In this document: positions 1-47,257 of the stretch, piece by piece
Position numbering within the stretch: the first letter of the stretch is position 1
Layout of the letters: every line of letters starts with the position of its first letter
Origin: Vulcanimicrobiota bacterium
GTDB taxonomy: Bacteria; Vulcanimicrobiota; Vulcanimicrobiia; Vulcanimicrobiales; Vulcanimicrobiaceae
Assembly: GCA_003136655.1 (NCBI GenBank)
Contig: PLFC01000034.1
Location: 41,693 to 88,949 of the forward strand
Reading direction: 5' to 3'
DNA: 47,257 nt
Translations under genes and position numbers: made by a program
Notes under the pieces: generated by a model
Databases searched by the model: none
Told to the model about the DNA's origin: nothing
The model's input: only the letters and a program-made list of their open reading frames with translations

Positions 1-219
1 GGCGACGAACTGATCGTCTATGCCGGCGCCGATCGTTCCACCAAGGGCCCGATCGAGCTGGTGGTCACGCAGATCACCGGCCGCTACGCGCAAGTGATGT
101 ACTCGACGGTCGACGGCGCGATCACCCCCGCCGTCGGCGATTACGTCGAACCCGCCCCGCCCTCCGCATCAGATCCCACTCCGTCACCGAGCCCCACGCG
201 CGCACCCAAGAAGCACTGA
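1..219 (+). CDS. C-terminal end of an unknown protein (5' end off the window)
   Basis: The frame is open from base 1 to a TGA at 217-219 and gives 72 residues. It starts with GDELIVYAGADRS, runs through a short beta-rich stretch (IELVVTQITGRYAQVMYS, then GDYVEP) and ends in a Pro/Ser/Thr-rich tail finishing KKH. The 'GD.L.V....G.....V.....Y..V....G....VGD.V' pattern resembles the small beta-barrel that closes some bacterial surface or flagella-associated proteins, but I cannot name a family. The Pro/Ser/Thr tail suggests an envelope or exported protein. Codon use matches neighbouring genes. It is truncated only by the window edge. Confidence 0.6.
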   Translation, partial: GDELIVYAGADRSTKGPIELVVTQITGRYAQVMYSTVDGAITPAVGDYVEPAPPSASDPTPSPSPTRAPKKH

Positions 220-239
220 GGCTCCCTTGCCGCAGCCGT

Positions 240-497
240 ATGCGGTGCGGTACCATTCGCGAAATCGTCGACGCCTCGGCGCAAGCCATCGAACGATACC
301 GCTCGCCTGTCGGCGACGAGTACGACGAGCGCGCGATACTGCGCGCCGGCCAGACGATCGGTTTTGCAGCCTTTCCCGACGACGTCTTCAGGGTCGAGCA
401 CGTGATCGTGAGCCGGCGAGGATCGCGAACCGGCGTGAAACGGGAGGCGCCGAGCCTCCGCCGCGAATACCCCTGCCCCCCTACAGCCCGGAGGTAA
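240..497 (+). pseudogene. Remnant of a Uma2-family (DUF820) gene, C-terminal part only
   Basis: The readable part (residues 16-55 from the ATG at 240) aligns without gaps to the last 45 residues of the intact Uma2 gene 900 bases downstream: AIERYRSPVGDEYDERAILRAG here against [22 protein letters not shown] there, then GFAAFPDDVFRVEHVI against [16 protein letters not shown]. The catalytic core (the PD, E and K residues of the restriction-like fold) is absent, and the frame runs on into an Arg-rich tail with no domain character. I read this as the 3' stub of a second Uma2 copy after a deletion. A short functional protein is less likely. Confidence 0.6.
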
Positions 498-500
498 CGC

Positions 501-1121
501 ATGAACCCCAAGAAAACGGCGCTCGTCCTGATCGAATACCAGAACGATTTCGTGAGCGAAGGCGGCACGCTGCATGCGGCCGTGAAGCCGGTCATGGACG
601 AAACCAACATGCTGGCCAATACCGTCGAGACGGTCGCCAAAGCCCGCGAATTGGGCGCCACGATCATCTTCGCGCCGATCACCTTCACCGACGATTATCA
701 CGAACTGAGCCCCACGCCGTACGGCATCCTCAAGGGCGTCGTCGATACAAAATCGTTCCGCAAAGGCAGTTGGGGTGCGGAGATCGTCGACGTACTCAAA
801 CCGCATCCCGAGGACATCGTCATCGAGGGCAAGCGCGGACTCTGCGGCTTCGAGAGCACCAACCTCGATTTCATCCTGCGCAGCCGGGGCATCACCGACA
901 TAGCGCTCGGCGGATTCCTGACCAACTGCTGCGTCGAATCGACGATGCGCACGGGGTACGAAAAGGGCTACAACGTGATCACGCTGACCGACTGCACCGC
1001 GGCGACGAGCCTCGAAGAACAGAAGGCCGCCGTGGAAAAGAACTACCCGATGTTCTCCCACCCGCTGACGCACACCGACTTCCTCAAAGAACTCGCGGGC
1101 GCGGAGGCAGTCGCCCCGTAA
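501..1121 (+). CDS. Isochorismatase-fold cysteine hydrolase
   Basis: A 206-residue protein of the isochorismatase/nicotinamidase superfamily, soluble and cytoplasmic. The catalytic triad is visible: Asp16 in LIEYQNDF, Lys111 in EGKRGLCGF and Cys144 in TNCCVESTM, the last following the usual cis-peptide region GGFLTN. The family hydrolyses amides or enol ethers (nicotinamide, N-carbamoyl compounds, isochorismate). The substrate cannot be read from the sequence. The long 'FTDDYHELSP...G' segment before the Lys is typical of the subgroup often labelled cysteine hydrolase. The ATG is preceded by a clear GGAGG ribosome binding site 5 bases upstream. A GC hairpin follows the stop. Confidence 0.9.
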   Translation: MNPKKTALVLIEYQNDFVSEGGTLHAAVKPVMDETNMLANTVETVAKARELGATIIFAPITFTDDYHELSPTPYGILKGVVDTKSFRKGSWGAEIVDVLKPHPEDIVIEGKRGLCGFESTNLDFILRSRGITDIALGGFLTNCCVESTMRTGYEKGYNVITLTDCTAATSLEEQKAAVEKNYPMFSHPLTHTDFLKELAGAEAVAP

Positions 1122-1131
1122 CATCTCGGCA

Positions 1132-1155
1132 ACCGGCCGGCCGGCGCCGGCCGGT
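1132..1155 (+). terminator. Perfect 10-bp hairpin between the cysteine hydrolase and Uma2
   Basis: ACCGGCCGGC, loop CGGC, then GCCGGCCGGT form a perfect 10-bp stem 10 bases after the hydrolase stop. No T run follows, so it is not a classical intrinsic terminator. It could pause polymerase, protect the mRNA 3' end or act with Rho. Confidence 0.4.
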
Positions 1156-1171
1156 ACGCTGCGGGAGTGTC

Positions 1172-1744
1172 ATGCGCATGTCGATTACTGTCAAGACGTT
1201 TACCGCCGACGAATTCTATCGGCTCGACGAACTCGGTTTCTTCGACCGGGATCAACGTTTCGAGTTGCTCGACGGGCAGATCGTCCATCGCAGCGACGAC
1301 GTGGGCCCGGCGCACCTGAGCGTGGTCCTGCGCATGACGGAGAAGTTCGTCCTCGCACTGGGCGGCGAATTCAACGTTTTTCCGCAGGTCTCGCTCCGGC
1401 TCAACGCAGACTCCGCGCCGATGCCCGACATCTATCTCGCACCGCGTCGTGCCGATTACTATCGCGGCGGCGGTCCGGCGATCGCGGACCTCGCCGCAAT
1501 CGTAGAGATTTCGGACTCGTCGCTCGCGGTCGACCGTGGCCGAAAACTGCTCGTCTACGCGAACGCAGGCGTGCGCGAATACTGGATCGCAAACCTGCGC
1601 GCCTGGACGATCGAGCAATATCGCTCGCCCGGCGATCGCGGCTACGCCGACGTGAAGGTGCGCCGGAGCGGCGACGCGATCGCTTTCGATGCGTCGCCCT
1701 CGGCGATCTTCAGCGTCGACGAACTGCTCGGCCCCCGGGGCTAG
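1172..1744 (+). CDS. Uma2 family (DUF820) putative endonuclease
   Basis: A 190-residue protein with the restriction-endonuclease-like core of the Uma2 family: Glu31 in RFELLDGQ, the PD motif at 85-86 (MPDIYLA), Glu112 in VEISDSSL and Lys125 in [10 protein letters not shown], followed by the diagnostic GVREYWI. The family is common in Cyanobacteria, Chloroflexi and related groups and often found in multiple copies. A nuclease activity is predicted from the fold, and its biological role is not established. Start choice: ATG at 1172, with a second in-frame ATG at 1178. The stop overlaps the convergent gyrA stop by three bases. A decayed relative lies at 240-497. Confidence 0.85.
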
Positions 1745-4278
1745 GCCGGGGTTGCCGGCGGCTCGCCGGTGATCTCCTCGATCTGTTTGGTCTGCACGCC
1801 GAGGTTCGTGATCGCGATGACCTCGTCGCCGGCCTCGAGCTTCTGCAAGCGCACGCCCTTGGTGGAGCGGCCCGCGCGCCGGATCTCGGAAACGCGGATG
1901 CGGATGACCTGATTGCCCGAGGTGATGAGCAAGACTTCGTCTTCGGGCTTGACCAAGATCTGGTCGACGACCGAACCGATCTCTTTCTCCTTGGCGAACG
2001 CCTTGACGCCCTTACCGCCGCGCGAGGTGTGGCGGTACTCGTCGATGTTGGTGCGCTTGCCGTACGCCTGCGAGGTGACGATCAGGACTTCGCGGCGGTC
2101 GGCCTCTTCCACGTCCATGGCCACGACCTCGTCGCCCGCCGCGAGGGTGATCGCGCGGACGCCGCGGGCGTTGCGGCCCATGGGCCGCACGTCTTTCTCG
2201 CTGAAGTGCACGGCCATGCCGTCGCGCGTGGCCAGGATGATGTCGCGCGAACCGTCGGAGAGATCGACGGCCAGCAGCTCGTCGTTGTCGTCGAGCGACA
2301 CCGCGTTGAGCCCGTTGCGCCGAATGTTGCCGAACTCGGCCAGCGGCGTCTTCTTGATGACGCCGCGCCGCGTGACCATCACCAGATACGCTTCGCCGTC
2401 GAAGTTGCGGATCGGGAAAACCGCCGTTACGTTTTCGCCCGGCGGTAGGGTCAAGAGGTTGACCAGCGCCGTACCGCGAGCCTGACGCGTGCTGTCGGGA
2501 ATTTCGTACGCCCGCAGGCGATACGCGCGACCCTTGTTCGTGAAGAACAGCACGTGCTGGTGCGTGGTGGTCATGAAGAAGTTGGAGACGACGTCTTCCT
2601 TCTTCAAATTCGCGATGCCGATGACGCCGCGGCCACCGCGATTTTGCGCGCGGAACGTATCGACCGAAACGCGCTTCACGTAGCCGCCGACCGTCGAGGT
2701 GACGACGACGTCGGTATCGGGGATGATGTCCTCGATATTGAGTTCGCCTTCGGCCGGCACGATGGCCGTGCGCCGGGGGTCGGCAAAACGCTTCTTGACG
2801 TCGGCCGCCTCGGTGCCTACCAACGCTGCAACGCGGCTCGGCTTGGCCAGAATGTCTTCCAATTCCGCAATCAAGGCTTTGAGTTGGTTGTATTCATCCT
2901 CGATCTTCTGGCGTTCGAGGCCGGTCAGCGTGCGGAGACGCATGTCGAGGATGGCGTTCGTCTGCGTGAGCGTGAACGCGAAGCGCTCGATCAAGCGTTC
3001 GCGCGCGACGTCGGTCGTGGGGCTCTCGCGAATGATCGTGATGACTTCGTCGATGTGATCGAGCGCGATCCGGAAGCCTTCGAGGATGTGGGCCCGGTCG
3101 TTGGCCTTATCGAGGTCGTACTGCGTCCGGCGCCGGATGACGACTTTGCGGTGCGCCGTGTAGTGTTGGATGAATTGACGCAGCGAGAGCACTTTGGGCT
3201 CGAGGATCGGTGCGGCGCCGGGGATATTGGAGGGCGCGGGCACGAGCGCGAGCATGTTGAAGCCGAAGCTGCTCTGCAAGGGCGTGTGCTTGTAGAGTTG
3301 ATTGAGCACGACGTTGGGAGTGGCCGAACGCTGCAGTTCGACCACGATGCGCATGCCCCGCCGGCTCGACTCGTTGTCGAGACGCGAGATGCCGGGAATC
3401 GACTTCTCTTCGTAGGCCGAGGCGATCGCCTCGACGATGCGCGCCGTCGTCACCTGGAAGGGCACTTCCGTGATGACGATCTTGAACTTGCCCTTCTCTT
3501 CGACGATTTCGGCCTTGCCGCGCACGGCGACCGTACCGCGGCCCGTTTTGTACGCCTGGCGGATCGCCTCGCGACCCATCGCGAAGCCGCCGGTGGGGAA
3601 GTCGGGGCCCTGCACGATGTCGCACAGCGCGTCGTCGAGGGCCTCGTTCGGCTCGTCGATCGACTGCTCGCCGTTATCGATTTCGTATTGGATCAGATAG
3701 GCGATCGCGTCGCAGATTTCGCCCACGTTGTGCGGCGGAATGTTGGTGGCCATGCCGACTGCGATGCCGCTGGAACCGTTGACGAGTAGCTGCGGCAGAC
3801 GGGCCGGCAGCACGGTCGGTTCCGTGCTCTGGTTGTCGAAGTTCGGCACGAAATCGACGGTGTTTTTGTCGATGTCGGCCAACATCTCGAGCGCGATCCG
3901 GGCCAGGCGGGCTTCGGTGTAGCGGTAGGCGGCCGGCGGATCGCCGTCGATCGAACCGAAATTGCCGTGCGGGTCGATCAGCGGATAGCGCAGGGTGAAA
4001 TCCTGAGCCATGCGGACCAGCGCGTCGTACACCGAGGAGTCGCCGTGGGGATGATAGCTCTTGAGCACCTCGCCGATGACGCCGGCGCATTTGCGGTGCT
4101 GTTTGTCGGGGTTGAGATTCATCTCCGACATCGCGTAGAGAATGCGGCGCTGGACGGGCTTGAGGCCGTCGCGCACGTCGGGAAGCGCCCGCGACGCGAT
4201 GACGGACATCGCGTACGAGAGGTACGACTCCCGCATTTCGTCTTCGACGTTTATCTGGGAGATGCGATCGTTATTCAA
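1741..4278 (-). CDS. gyrA: DNA gyrase subunit A
   Basis: An 845-residue type IIA topoisomerase A subunit, normal length for GyrA. The catalytic tyrosine is Tyr120 in RYTEARL. The quinolone-determining residues correspond to Ser81 and Asp85 in [12 protein letters not shown], the wild-type sensitive pattern. The C-terminal domain holds a GyrA box (QNRGGRG, near canonical QRRGGRG), which marks it as gyrase rather than ParC. A second RGGKG occurs in a later blade. There is no acidic tail after [11 protein letters not shown]. The start is TTG at 4278: an in-frame TGA lies four codons upstream and no other start fits the conserved N-terminus. gyrB is not in the window. Confidence 0.96.
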
Positions 4279-4338
4279 TGCAGACTTTCACGCACGGGCG
4301 CGGGCCCGGCGTCGGGGATGCTCCGCGGCTTGGGGGTT

Positions 4339-4521
4339 CTATTCGTGAGCGGGCGTCGGAGGGCGCTCGGTCGAGGAAAACGCCTCGCATGCGGGCGCAG
4401 GCGCCGCCGCGAACACGCCGGTAATGACGCCGTTCGTTAGGCCGTCCGTTTTCCACGACATTACCGCGTCTTTCGCGAAAGCGAGCGCCGGTTCTTTTCC
4501 GGGCGCGGTCGTAACGGGCAC
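4339..4521 (-). CDS. Possible small hypothetical protein upstream of gyrA
   Basis: A GTG-started 60-residue frame in the 255-base gap between divergent gyrA and tsaE. It contains FAKDAVMSWKTDGLTNG and an Ala-rich stretch. About 70% of third codon positions are G or C, lower than in neighbouring genes, and no ribosome binding site is obvious. No family is recognised. It may be chance, because the gap must also hold the gyrA and tsaE promoters. Confidence 0.2.
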   Translation of the reverse strand: MPVTTAPGKEPALAFAKDAVMSWKTDGLTNGVITGVFAAAPAPACEAFSSTERPPTPAHE

Positions 4522-4533
4522 CAGGCCGCGGAC

Positions 4534-4971
4534 GTGAGTTCTGACGGCCTGACGGCGGCCACACCGGCCGATTTCGAGCGACTGGCCGGGGATTTTGCGG
4601 CGACGCTCGGGCCCGGGGACGTCGTGGCCCTCTCGGGCGACCTCGGGGCGGGCAAGACCACCTTTGTACGAGCCGCCGTCCTACGCTTGCTCGGCTCGGA
4701 CGAGGCAACGAGCCCGACCTTCACCCTGCGCCACACCTACGGCGGCTCGCCCCGGATCGAGCACCTCGACCTCTACCGCCTCGACTCGCCCGAGGAGGCC
4801 GTCGAAGCGGGCCTGCACGAGGCGTTCTCCCCGGACGCGATCACCTTCGTGGAGTGGCCGGAACGCGTGCCCGGGCTGCTTCCGGGGAACGTTGTGCGGG
4901 TGGAGATTTCCGGCTCGGGCGACGCGGAGCGCCGCATCACCGTCCGCCGGCCCGGCGGGCGTGAGGCATGA
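4534..4971 (+). CDS. tsaE: tRNA threonylcarbamoyladenosine biosynthesis ATPase TsaE
   Basis: A 145-residue P-loop ATPase that works with TsaB and TsaD to place t6A at position 37 of ANN-decoding tRNAs. The Walker A motif is GDLGAGKTT at 35-43. SPTFTLRHTY (60-69) and HLDLYRLD (77-84) are family hallmarks, and FVEWPERV (105-112) carries the conserved E-W. The start is GTG at 4534, 11 bases after the other strand's small frame. It is the first gene of a coupled cluster, sharing ATGA with tsaB. tsaD is not nearby. Confidence 0.93.
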   Translation: MSSDGLTAATPADFERLAGDFAATLGPGDVVALSGDLGAGKTTFVRAAVLRLLGSDEATSPTFTLRHTYGGSPRIEHLDLYRLDSPEEAVEAGLHEAFSPDAITFVEWPERVPGLLPGNVVRVEISGSGDAERRITVRRPGGREA

Positions 4972-5612
4972 ACGGCGGCGCCGGCCTGCTTCTCGCCCTG
5001 GACGGGGCGCTCGGGCCCTTCTCGGTGGCGCTCGTGGAGCGCCGGCCCGGCGGCTCGGAGCGCACGGCGTCGGTGGCGCCCAATGAGGCGCTGGAACGAG
5101 GTCTGGAAGCGGTCGAGTCGCTGCTCGCCGGAACGCGTCCTGAGGATCTGCAGGCCATCGCCGTCTCGACGGGTCCGGGCGCGTACACGGGCATGCGCAT
5201 CGCGCTGAGTTTCGCGAAGGCGCTGGCGCTGGCGCGGCACCTGCCGCTGATCGCGGTGAATTCGTACGACGTCCTCGACGGGCCCGAAGGGGCGGAACCG
5301 GCCGCTGCGTTCGTGGCCGGCCGGCCCGGACGGGTATGTGCCCGGCTCCGCCTGGAATCTGCCCGGACGGTCTTTTGCGGCGCCGACGCGGAGGTGGCCG
5401 AGGCCCTAGCCGCCGCCCTCGAACCCGGCGCGCGGCTCACGTGCTCGGGCGCCTGGCAGGGCGCTGCTCCGCGCCTCGGCGAACGCGGAATAATCGTGCA
5501 TCCCTCGCCACCGTTCGAACCACCGCCGGCGCTCGCGGTCGCGCGCCGGGCGCTGTGCGGCGAGCCGGCGGAGTCGCCCCACGCCGTGGGCGCGGACTAC
5601 GGGGAACGTTGA
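4968..5612 (+). CDS. tsaB: tRNA threonylcarbamoyladenosine biosynthesis protein TsaB
   Basis: A 214-residue ASKHA-fold protein, the non-catalytic scaffold that pairs with TsaD. Family signatures are the N-terminal LLALDGALGPFSVAL strand-turn, STGPGAYTGMRIALSFAKAL (residues ~67-86) and LPLIAVNSYDVL. The usual 'LDTS' is replaced by LDGA. The C-terminal half is divergent, as is common for TsaB. It overlaps tsaE by four bases (ATGA) and rimI by four bases (TTGA), so all three are probably translationally coupled. Confidence 0.9.
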   Translation: MNGGAGLLLALDGALGPFSVALVERRPGGSERTASVAPNEALERGLEAVESLLAGTRPEDLQAIAVSTGPGAYTGMRIALSFAKALALARHLPLIAVNSYDVLDGPEGAEPAAAFVAGRPGRVCARLRLESARTVFCGADAEVAEALAAALEPGARLTCSGAWQGAAPRLGERGIIVHPSPPFEPPPALAVARRALCGEPAESPHAVGADYGER

Positions 5613-6175
5613 GGGCCGATCTCGACCCCCGCCTGGCCGACCGTCCGGAAGGCCTGCACATCGCACCGATGACGAACGGCGACATCCGCGCCGTGCTGCG
5701 CATCGAGTCGCTGTCGTTTTCCACGTCGTGGCCGCCGAGCGCGTTCACGAGCGAACTCAACGATAACAAGCTCGCGCACTATTTCGTCGGCCGCGCGCGC
5801 AGCGGCGCCGACGGAGACGCGGTCGTGGCCTACGGCGGCATCTGGGTCATCTTGGAAGATGCGCACATCACCACGCTCGCCGTGCATCCCGAGCAGCGCG
5901 GCAAGCGCTACGGCGAACGCATCCTCGTACATTTGCTGCACGAAGCGATCGAACGCGGCGCGTCGTGGATCACGCTCGAGGCGCGCGAGTCCAACACGGT
6001 CGCGCAATCGCTCTACCGCAAATACGGCTTTACGACGGTCTCCACGCGCCGCGCGTACTATAGCGACAACGGCGAAAACGCCGTGGTCATGTGGGCCGGC
6101 AATTTACGCGGCGAACTCTACCGCAATCGCCTCGCCGCTTTGGAACGGCAACTGAACGCGGGCTCGCAACCGTGA
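5609..6175 (+). CDS. rimI: Ribosomal-protein S18 alanine N-acetyltransferase RimI-like GNAT
   Basis: A 188-residue GNAT acetyltransferase. The acetyl-CoA pyrophosphate loop is QRGKRYGERIL (~97-106). TTLAVHPE precedes it, and LEARESNTVAQSLYRKYGF follows, with the Asn and Tyr typical of RimI. The position after tsaE-tsaB is the usual RimI neighbourhood. The domain begins at LHIAPMTNGD, upstream of the first ATG (5669), so I prefer the TTG at 5609, which overlaps the tsaB stop. The C-terminal extension after the GNAT core is about 30 residues and basic. Other N-terminal protein acetylation targets cannot be excluded. Confidence 0.85.
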   Translation: MRADLDPRLADRPEGLHIAPMTNGDIRAVLRIESLSFSTSWPPSAFTSELNDNKLAHYFVGRARSGADGDAVVAYGGIWVILEDAHITTLAVHPEQRGKRYGERILVHLLHEAIERGASWITLEARESNTVAQSLYRKYGFTTVSTRRAYYSDNGENAVVMWAGNLRGELYRNRLAALERQLNAGSQP

Positions 6176-6783
6176 CCTTCGCCACCTTGTGCAGCGCCGT
6201 TCACGCGCAACTCGGCTCGCGCCATCGCTACACGCACGTCGTGAGCGTCGCGCGGCTGGCCGACCGGCTCGCGGCGCATCACGGCGAGGACGCGAGCAAA
6301 GCGCGGCTGGCGGGCATGTTGCACGATCTGGCCCGGCTCTATCCGGCGCAGCGCCTGCTCGACGAGTGCGAGCGGCGCGAGATGCCCATCGACGCCTTCG
6401 AGCGCGCGCACCCGATCGTGCTGCACGCGCGTTTGGGTGCGGAAATCGCGCGCGAGCGTTTCGGCATCGACGACGAAGCCGTACTCTCGCCGATCCGCAA
6501 GCACACCACGGCCGCGGCGCGGATGTCGCGTCTGGACGAACTGGTCTATCTCGCCGACGGCCTCGAACCCGGCCGGAATTTCCCGGAGCGGGCCGCGCTC
6601 GAGCGGCTTGCCTTCGAAGACGTCGCTGCGGCGATGCTGGGCACTCTCCGGGCAAGCATAGCCTTTCTCGAATCCCGGGGCGCGGCCGTCGCGCCGCAAA
6701 CCTTAGCCGCGCTAGCGGTTTACGAAGCGGCCGGCGCCGGACGCCGGCTTTCCGAACAAAGGAGTACCGTCTGCCCGACCTGA
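6172..6783 (+). CDS. yqeK: HD-domain hydrolase, YqeK family (symmetrical Ap4A hydrolase type)
   Basis: A 203-residue HD phosphohydrolase. Metal ligands line up with the YqeK family: His22 in RYTHVVSVA, His51-Asp52 in GMLHDLAR, His85 in IVLHARLGA, His111 in RKHTTAAARMS and Asp129 in ELVYLADGLEPGR. Family members cleave diadenosine tetraphosphate symmetrically. In many bacteria yqeK directly precedes rsfS, as here. The start is GTG at 6172, overlapping the rimI stop by four bases. The 3' end overlaps the proposed rsfS start by 13 bases. Confidence 0.9.
   Translation: MTFATLCSAVHAQLGSRHRYTHVVSVARLADRLAAHHGEDASKARLAGMLHDLARLYPAQRLLDECERREMPIDAFERAHPIVLHARLGAEIARERFGIDDEAVLSPIRKHTTAAARMSRLDELVYLADGLEPGRNFPERAALERLAFEDVAAAMLGTLRASIAFLESRGAAVAPQTLAALAVYEAAGAGRRLSEQRSTVCPT
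6758..6764 (+). promoter_or_regulatory. Strong ribosome binding site that points to a CTG start for rsfS
   Basis: AAAGGAG lies inside the yqeK 3' end, six bases before CTG at 6771. No ATG, GTG or TTG in the rsfS frame lies near enough to use this site, and the next start downstream (GTG 6792) would be 27 bases away and would remove conserved residues. Confidence 0.6.
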
Positions 6784-7112
6784 TCGAAATCGTGCGCGAA
6801 GCCGCACTCGACAAGAAGGCCGAGGACGTCCTGACCCTGCCGCTCGAGGGCCGGACGATCGTCGCCGATGCTTTCGTGCTCGCCACCGGACGCTCGAAAG
6901 TACAGACCCGCGCCATCGCCGACGCCGTCGTGGAGAAGGTCAAGGAATCGGGCGGCCGCGTCGCCCGGATCGAAGGCTATGCCGACGCCGGCTGGATTCT
7001 GCTCGACCTGGGCAGCGTCGTGGTGCACGTGTTCACGCCCGAGCAGCGCGCGTTTTACAACCTCGAGCGCCTCTGGGGCGCGGTCGAATCCAGGCAGGCG
7101 CAAAGCTCGTGA
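6771..7112 (+). CDS. rsfS: Ribosomal silencing factor RsfS
   Basis: A 113-residue protein that binds ribosomal protein L14 (uL14) and blocks subunit joining when nutrients are low. Conserved elements: ALDKKAEDVLTLPL at the N-terminus, VADAFVLATGRS, VQTRAIADAVVEK, the RIEGYADAGWILLDLG block and VVVHVFTPEQRAFYNLERLWG near the C-terminus. Only CTG at 6771 both follows a good ribosome binding site (AAAGGAG) and keeps the family N-terminus. GTG at 6792 would cut into the first helix. It is followed by a GTGA overlap with a small membrane protein gene. Confidence 0.88.
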   Translation: MPDLIEIVREAALDKKAEDVLTLPLEGRTIVADAFVLATGRSKVQTRAIADAVVEKVKESGGRVARIEGYADAGWILLDLGSVVVHVFTPEQRAFYNLERLWGAVESRQAQSS

Positions 7113-7237
7113 AGCTCCGGACGCGCCGCGAACGGGCCCTGCGCGAAAACCTCAAGCGCGCGGGCATCTGGGCTTTTTTGCTGCTCTTTTCGCTCTCGAT
7201 CGTGGGCGGTATCGCCTTACTCAGCGTGTCGCATTGA
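7109..7237 (+). CDS. 42-residue single-pass membrane protein coupled to rsfS
   Basis: The GTG overlaps the rsfS stop as GTGA, and the frame closes at TGA 7235-7237. The product has a strongly basic N-terminus (MKLRTRRERALRENLKRAG), then one hydrophobic helix (IWAFLLLFSLSIVGGIALL) and SVSH. The charge pattern predicts N-in topology. I recognise no family. The start/stop overlap, good codon use and clean basic-plus-helix design argue for a real small protein, possibly a membrane tether or remnant of a larger envelope gene that often follows rsfS in other genomes. It is the last gene of the tsaE operon. Confidence 0.6.
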   Translation: MKLRTRRERALRENLKRAGIWAFLLLFSLSIVGGIALLSVSH

Positions 7238-7253
7238 GGCCGCGCCGGACCTC

Positions 7254-7272
7254 GCCCGGAAACATTCCGGGC
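7254..7272 (+). terminator. 8-bp hairpin after the rsfS operon
   Basis: GCCCGGAA, loop ACA, then TTCCGGGC is a perfect stem between the small membrane gene and the TPM gene. There is no T run. It may attenuate read-through into the next gene or be structured 5' leader. Confidence 0.3.
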
Positions 7273-7292
7273 AGGCACGGGTACTGGGGGAC

Positions 7293-8315
7293 GTGACTTC
7301 CATGAAGGCTCAAGTGAAATTCTTCGGCGCGGTTGCCGCCGTGGCGATCGCCCTCGTTTCGTCGCTCGCGCCCGCCTTGGCGCGCGAGTCGTACGTCGTC
7401 GACGATGCGTCGATGTTCAAGAGCGCCACCATCTCCCGGCTCAACGGCGAGATCGGCGACTTCCAGCGTACGACCGGCAAGGAAATCGTCGTCGTGACGA
7501 CGCCCTCGCTCGACGGCAAAACGCTCGACGACGCGGCCGAGGCGGCCTTCGCCAAGCAGCAGGTCAACGGCGTGCTCTTCTACTTCGCGAAGGCGGAGAA
7601 GAAGGATCTGGTCGTCGGCGACCGCGCTTCGAAGGCGTTCTTCCCGCAAGGCTCGTTCACCAACATCCACGATGCGATGCGCGGTTATTTGCGCGACGGC
7701 GACGCGGATCAGGCGATCCTGACCGGCGTCTCGCTCGTACTGGATCAGTACCGTAGCCACGAGCGCGGGCTGGTGAAACCGGCAACCACGACCTATCGTG
7801 TCCCAACTCCCTCGAGTTCGACCTCATCGTTTGGAGGCGGCATGTCTCTTCTGTGGCTCGCGATCATCTTGTTCGCAGGCTTCCTGATCATCCGCGCGAT
7901 CTTCCGCGCAATCGCCGGCCCGCGGCCGATGCCGCCCGGATACGGCGGTCCCGGCATGGGCGGCCCCGGATACGGACCGCCGGGTTACGGCGGCGGGTAC
8001 GGTCCCGGCTACGGCGGGGGCGGCGGCGGCGGATTCTTCTCCGGCCTGCTCGGCGGCCTCGGCGGCGCCTTCATCGGCAACGAGCTCTTCGGCAACCGCG
8101 GCGGCAATACGATCATCGAACAGGGCGGCAACCCCTCGGGCGTGATCGGCGACGGTAGCAGCGGCGCCGACAACGCGGGCTGGCAGTCCGATGCCGGTCA
8201 AGCCGATATGGGCGGCGCGGGAGGCGGCAGCTGGGGTGATTCCGGCGGCGGCTTCGACAGCGGCGGTGGTGGCGGTGATTTCGGCGGCGGCGGCGACAGC
8301 GGCGGCGGCTGGTAA
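7293..8315 (+). CDS. TPM-domain (YgcG-like) membrane protein with Gly-rich tail
   Basis: A 340-residue protein: signal peptide (residues 4-30, ending APALARE), a TPM/DUF477 domain (~32-150) with YVVDDASMFKSATISRLN and TGKEIVVVTTPSLDGKT, one transmembrane helix near 188-206 (LLWLAIILFAGFLIIRAIF), then about 130 Gly/Pro-rich residues with GYGGP and SGGGG runs. TPM domains of this type are extracytoplasmic. Proposed roles include assembly or repair of membrane proteins such as photosystem II, but no role is settled for heterotrophs. GTG at 7293 follows a GGGGG run. ATG at 7302 is an alternative. An intrinsic terminator follows directly. Confidence 0.85.
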   Translation: MTSMKAQVKFFGAVAAVAIALVSSLAPALARESYVVDDASMFKSATISRLNGEIGDFQRTTGKEIVVVTTPSLDGKTLDDAAEAAFAKQQVNGVLFYFAKAEKKDLVVGDRASKAFFPQGSFTNIHDAMRGYLRDGDADQAILTGVSLVLDQYRSHERGLVKPATTTYRVPTPSSSTSSFGGGMSLLWLAIILFAGFLIIRAIFRAIAGPRPMPPGYGGPGMGGPGYGPPGYGGGYGPGYGGGGGGGFFSGLLGGLGGAFIGNELFGNRGGNTIIEQGGNPSGVIGDGSSGADNAGWQSDAGQADMGGAGGGSWGDSGGGFDSGGGGGDFGGGGDSGGGW

Positions 8316-8340
8316 AGCCGAACGGCACCAAGGTTCGAGA

Positions 8341-8374
8341 GGCGTCCGAAGCGATTCGGGCGCCTTCTGCTTTT
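8341..8374 (+). terminator. Intrinsic terminator after the TPM gene
   Basis: GGCGTCCGAA, loop GCGA, then TTCGGGCGCC form a 10-bp stem with one T-G wobble. TTCTGCTTTT follows as the T tract. It overlaps the comEA stop on the other strand. Confidence 0.8.
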
Positions 8375-9077
8375 AGCGCGAACCGAAGCTGATGTACGGC
8401 GCGATTTCGTCGAGAAGCCGCTCGCTGACGCCGTTGACGTCGAGCAACTCGTCGGGCGACGCGAAGGGACCGTTGGTCTCGCGGAACTCGACGATGCGCG
8501 CAGCCAGGCGCGGCCCGATGCCGGGCACCGATTCCAATGCCGTCGCATCGGCGGCGTTGACATCGACCGGGGCGTCGGGAGGCGCTTTCTTCCCGCGTTT
8601 TGCCGAGCGTACGTGACTCGCGCCTCCGCGTGCGACCGCGGCGCGCTTGCGCCGGCGGCGCGACGAGGTGGACGCGGCGCGAGAGGGTGCCGGCGCCGCC
8701 TCGGCGCCCCGCGCCGGCACCACGATCTCTTCGCCGTCGCGTAGCCGCTCGGCGAGGTTGACCGCGAGCGGGTCGGCTGACGGACCTTGGCCGCCGGCGG
8801 CCCTCACAGCGTCTTCGACGCGGCCGGACGGCGGCAGCCGGTAGACGCCGGGACGGCGCACCTCCCCCGCCACGTACACCACGACGGGCGCGGGCGTCGC
8901 CGTCCGAGCCGGCACCGGCTTCGCGCCGGGCGCGTTGCCCGCGAGTATCCCCGTCTCGACGGGCGCGGCGGCGAGGGCCGGCGTTTCGCCGCCGGAGCCC
9001 GGATGCACGGCGCGCAGGGCCGCAGCGCAAACCGCCGCCGCGACGATGCCGCCGAGGAGCAAACGACGTTTATCCAC
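8373..9077 (-). CDS. comEA: ComEA-like DNA-binding competence protein
   Basis: A 234-residue membrane-anchored DNA receptor. It has an N-terminal transmembrane helix just after the start (LLLGGIVAAAVCAAAL), an SLBB domain (VVVYVAGEVRRPGVYRLP ... AVNLAERLRDGEEIVVP), a basic Arg/Lys linker, and a C-terminal helix-hairpin-helix pair (VNAADATALESVPGIGPRLA and ANGVSERLLDE-like second hairpin). The family binds incoming double-stranded DNA for transport through ComEC, whose gene is 8.7 kb away on the plus strand. Start: GTG at 9077 gives the usual short cytoplasmic leader. ATG at 9131 would overlap the leuS start head-on. Confidence 0.88.
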   Translation of the reverse strand: MDKRRLLLGGIVAAAVCAAALRAVHPGSGGETPALAAAPVETGILAGNAPGAKPVPARTATPAPVVVYVAGEVRRPGVYRLPPSGRVEDAVRAAGGQGPSADPLAVNLAERLRDGEEIVVPARGAEAAPAPSRAASTSSRRRRKRAAVARGGASHVRSAKRGKKAPPDAPVDVNAADATALESVPGIGPRLAARIVEFRETNGPFASPDELLDVNGVSERLLDEIAPYISFGSR

Positions 9078-9129
9078 GCCCGTACCATCACGCGCGGGCT
9101 GAAGAACGTCTAGGGCGAAATGACGCAGC

Positions 9130-11622
9130 ATGGTAGAGGAGCGCCCGTTCACGTATGATTTCCGGTCCGTCGAGGCTCGCTGGCAACGGCGTTGGGAAGC
9201 CGAGGACCTCTATCGCGCGCCCGACGACGATCCGCGCGAGAAATTCTACGTGCTCGAGATGCTGCCGTATCCCTCGGGCGATCTGCACGTCGGCCACGCC
9301 AAGAATTACACGCTGGGCGACGCGTACGCGCGGCTGATGCGCATGCACGGCTACAACGTGGTGCATCCGATGGGCTTCGACGCCTTCGGCTTGCCCGCCG
9401 AGAATGCCGCAATCGCGCGCGGCGCCGACCCCAACGAGTGGACGCAACACAACATCGCCAACATGCGCCGGCAAATCCGGTTGATGGGCACGGGCTACGA
9501 CTGGTCGCGCGAGATCGTTACCTGCGATCCGGATTATTACCGCTGGAACCAGTGGCTCTTCTTGCGACTGTACGAAGACGGCTTGGCCTACAAGCGCGAA
9601 GCACCGGTCAATTGGTGTCCCAAGGACCAGACGGTGCTGGCCAACGAGCAGGTCGAAGACGGCCGCTGCTGGCGCTGCGGCACGGTCGTCGAACGGCGCA
9701 ATCTCTCGCAGTGGTTCTTGAAGATCACCGCCTTTGCCGATAGGCTCCTGGCCGCGATCGACACGCTCGACGGCTGGCCCGACAAGATTCGCGCGATGCA
9801 ACGCAATTGGATCGGGCGCAGCGAGGGCGTGACCTTCTCGTTCGAGGTCGAGGATCTCGCGGATCGCATCTCGGTGTACACCACGCGCGTCGACACGCTC
9901 TTCGGCGTCACCTACATCGCGGTCGCACCGGAACATCCGATCGTGGCCGAGATTCTGACCAAGCGCCCCGGGCAGGCTGCGGCGGTCGAAGCGTTTGCGG
10001 CGTCGGTTCGCAACAAGTCCGAGCTCGAGCGCACGAGCCTGATGGAGAAATCCGGCGTGCCCACCGGCGGTTACGCGCGCAATCCGCTCTCGGGCGAACG
10101 CATTCCGATCTGGGTGACCAACTACGTGCTGGCCGATTACGGCACGGGCGCCGTGATGGGCGTGCCCGCGCACGACGAGCGCGACTTCGAATTCGCACAG
10201 CGGGCCGGCCTGCCCATCGCGCGCGTGATCGAGGATCCGCACGCGCCGAGCGACGCGCCGCTGGAGGCTGCGTTCGTCGAGGACGGGCGCCTGATCGCCA
10301 GCGGCGACTTCACCGGCATGAGCGGGGGGCGCGCGCGCTCCGCCATCGCCGACCGGCTCGCGGGCCTGGGCATCGGCGAACGCACGGTCAACTATCGCAT
10401 TCGCGATTGGCTCGTCTCGCGGCAACGCTATTGGGGCACGCCGATTCCGATCGTCTACTGCGAACGTTGCGGCGAACAGGGTCTGCCGGATAGCGCGCTG
10501 CCCGTTCTGCTGCCCGCAAACGTGCCGATCACGGGCGAAGGCTCGCCGCTGGCGCGCGATCCGGCGTTCTACGAGGTTTCGTGCCCGAAATGCGGCGGAC
10601 CGGCGCGCCGCGAGACCGATACGATGGACACGTTCTTCGACTCGTCCTGGTATTTCGTGCGCTATCTGGATCCACACGACGAGTCCGCTGCCTGGAAGCC
10701 CGCCACCGTCAACCCCTGGCTGAACGTCGATCAATACATCGGCGGCGCCGATCATGCGGTGTTGCACCTGCTCTACGCGCGCTTCTTCTACAAGTACTTG
10801 CACGACAAGGGCTGGGTGAGCGGCGCCGACGAGCCGTTCGCGCGCTTGTTCAATCAGGGCAACCTCTTGCGCGGCGGCGAGAAGATGAGCAAGAGCAAGG
10901 GCAACGTCGTGGGCATCGACGAGACCGTGACCAAGCACGGCGTCGATGCGATGCGCATGTTCTTGCTCAAGGCCACGCCGCCCGAAGACACGATGGAGTG
11001 GACCGACGACGGCATCGCCGGCCGCGTGCGCTTTCTCGACCGCGTGTGGCGCGCGTCGGCCACGCTCGCGCCGGCGGCGCGTGCCGTGCCGCTCGACCGG
11101 CTGCCCGAACTGCGCGGCGACGCGCAGCGCGAGATCGTGCGCTCGTTGCACGCCGCACTCAAATCCGGCTCCGAAGAATCGAGCACCCGCCGTTTTCACT
11201 ACAACACGACCCTCGCCCGATTGGACGAATTGGTCAACGCGATGACCAAATTCGCCCAGACGCCGGGGGCCGACGAAGATCCGGCGCTGCTCTACGCGAT
11301 CCACGCGCTGCCGCTGGTGCTGGCCCCGTTCGCGCCGCACATTGCGGAGGAGCTATGGGAGCGCGCAGGCTATTCAGAATCCGTACACCTCCAGCGCTGG
11401 CTCGCATTCGATCCTGAGGCTTTGGCCGTATCGCTCCTGGATTTGGTCGTTCAGATCAACGGAAAAATCCGCGCGCGCCTATCGGTCGCGCCGGGGATTT
11501 CGGAATCCGACGCCACGAAACTGGCCCTGGCCGATCCGAACGTCGCCGCCCACCTGCAAGGAAAGACCGTGCGCAAACAGATCTTCGTTCCGGATCGCCT
11601 GTTGAACATCGTGGCCGCCTGA
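9130..11622 (+). CDS. leuS: Leucine--tRNA ligase
   Basis: An 830-residue class Ia synthetase, normal bacterial length. The HIGH motif is HVGH at 53-56 (YPSGDLHVGHAKNYT). The KMSKS loop is exact at 585-589. The CP1 editing domain is intact, with TTRVDTLFGVTY and the MGVPAHDERDFEFA segment. The C-terminal anticodon-binding and LeuRS-specific regions are present (VVQINGKIRARL ... KTVRKQIFVPDRLLNIV). The ATG at 9130 faces comEA on the other strand. The stop overlaps the start of the next gene (TGATG). Confidence 0.97.
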   Translation: MVEERPFTYDFRSVEARWQRRWEAEDLYRAPDDDPREKFYVLEMLPYPSGDLHVGHAKNYTLGDAYARLMRMHGYNVVHPMGFDAFGLPAENAAIARGADPNEWTQHNIANMRRQIRLMGTGYDWSREIVTCDPDYYRWNQWLFLRLYEDGLAYKREAPVNWCPKDQTVLANEQVEDGRCWRCGTVVERRNLSQWFLKITAFADRLLAAIDTLDGWPDKIRAMQRNWIGRSEGVTFSFEVEDLADRISVYTTRVDTLFGVTYIAVAPEHPIVAEILTKRPGQAAAVEAFAASVRNKSELERTSLMEKSGVPTGGYARNPLSGERIPIWVTNYVLADYGTGAVMGVPAHDERDFEFAQRAGLPIARVIEDPHAPSDAPLEAAFVEDGRLIASGDFTGMSGGRARSAIADRLAGLGIGERTVNYRIRDWLVSRQRYWGTPIPIVYCERCGEQGLPDSALPVLLPANVPITGEGSPLARDPAFYEVSCPKCGGPARRETDTMDTFFDSSWYFVRYLDPHDESAAWKPATVNPWLNVDQYIGGADHAVLHLLYARFFYKYLHDKGWVSGADEPFARLFNQGNLLRGGEKMSKSKGNVVGIDETVTKHGVDAMRMFLLKATPPEDTMEWTDDGIAGRVRFLDRVWRASATLAPAARAVPLDRLPELRGDAQREIVRSLHAALKSGSEESSTRRFHYNTTLARLDELVNAMTKFAQTPGADEDPALLYAIHALPLVLAPFAPHIAEELWERAGYSESVHLQRWLAFDPEALAVSLLDLVVQINGKIRARLSVAPGISESDATKLALADPNVAAHLQGKTVRKQIFVPDRLLNIVAA

Positions 11623-13172
11623 TGCAGCGACGCGCTGCGGTATTTTTGACGGGAGCGTTGCTGTGCGGCTTGGCCGGACCGCTCGCAGCAAAGCCCATCC
11701 CTCCCGAAGCGTCGGCGATAACCGTTCCGCCCGGACGCATCGCACGTGCCGTCGCGAAACTCGACGGACTGGCGGCGGCCTACCTGCGCCGGACGGGCGT
11801 CCCGGGACTGGCGATCGCGGTCGTGCACGACGATAAGGTCGTGTACGCGAAAGGCTTCGGCGTCCGCGAGATCGGCACCAACAAGAAAGTCGACGCAAAT
11901 ACCGTCTTCCAACTGGCTTCGGTTTCGAAGCCCGTCGGCGCTACCGTGATCGCCGCGCTCGTCGGTCGCGGCCTGGTCAAGTGGAGCGATCCGGTCGTCA
12001 AGCACCTGCCCGGCTTCAAGCTGAGCGATCCGTACGTGACCGAGCACGTGACGCTCGGCGACATGTATTCGCATCGCAGCGGTCTGCCCGACCATGCGGG
12101 CGACCTGCTCGAGGACCTCGGCTTCGACCGCGGTACGATCCTCGAACGGCTCGCACTCGAGCCCCTCGATCCGTTCCGGATCACCTATGCCTACACCAAT
12201 TTCGGGATCACTGCGGCCGCGCAGTCGGTCGCCAACGCTGCGGGCGTGCCCTGGGAAGAACTGTCGCGCCAAACGCTCTACGCGCCGCTCGGCATGAGTT
12301 CCACCAGTTCGCGTTTTGCGGATTACCAGAAGGCTCCAAATCGCGCGCTGCTGCACGTGCGTGAGGGCGACAAGTGGCTCGCGAGGTTCACGCGGCAACC
12401 CGACCCCGAATCGCCCGCAGGCGGCGTGAGTTCGAGCGTCAACGACATGGGCAAGTGGCTGCGGCTGGTGCTAGCCGACGGTAAATACAACGGCAAACAG
12501 ATCATCGACGCCAAGGCGCTCCTCGAAACGCACGTGCCGCAGATCGCCAGCAATCCGACGCCCACCGAGAGCAGCCGCACCTCGTTTTACGGGTACGGCA
12601 TCGGCGTCGGCTACGATGAGGCGGGCCGCGTGCGGCTCAGCCATTCCGGCGGGTTTGCCTCCGGCGGCGCGACCACGATCGCGCTCTTACCCTCCGAACG
12701 CTTGGGCATCGTGGTGCTGACCAACGGCATGCCGATCGGCGTGCCCGAATCGATCGCCGCCGACTTCATGGATCTCGCCGAACTCGGCTCGATCCAGCGC
12801 GACTGGTACGCGGCTTATACGCCGCTCTTCGCCAAGATGTACGTGAACCCGAGCGAACTCGCGGGCAAGCGTCCGCCGGCCAATCCCGCGCCCGCGCTCG
12901 CCGATGGCGCCTACGAGGGCACGTACAAAAACGCGTACTACGGCGACGCCGTGATCGCTGCGAAGAACGGGCGCCTAACGCTCACGCTCGGCCCCAATCA
13001 CGAAGAGTTCGCGCTCGCGCACTGGAGCGGCAACACCTTCGCTTATCTCCCGCGCGGCGAGAACGCCCTGGGCATCGCCGCCGTCACCTTCACCCCGGGC
13101 GCGTCCGGCACGATCGCCTCGTTCACCGTCGAGAACCTAAACGCCACCAAACAGGGCACGTTCACGAGATAA
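11622..13172 (+). CDS. Secreted beta-lactamase-fold serine hydrolase (class C type)
   Basis: A 516-residue protein: signal peptide (1-23, ...GLAGPLAAKP), then a serine beta-lactamase/penicillin-binding-like domain. The catalytic motifs are Ser100-x-x-Lys103 (SVSK), Tyr191-x-Asn193 (YTN) and HSGG at 341-344. A C-terminal beta-rich DUF3471-type domain (~430-516, DGAYEGTYKNAYYGDAVI) closes the protein, a layout typical of esterases and D-amino-acid peptidases in this superfamily rather than resistance enzymes. HSGG instead of KTG also argues against a true beta-lactamase. It starts one base inside the leuS stop, so it is probably co-transcribed with leuS. Confidence 0.9.
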   Translation: MQRRAAVFLTGALLCGLAGPLAAKPIPPEASAITVPPGRIARAVAKLDGLAAAYLRRTGVPGLAIAVVHDDKVVYAKGFGVREIGTNKKVDANTVFQLASVSKPVGATVIAALVGRGLVKWSDPVVKHLPGFKLSDPYVTEHVTLGDMYSHRSGLPDHAGDLLEDLGFDRGTILERLALEPLDPFRITYAYTNFGITAAAQSVANAAGVPWEELSRQTLYAPLGMSSTSSRFADYQKAPNRALLHVREGDKWLARFTRQPDPESPAGGVSSSVNDMGKWLRLVLADGKYNGKQIIDAKALLETHVPQIASNPTPTESSRTSFYGYGIGVGYDEAGRVRLSHSGGFASGGATTIALLPSERLGIVVLTNGMPIGVPESIAADFMDLAELGSIQRDWYAAYTPLFAKMYVNPSELAGKRPPANPAPALADGAYEGTYKNAYYGDAVIAAKNGRLTLTLGPNHEEFALAHWSGNTFAYLPRGENALGIAAVTFTPGASGTIASFTVENLNATKQGTFTR

Positions 13173-13202
13173 GTCGTTCACACGCTAAATTAGAGAATTT
13201 CC

Positions 13203-14006
13203 CTAGTGGGCGGACCAGCCGCCGTCTATCGAGATCGGGGCGCCGTTTATCGAGCGGGCTGCGTCGCTGCACAGGTAGGTGCAGAGTTGGCCGACTTCGC
13301 GGGGTTCGATGAACGTGCGCGAAGGCATCGCGGTGAGAAAGGCGCGTTCGAGCGCCTCTTCTTCGCTGATGCCGCCGCCGAACGAGTCGACCAATTGCGG
13401 CGCCTGATTGCGCACGAGATCGGTCATCACCGCGCCCGGGCACACCGCGTTGACCGTGATGCCCAGCGGCGCGCCTTCGACGGCTGCCGCGCGGGTGAGC
13501 CCGACGACGCCGTGTTTGGCGGCCACATAGGCCGGTTTGTACGGTGACGCGACGAGGCCGTGGATGCTCGCGATGTTGACGATGCGGCCGCGTTTGCGCG
13601 CGGCCAGATGCGGCCACACCGCGCGGGTTGCGTAAAACACACCGTCGAGGTTGATCGAGGTGACGAAATCCCACTTGTCGATCGGGAACTCGCCGATCGG
13701 CGCCACGAACTGCACGCCCGCGTTGTTGATCAAATGGTCGATCGCGCCGAAATCGCGCGCGATCCGGTCGATGGTGCGCGCGAGCGCTTCCGCGGAACGC
13801 ACGTCGGCCGCATAGCCGCGCGCCTCCACGCCGAGGTCTTCCGCGAGCCCCGACGCCGCCGTTACGGCCTCGTTTTCATTGAGGTCGATCAGGGCGACCG
13901 CCGACCCGGCCAAGGCAAGTTCGTGTGCGGCTGCCCAACCGATGCCGCGTGCCGCGCCCGTGATGACGCTGACGCGTCCGCTGAGATCGATAAAGGACGA
14001 ACTCAT
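13203..14006 (-). CDS. 3-hydroxybutyrate dehydrogenase-like SDR
   Basis: A 267-residue classical short-chain dehydrogenase. The cofactor motif TGAARGIG is at 16-23, with NNAG near 94-97 and the catalytic set Ser147, Tyr160 and Lys164 (PAYVAAKHGVVGLT). ASIHGLVASPYKPAYVAAKHG, the VCPGAVMTDLVRNQ block and the C-terminal GAPISIDGGWSA match D-3-hydroxybutyrate dehydrogenases, which interconvert 3-hydroxybutyrate and acetoacetate with NAD. Asp41 after strand 2 (IDLNE) fits NAD rather than NADP. The start ATG lies four bases after the epimerase stop, so the two are an operon. It converges with the upstream serine hydrolase across 30 bases. Confidence 0.85.
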   Translation of the reverse strand: MSSSFIDLSGRVSVITGAARGIGWAAAHELALAGSAVALIDLNENEAVTAASGLAEDLGVEARGYAADVRSAEALARTIDRIARDFGAIDHLINNAGVQFVAPIGEFPIDKWDFVTSINLDGVFYATRAVWPHLAARKRGRIVNIASIHGLVASPYKPAYVAAKHGVVGLTRAAAVEGAPLGITVNAVCPGAVMTDLVRNQAPQLVDSFGGGISEEEALERAFLTAMPSRTFIEPREVGQLCTYLCSDAARSINGAPISIDGGWSAH

Positions 14007-14010
14007 TGTC

Positions 14011-14943
14011 TTACGCGGGCAGCCGGTCGCGGAAGTACTCGACGGTCGAGCGCATGCCGTCGAGCAGTGAGGTCTTCGGCTTCCAGCCCAGTTCGCGCTC
14101 GGCGAGCGCGGGATCGATCTGGGCGTCGCGCACGTCGCCGGGGCGTTTGGGCAAGTACTCGACGGGCGCGGTGAAACCCGTAACCTGCGCCAGGGCGCTA
14201 TGGATCTCGTTGACGCTCGTGCGCTTATTCGTGCCGATGCAATAGCACTGTCCGCTGCCCTTTTCGAGGCCGAGCAGATTCAAGTCGGCGAGATCGCCGA
14301 CGTACACGTAATCGCGCGTCTGCATGCCGTCCCAGTAGATCTTGACGCTCTGGCGCGCGAGGAAGCGGCCGATGAAGATCGCGATGACGCCCGCTTCGCC
14401 GGACGGGTCTTGGCGCGGTCCGTACACGTTGCCGTAACGAAACGCGGTGAAGTCCAGTCCGTGTTGGGTCTTGTAGAAGCGCAAATAGTGTTCGGCGACC
14501 ATCTTGGTGATCGCGTAGGGCGATTCGGGATGTTGCGGCGTGTTCTCGTCGATGGGCAGGCGCTTCGGTTCGCCGAAGGTCGCGCCGCTCGAGGCGAATA
14601 GTACTTTGCGCACGCCGAACTTCACCGACGTGTCGAGCACGTTGATCAAGCCCATGACGTTGACGTCGGCGTCGAGGCGCGGATCCCGTGCGCTGATGGC
14701 AACCGAATGCTGGGCGGCGTGATGGTTGACGATTTCCGGCGAGAACTCGCGGAAGAATCGCTCGATGCCCTTGTCGCGGACGTCCATGTGGATGAAGCTT
14801 GCGCCGGCGGGGACGTTCTCGCGCCGGCCGCCGCCCTTCTCCCAGAGGCTGTCGATCACGACCACCTCGTGGCCGGCGGCGACGTAGGCTTCGGCGATGT
14901 GCGACCCGATGAACCCGGCCCCGCCGGTGACGATGATCCGCAA
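14011..14943 (-). CDS. NAD-dependent sugar-nucleotide epimerase (UDP-glucose 4-epimerase type)
   Basis: A 310-residue extended SDR. The Rossmann motif TGGAGFIGSH is at 6-15, and Asp31 follows strand 2. The catalytic Tyr143-x-x-x-Lys147 sits in ESPYAITKMVAEHYL. The Ser region reads SSGATFGE, with Phe where most family members have Tyr (SSGAxYGE). YGPRQDPSGEAGVIAIF and PGDVRDAQID are typical of GalE-like UDP-hexose epimerases. A role in exopolysaccharide or lipopolysaccharide sugar supply is likely, but the substrate is not proven. The start is TTG at 14943 behind GAGGAG about seven bases upstream. It is the first gene of a two-gene unit with the SDR. Confidence 0.87.
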   Translation of the reverse strand: MRIIVTGGAGFIGSHIAEAYVAAGHEVVVIDSLWEKGGGRRENVPAGASFIHMDVRDKGIERFFREFSPEIVNHHAAQHSVAISARDPRLDADVNVMGLINVLDTSVKFGVRKVLFASSGATFGEPKRLPIDENTPQHPESPYAITKMVAEHYLRFYKTQHGLDFTAFRYGNVYGPRQDPSGEAGVIAIFIGRFLARQSVKIYWDGMQTRDYVYVGDLADLNLLGLEKGSGQCYCIGTNKRTSVNEIHSALAQVTGFTAPVEYLPKRPGDVRDAQIDPALAERELGWKPKTSLLDGMRSTVEYFRDRLPA

Positions 14944-15026
14944 AAAAACTCCTCGACGGGGACGCTCGCGAAGGGCTCGCGCTCCCGGAACGTCTTGCGG
15001 GCGTTCGCGCGAGCGCGACGGCGGCC

Positions 15027-15253
15027 CTACCGCGCTGTTTCGCGCTGCATCAGCAGGGCGAGGTGCCCGGCCGCGAGCGGATCGGCGACGAGCGCAGCAT
15101 CGAACGTCTCCAGCCCGGCCTCAGCGTGCTCGATCTCGAATCTCAGCCGCTGCGGGGCGGCCACGCGGCGTACGCCGTCGAGATCCCGGCGAGCGCGCTG
15201 ACTTCGTCGCGACGTAAACCGGGCGTGCGGCGGCGACGTCGTAGCGGCGGCAT
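15027..15253 (-). pseudogene. Broken Xre/MmyB-type HTH regulator fragment
   Basis: From the ATG at 15253 the frame gives RRTPGLRRDEVSALAGIS then TAY, an excellent match to the start of the HTH in the XRE regulators with an MmyB-type ligand domain (usual form GLRREEVAxLAGVSxxYYTRLEQGR). It then loses the expected continuation and stops at 15143. A second frame continues with protein-like sequence, including RLRFEIEHAEAGLETF and ALVADPLAAGHLALLMQ, to a TAG at 15027. I read this as one gene broken by a deletion or frameshift. The second piece is assigned to the same gene by adjacency only. Confidence 0.55.
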
Positions 15254-15376
15254 GTGAGTGAGCTAATGCGATGTACCTTAGAGCGCCCGGCGGCGCGCAA
15301 ACACAAACTGGCGGGGCGGTCTCCCGCTAACCCGCCGCGCGGGCGCGGTGGGATACTCGCAGCGTCTTTCACGTGA

Positions 15377-15466
15377 CGAGTCGGAAGTCGGGCGTACAAG
15401 TCGGCGGCGGATTTTCGTTCGCATCGAGGAGCGTGGAGCGTGGAATGACGAGTCATTTCCGACTCG
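15377..15466. repeat. 10-bp inverted repeat flanking 70 bases upstream of a regulator remnant
   Basis: CGAGTCGGAA at 15377-15386 is repeated exactly inverted as TTCCGACTCG at 15457-15466. Next to the right arm is ATGAC-GA-GTCAT. These lie just upstream of the -10 box at 15498 and may be remnant operators. Confidence 0.4.
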
Positions 15467-15474
15467 GCACACTA

Positions 15475-15503
15475 GAGACTTTTTCAGGCGCGTCGGTTAT
15501 AAT
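15475..15503 (+). promoter_or_regulatory. Putative sigma-70 promoter of the plus-strand HTH remnant
   Basis: A consensus TATAAT lies at 15498-15503 in otherwise GC-rich DNA. The candidate -35 (GAGACT, 17-bp spacing) is weak. The proposed GTG start lies 55 bases downstream. Confidence 0.45.
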
Positions 15504-15557
15504 CCGCGAACACTCCCCTCAGGTAGCCCTTTCTGCTTGGACGATGAGGAAGCGAGC

Positions 15558-15767
15558 GTGAATGACGAGACACGTGGCTTAGAACTCCGGGCGCTGCTCA
15601 CGCGTAGCCGCGCCCGCTTACGCCCGTCGGACGTGGGGCTGCCCGCGCTCCCTCGGCGCCGTGCCGCGGGCTTCGGCGCGAAGACGTTGCCGAATTGCCG
15701 GCGTCTCGCGCGTCATTCGCCTGCGCCATCGTCGAACTCGCCGCGGGTGGTAGTGCCGGTTAGGTAG
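15558..15767 (+). pseudogene. Frameshifted Xre/MmyB-type HTH regulator (N-terminal part)
   Basis: The GTG at 15558 opens a frame reading ELRALLTRSRARLRPSDVGLP, the usual N-terminus of MmyB-type XRE regulators (LGxFLRxRRxRLxPEDVGLP). After PRRRAAG the frame slips. The next frame reads RREDVAEL, and after a further one-base slip AGVSR, which together would restore GLRREDVAELAGVSR. Two one-base deletions therefore explain the sequence, near 15672 and 15690. No ligand-binding domain follows, so the gene is dead or truncated. The TATAAT upstream suggests its promoter is still recognisable. Confidence 0.7.
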
Positions 15768-15864
15768 CGGGGCTACTCACACTACGCCTGGATAGCCCGC
15801 GTGGGCCGCGACCGCTACCATTTCTCGAGCTTTTGCCTCCTCCACCGCACGGAGCCCCAAGCCG

Positions 15865-16161
15865 ATGCTGATTTAATCGATTCACTATACCGTCGCCGAC
15901 GAAGACGGCGATCGAGCCGCCGAACTCTTTACGGAGCTTCAGGAGCTTTCGCGCCGGGAACCGGGCATTATCGCCTTCGACATCGGCCGCAGCAAAGAAC
16001 GGCCCGCGGTCTTCGCGCTGTGGGAAGTTTATCGCGACGAGGCCGCGCTTGCAGCGCACGTCGCGAGCGAGCACTTCGCACGCCTCGTGATCGGCGGGGT
16101 GCGACGTTTGGTCGTAGAGCGCAACGCAGAAACCGTGTTCCCGCTCGAGGGACGCTCGTGA
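15865..16161 (+). pseudogene. ABM-domain (YgiN-like) monooxygenase gene with stop at codon 4
   Basis: An ATG at 15865, with GGAG about ten bases upstream, reads M-L-I and then TAA (15874-15876). The same frame continues uninterrupted as SIHYTVADEDGDRAAELF, then LSRREPGIIAFDIG, FALWEVYRDEAALAAHVAS and HFARLVIGGV. This is a full-length antibiotic-biosynthesis-monooxygenase domain of about 94 residues. No ATG, GTG or TTG follows until deep inside the domain. A CAA-to-TAA change would explain it and would restore MLIQSIHYTV. The frame ends in a GTGA overlap with the AraC gene, as in an intact operon, so inactivation looks recent. Initiation at a rare codon such as ATT 15880 is the alternative. 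Confidence 0.6.
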
Positions 16162-16697
16162 ACGGTCCCGTTCTTCAGGCTCAGGTTCCGCGAGCGCCCG
16201 CGAGCGCGCGCCCGACTCGGTTGGGAGCCTCCGTCGTCAGGGAACTGGAACCGATCATCGAAGCGATAGCCGCCTCGCTGCACGATGGACGATGCGCGGC
16301 GCAACGCACCGGAAAGCCGGTTGCTGCGCCGCAGAGCCCGAGACCTCCGCGCGGTTTGGATGCGCGGCAATTACGGCTGATCGATGAGGCGATCGACGAG
16401 CGCCTCGCCGAGACGATCTCGGTTTCGATGCTCTCGTCGATCGCCGGCCTGAGCCGCTCGCACTTTTCGCACGCCTTCCGCCGAAGCGTGGGCAGCACGC
16501 CGCACGCCTACGTGGTACGCGCGCGGATCGAAAGGGCCATGAATCTCATGCGCGGCAGCAACGCCTCGCTCACCGAAATTGCGCTCTCCACGGGCTTCTC
16601 CGACCAAGCCCACTTCACGAACACGTTTCGCCGGACGGCCGGCACGACGCCGCGCGCCTGGCGCGCGCGGTACCACGACGGAGGAGCCAACCCATGA
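16158..16697 (+). CDS. AraC-family transcriptional regulator
   Basis: A 179-residue regulator with a short, poorly conserved N-terminal half and a complete C-terminal AraC DNA-binding domain. The first HTH covers ISVSMLSSIAGLSRSHFSHAF. The second covers ASLTEIALSTGFSDQAHFTNTFRR, ending in the signature GTTPRAWR. There is no cupin-type effector domain, so it may respond to a signal through the short N-terminus or act constitutively. The GTG start overlaps the preceding ABM frame (GTGA), and the stop overlaps the next gene (ATGA). The set ABM - AraC - hydrolase looks like one transcription unit under this regulator. Confidence 0.88.
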   Translation: MNGPVLQAQVPRAPASARPTRLGASVVRELEPIIEAIAASLHDGRCAAQRTGKPVAAPQSPRPPRGLDARQLRLIDEAIDERLAETISVSMLSSIAGLSRSHFSHAFRRSVGSTPHAYVVRARIERAMNLMRGSNASLTEIALSTGFSDQAHFTNTFRRTAGTTPRAWRARYHDGGANP

Positions 16698-17713
16698 GCG
16701 TCGATCACCTCACCTCGCGCCGCACTTTCCTGGGCGCCGCCGCGCTGACGGTTGCTGCAGCGCAATTCGCCGAAGCCGGGCCGGCCACGGCTGGCGCCGC
16801 GGGCGGCTCGGCCGCAGCAACGTTCGCGAACCCGCGACAGATCGACGCCGGCCTTCTCAATATTGGATACGTCGAGGCCGGCCCGGCCGGTGGCACCCCC
16901 GTCATCTTGTTGCACGGCTGGCCATACGACGTGCACAGCTACGTCGACGTCGTGCCCATCCTCGCCGCGGCCGGGTATCGGGTGATCGTGCCCTATCTGC
17001 GCGGCTTCGGCTCGACGCGCTTCCTCTCGGACTCAACGTTTCGCAACGGTCAGCAGGCCGTCGTCGGGCTCGACGTCATCGCGTTGCTGGATGCGTTGAA
17101 GATCGACAGGGCGATCGTCGGCGGATTCGACTGGGGCGCGCGCACGGCGTGCGTGGTCGCCGCGCTCTGGCCGGAGCGGTGCAAGGCCATCGTCTCGGTG
17201 AGCGGTTATCTGATCACCAACCTCGCGGCGAACCTGCAGCCTTTGCCGCCGGTCGCCGAACTCGGATGGTGGTACCAATACTACTTTTCAACGGAACGCG
17301 GCGTGATCGGCTACACCCAAAACCGGCGCGACTTCAACCGGCTGATCTGGAAGAACGCCTCTCCGGGCTGGAATTTCGACGATGCAACCTACGCGCGGAC
17401 GGCAGATTCGTTCGACAACCCCGATCACGTGGCGATCGTCATCCACGACTATCGTTACCGGCTCAGTTTGGCGAAGGGCGAGGCGCAGTACGATGCGCTG
17501 GAGGCAAAGCTCAACGCGGCTCCGCCGATCGCCGTTCCGACGATCACGATCGGCAGCGACTTCGACGGCGCCGCCGCAAACGGCGCGGGTTACGCCAAGT
17601 ACTTCACCGGAAAATACGCCCACCGTACGCTGACCGGCATCGGCCACAACGTGCCTCAGGAGGCGCCGAGGGATTTCGCCAAGGCGATCGTCGACGTCGA
17701 CGGTTTTACGTAA
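16694..17713 (+). CDS. Tat-exported alpha/beta hydrolase, epoxide hydrolase/dehalogenase type
   Basis: A 339-residue protein. The N-terminus has a twin-arginine signal (SRRTFLG at 8-14, then AAALTVAAAQ). The hydrolase core has HGWP at 74-77 (oxyanion hole), the nucleophile elbow GGFDWGAR with Asp146 instead of Ser, and a catalytic His318 in GIGHNVPQEAP. Asp as nucleophile is diagnostic for epoxide hydrolases and haloalkane dehalogenases rather than esterases. LRGFGSTRF after strand 4 fits epoxide-hydrolase-like members. The Tat signal implies it folds before export. It is coupled to the AraC gene by ATGA. Confidence 0.87.
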   Translation: MSVDHLTSRRTFLGAAALTVAAAQFAEAGPATAGAAGGSAAATFANPRQIDAGLLNIGYVEAGPAGGTPVILLHGWPYDVHSYVDVVPILAAAGYRVIVPYLRGFGSTRFLSDSTFRNGQQAVVGLDVIALLDALKIDRAIVGGFDWGARTACVVAALWPERCKAIVSVSGYLITNLAANLQPLPPVAELGWWYQYYFSTERGVIGYTQNRRDFNRLIWKNASPGWNFDDATYARTADSFDNPDHVAIVIHDYRYRLSLAKGEAQYDALEAKLNAAPPIAVPTITIGSDFDGAAANGAGYAKYFTGKYAHRTLTGIGHNVPQEAPRDFAKAIVDVDGFT

Positions 17714-17783
17714 CGCAAGCGACTGATCGCAGACGAGTCGTGCGACGCTAGCTGCAGGGACCTTGACATAAGCCGCGGCCCGC

Positions 17784-20120
17784 GTGATGAGCGCGGTTGT
17801 GAAGCGCGCGTTCATGGTTCCGCTCGCGGCCGCATTCCTCGCTGGAACCGCGAGCGCGTTGCTGGGGCTCGGTTTGCCTTTACTCGGCGTCGCCACGATC
17901 GCGTATATCTTCTGCGACGTCGTGCCCGCCGCGACGCGCGCCGGCCTGATGGGTGCGCTCGCGCTCGGCATCGGCCTGGCCGCCGTGCACGGCGAACCGC
18001 CATGGCCTGCAGGCGACGCTCGATCTCGCACGTACCTGGCGGTCGTGCTCGAGCGGTCCGGTGCACTCGACGGCGACGGTGCGATCCTGCGCTTGAGCGA
18101 CGGGCGGCGCGTGAGCGCCTTCATCCCGGGTTCGACGCCGCCTGAGGTCGGCTCGCGCCTGCAACTTCGCGCGCGCTTCGAATCACCCGACGTCGCACGC
18201 AATCCCGGCGAGCCCTCGCCGCGCGAGTTTGCCGCGGAGCGCGGTATTGCCGGACGTCTGACGCACGTCGTCGTCGTCGCGCGCGCACCACCCGACGACC
18301 GTGACGCGTCACTCTGGCTTCCTCGCGCGCGAGCCTGGGCCGGCTCGGTGCTTCGCACGGGTCTCGCCGAGCCATACGCGACGATTCTCGCCGGCGCTTT
18401 GTGGGGTGAACGCGGCGCGCTCCCGCCGGACCTGCGCGCCGAATTCCAGGACACCGGCACCGTGCACATCCTCGTGACTGCCGGCTTGCATCTCGGCGTG
18501 ATCGCCGCGCTCGCGGTATGGATCTTCGAGTTGCTGGGCGCGGGGAGAATCGGCGCCGCGCTTACGGCGATCGGCGTCGTGTGGGCGTATGCGGTCTTCA
18601 GCGGCGCGCATCTGCCCTCGCTGCGGGCGGCGACCATGGCGTCGTTCTGTCTGCTCGCACGCGCCGCGGGCCGTCCGGCCTTCTCGTGGAATGCGTTCGC
18701 ACTGGCGGCGATCGTCGTGACCGCGTTGCGGCCGGCGTCGCTCTTCTCGCTGTCGTTCGCGCTCTCGTTCTCGTGCGTCGGCGCGATCCTACTCTTCGCG
18801 GAACCTTTCACGCATGCGTTCGAACGGCTGCGCGTGCCCGAGTTCGCGAGCGAGGCGCTGGCCTTGACCTGCGCGACGCAGTTGGGCACGTGGCCCTTGA
18901 CCGCGCTCGGCTTTCTCGTGATTGCGCCGTATGCGCCGTTGGCCAATGCACTCGTCGTGCCGGTGGTCGGCGTCGCGATGCTCGTGGGCATCGCCGAACT
19001 GGCCGCAACGCCGATACCGCTACTCGCACAGGCCTGCGCCAACATCGACACGTCGCTGTTGGGCTGGATCGTGGCCGTCGTGCGCACGGTCGGCACCTTG
19101 CCCGGCGCGCACGTCGTCGCGACGCCGCCGCCCGCGTGGGCAATCGGCGCGTACGACATCGCGATGGTGACCGTCGCCGCGCTCGCCGCTCGCGGACGGC
19201 GCATCGCGGCATGCGGCTTGGCCGCCGCCGCAGTCGCGCTCTGTCTTTGGCCGCCGCACGCCGTCTCGCACGATCTGCGCATCACCGCGATCGACGTTGG
19301 ACAAGCGGACTCGTTCCTGATCGAAACGCCTCGCGGCCACACATTCTTGGTGGACGCGGGCGGCAAGCTCGAACGCAACCTCAGCGTAGGCGCTTCCCCG
19401 GCCGAAGCCGTCGGCGAGCGCGTCGTGGTGCCGTTTTTGATCCGGCACGGCATCCATCACCTCGACGGCGTGCTGATCTCGCATCCGCACGGCGATCACG
19501 TCGGCGGACTGCCTCCCGTCCTACGAGTGCTCGGCAGCGGGTTCTTCGCCGACAGCGGACAGACATACGCAGGGCACGCGTACCACGACGCGCTCGACAC
19601 GGCGCGCGAGCGTCGCGTGCCGCTCCTCGAGCCGCGCGGCGGCACCGTCTGGCGCACGGACGACGGCGTAACCTTCCGCTTCTACGCTCCGACGCTGCCG
19701 TTTCTCACGGGCACGCGCAGCGACATCAATAGCAATTCGCTCATCTTCCGCGTCGAGTACGGCAGCTTTCGGATGCTTTTCACCGGCGACGCGGGTTCGG
19801 AAGCCGAGCAACGTCTGCTGGCAAACGGCGTCGACCTGCGCGCCGAGGTACTCAAAGTCGGTCACCACGGTTCGGCGTACGGTTCCACGCCGGAGTTCGT
19901 TCGCGCGGTGTCGCCGCAGATCGCGATCGTTTCCGTCGGGCGCGAGAATCTCTTCGGACACCCCTCGCCGCACACGATCGCCACGTTGGAAAGCGCGGGC
20001 GCGAAGGTCTACCGTACCGATAGTAGCGGCGCCGTTACGATCGCCACCGACGGCACCCGATTCACGGCAACGACGTTCCTCTCATCCAACCCGTCGAGTG
20101 CCGGCGCCGCAAAGCACTGA
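17784..20120 (+). CDS. comEC: ComEC/Rec2 DNA-uptake channel
   Basis: A 778-residue polytopic membrane protein that carries single-stranded DNA across the inner membrane in transformation. It has N-terminal membrane helices, an OB-like DUF4131 segment (~80-165, VVLERSGALDGDGAILRLSDGRR), the Competence core (LAGALWGERGALP, then TGTVHILVTAGLHLGVIAAL and SGAHLPSLRAATMAS) and a C-terminal metallo-beta-lactamase domain starting at TAIDVGQADSFLI. The metal motif is SHPHGDHVGG, with GDAGSEAE and KVGHHGSAYGS later. The domain order and length are those of a complete ComEC. The start is GTG 17784 or ATG 17787. A comEA gene lies 8.7 kb upstream. Confidence 0.95.
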   Translation: MMSAVVKRAFMVPLAAAFLAGTASALLGLGLPLLGVATIAYIFCDVVPAATRAGLMGALALGIGLAAVHGEPPWPAGDARSRTYLAVVLERSGALDGDGAILRLSDGRRVSAFIPGSTPPEVGSRLQLRARFESPDVARNPGEPSPREFAAERGIAGRLTHVVVVARAPPDDRDASLWLPRARAWAGSVLRTGLAEPYATILAGALWGERGALPPDLRAEFQDTGTVHILVTAGLHLGVIAALAVWIFELLGAGRIGAALTAIGVVWAYAVFSGAHLPSLRAATMASFCLLARAAGRPAFSWNAFALAAIVVTALRPASLFSLSFALSFSCVGAILLFAEPFTHAFERLRVPEFASEALALTCATQLGTWPLTALGFLVIAPYAPLANALVVPVVGVAMLVGIAELAATPIPLLAQACANIDTSLLGWIVAVVRTVGTLPGAHVVATPPPAWAIGAYDIAMVTVAALAARGRRIAACGLAAAAVALCLWPPHAVSHDLRITAIDVGQADSFLIETPRGHTFLVDAGGKLERNLSVGASPAEAVGERVVVPFLIRHGIHHLDGVLISHPHGDHVGGLPPVLRVLGSGFFADSGQTYAGHAYHDALDTARERRVPLLEPRGGTVWRTDDGVTFRFYAPTLPFLTGTRSDINSNSLIFRVEYGSFRMLFTGDAGSEAEQRLLANGVDLRAEVLKVGHHGSAYGSTPEFVRAVSPQIAIVSVGRENLFGHPSPHTIATLESAGAKVYRTDSSGAVTIATDGTRFTATTFLSSNPSSAGAAKH

Positions 20121-20236
20121 CCAGAAGCAACGCACGACGTGCAAAAACGGCACCGTCGAGAAGACTGCGATCGAGGCGCCGGGATCGGCCCGCGCGCAGC
20201 GCAAGAGATACCCGCCGAGGGCAGAATCGCCCCCAG

Positions 20237-21727
20237 GTGCGGCTGCGAATCGACACGGCTCGAACTCTCTTCATCGCGCTCGGCTGTCTGAGCGCGATTG
20301 CGTGCGGGGGCAGCGGCGGGTCGAGTTCTACGCCCGTATCGCACGTGACGCCCATCCCCACGCCCAGCCCAGCGCCGACCGCTTCGCCCACGCCGGCTCC
20401 CACGCTCGCGCCGGCGGGCAGCCTGAAACATTTGGTCTTCATCGTTCAAGAGAATCGCTCGTTCGACGAATACTTCGGCACGTATCCCGGCGCAAACGGC
20501 ATCCCCACCTCGCCGCCGTGCCAGATCGATCCCTGGCATCCGAGCGCGTGCGACACGCCGTATCCCAATCACGTCGACAGCAATCAGGGCGGACCGTACA
20601 CCTACCAGTACCAAGTGCAGCAGGTCGACGGCGGCAAGATGGATGGGTTCGTGGCCGCCAAGGAAGCCGAACTCGGTGAGGGCTGCGCGCCCGGCAACGA
20701 CGGCCGGCAGGCGCGCTCGGGCCGCACGCTCGTCGATCCGGAAGTCGGGCGTCGCGTCTCGCCCGGGTGCTCGATCGACGTCATGGGCTATCACGACGGA
20801 ACCGATCTGCCCAATTACTGGGCCTACGCGCGCAACTACGTGCTTCAAGACAACTTCTTCGAGTCGATTCAATCCTGGAGTCTGCCCGCGCACCTCGCGC
20901 TCTTCTCCGGCTGGGCCGCAGTCTGCTCGCAGATCAATCCGCCCAACGTCAACAGTTGCTCGAGCACGACCAACGGCGAGCAGTGGGAGCAGACGGGTCA
21001 GTACGAAATCCCGTACCTCTGGACCGACATCACCTATCTGCTCTACCAGAAGAACATTGCGTGGAAAGCGTATCTCGACGGTGGCTTGGGCTCGCCGATC
21101 GGCGCGCCCTTCGACAAGGTGCAAGGCATCTGGATTCCGCTCGGCGGCTTCGAGACCGTCAACCAGGACGGCCAGTATCTCAACGCCGTGGGCAATACGA
21201 CGACGCAATTTTACTCGGACGCGGCCAACGGTACGTTGCCCCAGGTTTCGTGGGTGCTGCCGAATTACTACGACAGCGAGCATCCGCAAGCGACCATTTC
21301 CGACGGCCAAGCCTACGTGACGGGGCTGATCAACGCCGTCGCAAGCGGCCCCTCGGCGCAATGGAATAGCACCGCGATCTTCCTGGTGTGGGACGACATG
21401 GGCGGCTTCTACGATCACCAGCCGCCGGGTTTCAACTTCGATGCGCTGGGTTTGGGCATGCGCGTTCCGGCCCTGATCATCAGCCCGCTCGCCAAGCGCG
21501 GCTACATCGATCATCAACTCTGCAGCACCGACTGCTACCTCAAACTCATCGAAGACGTCTTCCTCGGCAGCGAACGGATGAGCCAAGCGGGACGCCCCGA
21601 TCCACGACCCGACTATCGCGACCAAGAGAGCGCTTACGGCAGTCTGCTCAACGACTTCAACATCGCCGCACCACCGCGCAAGCCGTTGATTTTGCGGCCC
21701 CATCCCATGACGTTGCTTCATCGATAA
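20237..21727 (+). CDS. Phosphoesterase lipoprotein (phospholipase C / acid phosphatase family)
   Basis: A 496-residue PF04185-type phosphoesterase. The N-terminus is a lipoprotein signal (LFIALGCLSAIAC, lipidated Cys23), then a Ser/Pro/Thr linker with TPSPAPTASPTPAP. The catalytic domain starts at LKHLVFIVQENRSFDEYFGTYPG and includes the second family motif DDMGGFYDHQPPG. Members hydrolyse phospholipids or phosphomonoesters outside the cell. The sequence does not distinguish these activities. A row of 11-bp-period GTTAC repeats begins just after its stop. GTG at 20237 is the start used. Confidence 0.9.
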   Translation: MRLRIDTARTLFIALGCLSAIACGGSGGSSSTPVSHVTPIPTPSPAPTASPTPAPTLAPAGSLKHLVFIVQENRSFDEYFGTYPGANGIPTSPPCQIDPWHPSACDTPYPNHVDSNQGGPYTYQYQVQQVDGGKMDGFVAAKEAELGEGCAPGNDGRQARSGRTLVDPEVGRRVSPGCSIDVMGYHDGTDLPNYWAYARNYVLQDNFFESIQSWSLPAHLALFSGWAAVCSQINPPNVNSCSSTTNGEQWEQTGQYEIPYLWTDITYLLYQKNIAWKAYLDGGLGSPIGAPFDKVQGIWIPLGGFETVNQDGQYLNAVGNTTTQFYSDAANGTLPQVSWVLPNYYDSEHPQATISDGQAYVTGLINAVASGPSAQWNSTAIFLVWDDMGGFYDHQPPGFNFDALGLGMRVPALIISPLAKRGYIDHQLCSTDCYLKLIEDVFLGSERMSQAGRPDPRPDYRDQESAYGSLLNDFNIAAPPRKPLILRPHPMTLLHR

Positions 21728-21728
21728 A

Positions 21729-21779
21729 GTTACGCTCGGGTTACGACGCCTCGACCGGTGACGTTACCGGAACGTTACC
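21729..21779 (+). promoter_or_regulatory. Four GTTAC half sites with 11-bp period (Pho-box-like array)
   Basis: GTTACG occurs at 21729 and 21740, and GTTACC at 21763 and 21774. Each pair is spaced exactly 11 bases and the pairs are 23 apart, so all lie roughly on one face of the helix. Tandem direct repeats of 11-base units are the recognised architecture for PhoB/PhoP-type (OmpR family) response regulators. The array lies 54 bases before the small membrane gene and just after a phosphoesterase gene. Confidence 0.5.
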
Positions 21780-21832
21780 AAAAAGTGTGCGCTCTTTGCG
21801 TAAAGCACCCGGCAGGGTAAACCGATGTACGT

Positions 21833-22207
21833 ATGAACGACGTTGTGGAAGTGCGCATGAACCTGATCCCGAGTTGCATCTACCTGTTGGCGATATTCGC
21901 CGCACTCTGCGGAGCGCTCGCGAAGCGTCGCGCGGTCTTTTCGATTTCGATGCTCCTCGCGATGGGCACCGGAGCGAGCATCGTCGCCGGATCGGTCGAA
22001 CCGCCGCCTGCACCGTCGACCAACGGGCCGAGCGTGAGCTACTCGTGGGACACGCGCACCGGTTGCGAACGGCAAGACGTTCGCGGCACGCTCCGCCTCG
22101 GAAACCTCGAACAGGTCGAGGTCATCGCAGAACCCGACTGCGGGCCATTGGACCGCCACGAGACGCGTCCGATGCCGCTCGCACTGGCACTCCCGGCCGC
22201 CCTCTAG
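21833..22207 (+). CDS. Small hypothetical membrane or exported protein
   Basis: A 124-residue product with two N-terminal hydrophobic stretches (LIPSCIYLLAIFAALCGAL and AVFSISMLLAMGTGASIVAG) separated by AKRR, then a hydrophilic domain with two Cys (RTGCERQD and EPDCGPLD) that could form a disulfide outside the membrane. No family is recognised. ATG at 21833 is taken as the start. ATG at 21857 (MNLIPSC) follows GGAAG and may be the true one. Its likely promoter holds the 11-bp GTTAC repeats, which suggests control by an OmpR/PhoB-type regulator. Confidence 0.6.
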   Translation: MNDVVEVRMNLIPSCIYLLAIFAALCGALAKRRAVFSISMLLAMGTGASIVAGSVEPPPAPSTNGPSVSYSWDTRTGCERQDVRGTLRLGNLEQVEVIAEPDCGPLDRHETRPMPLALALPAAL

Positions 22208-22262
22208 CCGGGGAAGGATTCGCCGGGAACGGTCGCAAGATTTCGCTCGACGGAGGAAACGG

Positions 22263-22757
22263 ATGAGCGATTCAATGCAGCGGCTCGCGGTGACCAGCAC
22301 GACCTTTGCCGATGGTGCGCGGCTGCCGCTCTCGATGGCCTTCGATCCCAGCACGGGCGGCAGCAACCGCTCGCCGCAACTCGCCTGGACGCCGGGGCCC
22401 TCGGGCACGAAGAGTTACGCGATCACCTGCTTCGATCCCGATGCACCGACGACGGTCGGTTGGTGGCACTGGCTGCTCTTCGACATCGATCCGCAGATCG
22501 TCGAACTTGCCGAAGGTGCCGGAGCGCCCGGCGCGCAGCCTCCGGGCAGCGTCCACGGTTACACCGATTTCGGCTTCTCCGGATTCGGGGGCATGGCGCC
22601 GCCGCCGGGCGATCCACCGCACCATTATCTCTTCAACGTCTACGCGCTGGACAAGAAGATCGGCCTGACCGAAACGGCGACGGGCGCATACGTGATGTTT
22701 TCGATCCGCGGCGCAGTGCTCGCCCAGGGCAGAATTACCGGCACGTACAGCCAATAG
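22263..22757 (+). CDS. YbhB/YbcL-family PEBP protein
   Basis: A 164-residue phosphatidylethanolamine-binding-protein homologue (bacterial Raf-kinase-inhibitor-like). The two anion-pocket signatures are present: CFDPDAPTTVGWWHWLLFDI near residues 57-76, and VHGYTDFGFSGFGGMAPPPGD near 97-117. HHYLFNVYALD follows the second. There is no signal peptide, so it is cytoplasmic. The biological role in bacteria is mostly unknown. The ATG is preceded by a strong GGAGG. Confidence 0.92.
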   Translation: MSDSMQRLAVTSTTFADGARLPLSMAFDPSTGGSNRSPQLAWTPGPSGTKSYAITCFDPDAPTTVGWWHWLLFDIDPQIVELAEGAGAPGAQPPGSVHGYTDFGFSGFGGMAPPPGDPPHHYLFNVYALDKKIGLTETATGAYVMFSIRGAVLAQGRITGTYSQ

Positions 22758-22772
22758 CCGGCGCGCGAACGC

Positions 22773-23216
22773 CTACGTCGAGAGCGTCGCCTCGAGCGTG
22801 ATGGGCACCGCCTTGAGCGCTTTGCTCAACGGACACGATTCCTTCGCGTCGCCGGCATATTTCTCGAAATCCGCTTGCGTGATGCCGGGCACGACGCCGG
22901 TCACGGCGAGTGCGATCGAGGTGATCGTGAAGCCGGGACCGTCCTTCGACAACTGCACCTTTGCCGTACTATCGAGCGACGTCGGCGCGTGGCCCGCGCG
23001 CGTGAGCACTGCGCTCAGCGCCATCGTGAAGCAAGCCGCATGCGACGCACCGAGCAGTTCTTCGGGATTCGTTCCCGGGTCGCCGCTGAAGCGCGTGCCG
23101 AAAGAATAGTCGGCGGAGACCTTTCCGCTTTCGGTCGCAATCGATCCGCGCCCGCGCGCGACGTCGCCCTCCCAGTGAATGGAGGCCGACCGGACGATTT
23201 CATCTGGTGGATTCAT
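22773..23216 (-). CDS. OsmC-type peroxiredoxin
   Basis: A 147-residue thiol peroxidase of the OsmC/Ohr family, which reduces organic hydroperoxides. The two redox cysteines are in ASHAACFTMALS and in KESCPLSKALKAVP. The preceding NPEELLGASHA and N-terminal HWEGDVARGRG with FGTRFSGDPGT match OsmC rather than Ohr. The start ATG at 23216 begins MNPPDEIV. It faces the efflux operon across 112 bases that must hold both promoters. Confidence 0.92.
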   Translation of the reverse strand: MNPPDEIVRSASIHWEGDVARGRGSIATESGKVSADYSFGTRFSGDPGTNPEELLGASHAACFTMALSAVLTRAGHAPTSLDSTAKVQLSKDGPGFTITSIALAVTGVVPGITQADFEKYAGDAKESCPLSKALKAVPITLEATLST

Positions 23217-23328
23217 ATCGGTTTCGACGCGAGAAAACGTCCGAGAGTTTCGCGCGTCGTGGCCGATCCTGGGCCTTTCCTTAGAACGTTTTAGCCGGAC
23301 CGCGTTCGGGAAAAACGGCGCCACTACC

Positions 23329-24660
23329 GTGAAGAGAGAAGCGATCGTTCGACGGAGCATATGGTTGCTCTTGAGCCTTTGTACGGGCTGCGGCAACAAG
23401 GCCGAAGCCGCCGCGAAGGCGACGCCGCCTCCGCCGCAGGTGCAGACCGTCGCGGCCCGCGAGGGCAACCTCTCACCCAGCGTGCAGATCGCGGGCGTGA
23501 TCGCGCCCTACCGTCAGGTGGCCGTAACCGCCAACCTCTCCGAACCGCTGGCCGACGTCGATGTGGTCGAGGGTCAGGAGGTTCATGCGGGACAGGTTCT
23601 GGCGCGTCAATTGACCGACGACTTGGAAGCGCAACTCGCGTCGTCGGAGCGGGTGGTTAGCGAAGACGCGGCGCGGTACGCGCAGACCCAATATCAAACG
23701 ACCGCGACCACCGCGCAAAACAACACCGGCGTCACCTCGGCGCAAGATGCGCTGCGCGAGGCGCAAGTGAACCTCGCCGGCGCCCAAACCGACCTTCGGC
23801 GCTACCAGCAGCTCGCGGCCGGCGGATACATCCCGGAGCAGACCCTCGATCAGCAGCGCGTGGTGGTCGCGAGCGACCTTCAAGCGGTCCAGGCTGCGCG
23901 GGCCAATCTGCAGGCTGCCGTGGTGAACGATAGCGCCAACGGCAACGGCCAGAACGCGGGCGCCCAACTGCAAGAGATCGAGGCGGCCCGGCAAGCGGTA
24001 GACGCGGCCCAGGCGACCGTGAATCAGCTCAAGGCCGAGATCGCCCGCGCCGTGATCGTCGCCCCCGTCGACGGCATCGTCGATTCGGTCAATGCGAATC
24101 CGGGCGAGTATCCCTCCGGTCGCCAGCTCTTCACCATCGAGCAGAACAGTCGCGTCTACGCGGTGCTGCCCGCGTCGACGGCGCAGGTGCTCAGCGTGCG
24201 GCGCGGAGCCGCCGCGTCGGTCGAAGTGAACACCAGTTACAGCGCAAACCCCCGCTGGCATAAGGATCGCGGCGTGGTGGATGCGGTGCTCGATCAAGTC
24301 CAGCCGGGCACGACCAACTTCACCGTCAAGGTCCTCGTCGACAACGCCGACCAGCATTTGCACGCGGGCATGCCGGTGAACGGCTACGTGGATCTGCCCA
24401 CGGTGCGCGGCTTGCTGATCCCCGACACGGCCTTCATCGACGACACGCGCACCACCGTCTACACCGTCGACGGCGGCGTCGTGCACCAGAAAGCGGTCGA
24501 CGAAGTCGCCGACGACGGCGCGCAGGCCGTCGTCACCGGCCTCGCCGCCGGAGAGTTGGTGATCAAGAACGTCAACGCGGTGACCGTCGGCAACGGCGAC
24601 CGCGCGCAGCCGGTCGGCGGCGTGCCGAAGAGCACCGCGAGCGAAGCACCGTCTAAATAG
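23329..24660 (+). CDS. RND efflux periplasmic adaptor (membrane fusion protein)
   Basis: A 443-residue HlyD/AcrA-type adaptor. GTG at 23329 starts a short signal sequence ending LCTGCGNK, which may be lipidated. A lipoyl-like half (IAGVIAPYRQVAVTANLSEPLADVDVVEGQEVHAGQVLA) is followed by a long coiled-coil hairpin (~100-240, Gln/Ala-rich, with DALREAQVNLAGAQTDL), the second lipoyl half (IVAPVDGIVDSVNANPGEYPSGRQL) and the beta-barrel (HLHAGMPVNGYVDLP). It links the inner-membrane pump to an outer-membrane channel. No TolC gene is present here. The stop is followed immediately by the pump ATG. Confidence 0.92.
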   Translation: MKREAIVRRSIWLLLSLCTGCGNKAEAAAKATPPPPQVQTVAAREGNLSPSVQIAGVIAPYRQVAVTANLSEPLADVDVVEGQEVHAGQVLARQLTDDLEAQLASSERVVSEDAARYAQTQYQTTATTAQNNTGVTSAQDALREAQVNLAGAQTDLRRYQQLAAGGYIPEQTLDQQRVVVASDLQAVQAARANLQAAVVNDSANGNGQNAGAQLQEIEAARQAVDAAQATVNQLKAEIARAVIVAPVDGIVDSVNANPGEYPSGRQLFTIEQNSRVYAVLPASTAQVLSVRRGAAASVEVNTSYSANPRWHKDRGVVDAVLDQVQPGTTNFTVKVLVDNADQHLHAGMPVNGYVDLPTVRGLLIPDTAFIDDTRTTVYTVDGGVVHQKAVDEVADDGAQAVVTGLAAGELVIKNVNAVTVGNGDRAQPVGGVPKSTASEAPSK

Positions 24661-27600
24661 ATGAGCCTGACCCGAGCCTTTCTCAAGCGCTCGACGCTGA
24701 CGTTCGTCTTCGTCACGCTGACGTGTCTTGCCGGGATCTTCGCGTTGCGCACGCTCGTCGTGCAGCAGATGCCGAACACCGGCGAACCGACGATCAACGT
24801 GCAGGTAAGCTATAACGGTGCTTCGACCACCGAACTGCAAACAGAGGTGGCCGAACCGATCGAAGACCAGATCGCAGGCACGCCGTATCTCGATCACATC
24901 GACACGACGATCGAGTCGGGCAACGTTTCGATCGCGGCCTCGTTTGCGCTGACCTCCACCGACACCGAGAACATCGCCAACGTCGAGAAGGCGCTGCAGG
25001 CGGCGCAGCGCCAATTGCCTTCCACGATTCAGGCGCCCACGATTCGCGTCGCCGACCCGAGCGAACCGAACGTTCTGACGATCTCGCTCGTCTCCAAGAA
25101 GTATAATCCCGAAGTGCTCGGTGCGCTGACCAACAATCAGATCGTGCCGGCCATCGAGCAGTACCAGGGCGTGTCGCAGGCCTCGGTTTACGGCACGACT
25201 CAGGCCGCCTACGAAGTGCTGGTCAATCCCAACCTGCTCGCCGCGGACAACCTGACGCTGACCGACGTGGTCAACGCGATTTCGCCCAACAACCTGCGCG
25301 CGCCGGGCGGCATCATCTACCAACCCGGCCGCGAGACGCAGATCGACGTGCGCGGCGACATCTTCGATCCGCAGTCGGTCGCCAATCTGCCGATCCACGT
25401 GGCGTATGCGGGCACCTCGTCGGCCACGACGGCCACCGGCGGCGCGGGCGGAACGGGCGCGTCGAGCGGCGCCGGCACATCGGCGAGCGGAGCCTCCGGG
25501 AGCACCGGCTCGTCGGCGGGCGCCGGAAGCTCGGGCGCGAACGGCGCGGGCGCGGCGAGCAGCGGCGGAACCGGCAGCGCCACGCTGAACACCGCCGCGC
25601 CGAGCAGCGGCGGATCGAGCGGCACGGAAACGCCTGCGCCGTCGGCGACGAGCGCTGCCGTAGCGGTCCCGTCGATCGCGCCCGCGGCGAGCGCTACCGG
25701 TGCGGCCGCGTCGGTTTCGGCGCCGTCAGCGAGGAGCACCGCGGCGGCGTACTCGTCGGGGGTATCTGCGCCGGCTCCGGCAACGAACGGCGAGCCGGCG
25801 AACTCCACTCCCATCGATACGCCGGTCACGGTCAGCGGCATCACGTCGACCGCGGGTTCGAGTTCGGGCGCAGCCTCGACGACCTCGGCGGCCACCGCAT
25901 CGCAAGAGGCCGCGACGTTGCCTTCCGCATCCTCGAGCGAATACGGCACCGGCAGCGGCACGTCGCTCTCACCCTTCGTCGGCATCCTGAGCCCGTGGGC
26001 CGTGCCGTCGGCCGACAAGCGCATCTCCGACGTGGCGCAGGTGATCGACGGCAGCGTCGTGCCGCGCGTTTTCGCAACGCTCGACGGGCGGCCGGGCGTG
26101 GGCGTCAACATCCAAAAGGCCACGACCGCGAGCGAAGTCTCCGTCGCAAACGAAGTAATCGCCGCGCTTCCGAAGCTGCGTACGCAATTTCCGGGCATCG
26201 ATTTCGAGGTCGCGCACAACCAGTCGACCTTCACCGAGCAGCAACTCGAATCGGTCGAACACACGCTGATCGAAGGCATCATCCTCACTGCGGTCGTGAT
26301 GCTCTTCTTCCTGAAGTCGTGGCGCAACGCGGTGGTGGTGATGGTCGCGATCCCCACCTCGCTCGGCGTGACGCTCTTCGCGATGAAGCTGCTCAGCCTC
26401 ACGCTCGATACCATCTCGTTGATGGCCATGACGCTCGTGATCGGCATCCTGATCGACGACTCGACCGTCGTCTTGGAGAACATCGAGCGCCATCGCGACA
26501 TGGGCGAAGAACCCGCCGATGCCGCGCTCAACGGCCGCAGCGAGATCGGCTTGGCGGCCATCGTGATCACGATGGTCGACGTGGTGGTCTTTCTACCCAT
26601 TGCCTTTGCGGGCGGCCAGGTCGGCGTACAGCTCTCGGAATTCGGCATCGTCGTGTCGATCGCGACGCTGACCTCGCTCTTCGTTTCGTTTACGGTGACG
26701 CCCGTGCTGGCCGGGCTGTGGTCGATGAAATCGACCTGGAAGCCGTGGAAATTCATCCTCTGGTTCGACGATCGCTTCAACGCGCTGCGCGACCGCTATT
26801 CCAAGCGCCTCCTTCCCGCCGCGATGCGCAGTCCGTGGCCGATCGTGATCGTCTCGATCGTGCTCTGCGTGCTGGCGTTTCTCTTGGTGCCCACCGGCTT
26901 CATCGGCGAGGAATACCAGCCGGTGCAGGATCAAGGCATCATCTACGCGCGCCTCACCTTACCGCCGGGCTATCCGCTGGCCCAAACGCACGCGCTGATG
27001 CTGCGCCTCGAAGCCAAGGCACGCCAAACCGTCACCGGCAGCGACTTCCTGAGCGAACAGACGATCGCTGGAGGTTACGCGGCCGAATTCGGCGGCTTCG
27101 TGCAAGAAGGCAACGTCGGGCAGATCTCGATCTATCTGTCGAACGATCACAAGACCTCGACGACGGAGTACGTCACGCGCTTGCAATCGGCCCTGGGCGA
27201 GATCGCGCCGCCCGGCAGCCTCAACGTCGTGCAGGCGACGCAGCAAGGCGGCGGCGTGCAGCAGGCCATCGACGAACTCGTCTCCACGAGCAACGGCGAA
27301 GACCCCACGCCGTATGCCGCCAAGGTGTACGCGGCGCTCAAGGCTACGCCCGGCGCGCAAGGCGCGACCGACAGTGCGAGCAATGCCGCCCCGCAGGTCG
27401 AAGTCGATTTCGACCGCGTGAAACTCCAGCAGCTCGACGTCTCGGTCGGCACCGCGGCGACGGCGATCGAAGCGGCCTTCGGCGGCGACGAGGCGACGCA
27501 GATCGAAACCGCGCAGGCCGGCCTCACCGAGATTTTGGTCGAGTATCCGTTGCCGGATCAAAACTCGCTGCCCGCGCTGCTCAACATCCCGATTCGCTCG

Positions 27601-28416
27601 CAGGACAGCAACGGCGACATCGTTCGCCTGGGCGACGTGGCGCATCTACGCTGGGCGCCCGCGCCCCTGGTGATCACGCGCGAGAATCGCGAGCAAGTGG
27701 TGCACGTGTCGGCGAACATCGCCGGCGGCTACAACCTCTCGAACGTAACCAAGTCGTTCTTGCAAAACGTCGAGAAGCTGCACCTGCCCAAGACCGTCAC
27801 CGTGCATCCCGCAGCGCAAGGACAGCAAGATCTCATGGGTCAGACGCTCGTGACGCTGGGCAGTTCGCTCGCGATCTCGTTCGTGCTGGTGTTCTTGATG
27901 ATCGTCGCGCTCTACAACAGCTATCGCACGCCGTTCGTCACCCTGTTTGCAATTCCGTTGGCCACGATCGGCGCCTTCGGCGGGCTCTGGATCACGCGCC
28001 AAACGCTCAACCTCTATTCGTTGATCGGCATGGTGCTCTTGGTCGGCCTCGTGACGAAGAACGGCATCCTGCTCGTCGACTACGCGGATACCGTGCGCGA
28101 GCGCGACGGCCGCGATCGTGAAGCCGGTATGCGGGAAGCGGCCGAAACGCGGTTCCGTCCGATCGTGATGACCACGATCGCGATGGTTGCGGGCATGTTG
28201 CCGCTCGCGCTCGGACTCGAACCCGGGGGCGGCAGCCGTGCGTCGCTGGCGATTGCGGTGATCGGCGGACTGCTCAGCTCGCTCGTGCTCACGCTCTTCA
28301 TCGTGCCGATCATGTACTCGTGGATCGCGCCCAAGGAACTCAAGGCGGAGACCAAATTCGCAAGCGACGAGAAACCGCCCGAATCGCCGCAGCAAGGTTC
28401 GCCCGCGCCCGCCTGA
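24661..28416 (+). CDS. RND-family efflux pump (AcrB/MexB-like, HAE1 type)
   Basis: A 1251-residue proton-driven pump, about 200 residues longer than usual. The first helix and porter start (FLKRSTLTFVFVTLTCLAGIF, QQMPNTGEPTINVQVSYNGAS) are typical. The proton-relay pair is visible in TM4 (GILIDDSTVVLENIERHR), and Lys in TM10 (GLVTKNGILLVDYADT). The extra length is an insert of ~190 residues at 251-440, almost all Ala, Ser, Gly and Thr, just before the conserved ISDVAQVIDG. It is in frame and codon use is normal. The start directly follows the adaptor stop. Substrate unknown: drugs, lipids or secondary metabolites are possible. Confidence 0.93.
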   Translation: MSLTRAFLKRSTLTFVFVTLTCLAGIFALRTLVVQQMPNTGEPTINVQVSYNGASTTELQTEVAEPIEDQIAGTPYLDHIDTTIESGNVSIAASFALTSTDTENIANVEKALQAAQRQLPSTIQAPTIRVADPSEPNVLTISLVSKKYNPEVLGALTNNQIVPAIEQYQGVSQASVYGTTQAAYEVLVNPNLLAADNLTLTDVVNAISPNNLRAPGGIIYQPGRETQIDVRGDIFDPQSVANLPIHVAYAGTSSATTATGGAGGTGASSGAGTSASGASGSTGSSAGAGSSGANGAGAASSGGTGSATLNTAAPSSGGSSGTETPAPSATSAAVAVPSIAPAASATGAAASVSAPSARSTAAAYSSGVSAPAPATNGEPANSTPIDTPVTVSGITSTAGSSSGAASTTSAATASQEAATLPSASSSEYGTGSGTSLSPFVGILSPWAVPSADKRISDVAQVIDGSVVPRVFATLDGRPGVGVNIQKATTASEVSVANEVIAALPKLRTQFPGIDFEVAHNQSTFTEQQLESVEHTLIEGIILTAVVMLFFLKSWRNAVVVMVAIPTSLGVTLFAMKLLSLTLDTISLMAMTLVIGILIDDSTVVLENIERHRDMGEEPADAALNGRSEIGLAAIVITMVDVVVFLPIAFAGGQVGVQLSEFGIVVSIATLTSLFVSFTVTPVLAGLWSMKSTWKPWKFILWFDDRFNALRDRYSKRLLPAAMRSPWPIVIVSIVLCVLAFLLVPTGFIGEEYQPVQDQGIIYARLTLPPGYPLAQTHALMLRLEAKARQTVTGSDFLSEQTIAGGYAAEFGGFVQEGNVGQISIYLSNDHKTSTTEYVTRLQSALGEIAPPGSLNVVQATQQGGGVQQAIDELVSTSNGEDPTPYAAKVYAALKATPGAQGATDSASNAAPQVEVDFDRVKLQQLDVSVGTAATAIEAAFGGDEATQIETAQAGLTEILVEYPLPDQNSLPALLNIPIRSQDSNGDIVRLGDVAHLRWAPAPLVITRENREQVVHVSANIAGGYNLSNVTKSFLQNVEKLHLPKTVTVHPAAQGQQDLMGQTLVTLGSSLAISFVLVFLMIVALYNSYRTPFVTLFAIPLATIGAFGGLWITRQTLNLYSLIGMVLLVGLVTKNGILLVDYADTVRERDGRDREAGMREAAETRFRPIVMTTIAMVAGMLPLALGLEPGGGSRASLAIAVIGGLLSSLVLTLFIVPIMYSWIAPKELKAETKFASDEKPPESPQQGSPAPA
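25411..25980 (+). repeat. Low-complexity Ala/Ser/Gly/Thr-coding insert in the RND pump
   Basis: About 570 bases encode residues 251-440 of the pump with runs such as GASGSTGSSAGAGSSGANG and later Pro/Val-containing Ala-Ser stretches. There is no perfect tandem unit. The reading frame stays open and the conserved porter sequence resumes at PSADKRISDVA. By comparison with AcrB, the site is the loop before the VxLRDVA strand on the periplasmic side. Confidence 0.8.
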
Positions 28417-28423
28417 GACGGCT

Positions 28424-29095
28424 TCAGGCCTTCTCCGCGCGCGCGCGATCGTTGTCGGCCCAATAGTGCTGCAGGTTGAACGCTTGGCGCAGGATGCGCG
28501 TTTGAAAGCGTTCGAGCATCACGATCTCCGGCTCGCTCAAATCCGGATGCCACAGATCGACGACCGCGACGATGCGCTCCCCGGACGTCTCGTTCCACGC
28601 TTCGTGCTCGAGGAAGTCGTTGAAGACGACGCATCGATCGGCAACCCACCGTCGCGTCTCGCCGCGCACGCGCAGCGCGCAGTCACCGGCAGGCACGGCG
28701 AGCGCCAGATGACAACGCACGCGCAGGTTCGTCGGGCCGCGATGCGGCGCGATGTGCGTGCCCGGAACCAGGCGCGACACGTAGACCAGGCCGGCGAAGG
28801 TGCGCACGGTCTCGAAGCGCTCGACGATGCCGGTGAGCGTCGGTAGGGCCGCGCAGTTGGCGTCGTGCCGTTTACCGCGCTCGTACAGCATCACCACGTC
28901 CCACGCACCGTCGCGCCGAAGCGGTTCCGCTTCGCGATGGAACGCCGCGGCGGGCATCGCCGCCAGTTCCGCGCGGATCGATGCGCCGGCAGCTTCGAGC
29001 GCGGGCACGATCGGAAAGCGCCCCGGATCGTACCACGCCTCGGTCGAAAGCCCGGGATAGGGCGGCGGCGCATCGCGCAGCGGCGTATCCACCAA
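28424..29095 (-). CDS. Aspartyl/asparaginyl beta-hydroxylase-like protein
   Basis: A 223-residue cupin-fold Fe(II)/2-oxoglutarate dioxygenase candidate. The family core is seen in VYVSRLVPGTHIAPHRGPTN, LRVRCHLALAVPAGDCALRVRG and the second-His strand VVFNDFLEHEAWNETSGERIV. These supply the His ligands and the Arg that binds 2-oxoglutarate. The animal AspH hydroxylates Asp/Asn in EGF domains. Bacterial substrates are unknown. The start is uncertain: TTG 29095 or GTG 29092, with no good ribosome binding site. It lies 40 bases after the PadR stop and probably shares its transcript. It converges on the RND pump with an 8-base gap. Confidence 0.82.
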   Translation of the reverse strand: MVDTPLRDAPPPYPGLSTEAWYDPGRFPIVPALEAAGASIRAELAAMPAAAFHREAEPLRRDGAWDVVMLYERGKRHDANCAALPTLTGIVERFETVRTFAGLVYVSRLVPGTHIAPHRGPTNLRVRCHLALAVPAGDCALRVRGETRRWVADRCVVFNDFLEHEAWNETSGERIVAVVDLWHPDLSEPEIVMLERFQTRILRQAFNLQHYWADNDRARAEKA

Positions 29096-29133
29096 CGCAT
29101 CGACGTAACGGTGGAAGCGCTCGCGCGCCCGGC

Positions 29134-29679
29134 TCAGCGCATCCAGGGCAGCGCGTCGATCCAGGCGAGCACCGCGCGTTCGTAGGCGATGCCGAAATCG
29201 AGGGCCAGCGACGGCGCGGGCGCCTTGGCGCGCACCTCGTCGATCTGCGCCAGATAGCCGTCGAGCCGGGCCGCGTGGGTCCGGCGCTGCTCGATCGTCG
29301 CCTGGCGCAGCACGGCCGGCGGCACGGCCTCCGCAAAGAACACCGTCAATAAAAACGGGAAACGGATCTGTTCCGCGCCGGGCATGCGCGCGATCCAGGC
29401 GTTGAACGCCTCGCGACCGGCCGGCGTAATCGTCGATACCCGGCGCTCGCGTGCGCCGCTTTCACCGAGTTCGACGTAGCCGCGCTCGGCTAAGGTCTGG
29501 AGTTCGCGATAGACCTGGCTGCGCGTGATGCTCCAGAAGTGGCCGATCGTGTGCTCGAACTCCGCGTACAACTCCCAGCCCGACATGGGCCGCCAGGCGA
29601 GCAGGCCCAGCAACGAAGCGGCCGTCGCGTTCAACTCCCTTGACATTCCAATGTGGTCTATTGTAGGCTTAGCGGACAT
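29134..29679 (-). CDS. PadR-family transcriptional repressor
   Basis: A 181-residue winged-helix regulator. The N-terminal PadR domain has ATAASLLGLLAWRPMSGWEL, SITRSQVYRELQTLAERGYV and a wing with RRVSTITPAGREAF. The Vir-type C-terminal half is helical (RQATIEQRRTHAARLDGYLAQID), which forms the dimer. The ATG at 29679 gives 181 residues. ATG 29646 (MSRELNATAAS) fits the family N-terminus better and would leave the operator wholly upstream. It faces a carotenoid oxygenase gene, and the gap holds palindromes with the ACAT/ATGT half sites typical of PadR operators, so autoregulation is likely. Confidence 0.9.
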   Translation of the reverse strand: MSAKPTIDHIGMSRELNATAASLLGLLAWRPMSGWELYAEFEHTIGHFWSITRSQVYRELQTLAERGYVELGESGARERRVSTITPAGREAFNAWIARMPGAEQIRFPFLLTVFFAEAVPPAVLRQATIEQRRTHAARLDGYLAQIDEVRAKAPAPSLALDFGIAYERAVLAWIDALPWMR

Positions 29680-29694
29680 TCCACATTGTTATAT
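29640..29694. promoter_or_regulatory. PadR operator/promoter region for the divergent genes
   Basis: ACAT-TCCA-ATGT lies at 29643-29654. CAATGTGG at 29649-29656 is inverted as CCACATTG at 29681-29688. PadR proteins typically bind ACAT/ATGT inverted repeats. A perfect TTGACA (29640-29645) overlaps the first palindrome. With TAGGCT 18 bases on, or TTATAT at 29689, it could drive the carotenoid oxygenase. On the minus strand TATAAC (29689-29694) could serve padR. Confidence 0.55.
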
Positions 29695-29711
29695 CGGAAG
29701 GGAGCAAGTTC

Positions 29712-31139
29712 ATGCTCACCGCGCCCGCCAAGAACGACTACCGCCTCGGCTTCACGAGCCTCGCCTCCGAGACCAATCTCGCCGCCCTGCCGATCGAGGG
29801 CAGCATCCCGCCGTGGCTCACCGGCACGTTGCTCCGCAACGGCCCGGCCCGCTTCGAAGTGGGCTCAGATCGCTATCGGCACTGGTTCGACGGTCTGGGC
29901 ATGCTGCACAAATTCGGCATCGGCGGGGGCGCCGTGTCGTACGCCAATCGCTTTCTGCGCTCGAACGGCTTCGTCGAAGCCGAGCGCACCGGCCGCATCG
30001 CCTGCTCCGAGTTCGATACCGATCCGAAGCGCTCGTTCGCGGAAGCGCTCGGCGACCGCCTGAGCGGCCGAAATCTCACCTCGAACAACGCCAACGTCAC
30101 GATCGTGCCGTTCCGCGACGGCTACCTCGCCCTGACCGAAACGATAGCGCCCGTAGCCTTTGACGGCGCGACGCTCGAGACGCGCGGCGAGCTCGCCTAC
30201 GACGACGCCCTCCCGGGTCAGATTACGACCGCGCACACGCATTACGATCGCGCGCGCCGCGCGACGTTCAACATCGTGACGCAGGTCGGCCGCAAATCGC
30301 AGTACCAGGTGGTGCGCATCCCCGACGGAACGCTGCGTCGCGAACTCGTCGGCTCGGTCACGGTCGACAAGCCGGCGTACCTCCATGCGTTTTCGACGAC
30401 GGAACGCTACGTCGTGATCGTCGAGTATCCGCTCGTGGTCAACCCGCTCGATCTGCTGCTGCGGCGCAAACCCTTCATCGAGAACTATCGTTGGGAACCC
30501 GGACGCGGCACGCGCATCCACGTGATCGCCAAAGACGGCGGCGCTACGGCGGGCACGTACGAAACCGAAGCGTTCTTCGCATTCCACCACGTCAACGCGT
30601 TCGAAGAAGGCGATACGATCGTGCTCGACATCTCGGCCTACGCCGACGCCGGCATCGTGAACGATTTCAAGCTGGACAATCTTCTGGCCGACGAGGCGGG
30701 GAAAATCGCGCGGGCCGAGTTGCGGCGCTACCGGCTCGTGCCGGGACGCTCCGCCGCCGAAGTGCGGCGCATCGCCGCACCGGCGACCGAACTTCCCTCG
30801 ATCGCACCGCGCACCGCAACGAAGCCGTACGCGTATGCCTACGGCGTCGACGCCGCGGGCGCGGACGGCGTGGCGACCTTCGACGCGCTGGTGAAGGTCG
30901 ACGTGCGTGACGGCAGCGTTACGCGGTGGTTCGCGCAGGGCGCGTATCCCGGCGAACCGCTCTTCGTCGCGCGGCCCGGCGGGACCGACGAGGACGACGG
31001 CGTCCTGCTCTCGGTCGTGCTCGATGCAAACGCGGGCACCTCGTCTCTGCTCGTGCTCGACGCGCGCACGCTGTCGCAACTGGGGCGCGCGACCGTGCCG
31101 CACCACATCCCCTTCGGCTTCCACGGGCTCTTCCGCTGA
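29712..31139 (+). CDS. Carotenoid cleavage oxygenase
   Basis: A 475-residue seven-bladed-propeller non-haem iron oxygenase. The four iron His ligands are visible: His175 in ITTAHTHYD, His225 in AYLHAFSTTE, His292 in FAFHHVNAFEEG and His471 in PFGFHGLFR at the very C-terminus. ERYVVIVEYPLVVNPLDLL and the N-terminal GTLLRNGPARFEVG support the family. Members cleave double bonds of carotenoids, apocarotenals or stilbenes, and the bond cannot be predicted. The ATG follows GGAAGGGAGC about 8 bases upstream. Divergent padR probably represses it. No carotenoid-synthesis or rhodopsin gene is in the window. Confidence 0.92.
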   Translation: MLTAPAKNDYRLGFTSLASETNLAALPIEGSIPPWLTGTLLRNGPARFEVGSDRYRHWFDGLGMLHKFGIGGGAVSYANRFLRSNGFVEAERTGRIACSEFDTDPKRSFAEALGDRLSGRNLTSNNANVTIVPFRDGYLALTETIAPVAFDGATLETRGELAYDDALPGQITTAHTHYDRARRATFNIVTQVGRKSQYQVVRIPDGTLRRELVGSVTVDKPAYLHAFSTTERYVVIVEYPLVVNPLDLLLRRKPFIENYRWEPGRGTRIHVIAKDGGATAGTYETEAFFAFHHVNAFEEGDTIVLDISAYADAGIVNDFKLDNLLADEAGKIARAELRRYRLVPGRSAAEVRRIAAPATELPSIAPRTATKPYAYAYGVDAAGADGVATFDALVKVDVRDGSVTRWFAQGAYPGEPLFVARPGGTDEDDGVLLSVVLDANAGTSSLLVLDARTLSQLGRATVPHHIPFGFHGLFR

Positions 31140-31162
31140 GCCCATCGCGACCGGCGAACGGC

Positions 31163-32824
31163 TCAGGCCGGCGCCGGAGTTTTGGCAAGCGCGAGATACT
31201 CGTGGATGAAGGCGATGACCATGCTGCCCTCGCCGACGCCCGACGCGACGCGCTTGATCGAGTTGCTGCGCACGTCGCCGACCGCGAAGATCCCGGGCAC
31301 GCTCGTCTCGAGCCGATAGGGTGGGCGCTCGAGCGTCCAATCCGCAATGTCTTGGCCGGTGCAGAGGTACCCGCGCGCATCCTTTTGGACGCAATCCAGC
31401 CACGCCGTCTCCGCGTCGGCGCCGATGAAAACGAACACCGCGTCGGCCTGACGTTCGTGCGTTTCGCCCGACTCTTCGTCGCGGGTGACGATGGCTTGCA
31501 GATGCGTGTCGCCGCGTACGGCCGTCAACACCGTGCGGGCCTCGACCCTAATGTTTTCCTTGGTCTTCAACTGCTCGATCAGGTAATGCGACATCGTCTT
31601 CTCGAGCGACGCGCCGCGTATCAGGATCGTGACCGACTCGGCGTAACTCGAGAAGAACATTGCGGCCTGCCCGGCCGAGTTGCCGCCCCCGATCAAAAAC
31701 ACGTTCTTGCCGCGCGTTGCCAGCGCTTCGGTCCGCGCCGCGCCGTAGAAGACGCCGCGGCCGATCAACGCGTCGGCTCCCTCCGCGCCGTGTTTGCGCC
31801 AGCTCACGCCCGTCGCCACGACCACTGCCCGCGTACGGATCGCGTCGCCGCCGTCGAGTCGTACGGTGAGGCCGCCGCGGCCGTCGGAGACGACGCCCTC
31901 GACCGAGCGCGTAACCAGAATCTCGGTATCGAAACGCGTAGCCTGCATGAACGCGCGATTGGCCAAATCGGCGCCCGACACGCCGCCCGGAAAGCCGAGA
32001 TAGTTTTCGATGCGCGACGACGTACCGGCCTGGCCGCCGGGCGCCTCGCGCTCGATGAGGATCGTCTTGAGGCCCTCCGATCCGCCGTACACGGCGGCGG
32101 CCAAACCGGCCGGCCCGGCCCCGACGATCACCACGTCGTAGTCGTCGGATGCGGGCACCGTCTGGAGGTGCAAGGCTTCGGCTAATTCGCGTTCCGTCGG
32201 CGATTCGAGGACCGTTCCATCCGCCAAGACGACGAGCGGAAACGTCTGCCGGCCTTGCGCTTGCGGGGGCATGCACTCGGCATCGGCCGGATCTTCCGGG
32301 TCGACCCACTCAAAACCGATCTGATTGCGCGAAAGAAAATCGCGCACGTCGTGACAGAGCAAGTCGTATCTGCTCCCGACGATCGTGGCTTGGGTGAGCG
32401 ACGTCGCCGCGTACGCATCGCGAATGACGCCGACGCGGCGCACGAGCGACTGGGCCAGCATCGCGCCGGCGTCGCTCGACTCGGTGACCATGGCGTGAAA
32501 ATCGCTCGGATCGATTCGCGCGAGCCGCGAGGGCTGCAAGGCGCGCACGCCCGCAAACGCAGGCGCCGTGAGCATCAAGGGGACTTCACCGAAATATTCG
32601 CCCGCATCGAAGGTCGAGATCTGATGCACGGCAGCCGCCACGATCTTCACGACCTCGACCTCTCCCGCGAGCACCACCCAGAAGTACGGCGGATCGCCTT
32701 CGTTCACGATGAACTCGCCCGCGTTGACGTGGATGTCTGCCGCTCGCGAAGCGAGTCGCGAGCGTAACGCATGCGGCAGAGCCGCGAAGAGCGGCACCTC
32801 CGCGAGGTCCGAGGCCGTGATCAT
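31163..32824 (-). CDS. Cyclic-nucleotide-binding FAD oxidoreductase of the thioredoxin reductase fold
   Basis: A 553-residue three-part protein. Residues 1-140 are a cNMP-binding/Crp-type domain (FIVNEGDPPYFWVVLAGEVEVV, DAGEYFGEVPLML). Residues ~165-245 are thioredoxin-like (YDLLCHDVRDFLSRNQIGFEWVD, FPLVVLADG) without a CxxC. Residues ~250-553 are a TrxR-type flavoprotein: VIVGAGPAGLAAAVYG (FAD), GGGNSAGQAA (NADPH), GIFAVGDVRS (FAD end). Where TrxR has CxxC, this protein reads GRGVFYGAARTEA, so it cannot act as a standard dithiol reductase. The ATG at 32824 lies 69 bases from the divergent sedolisin gene. The likely function is a nucleotide-gated NADPH oxidoreductase with unknown acceptor. 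Confidence 0.85.
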   Translation of the reverse strand: MITASDLAEVPLFAALPHALRSRLASRAADIHVNAGEFIVNEGDPPYFWVVLAGEVEVVKIVAAAVHQISTFDAGEYFGEVPLMLTAPAFAGVRALQPSRLARIDPSDFHAMVTESSDAGAMLAQSLVRRVGVIRDAYAATSLTQATIVGSRYDLLCHDVRDFLSRNQIGFEWVDPEDPADAECMPPQAQGRQTFPLVVLADGTVLESPTERELAEALHLQTVPASDDYDVVIVGAGPAGLAAAVYGGSEGLKTILIEREAPGGQAGTSSRIENYLGFPGGVSGADLANRAFMQATRFDTEILVTRSVEGVVSDGRGGLTVRLDGGDAIRTRAVVVATGVSWRKHGAEGADALIGRGVFYGAARTEALATRGKNVFLIGGGNSAGQAAMFFSSYAESVTILIRGASLEKTMSHYLIEQLKTKENIRVEARTVLTAVRGDTHLQAIVTRDEESGETHERQADAVFVFIGADAETAWLDCVQKDARGYLCTGQDIADWTLERPPYRLETSVPGIFAVGDVRSNSIKRVASGVGEGSMVIAFIHEYLALAKTPAPA

Positions 32825-32893
32825 CCCACTGTGATTCGACCGCGAGAGGCGCCGGCCCGCCCGTTCCGAAGAGGCCGACCAAGGAGGGCGTTG

Positions 32894-34585
32894 ATGATCG
32901 CTCGAGTTCTTCCCATTGCGGCCGCTTGGACGCTCGCGTTCGGCATGACCGCTGCCGCGGCCGCCACCGTTCCCATCGAGAGCGGCTCGACGGCGGGTCT
33001 GCGCGACCTGGGCCCGGCACCGTCGACGGTGACCGTGCGCGTCGCCGTCGTGTTGAATTACCGTCACGACGACGAACTCGACGCGCTGACCGAAGCGCAG
33101 GCCGATCCCGACTCCCCGCTCTATCACCACTTCCTGACGCCCGAGCAGTTCGCCGGTTATTTCGGCGCGAAACCGGCCGACTACGCGCGCGTCGTCGCTT
33201 CGCTGCGGAGCGGCGGGTTCACCGTCACGCAGACGTACCCGAATCGCACGGTCGTCGACGCCATCGCGCCCGCACCCGTTGCGGCGAAGTATTTTTCCAC
33301 CGAGATCCATAGCGTGATCTCGCCCGATGCGGGCCGCACCTACACCAACGTGCGTCCCGGTACGGTGCCGGCGGCCATCGCCGACGCCGTCTACTCGGTC
33401 GTCGGACTCGACGCCTCGCATCGTCTGCACCCCGCCTACGTGTTTCCGGCGCACCGCGCCGCGCCCGCGCCCAACCGCAACGCGATTCGCGACGGCAATC
33501 CGGTCTTCGGGCCCGACGGCGGCTACGGTCCGCAGGTCTTCACCAACTCGTACCAGTTGCCCGCGGCCAACGGCTACACCGGCACCGGCCGCGCCTCGGG
33601 CGTGGCCACCGACAACGACTTTCTCGATAGCGACTTGGCCTCGTACCTCGCCTACTTCGGCGTCACCCGTACGGGCCCGCCGACGACGCGCGTCAACGTC
33701 GACGGCGGCCCCGGCTCCGGCTTGGGACCCGACTCGATCGAAACGACGCTCGACGTGGAGACGATCGTGTCGCTCGCTCCCGGCACGGCACTCTACGTTT
33801 ACGAAGCGCCGTACGACGAGCCGACCAACGACAATTTCATCGACATCTACAATCAGGTCGTCAGCGACAACCTGGTCGACACGCTGAACTCGAGCTACAC
33901 GTATTGCGAGACCGCGATCAATCAATACGTCAAGAATTATTCGAAGTCGGTCGAGAAGGTCGAACGCCAAGGCAGTGCGCTGGGCATCACCTTCCACGCA
34001 GCCGCCGGTGACAGCGGGTCAGAGTCCTACGGCTGCACCGGTACGAGCATCGGCGAACCGGTCGACAGCCCGCACAACATCGCGGTCGGCGGCACGACGC
34101 TCTCGGTCGACCAAAACGGCAACGAGACGAGCGAAGTGGGCTGGAGCGGCAACGATTACGGCACCGGCGGCGGCGTCTCGGTCATCTTCAAGGTGCCGCC
34201 GTACCAGAAAAAGGTTCCGAACATCATCACCAGCGGGCGCAACATTCCCGACCTCGCTTCCGACGCCGATCCCGATACGGGCGAATCGTTTTATTACGAC
34301 GGCGGCTTCGCGGGCCCGATCGGCGGCACGTCGCTCGCTTCACCGACCTTCGGCGCCGACCTCACCGAGATCGACCAACTGCAAAATGGGCGCGCCGGCT
34401 GGTTCAACGTGACGCTCTACAAGACGTGGTTGAAAGACGGCTACAGCAGCGGCGCGACGACGTATTTCCGCGACATCACCGAGGGCAGCATCCCACCGTA
34501 TTCCGCAGGCCCCGGGTACGATCAAATGTCCGGCATCGGCACGCTGCAGGTGAGCAACTTCGCAACCCTGCTCAAGAAGAAATGA
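32894..34585 (+). CDS. Secreted sedolisin (S53) serine-carboxyl protease precursor
   Basis: A 563-residue preproenzyme. The signal peptide is residues 1-24 (MIARVLPIAAAWTLAFGMTAAAAA). The pro-domain (~35-190) has LDALTEAQADPDSPLYHHFLTPEQFAGYF. The catalytic domain carries Glu283 and Asp287 (SIETTLDVE), oxyanion Asp373 (AAAGDSGSE) and Ser480 (GGTSLASP). The calcium-binding end is FRDITEGS followed by GPGYDQMSGIGTL. S53 enzymes work at acid pH, which would suit an acidic habitat. The ATG follows a strong AAGGAGG. The stop overlaps the next start by ATGA, making it the first gene of a three-gene operon. Confidence 0.94.
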   Translation: MIARVLPIAAAWTLAFGMTAAAAATVPIESGSTAGLRDLGPAPSTVTVRVAVVLNYRHDDELDALTEAQADPDSPLYHHFLTPEQFAGYFGAKPADYARVVASLRSGGFTVTQTYPNRTVVDAIAPAPVAAKYFSTEIHSVISPDAGRTYTNVRPGTVPAAIADAVYSVVGLDASHRLHPAYVFPAHRAAPAPNRNAIRDGNPVFGPDGGYGPQVFTNSYQLPAANGYTGTGRASGVATDNDFLDSDLASYLAYFGVTRTGPPTTRVNVDGGPGSGLGPDSIETTLDVETIVSLAPGTALYVYEAPYDEPTNDNFIDIYNQVVSDNLVDTLNSSYTYCETAINQYVKNYSKSVEKVERQGSALGITFHAAAGDSGSESYGCTGTSIGEPVDSPHNIAVGGTTLSVDQNGNETSEVGWSGNDYGTGGGVSVIFKVPPYQKKVPNIITSGRNIPDLASDADPDTGESFYYDGGFAGPIGGTSLASPTFGADLTEIDQLQNGRAGWFNVTLYKTWLKDGYSSGATTYFRDITEGSIPPYSAGPGYDQMSGIGTLQVSNFATLLKKK

Positions 34586-35514
34586 TTCCGGCCGCTCCGG
34601 CGCCCGCAGCGCCGGTCGCGGGGTGCAGTTGGGAAGCGAAGGCGTACGTTGCCGTCCGTGACGGCACGCGGCTTCCAGACCTCGGTGCGCGCGTGGTCTT
34701 CGCCGGTCCGGCGCCGGCCGCGCCTCCGCCGCCGGACCCGTACGTGTGGAACCCCGTCTTTCCGGTCGACGCACAGGGTCGCGTGCACGCGCGATCCGAC
34801 GGCGCGGTCAGCTCGATCCTCACGGTCTCGGGCGGGGGTTGCGCGCCGGCGCACGTCGCGGTGCTGGTCTACAGCGACGGCTTCGCGCCGCGCCGCGGCA
34901 TTGCGTTCGATTACGGACCGGCCAAGGCGTACGACGAACTGAGCCCCGGCGAGATGAGTTACGACAGCTTCGCGGTGCACGCGGAGACCGAAGCGCCGCT
35001 GCGCTTGCGCTCGGTCTGGCTCTCGACCGACATCCGCTCGCTGGGCTACGCGCATCCGGCCGGTTTCGTGACCGACGTCGGCGGCACGACGCAGACCTAT
35101 CGCCCGGCCACCGACGTGCGCGACACGTCGATCGAACTGCGCAGCGGGTACGCGTTCGCGCGCGGCGGGCCAACGCTCGAACTCGCGTATCTCGATGCAT
35201 TTACCAACGCCTTCCGGCCCAGCGTCAAAGGTCTCGGCGTCGCCGTCGAAGTGCCGCCCGCGCTCGCGCAGACGCTGAGCGCCGACGGCTCGCTCTCGTA
35301 TTATCCGAGCCTGGTCGGCGGCGGCATCACCTATCGCGCCCTTCGCTTCCGTTTGGCCGGCACGTTCTCGCTCGCCGCATTGGGCAGCCCGTATTACTTC
35401 GAACTCGCGACGCTCGGCGACCACCGCACGGCGCTCTCGCGCGCCCCCTCGTCGACGAGTTATACGGGCGCGATGCTCGGCATCGGGATTCGACTCGGCG
35501 GAGGCATTCCGTGA
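34582..35514 (+). CDS. Unknown protein coupled to sedolisin
   Basis: A 310-residue protein with no family I can name. It starts MIPAAPAPAAPVAGCSWEAKAYV, without a convincing signal peptide. Residues ~10-130 look like an Ig-like or carbohydrate-binding beta domain with a Pro run (PAPAAPPPPDPYVWNPVFPVDA) and two Cys. Residues ~130-310 show alternating polar/hydrophobic strands ending in short amphipathic strands (SYTGAMLGIGIRLGGGIP), like an outer-membrane beta-barrel end. It overlaps sedolisin (ATGA) and the SGNH hydrolase (GTGA), which implies a shared extracytoplasmic job. Confidence 0.75.
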   Translation: MIPAAPAPAAPVAGCSWEAKAYVAVRDGTRLPDLGARVVFAGPAPAAPPPPDPYVWNPVFPVDAQGRVHARSDGAVSSILTVSGGGCAPAHVAVLVYSDGFAPRRGIAFDYGPAKAYDELSPGEMSYDSFAVHAETEAPLRLRSVWLSTDIRSLGYAHPAGFVTDVGGTTQTYRPATDVRDTSIELRSGYAFARGGPTLELAYLDAFTNAFRPSVKGLGVAVEVPPALAQTLSADGSLSYYPSLVGGGITYRALRFRLAGTFSLAALGSPYYFELATLGDHRTALSRAPSSTSYTGAMLGIGIRLGGGIP

Positions 35515-36686
35515 TCGATCGCGCGACGTTCGTGCAAGCATTGGCCGCGGCGGTAGCCGCTCCGGCCACGCCGCCGCCCGCGGAGCGCAGCTTCAACGTG
35601 CTCGTCTTGGGCGATTCGATTGCGTGGGGTCAGGGGCTGCGGCCCGAGCATCGCTGGCGCACGCTGCTGATCGACTACCTCACCAAAACGCTGAAGCAGC
35701 CCGTGCGCGAGATCCCCACCGAGTTGCATTCCGGCGCGATCATCGGCATCGGGGACCGGAATCAGATCGGCCTGCCGGGCCTGTACCAGCCCGGGGAAAC
35801 GGAGCCGTCGTTTCTCGACAAGGGTCCGTACGCGGGCGAAATCCCGAGCGGCACGCCGACCGTGCTCGCCGAACTCGACGCGCTCGACGCTTCGCCGGAA
35901 AAAGATACGCCGATCGATCTGATCGTGCTCTCCGCGGGCATCAACGACGTGCGCATCACGCGCCTGCTCGACCCGCTCGCGCGCGACGAGTATATCGCGG
36001 CGCTCATCGACCTGCACTGTCACCGGCACCTCACCGCACTGCTCGATCGCATTCGCACGCGGTGCGTCGAGCGCAATCCCGGTTGCCGCGTCGCGGTGCT
36101 CTCGTACTTCCGGATGGTCAGCAAGGATAGTACCAAGTTTCCTTCGGTGTACGATTTCGTCTCGGCGTTGCTTTCGCAACCTCCGCGCAGCCGGGCCGAG
36201 CGCCGCCGCGAACGCATCATCCAGGGCTTGGCCAAAATCAGCGAGGGCAAGCATGAGGCGAACACGCCCTACGCGACCTATGCCGACCTGCCCGAGATCG
36301 TCAGAGGCATCATCGACGCGGCGGGCCGTTTCTATGCCGAATCCGAGGCGGCCATCGGGGCCGCGGTCGACGATGCGAATCGCGCGCCGTTCACACCCGC
36401 ATTCGTGCACGTGACGCCGCGCATCTCCGACGGTCAAGCCGTGTTCGTGGCGCCGCCGAATTCCTCGTCGCTCTGGGAGCTGCGCTTCGCCGATCGCGCG
36501 GTCTTCCCGGTAGACGAGGTCTATGCCGAACGCGACGAACTCTGTCGCCAACTCTACAGCCCCGAGAAAGCGCCCGCATCGCTCAACGAATGCCGCATCG
36601 CCTCGATCGGCCACCCCGACGTCGTGGGCGCGCAGCAGGGGTACTTCGACGCGATTCTCGCCGCGATCGCTTCGGTCGCGCGCTAA
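35511..36686 (+). CDS. SGNH/GDSL-family hydrolase
   Basis: A 391-residue esterase-type protein. Block I is VLVLGDSIAWGQGL with nucleophile Ser36. The Asn of block III is in LIVLSAGINDVRITR. The block V His is near residue 368 in SIGHPDVVGAQQ. The long middle region (~170-330) is an insertion relative to typical 200-residue SGNH enzymes and is mostly helical and charged. No clear signal peptide is seen, only an Ala-rich start. The GTG overlaps the preceding stop. It is the last gene of the sedolisin operon, followed by a strong terminator. The substrate is unknown. Acyl or acetyl esters are usual for the family. Confidence 0.85.
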   Translation: MIDRATFVQALAAAVAAPATPPPAERSFNVLVLGDSIAWGQGLRPEHRWRTLLIDYLTKTLKQPVREIPTELHSGAIIGIGDRNQIGLPGLYQPGETEPSFLDKGPYAGEIPSGTPTVLAELDALDASPEKDTPIDLIVLSAGINDVRITRLLDPLARDEYIAALIDLHCHRHLTALLDRIRTRCVERNPGCRVAVLSYFRMVSKDSTKFPSVYDFVSALLSQPPRSRAERRRERIIQGLAKISEGKHEANTPYATYADLPEIVRGIIDAAGRFYAESEAAIGAAVDDANRAPFTPAFVHVTPRISDGQAVFVAPPNSSSLWELRFADRAVFPVDEVYAERDELCRQLYSPEKAPASLNECRIASIGHPDVVGAQQGYFDAILAAIASVAR

Positions 36687-36697
36687 CCGCATCGCAA

Positions 36698-36736
36698 GAA
36701 AGGGCAGGCACCGCGCGCGCGATGCCTGCCCCTTTG
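36698..36736. terminator. Intrinsic terminator between convergent genes
   Basis: GGGCAGGCA at 36702-36710 pairs with TGCCTGCCC at 36723-36731 around a GC-rich loop. An A-rich flank (AAGAAA) on the left and CTTT on the right let it work on either strand for the convergent SGNH and Pro-rich genes. Confidence 0.75.
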
Positions 36737-36754
36737 GGTTAACCGGGACCGGAC

Positions 36755-37621
36755 TCAGTTACCGTATGCGACGATGCATGCGGCATTGAGCACGGCGCGC
36801 AGGTTCGGGCTCGACGGCACTTGTCCGTCGATCGTGAAGTCGCGACAATCGCCTTCCTCAACGTACTCTTGGCCGTACGAGACGAAGTTGAAGCTGACCC
36901 ACGATCCGCTGTTACCGTACACGCTGCCGACGATCAGGTAGACGTCGTCGGTGTTGGGCACGAGCACGTAGTCGTTGTTGCTCGTAATCGTCTGGTTGAC
37001 GAGGTTGAGGAAGAGCGACGCTCCGAAGAGCCCCGCGACGATGCTCGTGCCGTTGTACCACGGCTGGTTGTTGACCAGCCACGGACGGTTGTAGCGCCAA
37101 CGCGGACCCCACCAGCCGGGACGATAGCCGGGGACCCAACCGTAATTGGGGCGCCAGCCGCCGCCCGGCGGACGGTAGTAATTCGGCGGTCCCATCCAGG
37201 TGGGCGGACGCGTACCCGGACGCCAGTATCCGCCACCACCCGACGGCGGACGCGGCGGCGGCTTGGGGTACGGAGGGCGCGGTGGCCGAGGCGTCGGCCG
37301 AGGCGGACGCGGCGTGGGCCGCGGTGGCCGAGGCGTGGGCCGCGGCGGACGCGGCGTCGGGCGCGGAGGCCGTGGCGTCGGGCGCGGAGGCCGCGGCGTC
37401 GGGCGCGGCTTCGGCGGCGGCGGCTTGGGCACGGGCTTCACCGTCGGCGGCTTGGGCTGCGGACGCGGCGGCGGCTTTGCGCCGTTCGGCGGCGGCGCCG
37501 GCTTCGTCGCCGGGCCTTGGTTCGGCGGCGGTTGTTGCTGCGCCGATGCCGGCAGCAGCGTTCCACCGGTAAACGCGAGGGCGAGCGCGAGACACGCCCA
37601 GCGCTGGAACGAAAATTGCAT
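36755..37621 (-). CDS. Exported Pro/Arg-repeat protein
   Basis: A 288-residue secreted or envelope protein. The signal peptide is residues 1-28 (MQFSFQRWACLALALAFTGG ... ASA). A Pro/Lys/Arg region follows, with six tandem PTPRPPR heptads, then a Trp/Tyr/Pro/Arg-rich stretch (YRPGWWGPRWRYNRPWLV). The C-terminal domain of about 90 residues (TSIVAGLFGASLFLNLV, then VYLIVGSVYGNSGSWVSFNFV) has two late Cys (GDCRDFT and NAACIV). The basic polyproline segment may span or bind peptidoglycan or polyanions. The function is unknown. The start is ATG 37621 with GAGGAG upstream. The ATG at 37660 would add residues before a normal signal peptide. Confidence 0.8.
   Translation of the reverse strand: MQFSFQRWACLALALAFTGGTLLPASAQQQPPPNQGPATKPAPPPNGAKPPPRPQPKPPTVKPVPKPPPPKPRPTPRPPRPTPRPPRPTPRPPRPTPRPPRPTPRPPRPTPRPPRPPYPKPPPRPPSGGGGYWRPGTRPPTWMGPPNYYRPPGGGWRPNYGWVPGYRPGWWGPRWRYNRPWLVNNQPWYNGTSIVAGLFGASLFLNLVNQTITSNNDYVLVPNTDDVYLIVGSVYGNSGSWVSFNFVSYGQEYVEEGDCRDFTIDGQVPSSPNLRAVLNAACIVAYGN
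37281..37406 (-). repeat. Six tandem 21-bp repeats encoding PTPRPPR heptads
   Basis: Six contiguous 21-base units, varying at third positions, fill 126 bases inside the exported Pro/Arg-repeat gene. Units differ mainly by GGT/GGC/GGA and CGC/CGA/CGT changes, consistent with old duplication under amino-acid-level selection. Confidence 0.85.
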
Positions 37622-37715
37622 CGGGACTCCTCGGTTGGAGTGCGAGGAAACGAGATGCACCCTTCGGCGAAGTCCGCGCTCGCCCTCGAAGCGCTCTGCG
37701 AAAAGGAGCGCGCCG

Positions 37716-38678
37716 CTACCCGAGCACGATCGCTTCGAGCTTGGGATAGACCAACGTAGCGGCTTGGGGAAACGTGGTCGGATCGATGATGTCGTGGCGC
37801 GGCGCGCCCAGGTCGGAGAGCACGACTTGACCGTATCGTGCTCCGCGCGCCTTCCAGGCCCGCATCACGTCGAACGTGATCGCGTTATTCACCGCGCTCT
37901 CGTTGCGATTGGTCACGAGCGTGCAGGCCCTGCCCTGCGGCGCCCGCAGCAGCTTCGACGCCTTGACCACTTCGTTCCCGAAGAAGACGATCTGGGCGAG
38001 ACCGTGGGTGGGGAAACCGGGATAGGCGTAGGGCGGCGGGCACTTCTCCTTAACGCGCGGATCCCACCAGACGTAACGATCGGGCCGGTGGGCGAGGGTT
38101 CGCATCGCCGTCAGGCCGATGCCGTCGGGCACGTGGATCGGCATGAGAAAGGGTGAGACGGGAACGGCCAAGTCGATCGGCTGCGTCTGCGCCAGATACA
38201 GCGCCATCGTGCCTCCGAGCGAAAGCCCGACCGCGCTCACGCGCCGGCCCAGTCCGCGCGTCAGCCGGTACGCATCGGTCGTCGCCGACTCGAGTTGGGC
38301 GACGGTCAGGTTTGCGAGCGCGCGCGTCAAGCGATCGCGATAGCCGTGGAGCGGAATCCTCGGCACGTAGACGTTGCATCCGCGCGCGTGAAAGCGCTCG
38401 GCCAGTTCGACGAATTGTTGCGGGCAATTCGTAAACCCGTGAAAGAGCACGACGGCATCGTCGGTGCTCTTTCCGTGATGGTAGAGACGCGGCAGCGCAA
38501 ACTCGGCGATGAGCGGATCGGCTTTATCCCGGGCGATGAGCGCCTGGATCGCTTCGAGCGCAGCCGGAAAGGTGAGCGCTGCCGCCTCGGACTCTGCGGG
38601 AGCGGGCCCGCCCGGACGGTCGCAGGCTTGGAGCGTCGCCGCGCCCGCAGCGAGGGTCAGGAAGCGGGAGCGACGCAC
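37716..38678 (-). CDS. Lipoprotein alpha/beta hydrolase
   Basis: A 320-residue hydrolase with an N-terminal signal MRRSRFLTLAAGAATLQAC. The LQAC lipobox predicts lipidation at Cys19. The fold is shown by VVLFHGFTNCPQQF (oxyanion strand, HG at 80-81), the nucleophile elbow GLSLGG with Ser153, VNVYVPRIPLHG-like second strand, and a late His in SDLGAPRHDIIDP. It resembles carboxylesterase or monoglyceride-lipase-like enzymes. The substrate is unknown. The gene sits 40 bases after the start of the small secreted gene and 95 bases before the Pro-rich gene, all on the minus strand. Confidence 0.85.
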   Translation of the reverse strand: MRRSRFLTLAAGAATLQACDRPGGPAPAESEAAALTFPAALEAIQALIARDKADPLIAEFALPRLYHHGKSTDDAVVLFHGFTNCPQQFVELAERFHARGCNVYVPRIPLHGYRDRLTRALANLTVAQLESATTDAYRLTRGLGRRVSAVGLSLGGTMALYLAQTQPIDLAVPVSPFLMPIHVPDGIGLTAMRTLAHRPDRYVWWDPRVKEKCPPPYAYPGFPTHGLAQIVFFGNEVVKASKLLRAPQGRACTLVTNRNESAVNNAITFDVMRAWKARGARYGQVVLSDLGAPRHDIIDPTTFPQAATLVYPKLEAIVLG

Positions 38679-38718
38679 GCTACCATACTGCAGGCGCGGC
38701 CGGCGTTGAGAGCGAGAG

Positions 38719-39108
38719 TTAGCGGGTCGCCGTGATGGCGCCGCACGACGAGGTCGCCTTGCCGGCGTACGTCACGTCGCTATACAGCGGGAAGTGGTGA
38801 TTGATCTTGGCGCCCGGCGCGAACTTGCCGGTGTCGGTCACTTTCCGCAAGAAGTTGTTGGCGGCGTTGCGATAGCCGACCACGAACGTTACGGTCGTAT
38901 ACGTGCGCGCGCCGATGTTTTCGTACACGATCTGCGTGCCGCTGGCGTTCTTCGACATCAACTTCGGCGGCGTCACGAAGCACTGATCGATCTTCACGTC
39001 GGGCAGAAAATGCTGCATGGCGGGCTTCGGTTGCGCGACTGCGCTGCTGCCGACGGACGCGGCGAGTGCGAGGGTTGCGACAAAACCCGCAGGGAGAATG
39101 CTCTTCAC
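38719..39108 (-). CDS. Small secreted hypothetical protein
   Basis: A 129-residue product. GTG at 39108, with GGAG about seven bases upstream, starts a classical signal peptide (MKSILPAGFVATLALAASVGSSAVAQ). The mature part of about 100 residues is a beta-sandwich-like sequence (TQIVYENIGARTYTTVTFVVGYRN) with two Cys (DQCFVTPP and SSCGAIT) that probably form a disulfide. No family is recognised. Confidence 0.7.
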   Translation of the reverse strand: MKSILPAGFVATLALAASVGSSAVAQPKPAMQHFLPDVKIDQCFVTPPKLMSKNASGTQIVYENIGARTYTTVTFVVGYRNAANNFLRKVTDTGKFAPGAKINHHFPLYSDVTYAGKATSSCGAITATR

Positions 39109-39220
39109 TTCAACTCCATTTGGGTCTACTAACTCGTTAAGACCCTTATCGACGCCGTTCGAACCGCTAGCTTGCTTATCCTTGGCCAGATATCGTGCCC
39201 AAGGCGGCGAAGGCACGAGC

Positions 39221-40105
39221 ATGAGCGCGAATACGATAACGCTGCAGAGCGGCGCACGAGATATCGACGTGCTGACGGGCGGTGCGGAATCGGGTCCGGC
39301 TTTGGTTTGTCATCACGGCACGCCGTCGGATGCGACGGTGTGGCGCGCGTGGGACGAGGTCGCGCGCGCGAACGGCCTGCGCCTGATCGCGATCTCGCGG
39401 CCGGGCTATGCGACCTCGACGCGATTACCCGGACGCAGCGTTGCAAGCGTCGTCGCCGACGTCGCGGCAACGCTCGATGCCCTGGACGTGCCCTGGTTCG
39501 TGACCACCGGCTGGTCGGGCGGCGGACCGCATGCGCTGGCCTGCGCCGCGCTCGAAAAGCGTTGCCGTGCGGCGTCGACGTTGGCCGGAGTCGGACCGTA
39601 TGGACGCGCCGATCTCGACTTTCTCGCGGGCATGGGGCCGGAGAATCACGCCGAATTCGGCGCCGCACTCTCGGGTGAAGCGGCGTTGCGCGCGTGGTTC
39701 GCCGAGAACGCGGAAGCGATGCGCACCGTCACCGGAGCCGAACTCGCCGCCGCCTTCGGCGGGCTCGTCCCGCAAGTCGACAAAGACGTGATGGCCGGCG
39801 CCTTCGCCGACGAAATGGCCGCGGAGATGCGGCGCGCGCTCGCCGGCGGCTTCGACGGTTGGGTCGACGACGACGCCGCCTTCATCGCGGAGTGGGGCTT
39901 CGCGCTCGACGCTATTCCGGTGCCGGTCACGATCTGGCAAGGCGACCTCGACTTGATGGTGCCCGCAGCGCACGGCGCGTGGTTGGCCCGGCACGTACCC
40001 GGCGCTCGCGCGCGCAGCGCTCCCGGACACGGCCACGTTTCCCTGATCACGACGTATCGCGACGAGATCGTGGCGGATCTCGTCGCGAGCGCTCGCCGCG
40101 ACTAG
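39221..40105 (+). CDS. Cytoplasmic alpha/beta hydrolase
   Basis: A 294-residue alpha/beta-fold hydrolase with no signal peptide. The oxyanion region is CHHGTPSDATVW (residues 30-41), the nucleophile elbow GWSGGGPH with Ser99, the acid strand IWQGDLDLMVP and the catalytic His in APGHGHVSL near the end. SRPGYATSTRLPGR after strand 4 is typical of proline-iminopeptidase-like members. The N-terminus lacks a lid insertion. The start is ATG 39221. It diverges from the small secreted gene and converges on the ABM gene with no gap. Confidence 0.87.
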   Translation: MSANTITLQSGARDIDVLTGGAESGPALVCHHGTPSDATVWRAWDEVARANGLRLIAISRPGYATSTRLPGRSVASVVADVAATLDALDVPWFVTTGWSGGGPHALACAALEKRCRAASTLAGVGPYGRADLDFLAGMGPENHAEFGAALSGEAALRAWFAENAEAMRTVTGAELAAAFGGLVPQVDKDVMAGAFADEMAAEMRRALAGGFDGWVDDDAAFIAEWGFALDAIPVPVTIWQGDLDLMVPAAHGAWLARHVPGARARSAPGHGHVSLITTYRDEIVADLVASARRD

Positions 40106-40408
40106 CTAGAGCGCGTCGCCGACGGCGATGCGGGCTTCGATCGCGGTCAATTCGCCGAAGCGCTCGTCGAGGTCGTCGTACTCCGTGGCGTAGCGATCGA
40201 GAAAGGCGAGGAAGGCCGCCTTCGACATCCAGCGGTCGATCGTCAGATAGCGCCCGGGCTCTTCGCAGCGCACGAGTTGCGTGCCGAGATAGCCCTCGGC
40301 CAGGCGGAAGAGCCGTTGCCAATCGCCGCCGGTTCCGTAGGCTTCGATGAAGCGGCCCTCGCGTGCCGGTTCGACGCGATACGACCACACGATCACGTGC
40401 TCAGCCAC
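40106..40408 (-). CDS. ABM-domain (antibiotic biosynthesis monooxygenase-like) protein
   Basis: A 100-residue dimeric alpha/beta barrel domain: IVWSYRVEPAREGRFIEAYG, then FRLAEGYLGTQLVRCEEPGRY and SKAAFLAFLDRYATEYDDLD. Such proteins include cofactor-free quinol monooxygenases and haem-degrading enzymes, and many have no known substrate. The haem-type Asn is not apparent. The start is GTG 40408 with GGAGG six bases upstream, inside the last codons of recQ, so it is translated as part of the recQ unit. A second ABM gene in the window, at 15865, is broken. Confidence 0.8.
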   Translation of the reverse strand: MAEHVIVWSYRVEPAREGRFIEAYGTGGDWQRLFRLAEGYLGTQLVRCEEPGRYLTIDRWMSKAAFLAFLDRYATEYDDLDERFGELTAIEARIAVGDAL

Positions 40409-42248
40409 CGGTGACCTCCAAGAAGCGCTCGCCGAACTCCGCGAGCTTCTTGTCGCCGACGCCCGAGATGCCGCGCAATTGACCGAGCGTCCGCGGCACG
40501 ACGCGAGCCATCTCGCGTAACACCGCATCGCTGAAGATCACGTACGCGGGCACGTCGCGTTCGTCGGCGAGTTCGCGACGCAGCCGGCGCAACCGTTCGA
40601 AGAGCGCGCTCTCGTCGTCACCCGCTAGCACGGGCGCCGCCGCAGTGCCGCGCGTGCCGCGCTTCGCTTTCGCGCGCGCTGCGACGGGCGAGGCTTCGCG
40701 GATGACCACCGGCGTGCGCTGCGCGAGCGTGCGACGCCCCGCCGGCGTGAGCGAGGCCACGTTGAAGCGCGCGGGATCGCGCTCGATCAGGCCCAAGCGC
40801 ACGAGCTCCTCCGCGACGTGTCGCCAGGCGCGCCGGTCGAGCTCGGTGCCGATGCCGAAGGTCGAGAGGCGGTCGTGGCCCATGCGCCAGATCTTATCGT
40901 TCTCGGTGCCGAGCAGCACGTCGATGGCATGGGTCACGCCCATGTCGAAGCCACTCGCTTCGCGGATACGCACCAAACACGAGAGTAACTTTTGCGCGGG
41001 AACCGTCGCATCGCGCTCGGCGCGCGGTTCGAGGCAGTTGTCGCACGCGCCGCAGGGCACGGCCTCGAACGTCTCGCCGAAGTATGCCAACAGCGCCGCA
41101 CGGCGACAGCCGTCGGCGTAGGCGTAGCGCTTGACCTCGGCCAGTTGCGCGCGCCCGCGCGCCGCTTCCGCCTCGGTCGCCGCTTCGCCCAGAAACGACT
41201 CCAGCTTGACGATGTCGCCGTGGCTGAAAAAGAGCACGCACTCGGCGGGCAGGCCGTCGCGCCCCGCGCGACCGGTCTCCTGATAGTAGCCTTCCAGGCT
41301 CTTGGGCACGTCGTAGTGGATCACGAACCGCACGTTGCTCTTATCGATGCCCATGCCGAAGGCGATCGTCGCGCAGATCACGGCCACGTCGTCGCGCACG
41401 AACGCTTCCTGGTGCTTCGCGCGCGTCTGCGGTTCGAGCCCGGCGTGATACGGCAAGGCCGCGATGCCCGCCGCGCGCAACGCCTCGGCGACGCGCTCGG
41501 TGCCCGCGCGGCTCTGCACGTACACGATGCCGCTCTCGCCCGGACGGCTCTTGACGAAGGAGACGATCTCGCCGAGCGCGCGTTCCTTACCGCGCACGCG
41601 GTAGGTCAGGTTGGGCCGGTTGAAGCTGGCCACGTGCACGCGCGGGTCGCGCATGCGCAAGCCGCTCAGGATATCCTCGCGAACGTGCGCGTTGGCGGTC
41701 GCGGTCAGCGCCACCACGGGTATGCCCGGAAAACGCTCGCGCACTTCCGCGAGCCTCCGGTACTCCGGACGAAAATCGTGGCCCCACTCGCTGATGCAGT
41801 GTGCCTCGTCGATCGCGAAGCGGCTCACGTTCCAACTCTGGAGTTCGCGCAGAAAACCGTCGAGCAGCAACCGCTCCGGCGCGACGTAGAGCAACTGGAA
41901 GCGGCCCTGCCGCAAGCCTTCGAGCCGGCGCGAAGCCTGCGCGGCGTCGAGCGATGAATTCAAGAACGTTGCGGCGACGCCCGCGGCATGCAGCGCGTCG
42001 ACTTGATTCTTCATCAGCGCGATCAACGGCGAGACGACGACCGTCAGGCCGGGCGTGAGGAGCGCGGGCAGTTGGTAACACAGCGACTTGCCGCTGCCGG
42101 TGGGCAACAGTACGAACGTGTCGCGACCGGCCAGCACGTCGGCGACGATCTCGCGCTGCGCGTGGCGAAAGTCGTCGTGTCCGAAGACGCGTTTGAGAAC
42201 CTCGCGCGCGTCGGCCGGTACGTCGGTGATCACACGCGCATCATTCAC
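40401..42248 (-). CDS. recQ: ATP-dependent DNA helicase RecQ
   Basis: A 615-residue superfamily 2 3'-5' helicase with the full bacterial layout. Walker A is GSGKS (51-55), DEAH at 147-150 (IDEAHCISEWGHDFRPEY), motif VI YYQETGRAGRDG. The RQC zinc cysteines are present as CRRAALLAYFGE and CGACDNC. A winged helix and a C-terminal HRDC domain (LADERDVPAYVIFSDAVLREMA ... LRGISGVGDKKLAEFGERFL) follow. It unwinds recombination and replication intermediates. The start is GTG 42248 (VNDARVITDVP). Longer frames upstream lose domain character. The 130 bases upstream hold the promoter. Confidence 0.95.
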   Translation of the reverse strand: MNDARVITDVPADAREVLKRVFGHDDFRHAQREIVADVLAGRDTFVLLPTGSGKSLCYQLPALLTPGLTVVVSPLIALMKNQVDALHAAGVAATFLNSSLDAAQASRRLEGLRQGRFQLLYVAPERLLLDGFLRELQSWNVSRFAIDEAHCISEWGHDFRPEYRRLAEVRERFPGIPVVALTATANAHVREDILSGLRMRDPRVHVASFNRPNLTYRVRGKERALGEIVSFVKSRPGESGIVYVQSRAGTERVAEALRAAGIAALPYHAGLEPQTRAKHQEAFVRDDVAVICATIAFGMGIDKSNVRFVIHYDVPKSLEGYYQETGRAGRDGLPAECVLFFSHGDIVKLESFLGEAATEAEAARGRAQLAEVKRYAYADGCRRAALLAYFGETFEAVPCGACDNCLEPRAERDATVPAQKLLSCLVRIREASGFDMGVTHAIDVLLGTENDKIWRMGHDRLSTFGIGTELDRRAWRHVAEELVRLGLIERDPARFNVASLTPAGRRTLAQRTPVVIREASPVAARAKAKRGTRGTAAAPVLAGDDESALFERLRRLRRELADERDVPAYVIFSDAVLREMARVVPRTLGQLRGISGVGDKKLAEFGERFLEVTGG

Positions 42249-42379
42249 CCTCGCTCGCGCGAATTCCACCGGCCGGTGCGGAGGAGTTCGGGGCTTACCC
42301 CGGTTTTGCGTCCTCGACCCGGCAATCGAGCCGGTCGACCATCTCGGCGAGCACGGTTGCGATCGACTCGCCTCCGTCG

Positions 42380-43732
42380 CTACGGTGCGCCGTTGTCGGT
42401 GCGCAGATACGGCCCGGGGGCGTATTTCACGTATTCGGGCGGATAGGGATTGTACGAACTGCCCAGCGCCTGCGCCACGGCGTTGAGCTTGGCCGGTTCG
42501 AGGCCGCCCCACTTGCCCGTCTTGAGTCGCGCGACCAACGCTTGCAACGCGGCGATCTCCTCCGCCGGCGTGAACGCGCAATGGCCCGCGCGATAGACGA
42601 ACTCGCGACGCAGCAAGGCCTGATCGTGGGCGCCCTTCACCGCTGCCTCGTAGGCGCTCTCGTTCTCATTGACCACCAGGCCGTCGCCGATCGTGTGCAA
42701 GGTCAGCACCGGCACGGAGATCTGGCCGTCGAAGATGATGTTCTGCATCAGATACTGCACGGCGCTCGGGTCGGCGCTGATGCGTGCCGCCGAATCGAGC
42801 GTTTGCAGGTCGGCGTCGAGGCTCAGGCCGGCGTTGGAATACAAGGCTTCGACCTCGGCGACGTTCGCCGACTTGGCCAGTTGCTTGCGGTAATCGATGC
42901 CGGTGTTCCACGACACGTTGCCGCCGGCACGTCCCTCGAGTTCGGCGCGCAGATCGAACGCGAAGACGAAATCGACTTGCGACAGCCACTCGTACTGATT
43001 CTCCTCCAGCGCGGCGTAGTCGTTGGGCGGCGGGGGCGGATAACCGGTATCGTACCAGCCCGGCGTATCGGCCAGGGCCGCGGCCAAGGCGATGCGGGCC
43101 TGACCCTGCGTCGAGTTTTGCGCCGCATCGAGATAGCCTTCGGCGTTGCTGAAGTTCGTGTACGGGTCGGAGATGTCGACCACTTGCAACTGATCCGACG
43201 CGAGCAACGTGTTGAACGCGAATGCCGAGTCGAGCGACATGTTCCAGATGCCCACGCCGCCACCCACGACGCCGCACATCGGCAGCGCGGCTTGAAACGA
43301 GCCCGGGTACTGTTGCACCAGCGCCGCAGTGATCATGCCGCCCAGCGAATGACCCCAGGCGATCGTCGTCTTCGGGTTGCCCACGAGCGAGGCGAAGGTG
43401 GTGAGCACTTCCATTTGATCGGGAATCGCCTGCTGCACGGCCCAGCCCGTGGTGGCGTACGACGAACCGCCGAGCGCGTAGCCCGCGGCCAAGAGGTAAT
43501 TTCCCGTGGTCGGGTCGCCCACGTCGTAGGCCGGATTCTGCGAACCGGGCGCCACGTAGCCGTGACTGTAGAGCACGAGCGTGCCGTTCCAATTCGACGG
43601 TACTTGAATCAGGTACGTTGCCCCATCTGCGAACGAACCCTGATACGTCGACACGCCGTCGCCGTGCGGGCGGCCCGGCGCGTGCGGCAGCATCGCGAAG
43701 AGAGAAATAAGCGCGAGGGCCTGAACGAACAT
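42380..43732 (-). CDS. Secreted alpha/beta hydrolase
   Basis: A 450-residue exported hydrolase. The signal peptide is short (MFVQALALISLFAMLPHAPG). TLVLYSHGYV (HG at 57-58) forms the oxyanion strand and AWGHSLGGMI carries nucleophile Ser129. The acid is probably in HTIGDGLVVNENES and the His in YRAGHCAFTPAEE. A large helical cap lies between (~155-330). The pattern fits the group of secreted esterases or peptidases annotated only as alpha/beta hydrolase. GAGG precedes the ATG by 5 bases. The substrate is unknown. Confidence 0.85.
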   Translation of the reverse strand: MFVQALALISLFAMLPHAPGRPHGDGVSTYQGSFADGATYLIQVPSNWNGTLVLYSHGYVAPGSQNPAYDVGDPTTGNYLLAAGYALGGSSYATTGWAVQQAIPDQMEVLTTFASLVGNPKTTIAWGHSLGGMITAALVQQYPGSFQAALPMCGVVGGGVGIWNMSLDSAFAFNTLLASDQLQVVDISDPYTNFSNAEGYLDAAQNSTQGQARIALAAALADTPGWYDTGYPPPPPNDYAALEENQYEWLSQVDFVFAFDLRAELEGRAGGNVSWNTGIDYRKQLAKSANVAEVEALYSNAGLSLDADLQTLDSAARISADPSAVQYLMQNIIFDGQISVPVLTLHTIGDGLVVNENESAYEAAVKGAHDQALLRREFVYRAGHCAFTPAEEIAALQALVARLKTGKWGGLEPAKLNAVAQALGSSYNPYPPEYVKYAPGPYLRTDNGAP

Positions 43733-43802
43733 AAGCCTCGACTCCTCCGGAGGGGTAAGACCGCGGCGTGACTAGGCGGTTCCTTCGTCCACGGCGCGCG
43801 AA

Positions 43803-45242
43803 CTACTTTTCGATCGTGACCTCGCGCACGTGCAAGAACGAGCCGCCCTCCTTGGCGTTCGCTTCGCCGGGTAAGAACGTCAACGCGTGCGTACCACGAG
43901 CCGGCCAGCGCCAAGCGAACAGCAGCGTCTGCGGTAGCGAGCGTTGCGCGCTCGATTTGTTCTGCCAGATGCCGGTGCGATCGAAGGTCTCCACGCCGTC
44001 GACGAGCACGCGCGCGTGGCCGAGTTCGCAGCACCGTTCGCCGAGCGTTCCGTACAGCGCCACGCCCGCGCCGCGCACGAGTAAACGTACCGGCCGCGCG
44101 CCGAGCGTGAAGCCCGCCGCGCGGCTTTGTCGCCCGGCGCGCGCCGGCGGAACGGCGGCGTCGGGCGCGAGCGCGGCGGCCGCGATCTCGAGCGCGAAGC
44201 CGCCGCCGGTCTGCCACGCCGTGACCGCGCCGCGCGGCGGCGGCCCGTCGAAGAAACGCCCGTAGTCGCCGCGAGCGTCGCGAGCCGAGCGTGCCGCGGC
44301 GGCGTTGCGCAGAATCCAGGCGCGCGCAAAGCCGCCGCCCGGCTCGCGGGCCACGCGCAGCATCGCCTCGATCAACGGCTCGACGACGTCGTTCTCCGCC
44401 TGCAGATCGGTGAAGATGCCCGCGCCGTCGTCGAGGCGGGCGTCGAGGGCCCGGGCGGTCGCTACCGCCTGCGCGCGATAGCCCGCGTCGCCGGTGCGCT
44501 TGGCGAGTTCCAGGCCGTTCCAGATCATGATGCCGTTGACCGAGGCGAACGTGCGCCGCGGAAGCCTGCGACACGCCGCGCCGTCGTCGAAGAGATAGAC
44601 CGTGTAGAGTCCGTCGCGCGCGTCGAAGAAGCGACGGCGCAGCGCGGCGTAGCGCCGGCGCGCCTTGCCGAGGAAACCGGGGTCGCGCGTGGCATCGTGT
44701 AACAGTAGCGCGGCGCGCACGTAGTTGGCGTCGGTCTCGAGCGTCTTGAGCCGGTTCGCGCCGCCGTACGGTTGCTGATAATCGATCTCGGGACACGCAC
44801 CGCGCGCGAAGGCAGGCGACGCATCGACGCGTGCGAAGGCCGCCAGCGCCGTGCGCAGCGCGGCGGCGCGCTCGCCCGTCGCACGACCCGCTTGCAGCGC
44901 GGCGACGGCATCCCACAGCGGCACGTCGCTCCAACCGCCGGCGCACGGCGCGGCGCCGCACGCGGCGTACGTGGGTAAGCGCGCGAGCAGCGCGCGCAGC
45001 GGAGCGCGCACGCTCGGGTCGCGAGCGGTCTCCCAACGCAGCGCGAGCGCCGCGGTCAGGGCGTCCGCGCCCCAATCCTTCGCGCTCGTGGCGCAGCCGG
45101 GACGCGTACACTCGCGCCAACCGTCGCCCGCGAACCAGCCGCGCTCGAGACGCGCAGTCGCATCGCGCGCGAGCGACGCAAAGGTCGTCGCCGCGATGAG
45201 TACGGCCGCAAACGCTTGCGTTAGGAAGAGCGCCGCGACTAT
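43803..45242 (-). CDS. Exported GH76-like alpha/alpha-barrel protein, start codon unclear
   Basis: The frame gives about 479 residues. A signal peptide (VAALFLTQAFAAVLIAATTFASLAR) and the conserved start ARLERGWFAGDGWREC lie upstream of the first canonical start, GTG 45011, which would cut into the barrel. In that leader the only start-like codon is ATA 45242, overlapping the LuxR stop as ATAG. The middle region has repeated helices typical of GH76-type enzymes: LKTLETDANYVRAALLLHDA, RRTFASVNGIMIWNGLELAKR and IFTDLQAENDVVEPLIEAML. The C-terminus (~350-479) is a beta-sandwich of carbohydrate-binding type. A role in glycan hydrolysis outside the cell is inferred. Frameshift or unusual initiation both fit. 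Confidence 0.65.
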   Translation of the reverse strand: MVAALFLTQAFAAVLIAATTFASLARDATARLERGWFAGDGWRECTRPGCATSAKDWGADALTAALALRWETARDPSVRAPLRALLARLPTYAACGAAPCAGGWSDVPLWDAVAALQAGRATGERAAALRTALAAFARVDASPAFARGACPEIDYQQPYGGANRLKTLETDANYVRAALLLHDATRDPGFLGKARRRYAALRRRFFDARDGLYTVYLFDDGAACRRLPRRTFASVNGIMIWNGLELAKRTGDAGYRAQAVATARALDARLDDGAGIFTDLQAENDVVEPLIEAMLRVAREPGGGFARAWILRNAAAARSARDARGDYGRFFDGPPPRGAVTAWQTGGGFALEIAAAALAPDAAVPPARAGRQSRAAGFTLGARPVRLLVRGAGVALYGTLGERCCELGHARVLVDGVETFDRTGIWQNKSSAQRSLPQTLLFAWRWPARGTHALTFLPGEANAKEGGSFLHVREVTIEK

Positions 45243-47257
45243 CTCGCGGCTGCGGCGGGCAGTCCGGCCTCGTCGCGCGCCACGTGAGCGGCCAATTCGG
45301 CGCGACTCGAGAGGTTCAACTTCGCGTAGATGGCGGTCATGTATTTTTCGACCGTCTTCAAGCCGACGCCGATCTGGTCGGCGATGGCGCGATTGGTCAG
45401 GCCGCGCGCGATCAGACTTGCCACCTCGCGCTCGCGCGAAGACAGCCCGCCGCCCGCAACGCGCGCCCGGACGGGGCTTTGCGCTACCGGCGCAGGCGAG
45501 CCCAGATCGAGCCGGCGAACGTCGGCCACGCTACCGCAAGCCCGGTAGCGTTCGAGCGCCTCGGCGGTGCGGCCGCACAACTCCAGCGCCAGCGCCTCGT
45601 GCAGCGGCCATCCGAGCGCGGCATACCGCCCGCGCGCCGACTCCGCCGACGCGAGCGCCGTGCCGTCGCCTCGCCGCTGCGCGACGTGCGCGTCGAGCAG
45701 ATCCAGCGTCGCCGCGGCCACGACGTCCTGCGCGTTGACCGCGCGTTCGGCGCAGGCTGCGCGCAGCGCGTCCAGTCGCGCGTCGTCGACGTAGCGCGCC
45801 GCGAGCGGCCAGATGTTGACCATCGCCGCGGCGTGGTGCGCGCTGCCCAGCGCGCTCTCGAAGAGCGGCCGCGCTTCGCGCACGCGGCCCTTGCCCGCGA
45901 GCCACAGCGCCTTCGCGCCGAGCAGCACGGCATACTGGCGTTCGTAACCCGAGTCGACGACGCGCCGCATGAACGCCTCGTCGTCGAAACAGCGTGCGGC
46001 CGGCGCATCGTCGTCGAGGGCTAAGCCCACGAGCGGCGCGTACGCCGCCAGTTGCACCCGCGCGACGAACGGTTCGGGCTCGGAGAGCACGAATTCCGCG
46101 CACCGGCGCGCCTCGGCCAAACGGCCGCGCACGTGCAGGATGATGCCGCGCACCATCGTCGCGAAAACGAGCGCGGGCGTGAAGCCGTACTCGCGATCGA
46201 TCGCGATCGCTTCGTCCACGCAGCGCTCCGCTTCGTCCATCTCGCCCATTGCGATGCCGGTGTTTCCGATCGAGTGCAGGATCTGCGCGCGCATCATCGG
46301 CGGAATCTCGTCGAGACGCGCGCTCAGCGCGGTTGCGGCCCGGCGCCAGAGTGCGACGTCGACCGCCTCCTCGGCGCAAAACAGCGTGGACACCCAATAG
46401 ATGTGGTGCGCGCGCGGGAGCAAGTCGCCGGGCCGGGCGACCGCGGCGAGAAGCTCCCGCGCCTCGGCGAAACGCGCGCCGTTGGTGGCAGCGCGCGCCA
46501 GCGAGGCGTAGACGTAGTCGAGCATCTGCGGGCCCAGGCGCGACCCGTGCTCCGCGCGGAACGCCTCGAGCGTGGCGGCGGCCTCGTCGTTGCGGCCGGA
46601 ATTCATCATCTCGCCCGCCGCGCGGATCGCGGCCCGGCCGGCAGCGTCGACGTCGCCGCGCGCGAGGTGCGCGTCGCGAATCTCGAGATAGATCGCGATG
46701 GACCGTTCGAAGTCGCCCTGTTGCACGACGGCTTCGCCGCTCTTCTCGAGCAGCCGCAGGCGCGTGCCGGCATCGGGCGCGACCTCGAGCGCGCGCAGAT
46801 AATACGTTGCGGCTTGCGCCGCCGCGCGAATCTGCAAAGCCGTGTCGCCCGCGCCTTCGTTGTAGCGCAGCGTCGGCTCGGCGAGCCCGGCACGCCAAGC
46901 GTGGTAGGCCAATTGATCGCGATCGTCGTCGGCCGCCGCCCGTTCTTCGAAGAAGGCCACGAGTTCGGCGTGTACCGTCCGCGTGTCGGCACCGAGCAAT
47001 TCGTCGTAGACGGTCTGTCGAGTCAGAGCGTGCCGGAAGCGGAACTCCGGCCGCGGCGCGCGTTCCTCGCGGATCAAGCCGACGTCGCGCAACCGCTGCA
47101 GCGAACGATAGACGCCCTCGGGTTCGCGGCGCAATACGTGCGCGAGCGCCGACACCTCGAAGCGTGCGCCCAGCACCGCCGCGCGATCGAGCACGTACCG
47201 GTCCTGCGCGTCGAGGCCGCCGAGCCGCTCCAAGATCATCGCGCGGATCGAGATCGG
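45239..47257 (-). CDS. Large LuxR-family regulator, MalT/LAL-like (N-terminus off the window)
   Basis: 672 residues are visible and the frame is still open at the right edge. The visible start ISIRAMILERLGGLDAQDRYVLDRAAVLG and FRHALTRQTVYDELL are the end of a STAND-type AAA ATPase module. The Walker motifs would lie further upstream. About 400 residues of TPR-like helices follow (for example EAERCVDEAIAIDREYG). The C-terminus is a complete LuxR HTH: LSSREREVASLIARGLTNRAIA, then GVGLKTVEKYMTAIYAKLNL. Such proteins act as ATP-dependent, ligand-gated activators. It is coupled to the GH76-like gene, which is a plausible target. Confidence 0.9.
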   Translation of the reverse strand, partial: PISIRAMILERLGGLDAQDRYVLDRAAVLGARFEVSALAHVLRREPEGVYRSLQRLRDVGLIREERAPRPEFRFRHALTRQTVYDELLGADTRTVHAELVAFFEERAAADDDRDQLAYHAWRAGLAEPTLRYNEGAGDTALQIRAAAQAATYYLRALEVAPDAGTRLRLLEKSGEAVVQQGDFERSIAIYLEIRDAHLARGDVDAAGRAAIRAAGEMMNSGRNDEAAATLEAFRAEHGSRLGPQMLDYVYASLARAATNGARFAEARELLAAVARPGDLLPRAHHIYWVSTLFCAEEAVDVALWRRAATALSARLDEIPPMMRAQILHSIGNTGIAMGEMDEAERCVDEAIAIDREYGFTPALVFATMVRGIILHVRGRLAEARRCAEFVLSEPEPFVARVQLAAYAPLVGLALDDDAPAARCFDDEAFMRRVVDSGYERQYAVLLGAKALWLAGKGRVREARPLFESALGSAHHAAAMVNIWPLAARYVDDARLDALRAACAERAVNAQDVVAAATLDLLDAHVAQRRGDGTALASAESARGRYAALGWPLHEALALELCGRTAEALERYRACGSVADVRRLDLGSPAPVAQSPVRARVAGGGLSSREREVASLIARGLTNRAIADQIGVGLKTVEKYMTAIYAKLNLSSRAELAAHVARDEAGLPAAAAR

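Follow-up and report, generated by a model that had tools for sequence, protein, structure and literature searches.

An RND permease encoded in the window (the whole stretch of DNA analysed, 47,257 nucleotides of a Vulcanimicrobiota bacterium) carries a low-complexity segment of 208 residues, which is almost certainly a flexible loop at the tip of a docking hairpin and is very probably maintained by selection. In the window's own family, this hairpin loop is a recurrent hot spot of length change. We favour, with a probability of about 0.38, the reading that the loop is a selected, disordered and flexible collar at the joint between pump and adaptor, a function inferred from its site. A rival reading, in which an expansion without a function of its own is tolerated, is nearly as likely.

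The pump gene and its expanded hairpin loop

The two genes at issue are the following:

23179–24660, plus strand: RND periplasmic adaptor (HlyD/AcrA type), ORF of 493 aa; TIGR01730 at 137.8 bits against a cut-off of 94.9, with matches to PF16576 and PF13437
24661–28416, plus strand: HAE-1 RND permease P0001, 1251 aa; PF00873 match in two stretches; model nearest to the structures of AdeB, MdtF, AcrD, MexB and AcrB

The adaptor ORF ends at position 24660 and the pump starts at 24661, which places the adaptor directly 5′ of the pump; by inspection, the real start of the adaptor is probably more internal, near a lipobox-like LCTGC. Both the adjacent adaptor gene and the PF00873 score (691 bits, curated cut-off 28) assign the pump to HAE-1, the AcrB family. 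The PF00873 match is split by the loop, halting at profile position 246 and resuming at 254. With 617 bits against a curated cut-off of 1250, the pump falls outside the NCBIfam family NF033617 (RND_permease_2). Its residues D599, D600, K1133 and R1166 are invariant in an alignment of seven pumps and represent the proton relay, which in AcrB we take to consist of D407, D408, K940 and R971; in a profile alignment, the DD, KN and RP motifs of the pump are also present in AcrB. The predicted structure has the RND fold (best match AdeB 7b8p, Z 52.2, 865 aligned residues, rmsd 5.3, for a model with a mean pLDDT of 61). The pump is unpaired: a single RND permease stands next to the adaptor, not two as in MdtBC-like systems, and the other PF00873 match on contig C130 lies about 58 kb away.

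Within the pump, the loop and its parts were delimited as follows:

25396–26019, plus strand: expanded DN hairpin-1 loop, residues 246–453, 208 aa with 157 A/G/S/T, 75 S/T and 8 charged residues; anchors shared with short-loop relatives
25810–25827, plus strand: short motif PIDTPV, residues 384–389, from the orthologue loop alignment
25918–26019, plus strand: C-terminal loop module, residues 420–453, from the orthologue alignment
26020–26037, plus strand: strand after the loop, RISDVA, residues 454–459, matching AcrB from 261 onwards

An earlier note on this DNA had described a long, in-frame, low-complexity segment of 190 residues in the 1251-residue pump. The segment was confirmed and is slightly longer: with boundaries set between the last and the first positions common to short-loop relatives, the loop covers residues 246–453, and the interval 25411–25980 (residues 251–440) is its core. 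Ala, Ser, Gly and Thr account for 75% of the loop; the richest stretch of 190 residues contains 152 of them, compared with 32% in the remainder of the pump (binomial 7e-42, one stretch). At codon positions 1, 2 and 3, GC is 0.56/0.84/0.86 within the loop, compared with 0.62/0.43/0.85 in the remainder of the pump. Given the values at position 2 (0.84 vs. 0.43), the GC peak at the loop results from this codon position and hence reflects the choice of amino acids.

Two other low-complexity stretches were observed in the window. The ORF at 20237–21727, perhaps a phosphoesterase judging from its protein text, has a Pro/Ser/Thr-rich linker right after a lipobox-like cysteine near the ORF start. A minus-strand open frame of 267 residues, read from 37715, includes an Ala/Ser-rich stretch and may oppose a real gene.

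An AlphaFold2 (AF2) model was calculated for residues 26–1225. Within this RND-like model, no secondary structure was assigned in the loop, and pLDDT was below 50 at model positions 224–426 (residues 249–451), with block means of 24–29 over residues 256–445. The model suggests that the loop is disordered; because the AF2 alignment had a depth of seven sequences, disorder is suggested rather than proven. The profile puts AcrB 261–263 on the strand following the loop, and in the phmmer alignment residue 451 corresponds to AcrD 258. The loop replaces the tip of the β-hairpin of DN, the funnel or docking subdomain, AcrB about 252–260, where the equivalence on the N-side was set by inspection and by loop length (8–10 residues in short-loop relatives), MAFFT having put that AcrB stretch elsewhere. 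The earlier proposal of a flexible insert in the periplasmic docking region is borne out by a segment, modelled as unstructured, at the tip of DN β-hairpin 1. A normal domain was considered and rejected: no Pfam or NCBIfam match was found inside the loop (E up to 0.001) and no structure was predicted for it.

Conserved pieces were read from an alignment of seven orthologue loops, one of them represented by its C-terminal part alone. The tether part aligned poorly. The C-terminal module, [YF]G[ST]G[AS]G[TV]xxSxF[VI]GxxxxWAVPSAD[KR], was kept in all seven; a P-W or similar cap ahead of the strand occurs in many short-loop relatives, too. Strict copies of the motif P[VI]DxPV occur in three loops, and near variants in the other four. 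Short repeated runs are present in the loops of the relatives L011 and L034. In the window loop, one weak tandem-repeat array alone was found (score 34, 25438–25476), and a tandem-repeat origin was rejected.

Loop length across relatives

A scan of genome contigs yielded a Rhizobiales pump and three loci from two Candidatus Eremiobacterota assemblies, one in palsa_1479 and two on separate contigs of palsa_1516. The search of the window's family gave matches at E ≤ 1e-100 in 56 of 99 genomes. From 136 ORFs with both anchors, 112 non-redundant pumps, almost all belonging to the window's family, remained after duplicates and alignments short of an anchor were dropped. Their loops are 6–264 residues long, and 14 of the 112 have at least 130 residues. 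Insertions of at least 20 residues are restricted to model positions 239–245, the hairpin tip, and elsewhere the maximum is 14 (109 pumps, three short ones being omitted here and from the tree; the core profile was built from the same 109 pumps, and an insertion common to most would stay hidden).

The alignment of homologues proposed in the earlier note revealed an insert that is common to relatives and of variable length. All six measured members of the window clade, whose C-terminal parts are 66–71% identical to that of the window pump, have long loops of 153, 155, 199, 208, 256 and 264 residues. Some metagenome contigs break inside or just after such loops: the ends of L009 and L010, the palsa_1516 pair, overlap within the loop, and contig G093:C17 (L205) starts at query residue 25. 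With contigs ending at such loops, the number of long ones may be underestimated.

Breaks of this type occur at repeats and would fit an assembly or frameshift artefact, the alternative named in the earlier note. There is practically no chance of this, however, as five other genomes carry the loop in one open frame (L011 from palsa_1479 with 256 residues, L034 with 264, L107 with 199, L035 with 155 and L106 with 153), which makes six genomes with that of the window, and synonymous divergence in the loop is of the same order as in the flanks. A shared, constrained, in-frame loop refutes the artefact.

In the same phylum outside the family, 32 of the homologous pumps found were measured directly, the phylum-wide PF00873 list being sorted by score so that split matches would drop off. 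Their loops have 4–31 residues, with 31, 29 and 25 in three pumps of the same order or class and 4–14 in the others; these lengths are approximate, since the N-side anchor was extrapolated by at least 20 residues for L001–L004, L152, L177, L178 and pump B of L015, and by fewer in further ones. The best 60 of 83 PDB sequences are 1031–1069 residues long and thus leave no room for such a loop. Among 40 matches listed of at least 5000 to plasmid pumps, the match span is about 2.9–3.2 kb, too short for a loop of this size. The insert had been called unusual, which holds against the RND pumps sampled outside the family, but within the family this site changes length repeatedly.

The origins of the long loops were traced on a tree built by maximum likelihood from 109 pump cores, the loop having been removed (quick IQ-TREE, SH-aLRT supports alone). 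Loops of at least 130 residues (14 of 109 rows) require five changes: in the window clade, in L140, in the clade of L087, L117, L122, L134 and L139, in L124 and in L118. A single clade for the 14 long-loop rows was rejected by the AU test (p 3e-46), with the group named after the tree was seen. L124 and L118 belong to a nine-member clade in which the other seven have 57–58 residues. With the threshold at 50 residues (26 of 109 rows), two changes alone are needed, and the tandem expansions therefore build on an already lengthened loop. The tandem pumps L097, L116, L128, L130, L131, L136 and L138, all of one clade, share a hairpin loop of near-constant length (57–58 residues) with similar sequence around TSPSGTxTQKYTGxxGTTNQAL; the loop is perhaps a folded extension.

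The tandem relatives fall in clades other than that of the window pump. In all 17 pairs measured on both sides, the upstream pump has a loop of 50–227 residues and the downstream pump one of 19–25. The adaptor lies directly before the upstream pump in the seven tandem regions examined, giving the order adaptor, pump a, pump b.

Selection on the loop and its possible role

Over six pairs, pN/pS in long loops was 0.28–0.59. Three close pairs with few gaps, two of which share L139, had loop values of 0.30–0.35, or 0.34–0.41 once the final 45 codons were excluded (Fisher p 4e-11 to 5e-4); their flanks had 0.05–0.14, so that the loop was about 2.5 to 6 times higher. The other long-loop pairs gave 0.28 (L134/L122) and, in two more diverged pairs, 0.50 (L117/L139) and 0.59 (L011/L034, flanks 0.24–0.38). 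Three pairs with loops of 55–57 residues had values of 0.14–0.17. When a single-base replacement altered an A/G/S/T/P codon, the new residue belonged to the same set in 54 of 61 directed changes, compared with an expected 53% under even base use or 72% under GC-weighted use; z values of 3.1 and 5.7 are inflated, since every change was counted both ways and two of the three pairs share L139. Selection on the long loops is relaxed, yet it is purifying in each of the three pairs for which this was tested. Together, pN/pS and the substitution bias indicate constraint on both the sequence and the composition of the loop, though a weaker one than on the folded part.

The same observations bear on a tolerated expansion, in which replication slippage in GC-rich repeats lengthens a permissive hairpin tip and selection merely removes aggregating or misfolding residues. 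This reading predicts replacements that stay within A/G/S/T/P just as well and agrees with a loop pN/pS above that of the flanks, with the variable length among orthologues (153–264), with the repeated runs in L011 and L034, and with growth confined to one exposed turn. A slippage-prone loop does not, however, explain the C-terminal module kept in 7/7 orthologues. The rule found in 17/17 pairs would be unexpected if any hairpin tip may grow, and neither the long loops in every measured member of the window clade at the given sequence identity nor the scarcity of tandem arrays in the window loop favours this reading.

The collar reading draws first on the site of the loop; the predicted disorder, the confinement of growth to one site, the roughly five separate expansions, the tandem-pair rule and the purifying selection speak for it as well, while the poorly conserved length among orthologues (153–264), the poorly aligning tether and the raised loop pN/pS speak against it. 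In AcrAB-TolC, S258 in the DN hairpin of AcrB is reported as disulfide-linked to S273 of the AcrA β-barrel, and in the resting pump the AcrA dimer pairs are described as separated by gaps whose closure transport requires (PMC5404916). Harmful adaptor mutations are reported to concentrate round DN hairpin 1 and DC hairpin 2, gripped "in a pincer-like fashion" (PMC6975555). According to PMC4446572, citing Weeks 2014, deletion of the AcrB hairpins leads to the loss of TolC from the complex, while the association of AcrA with AcrB is independent of the AcrB hairpins. The hairpin is therefore not needed for adaptor binding itself, which is why the collar is given 0.38 and not 0.40. In a homotrimer of the window pump, three copies of the loop would be arranged around the crown that seats the adaptor ring. 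The conserved C-terminal module may re-form the hairpin base against the adaptor, and the A/S/G/T tether could fill or bridge the pump-adaptor joint. The tether might thereby help to close the adaptor-dimer gaps of the resting pump and/or hold a channel encoded elsewhere. A putative effect of the loop on adaptor or channel contacts is plausible.

By eye, no low-complexity or co-varying insert was seen in 16 aligned adaptors, which speaks against the collar. In the segments matching AcrA S219 and G272/S273 (13 adaptors and AcrA), the window clade differs from the tandem clade, and no change with loop length is visible. Around the window clade, no common neighbour beyond the adaptor was obvious in the unannotated ORF lists, except between L105 and L106.

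A different role would be that of a fly-casting tether, with the C-terminal module and perhaps the PIDTPV-like motif as binding pieces with which the loop would capture an outer-membrane channel or some other partner in the envelope. A conserved module against a low-complexity background would suit this role, as would the lack of a linked channel gene, a gene that is common but not obligatory beside such pumps. None of the 12 OEP matches in the window's genome (75.6% complete) lies on contig C130. Across 14 genomes that encode long-loop or tandem pumps, three OEP matches alone lie near these pumps, all weak, partial and immediately upstream of the pair (G005 with 30.4 bits, G006 with 32.9 and G022 with 26.0), of which that of G005 falls in the adaptor's own frame. 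The next nearest matches listed on the pump contigs are 93 kb away (G093:C21) or further (G096:C4), within a view limited by contig ends. Seven query ORFs searched for channel homologues in 19 regions and three control loci matched L004 alone, which holds the query gene and is a weak control. Tandem pumps with loops of 57–70 residues (G096, G044) are likewise without a linked channel, however; long- and shorter-loop pumps being alike, linkage fails to separate them. The motif, moreover, is strict in only 3/7 loops, and we consider a fly-casting tether improbable.

Still less probable is a putative O-glycosylated tether, a form of the glycosylated tether suggested in the earlier note. The Ser/Thr content (75 of 208 residues) would allow it, and ten PF02366-like (PMT-like) matches, eight above the cut-off, were found in the window's genome. 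Eight of the 14 control genomes, E. coli included, match PF02366 as well; the profile is thus unspecific, and its matches do not demonstrate protein O-glycosylation. The window loop contains one N-X-S/T site.

Comparison with known systems

In the open-licence literature, covered partly by title, no report was found of such a docking-hairpin loop in RND pumps or of RND pumps from Eremiobacterota. The open-licence literature likewise yielded no report of a longer upstream-pump loop in two-pump systems. A broader proposition, which we regard as rather unlikely, is that RND pumps in this Eremiobacterota family have repeatedly gained, at the adaptor-facing hairpin, a collar of disordered polymer that serves as an entropic gasket or gate for the efflux duct and is kept asymmetric in two-pump systems, long in the upstream subunit and short in the downstream one. 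For machines of the AcrAB-TolC type, a disordered gasket or gate as a means of sealing or regulating tripartite pumps is undescribed in the open-licence literature surveyed, part of it seen by title. A lineage in which this hairpin tip has gained up to 264 residues on about five occasions, with purifying selection acting and, in paired pumps, a single member affected, offers a natural experiment on how much of the contact is needed and on whether disorder can seal or regulate the pump-adaptor joint. Such loops also blur annotation, as Pfam and NCBIfam matches are split and some metagenome contigs end there.

An outer-membrane copper channel with a disordered region (PMC12509749) is likewise an envelope efflux protein with a disordered segment, but belongs to another family and another membrane. 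Two MdtC-like pumps have A/S/T/G-rich inserts, one from Rhizobiales (L012, 6001–9231) and one from an IMG/VR contig (L015 pump B, 2730–6050). Their insert lies on the DC side, in the second-half loop that mirrors the DN loop, whereas their DN loop has 8 residues. These pumps suggest that, in other bacteria, the second docking hairpin can lengthen as well.

The E. coli pump AcrB of AcrAB-TolC resembles the window pump in family, fold, proton-relay motifs and the position of hairpin 1 of DN, but has a short turn at about 252–260 in place of 208 residues. The two-pump systems MdtBC and MuxBC differ from the window pump, which is encoded by a single pump gene, and find their counterpart in the tandem relatives of the family. 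E. coli MdtBC is reported to be a B2C1 heterotrimer, and the order adaptor, pump a, pump b in the tandem relatives is that reported for MdtABC (PMC7015380); in these relatives, it is the upstream pump that has the longer hairpin-1 loop.
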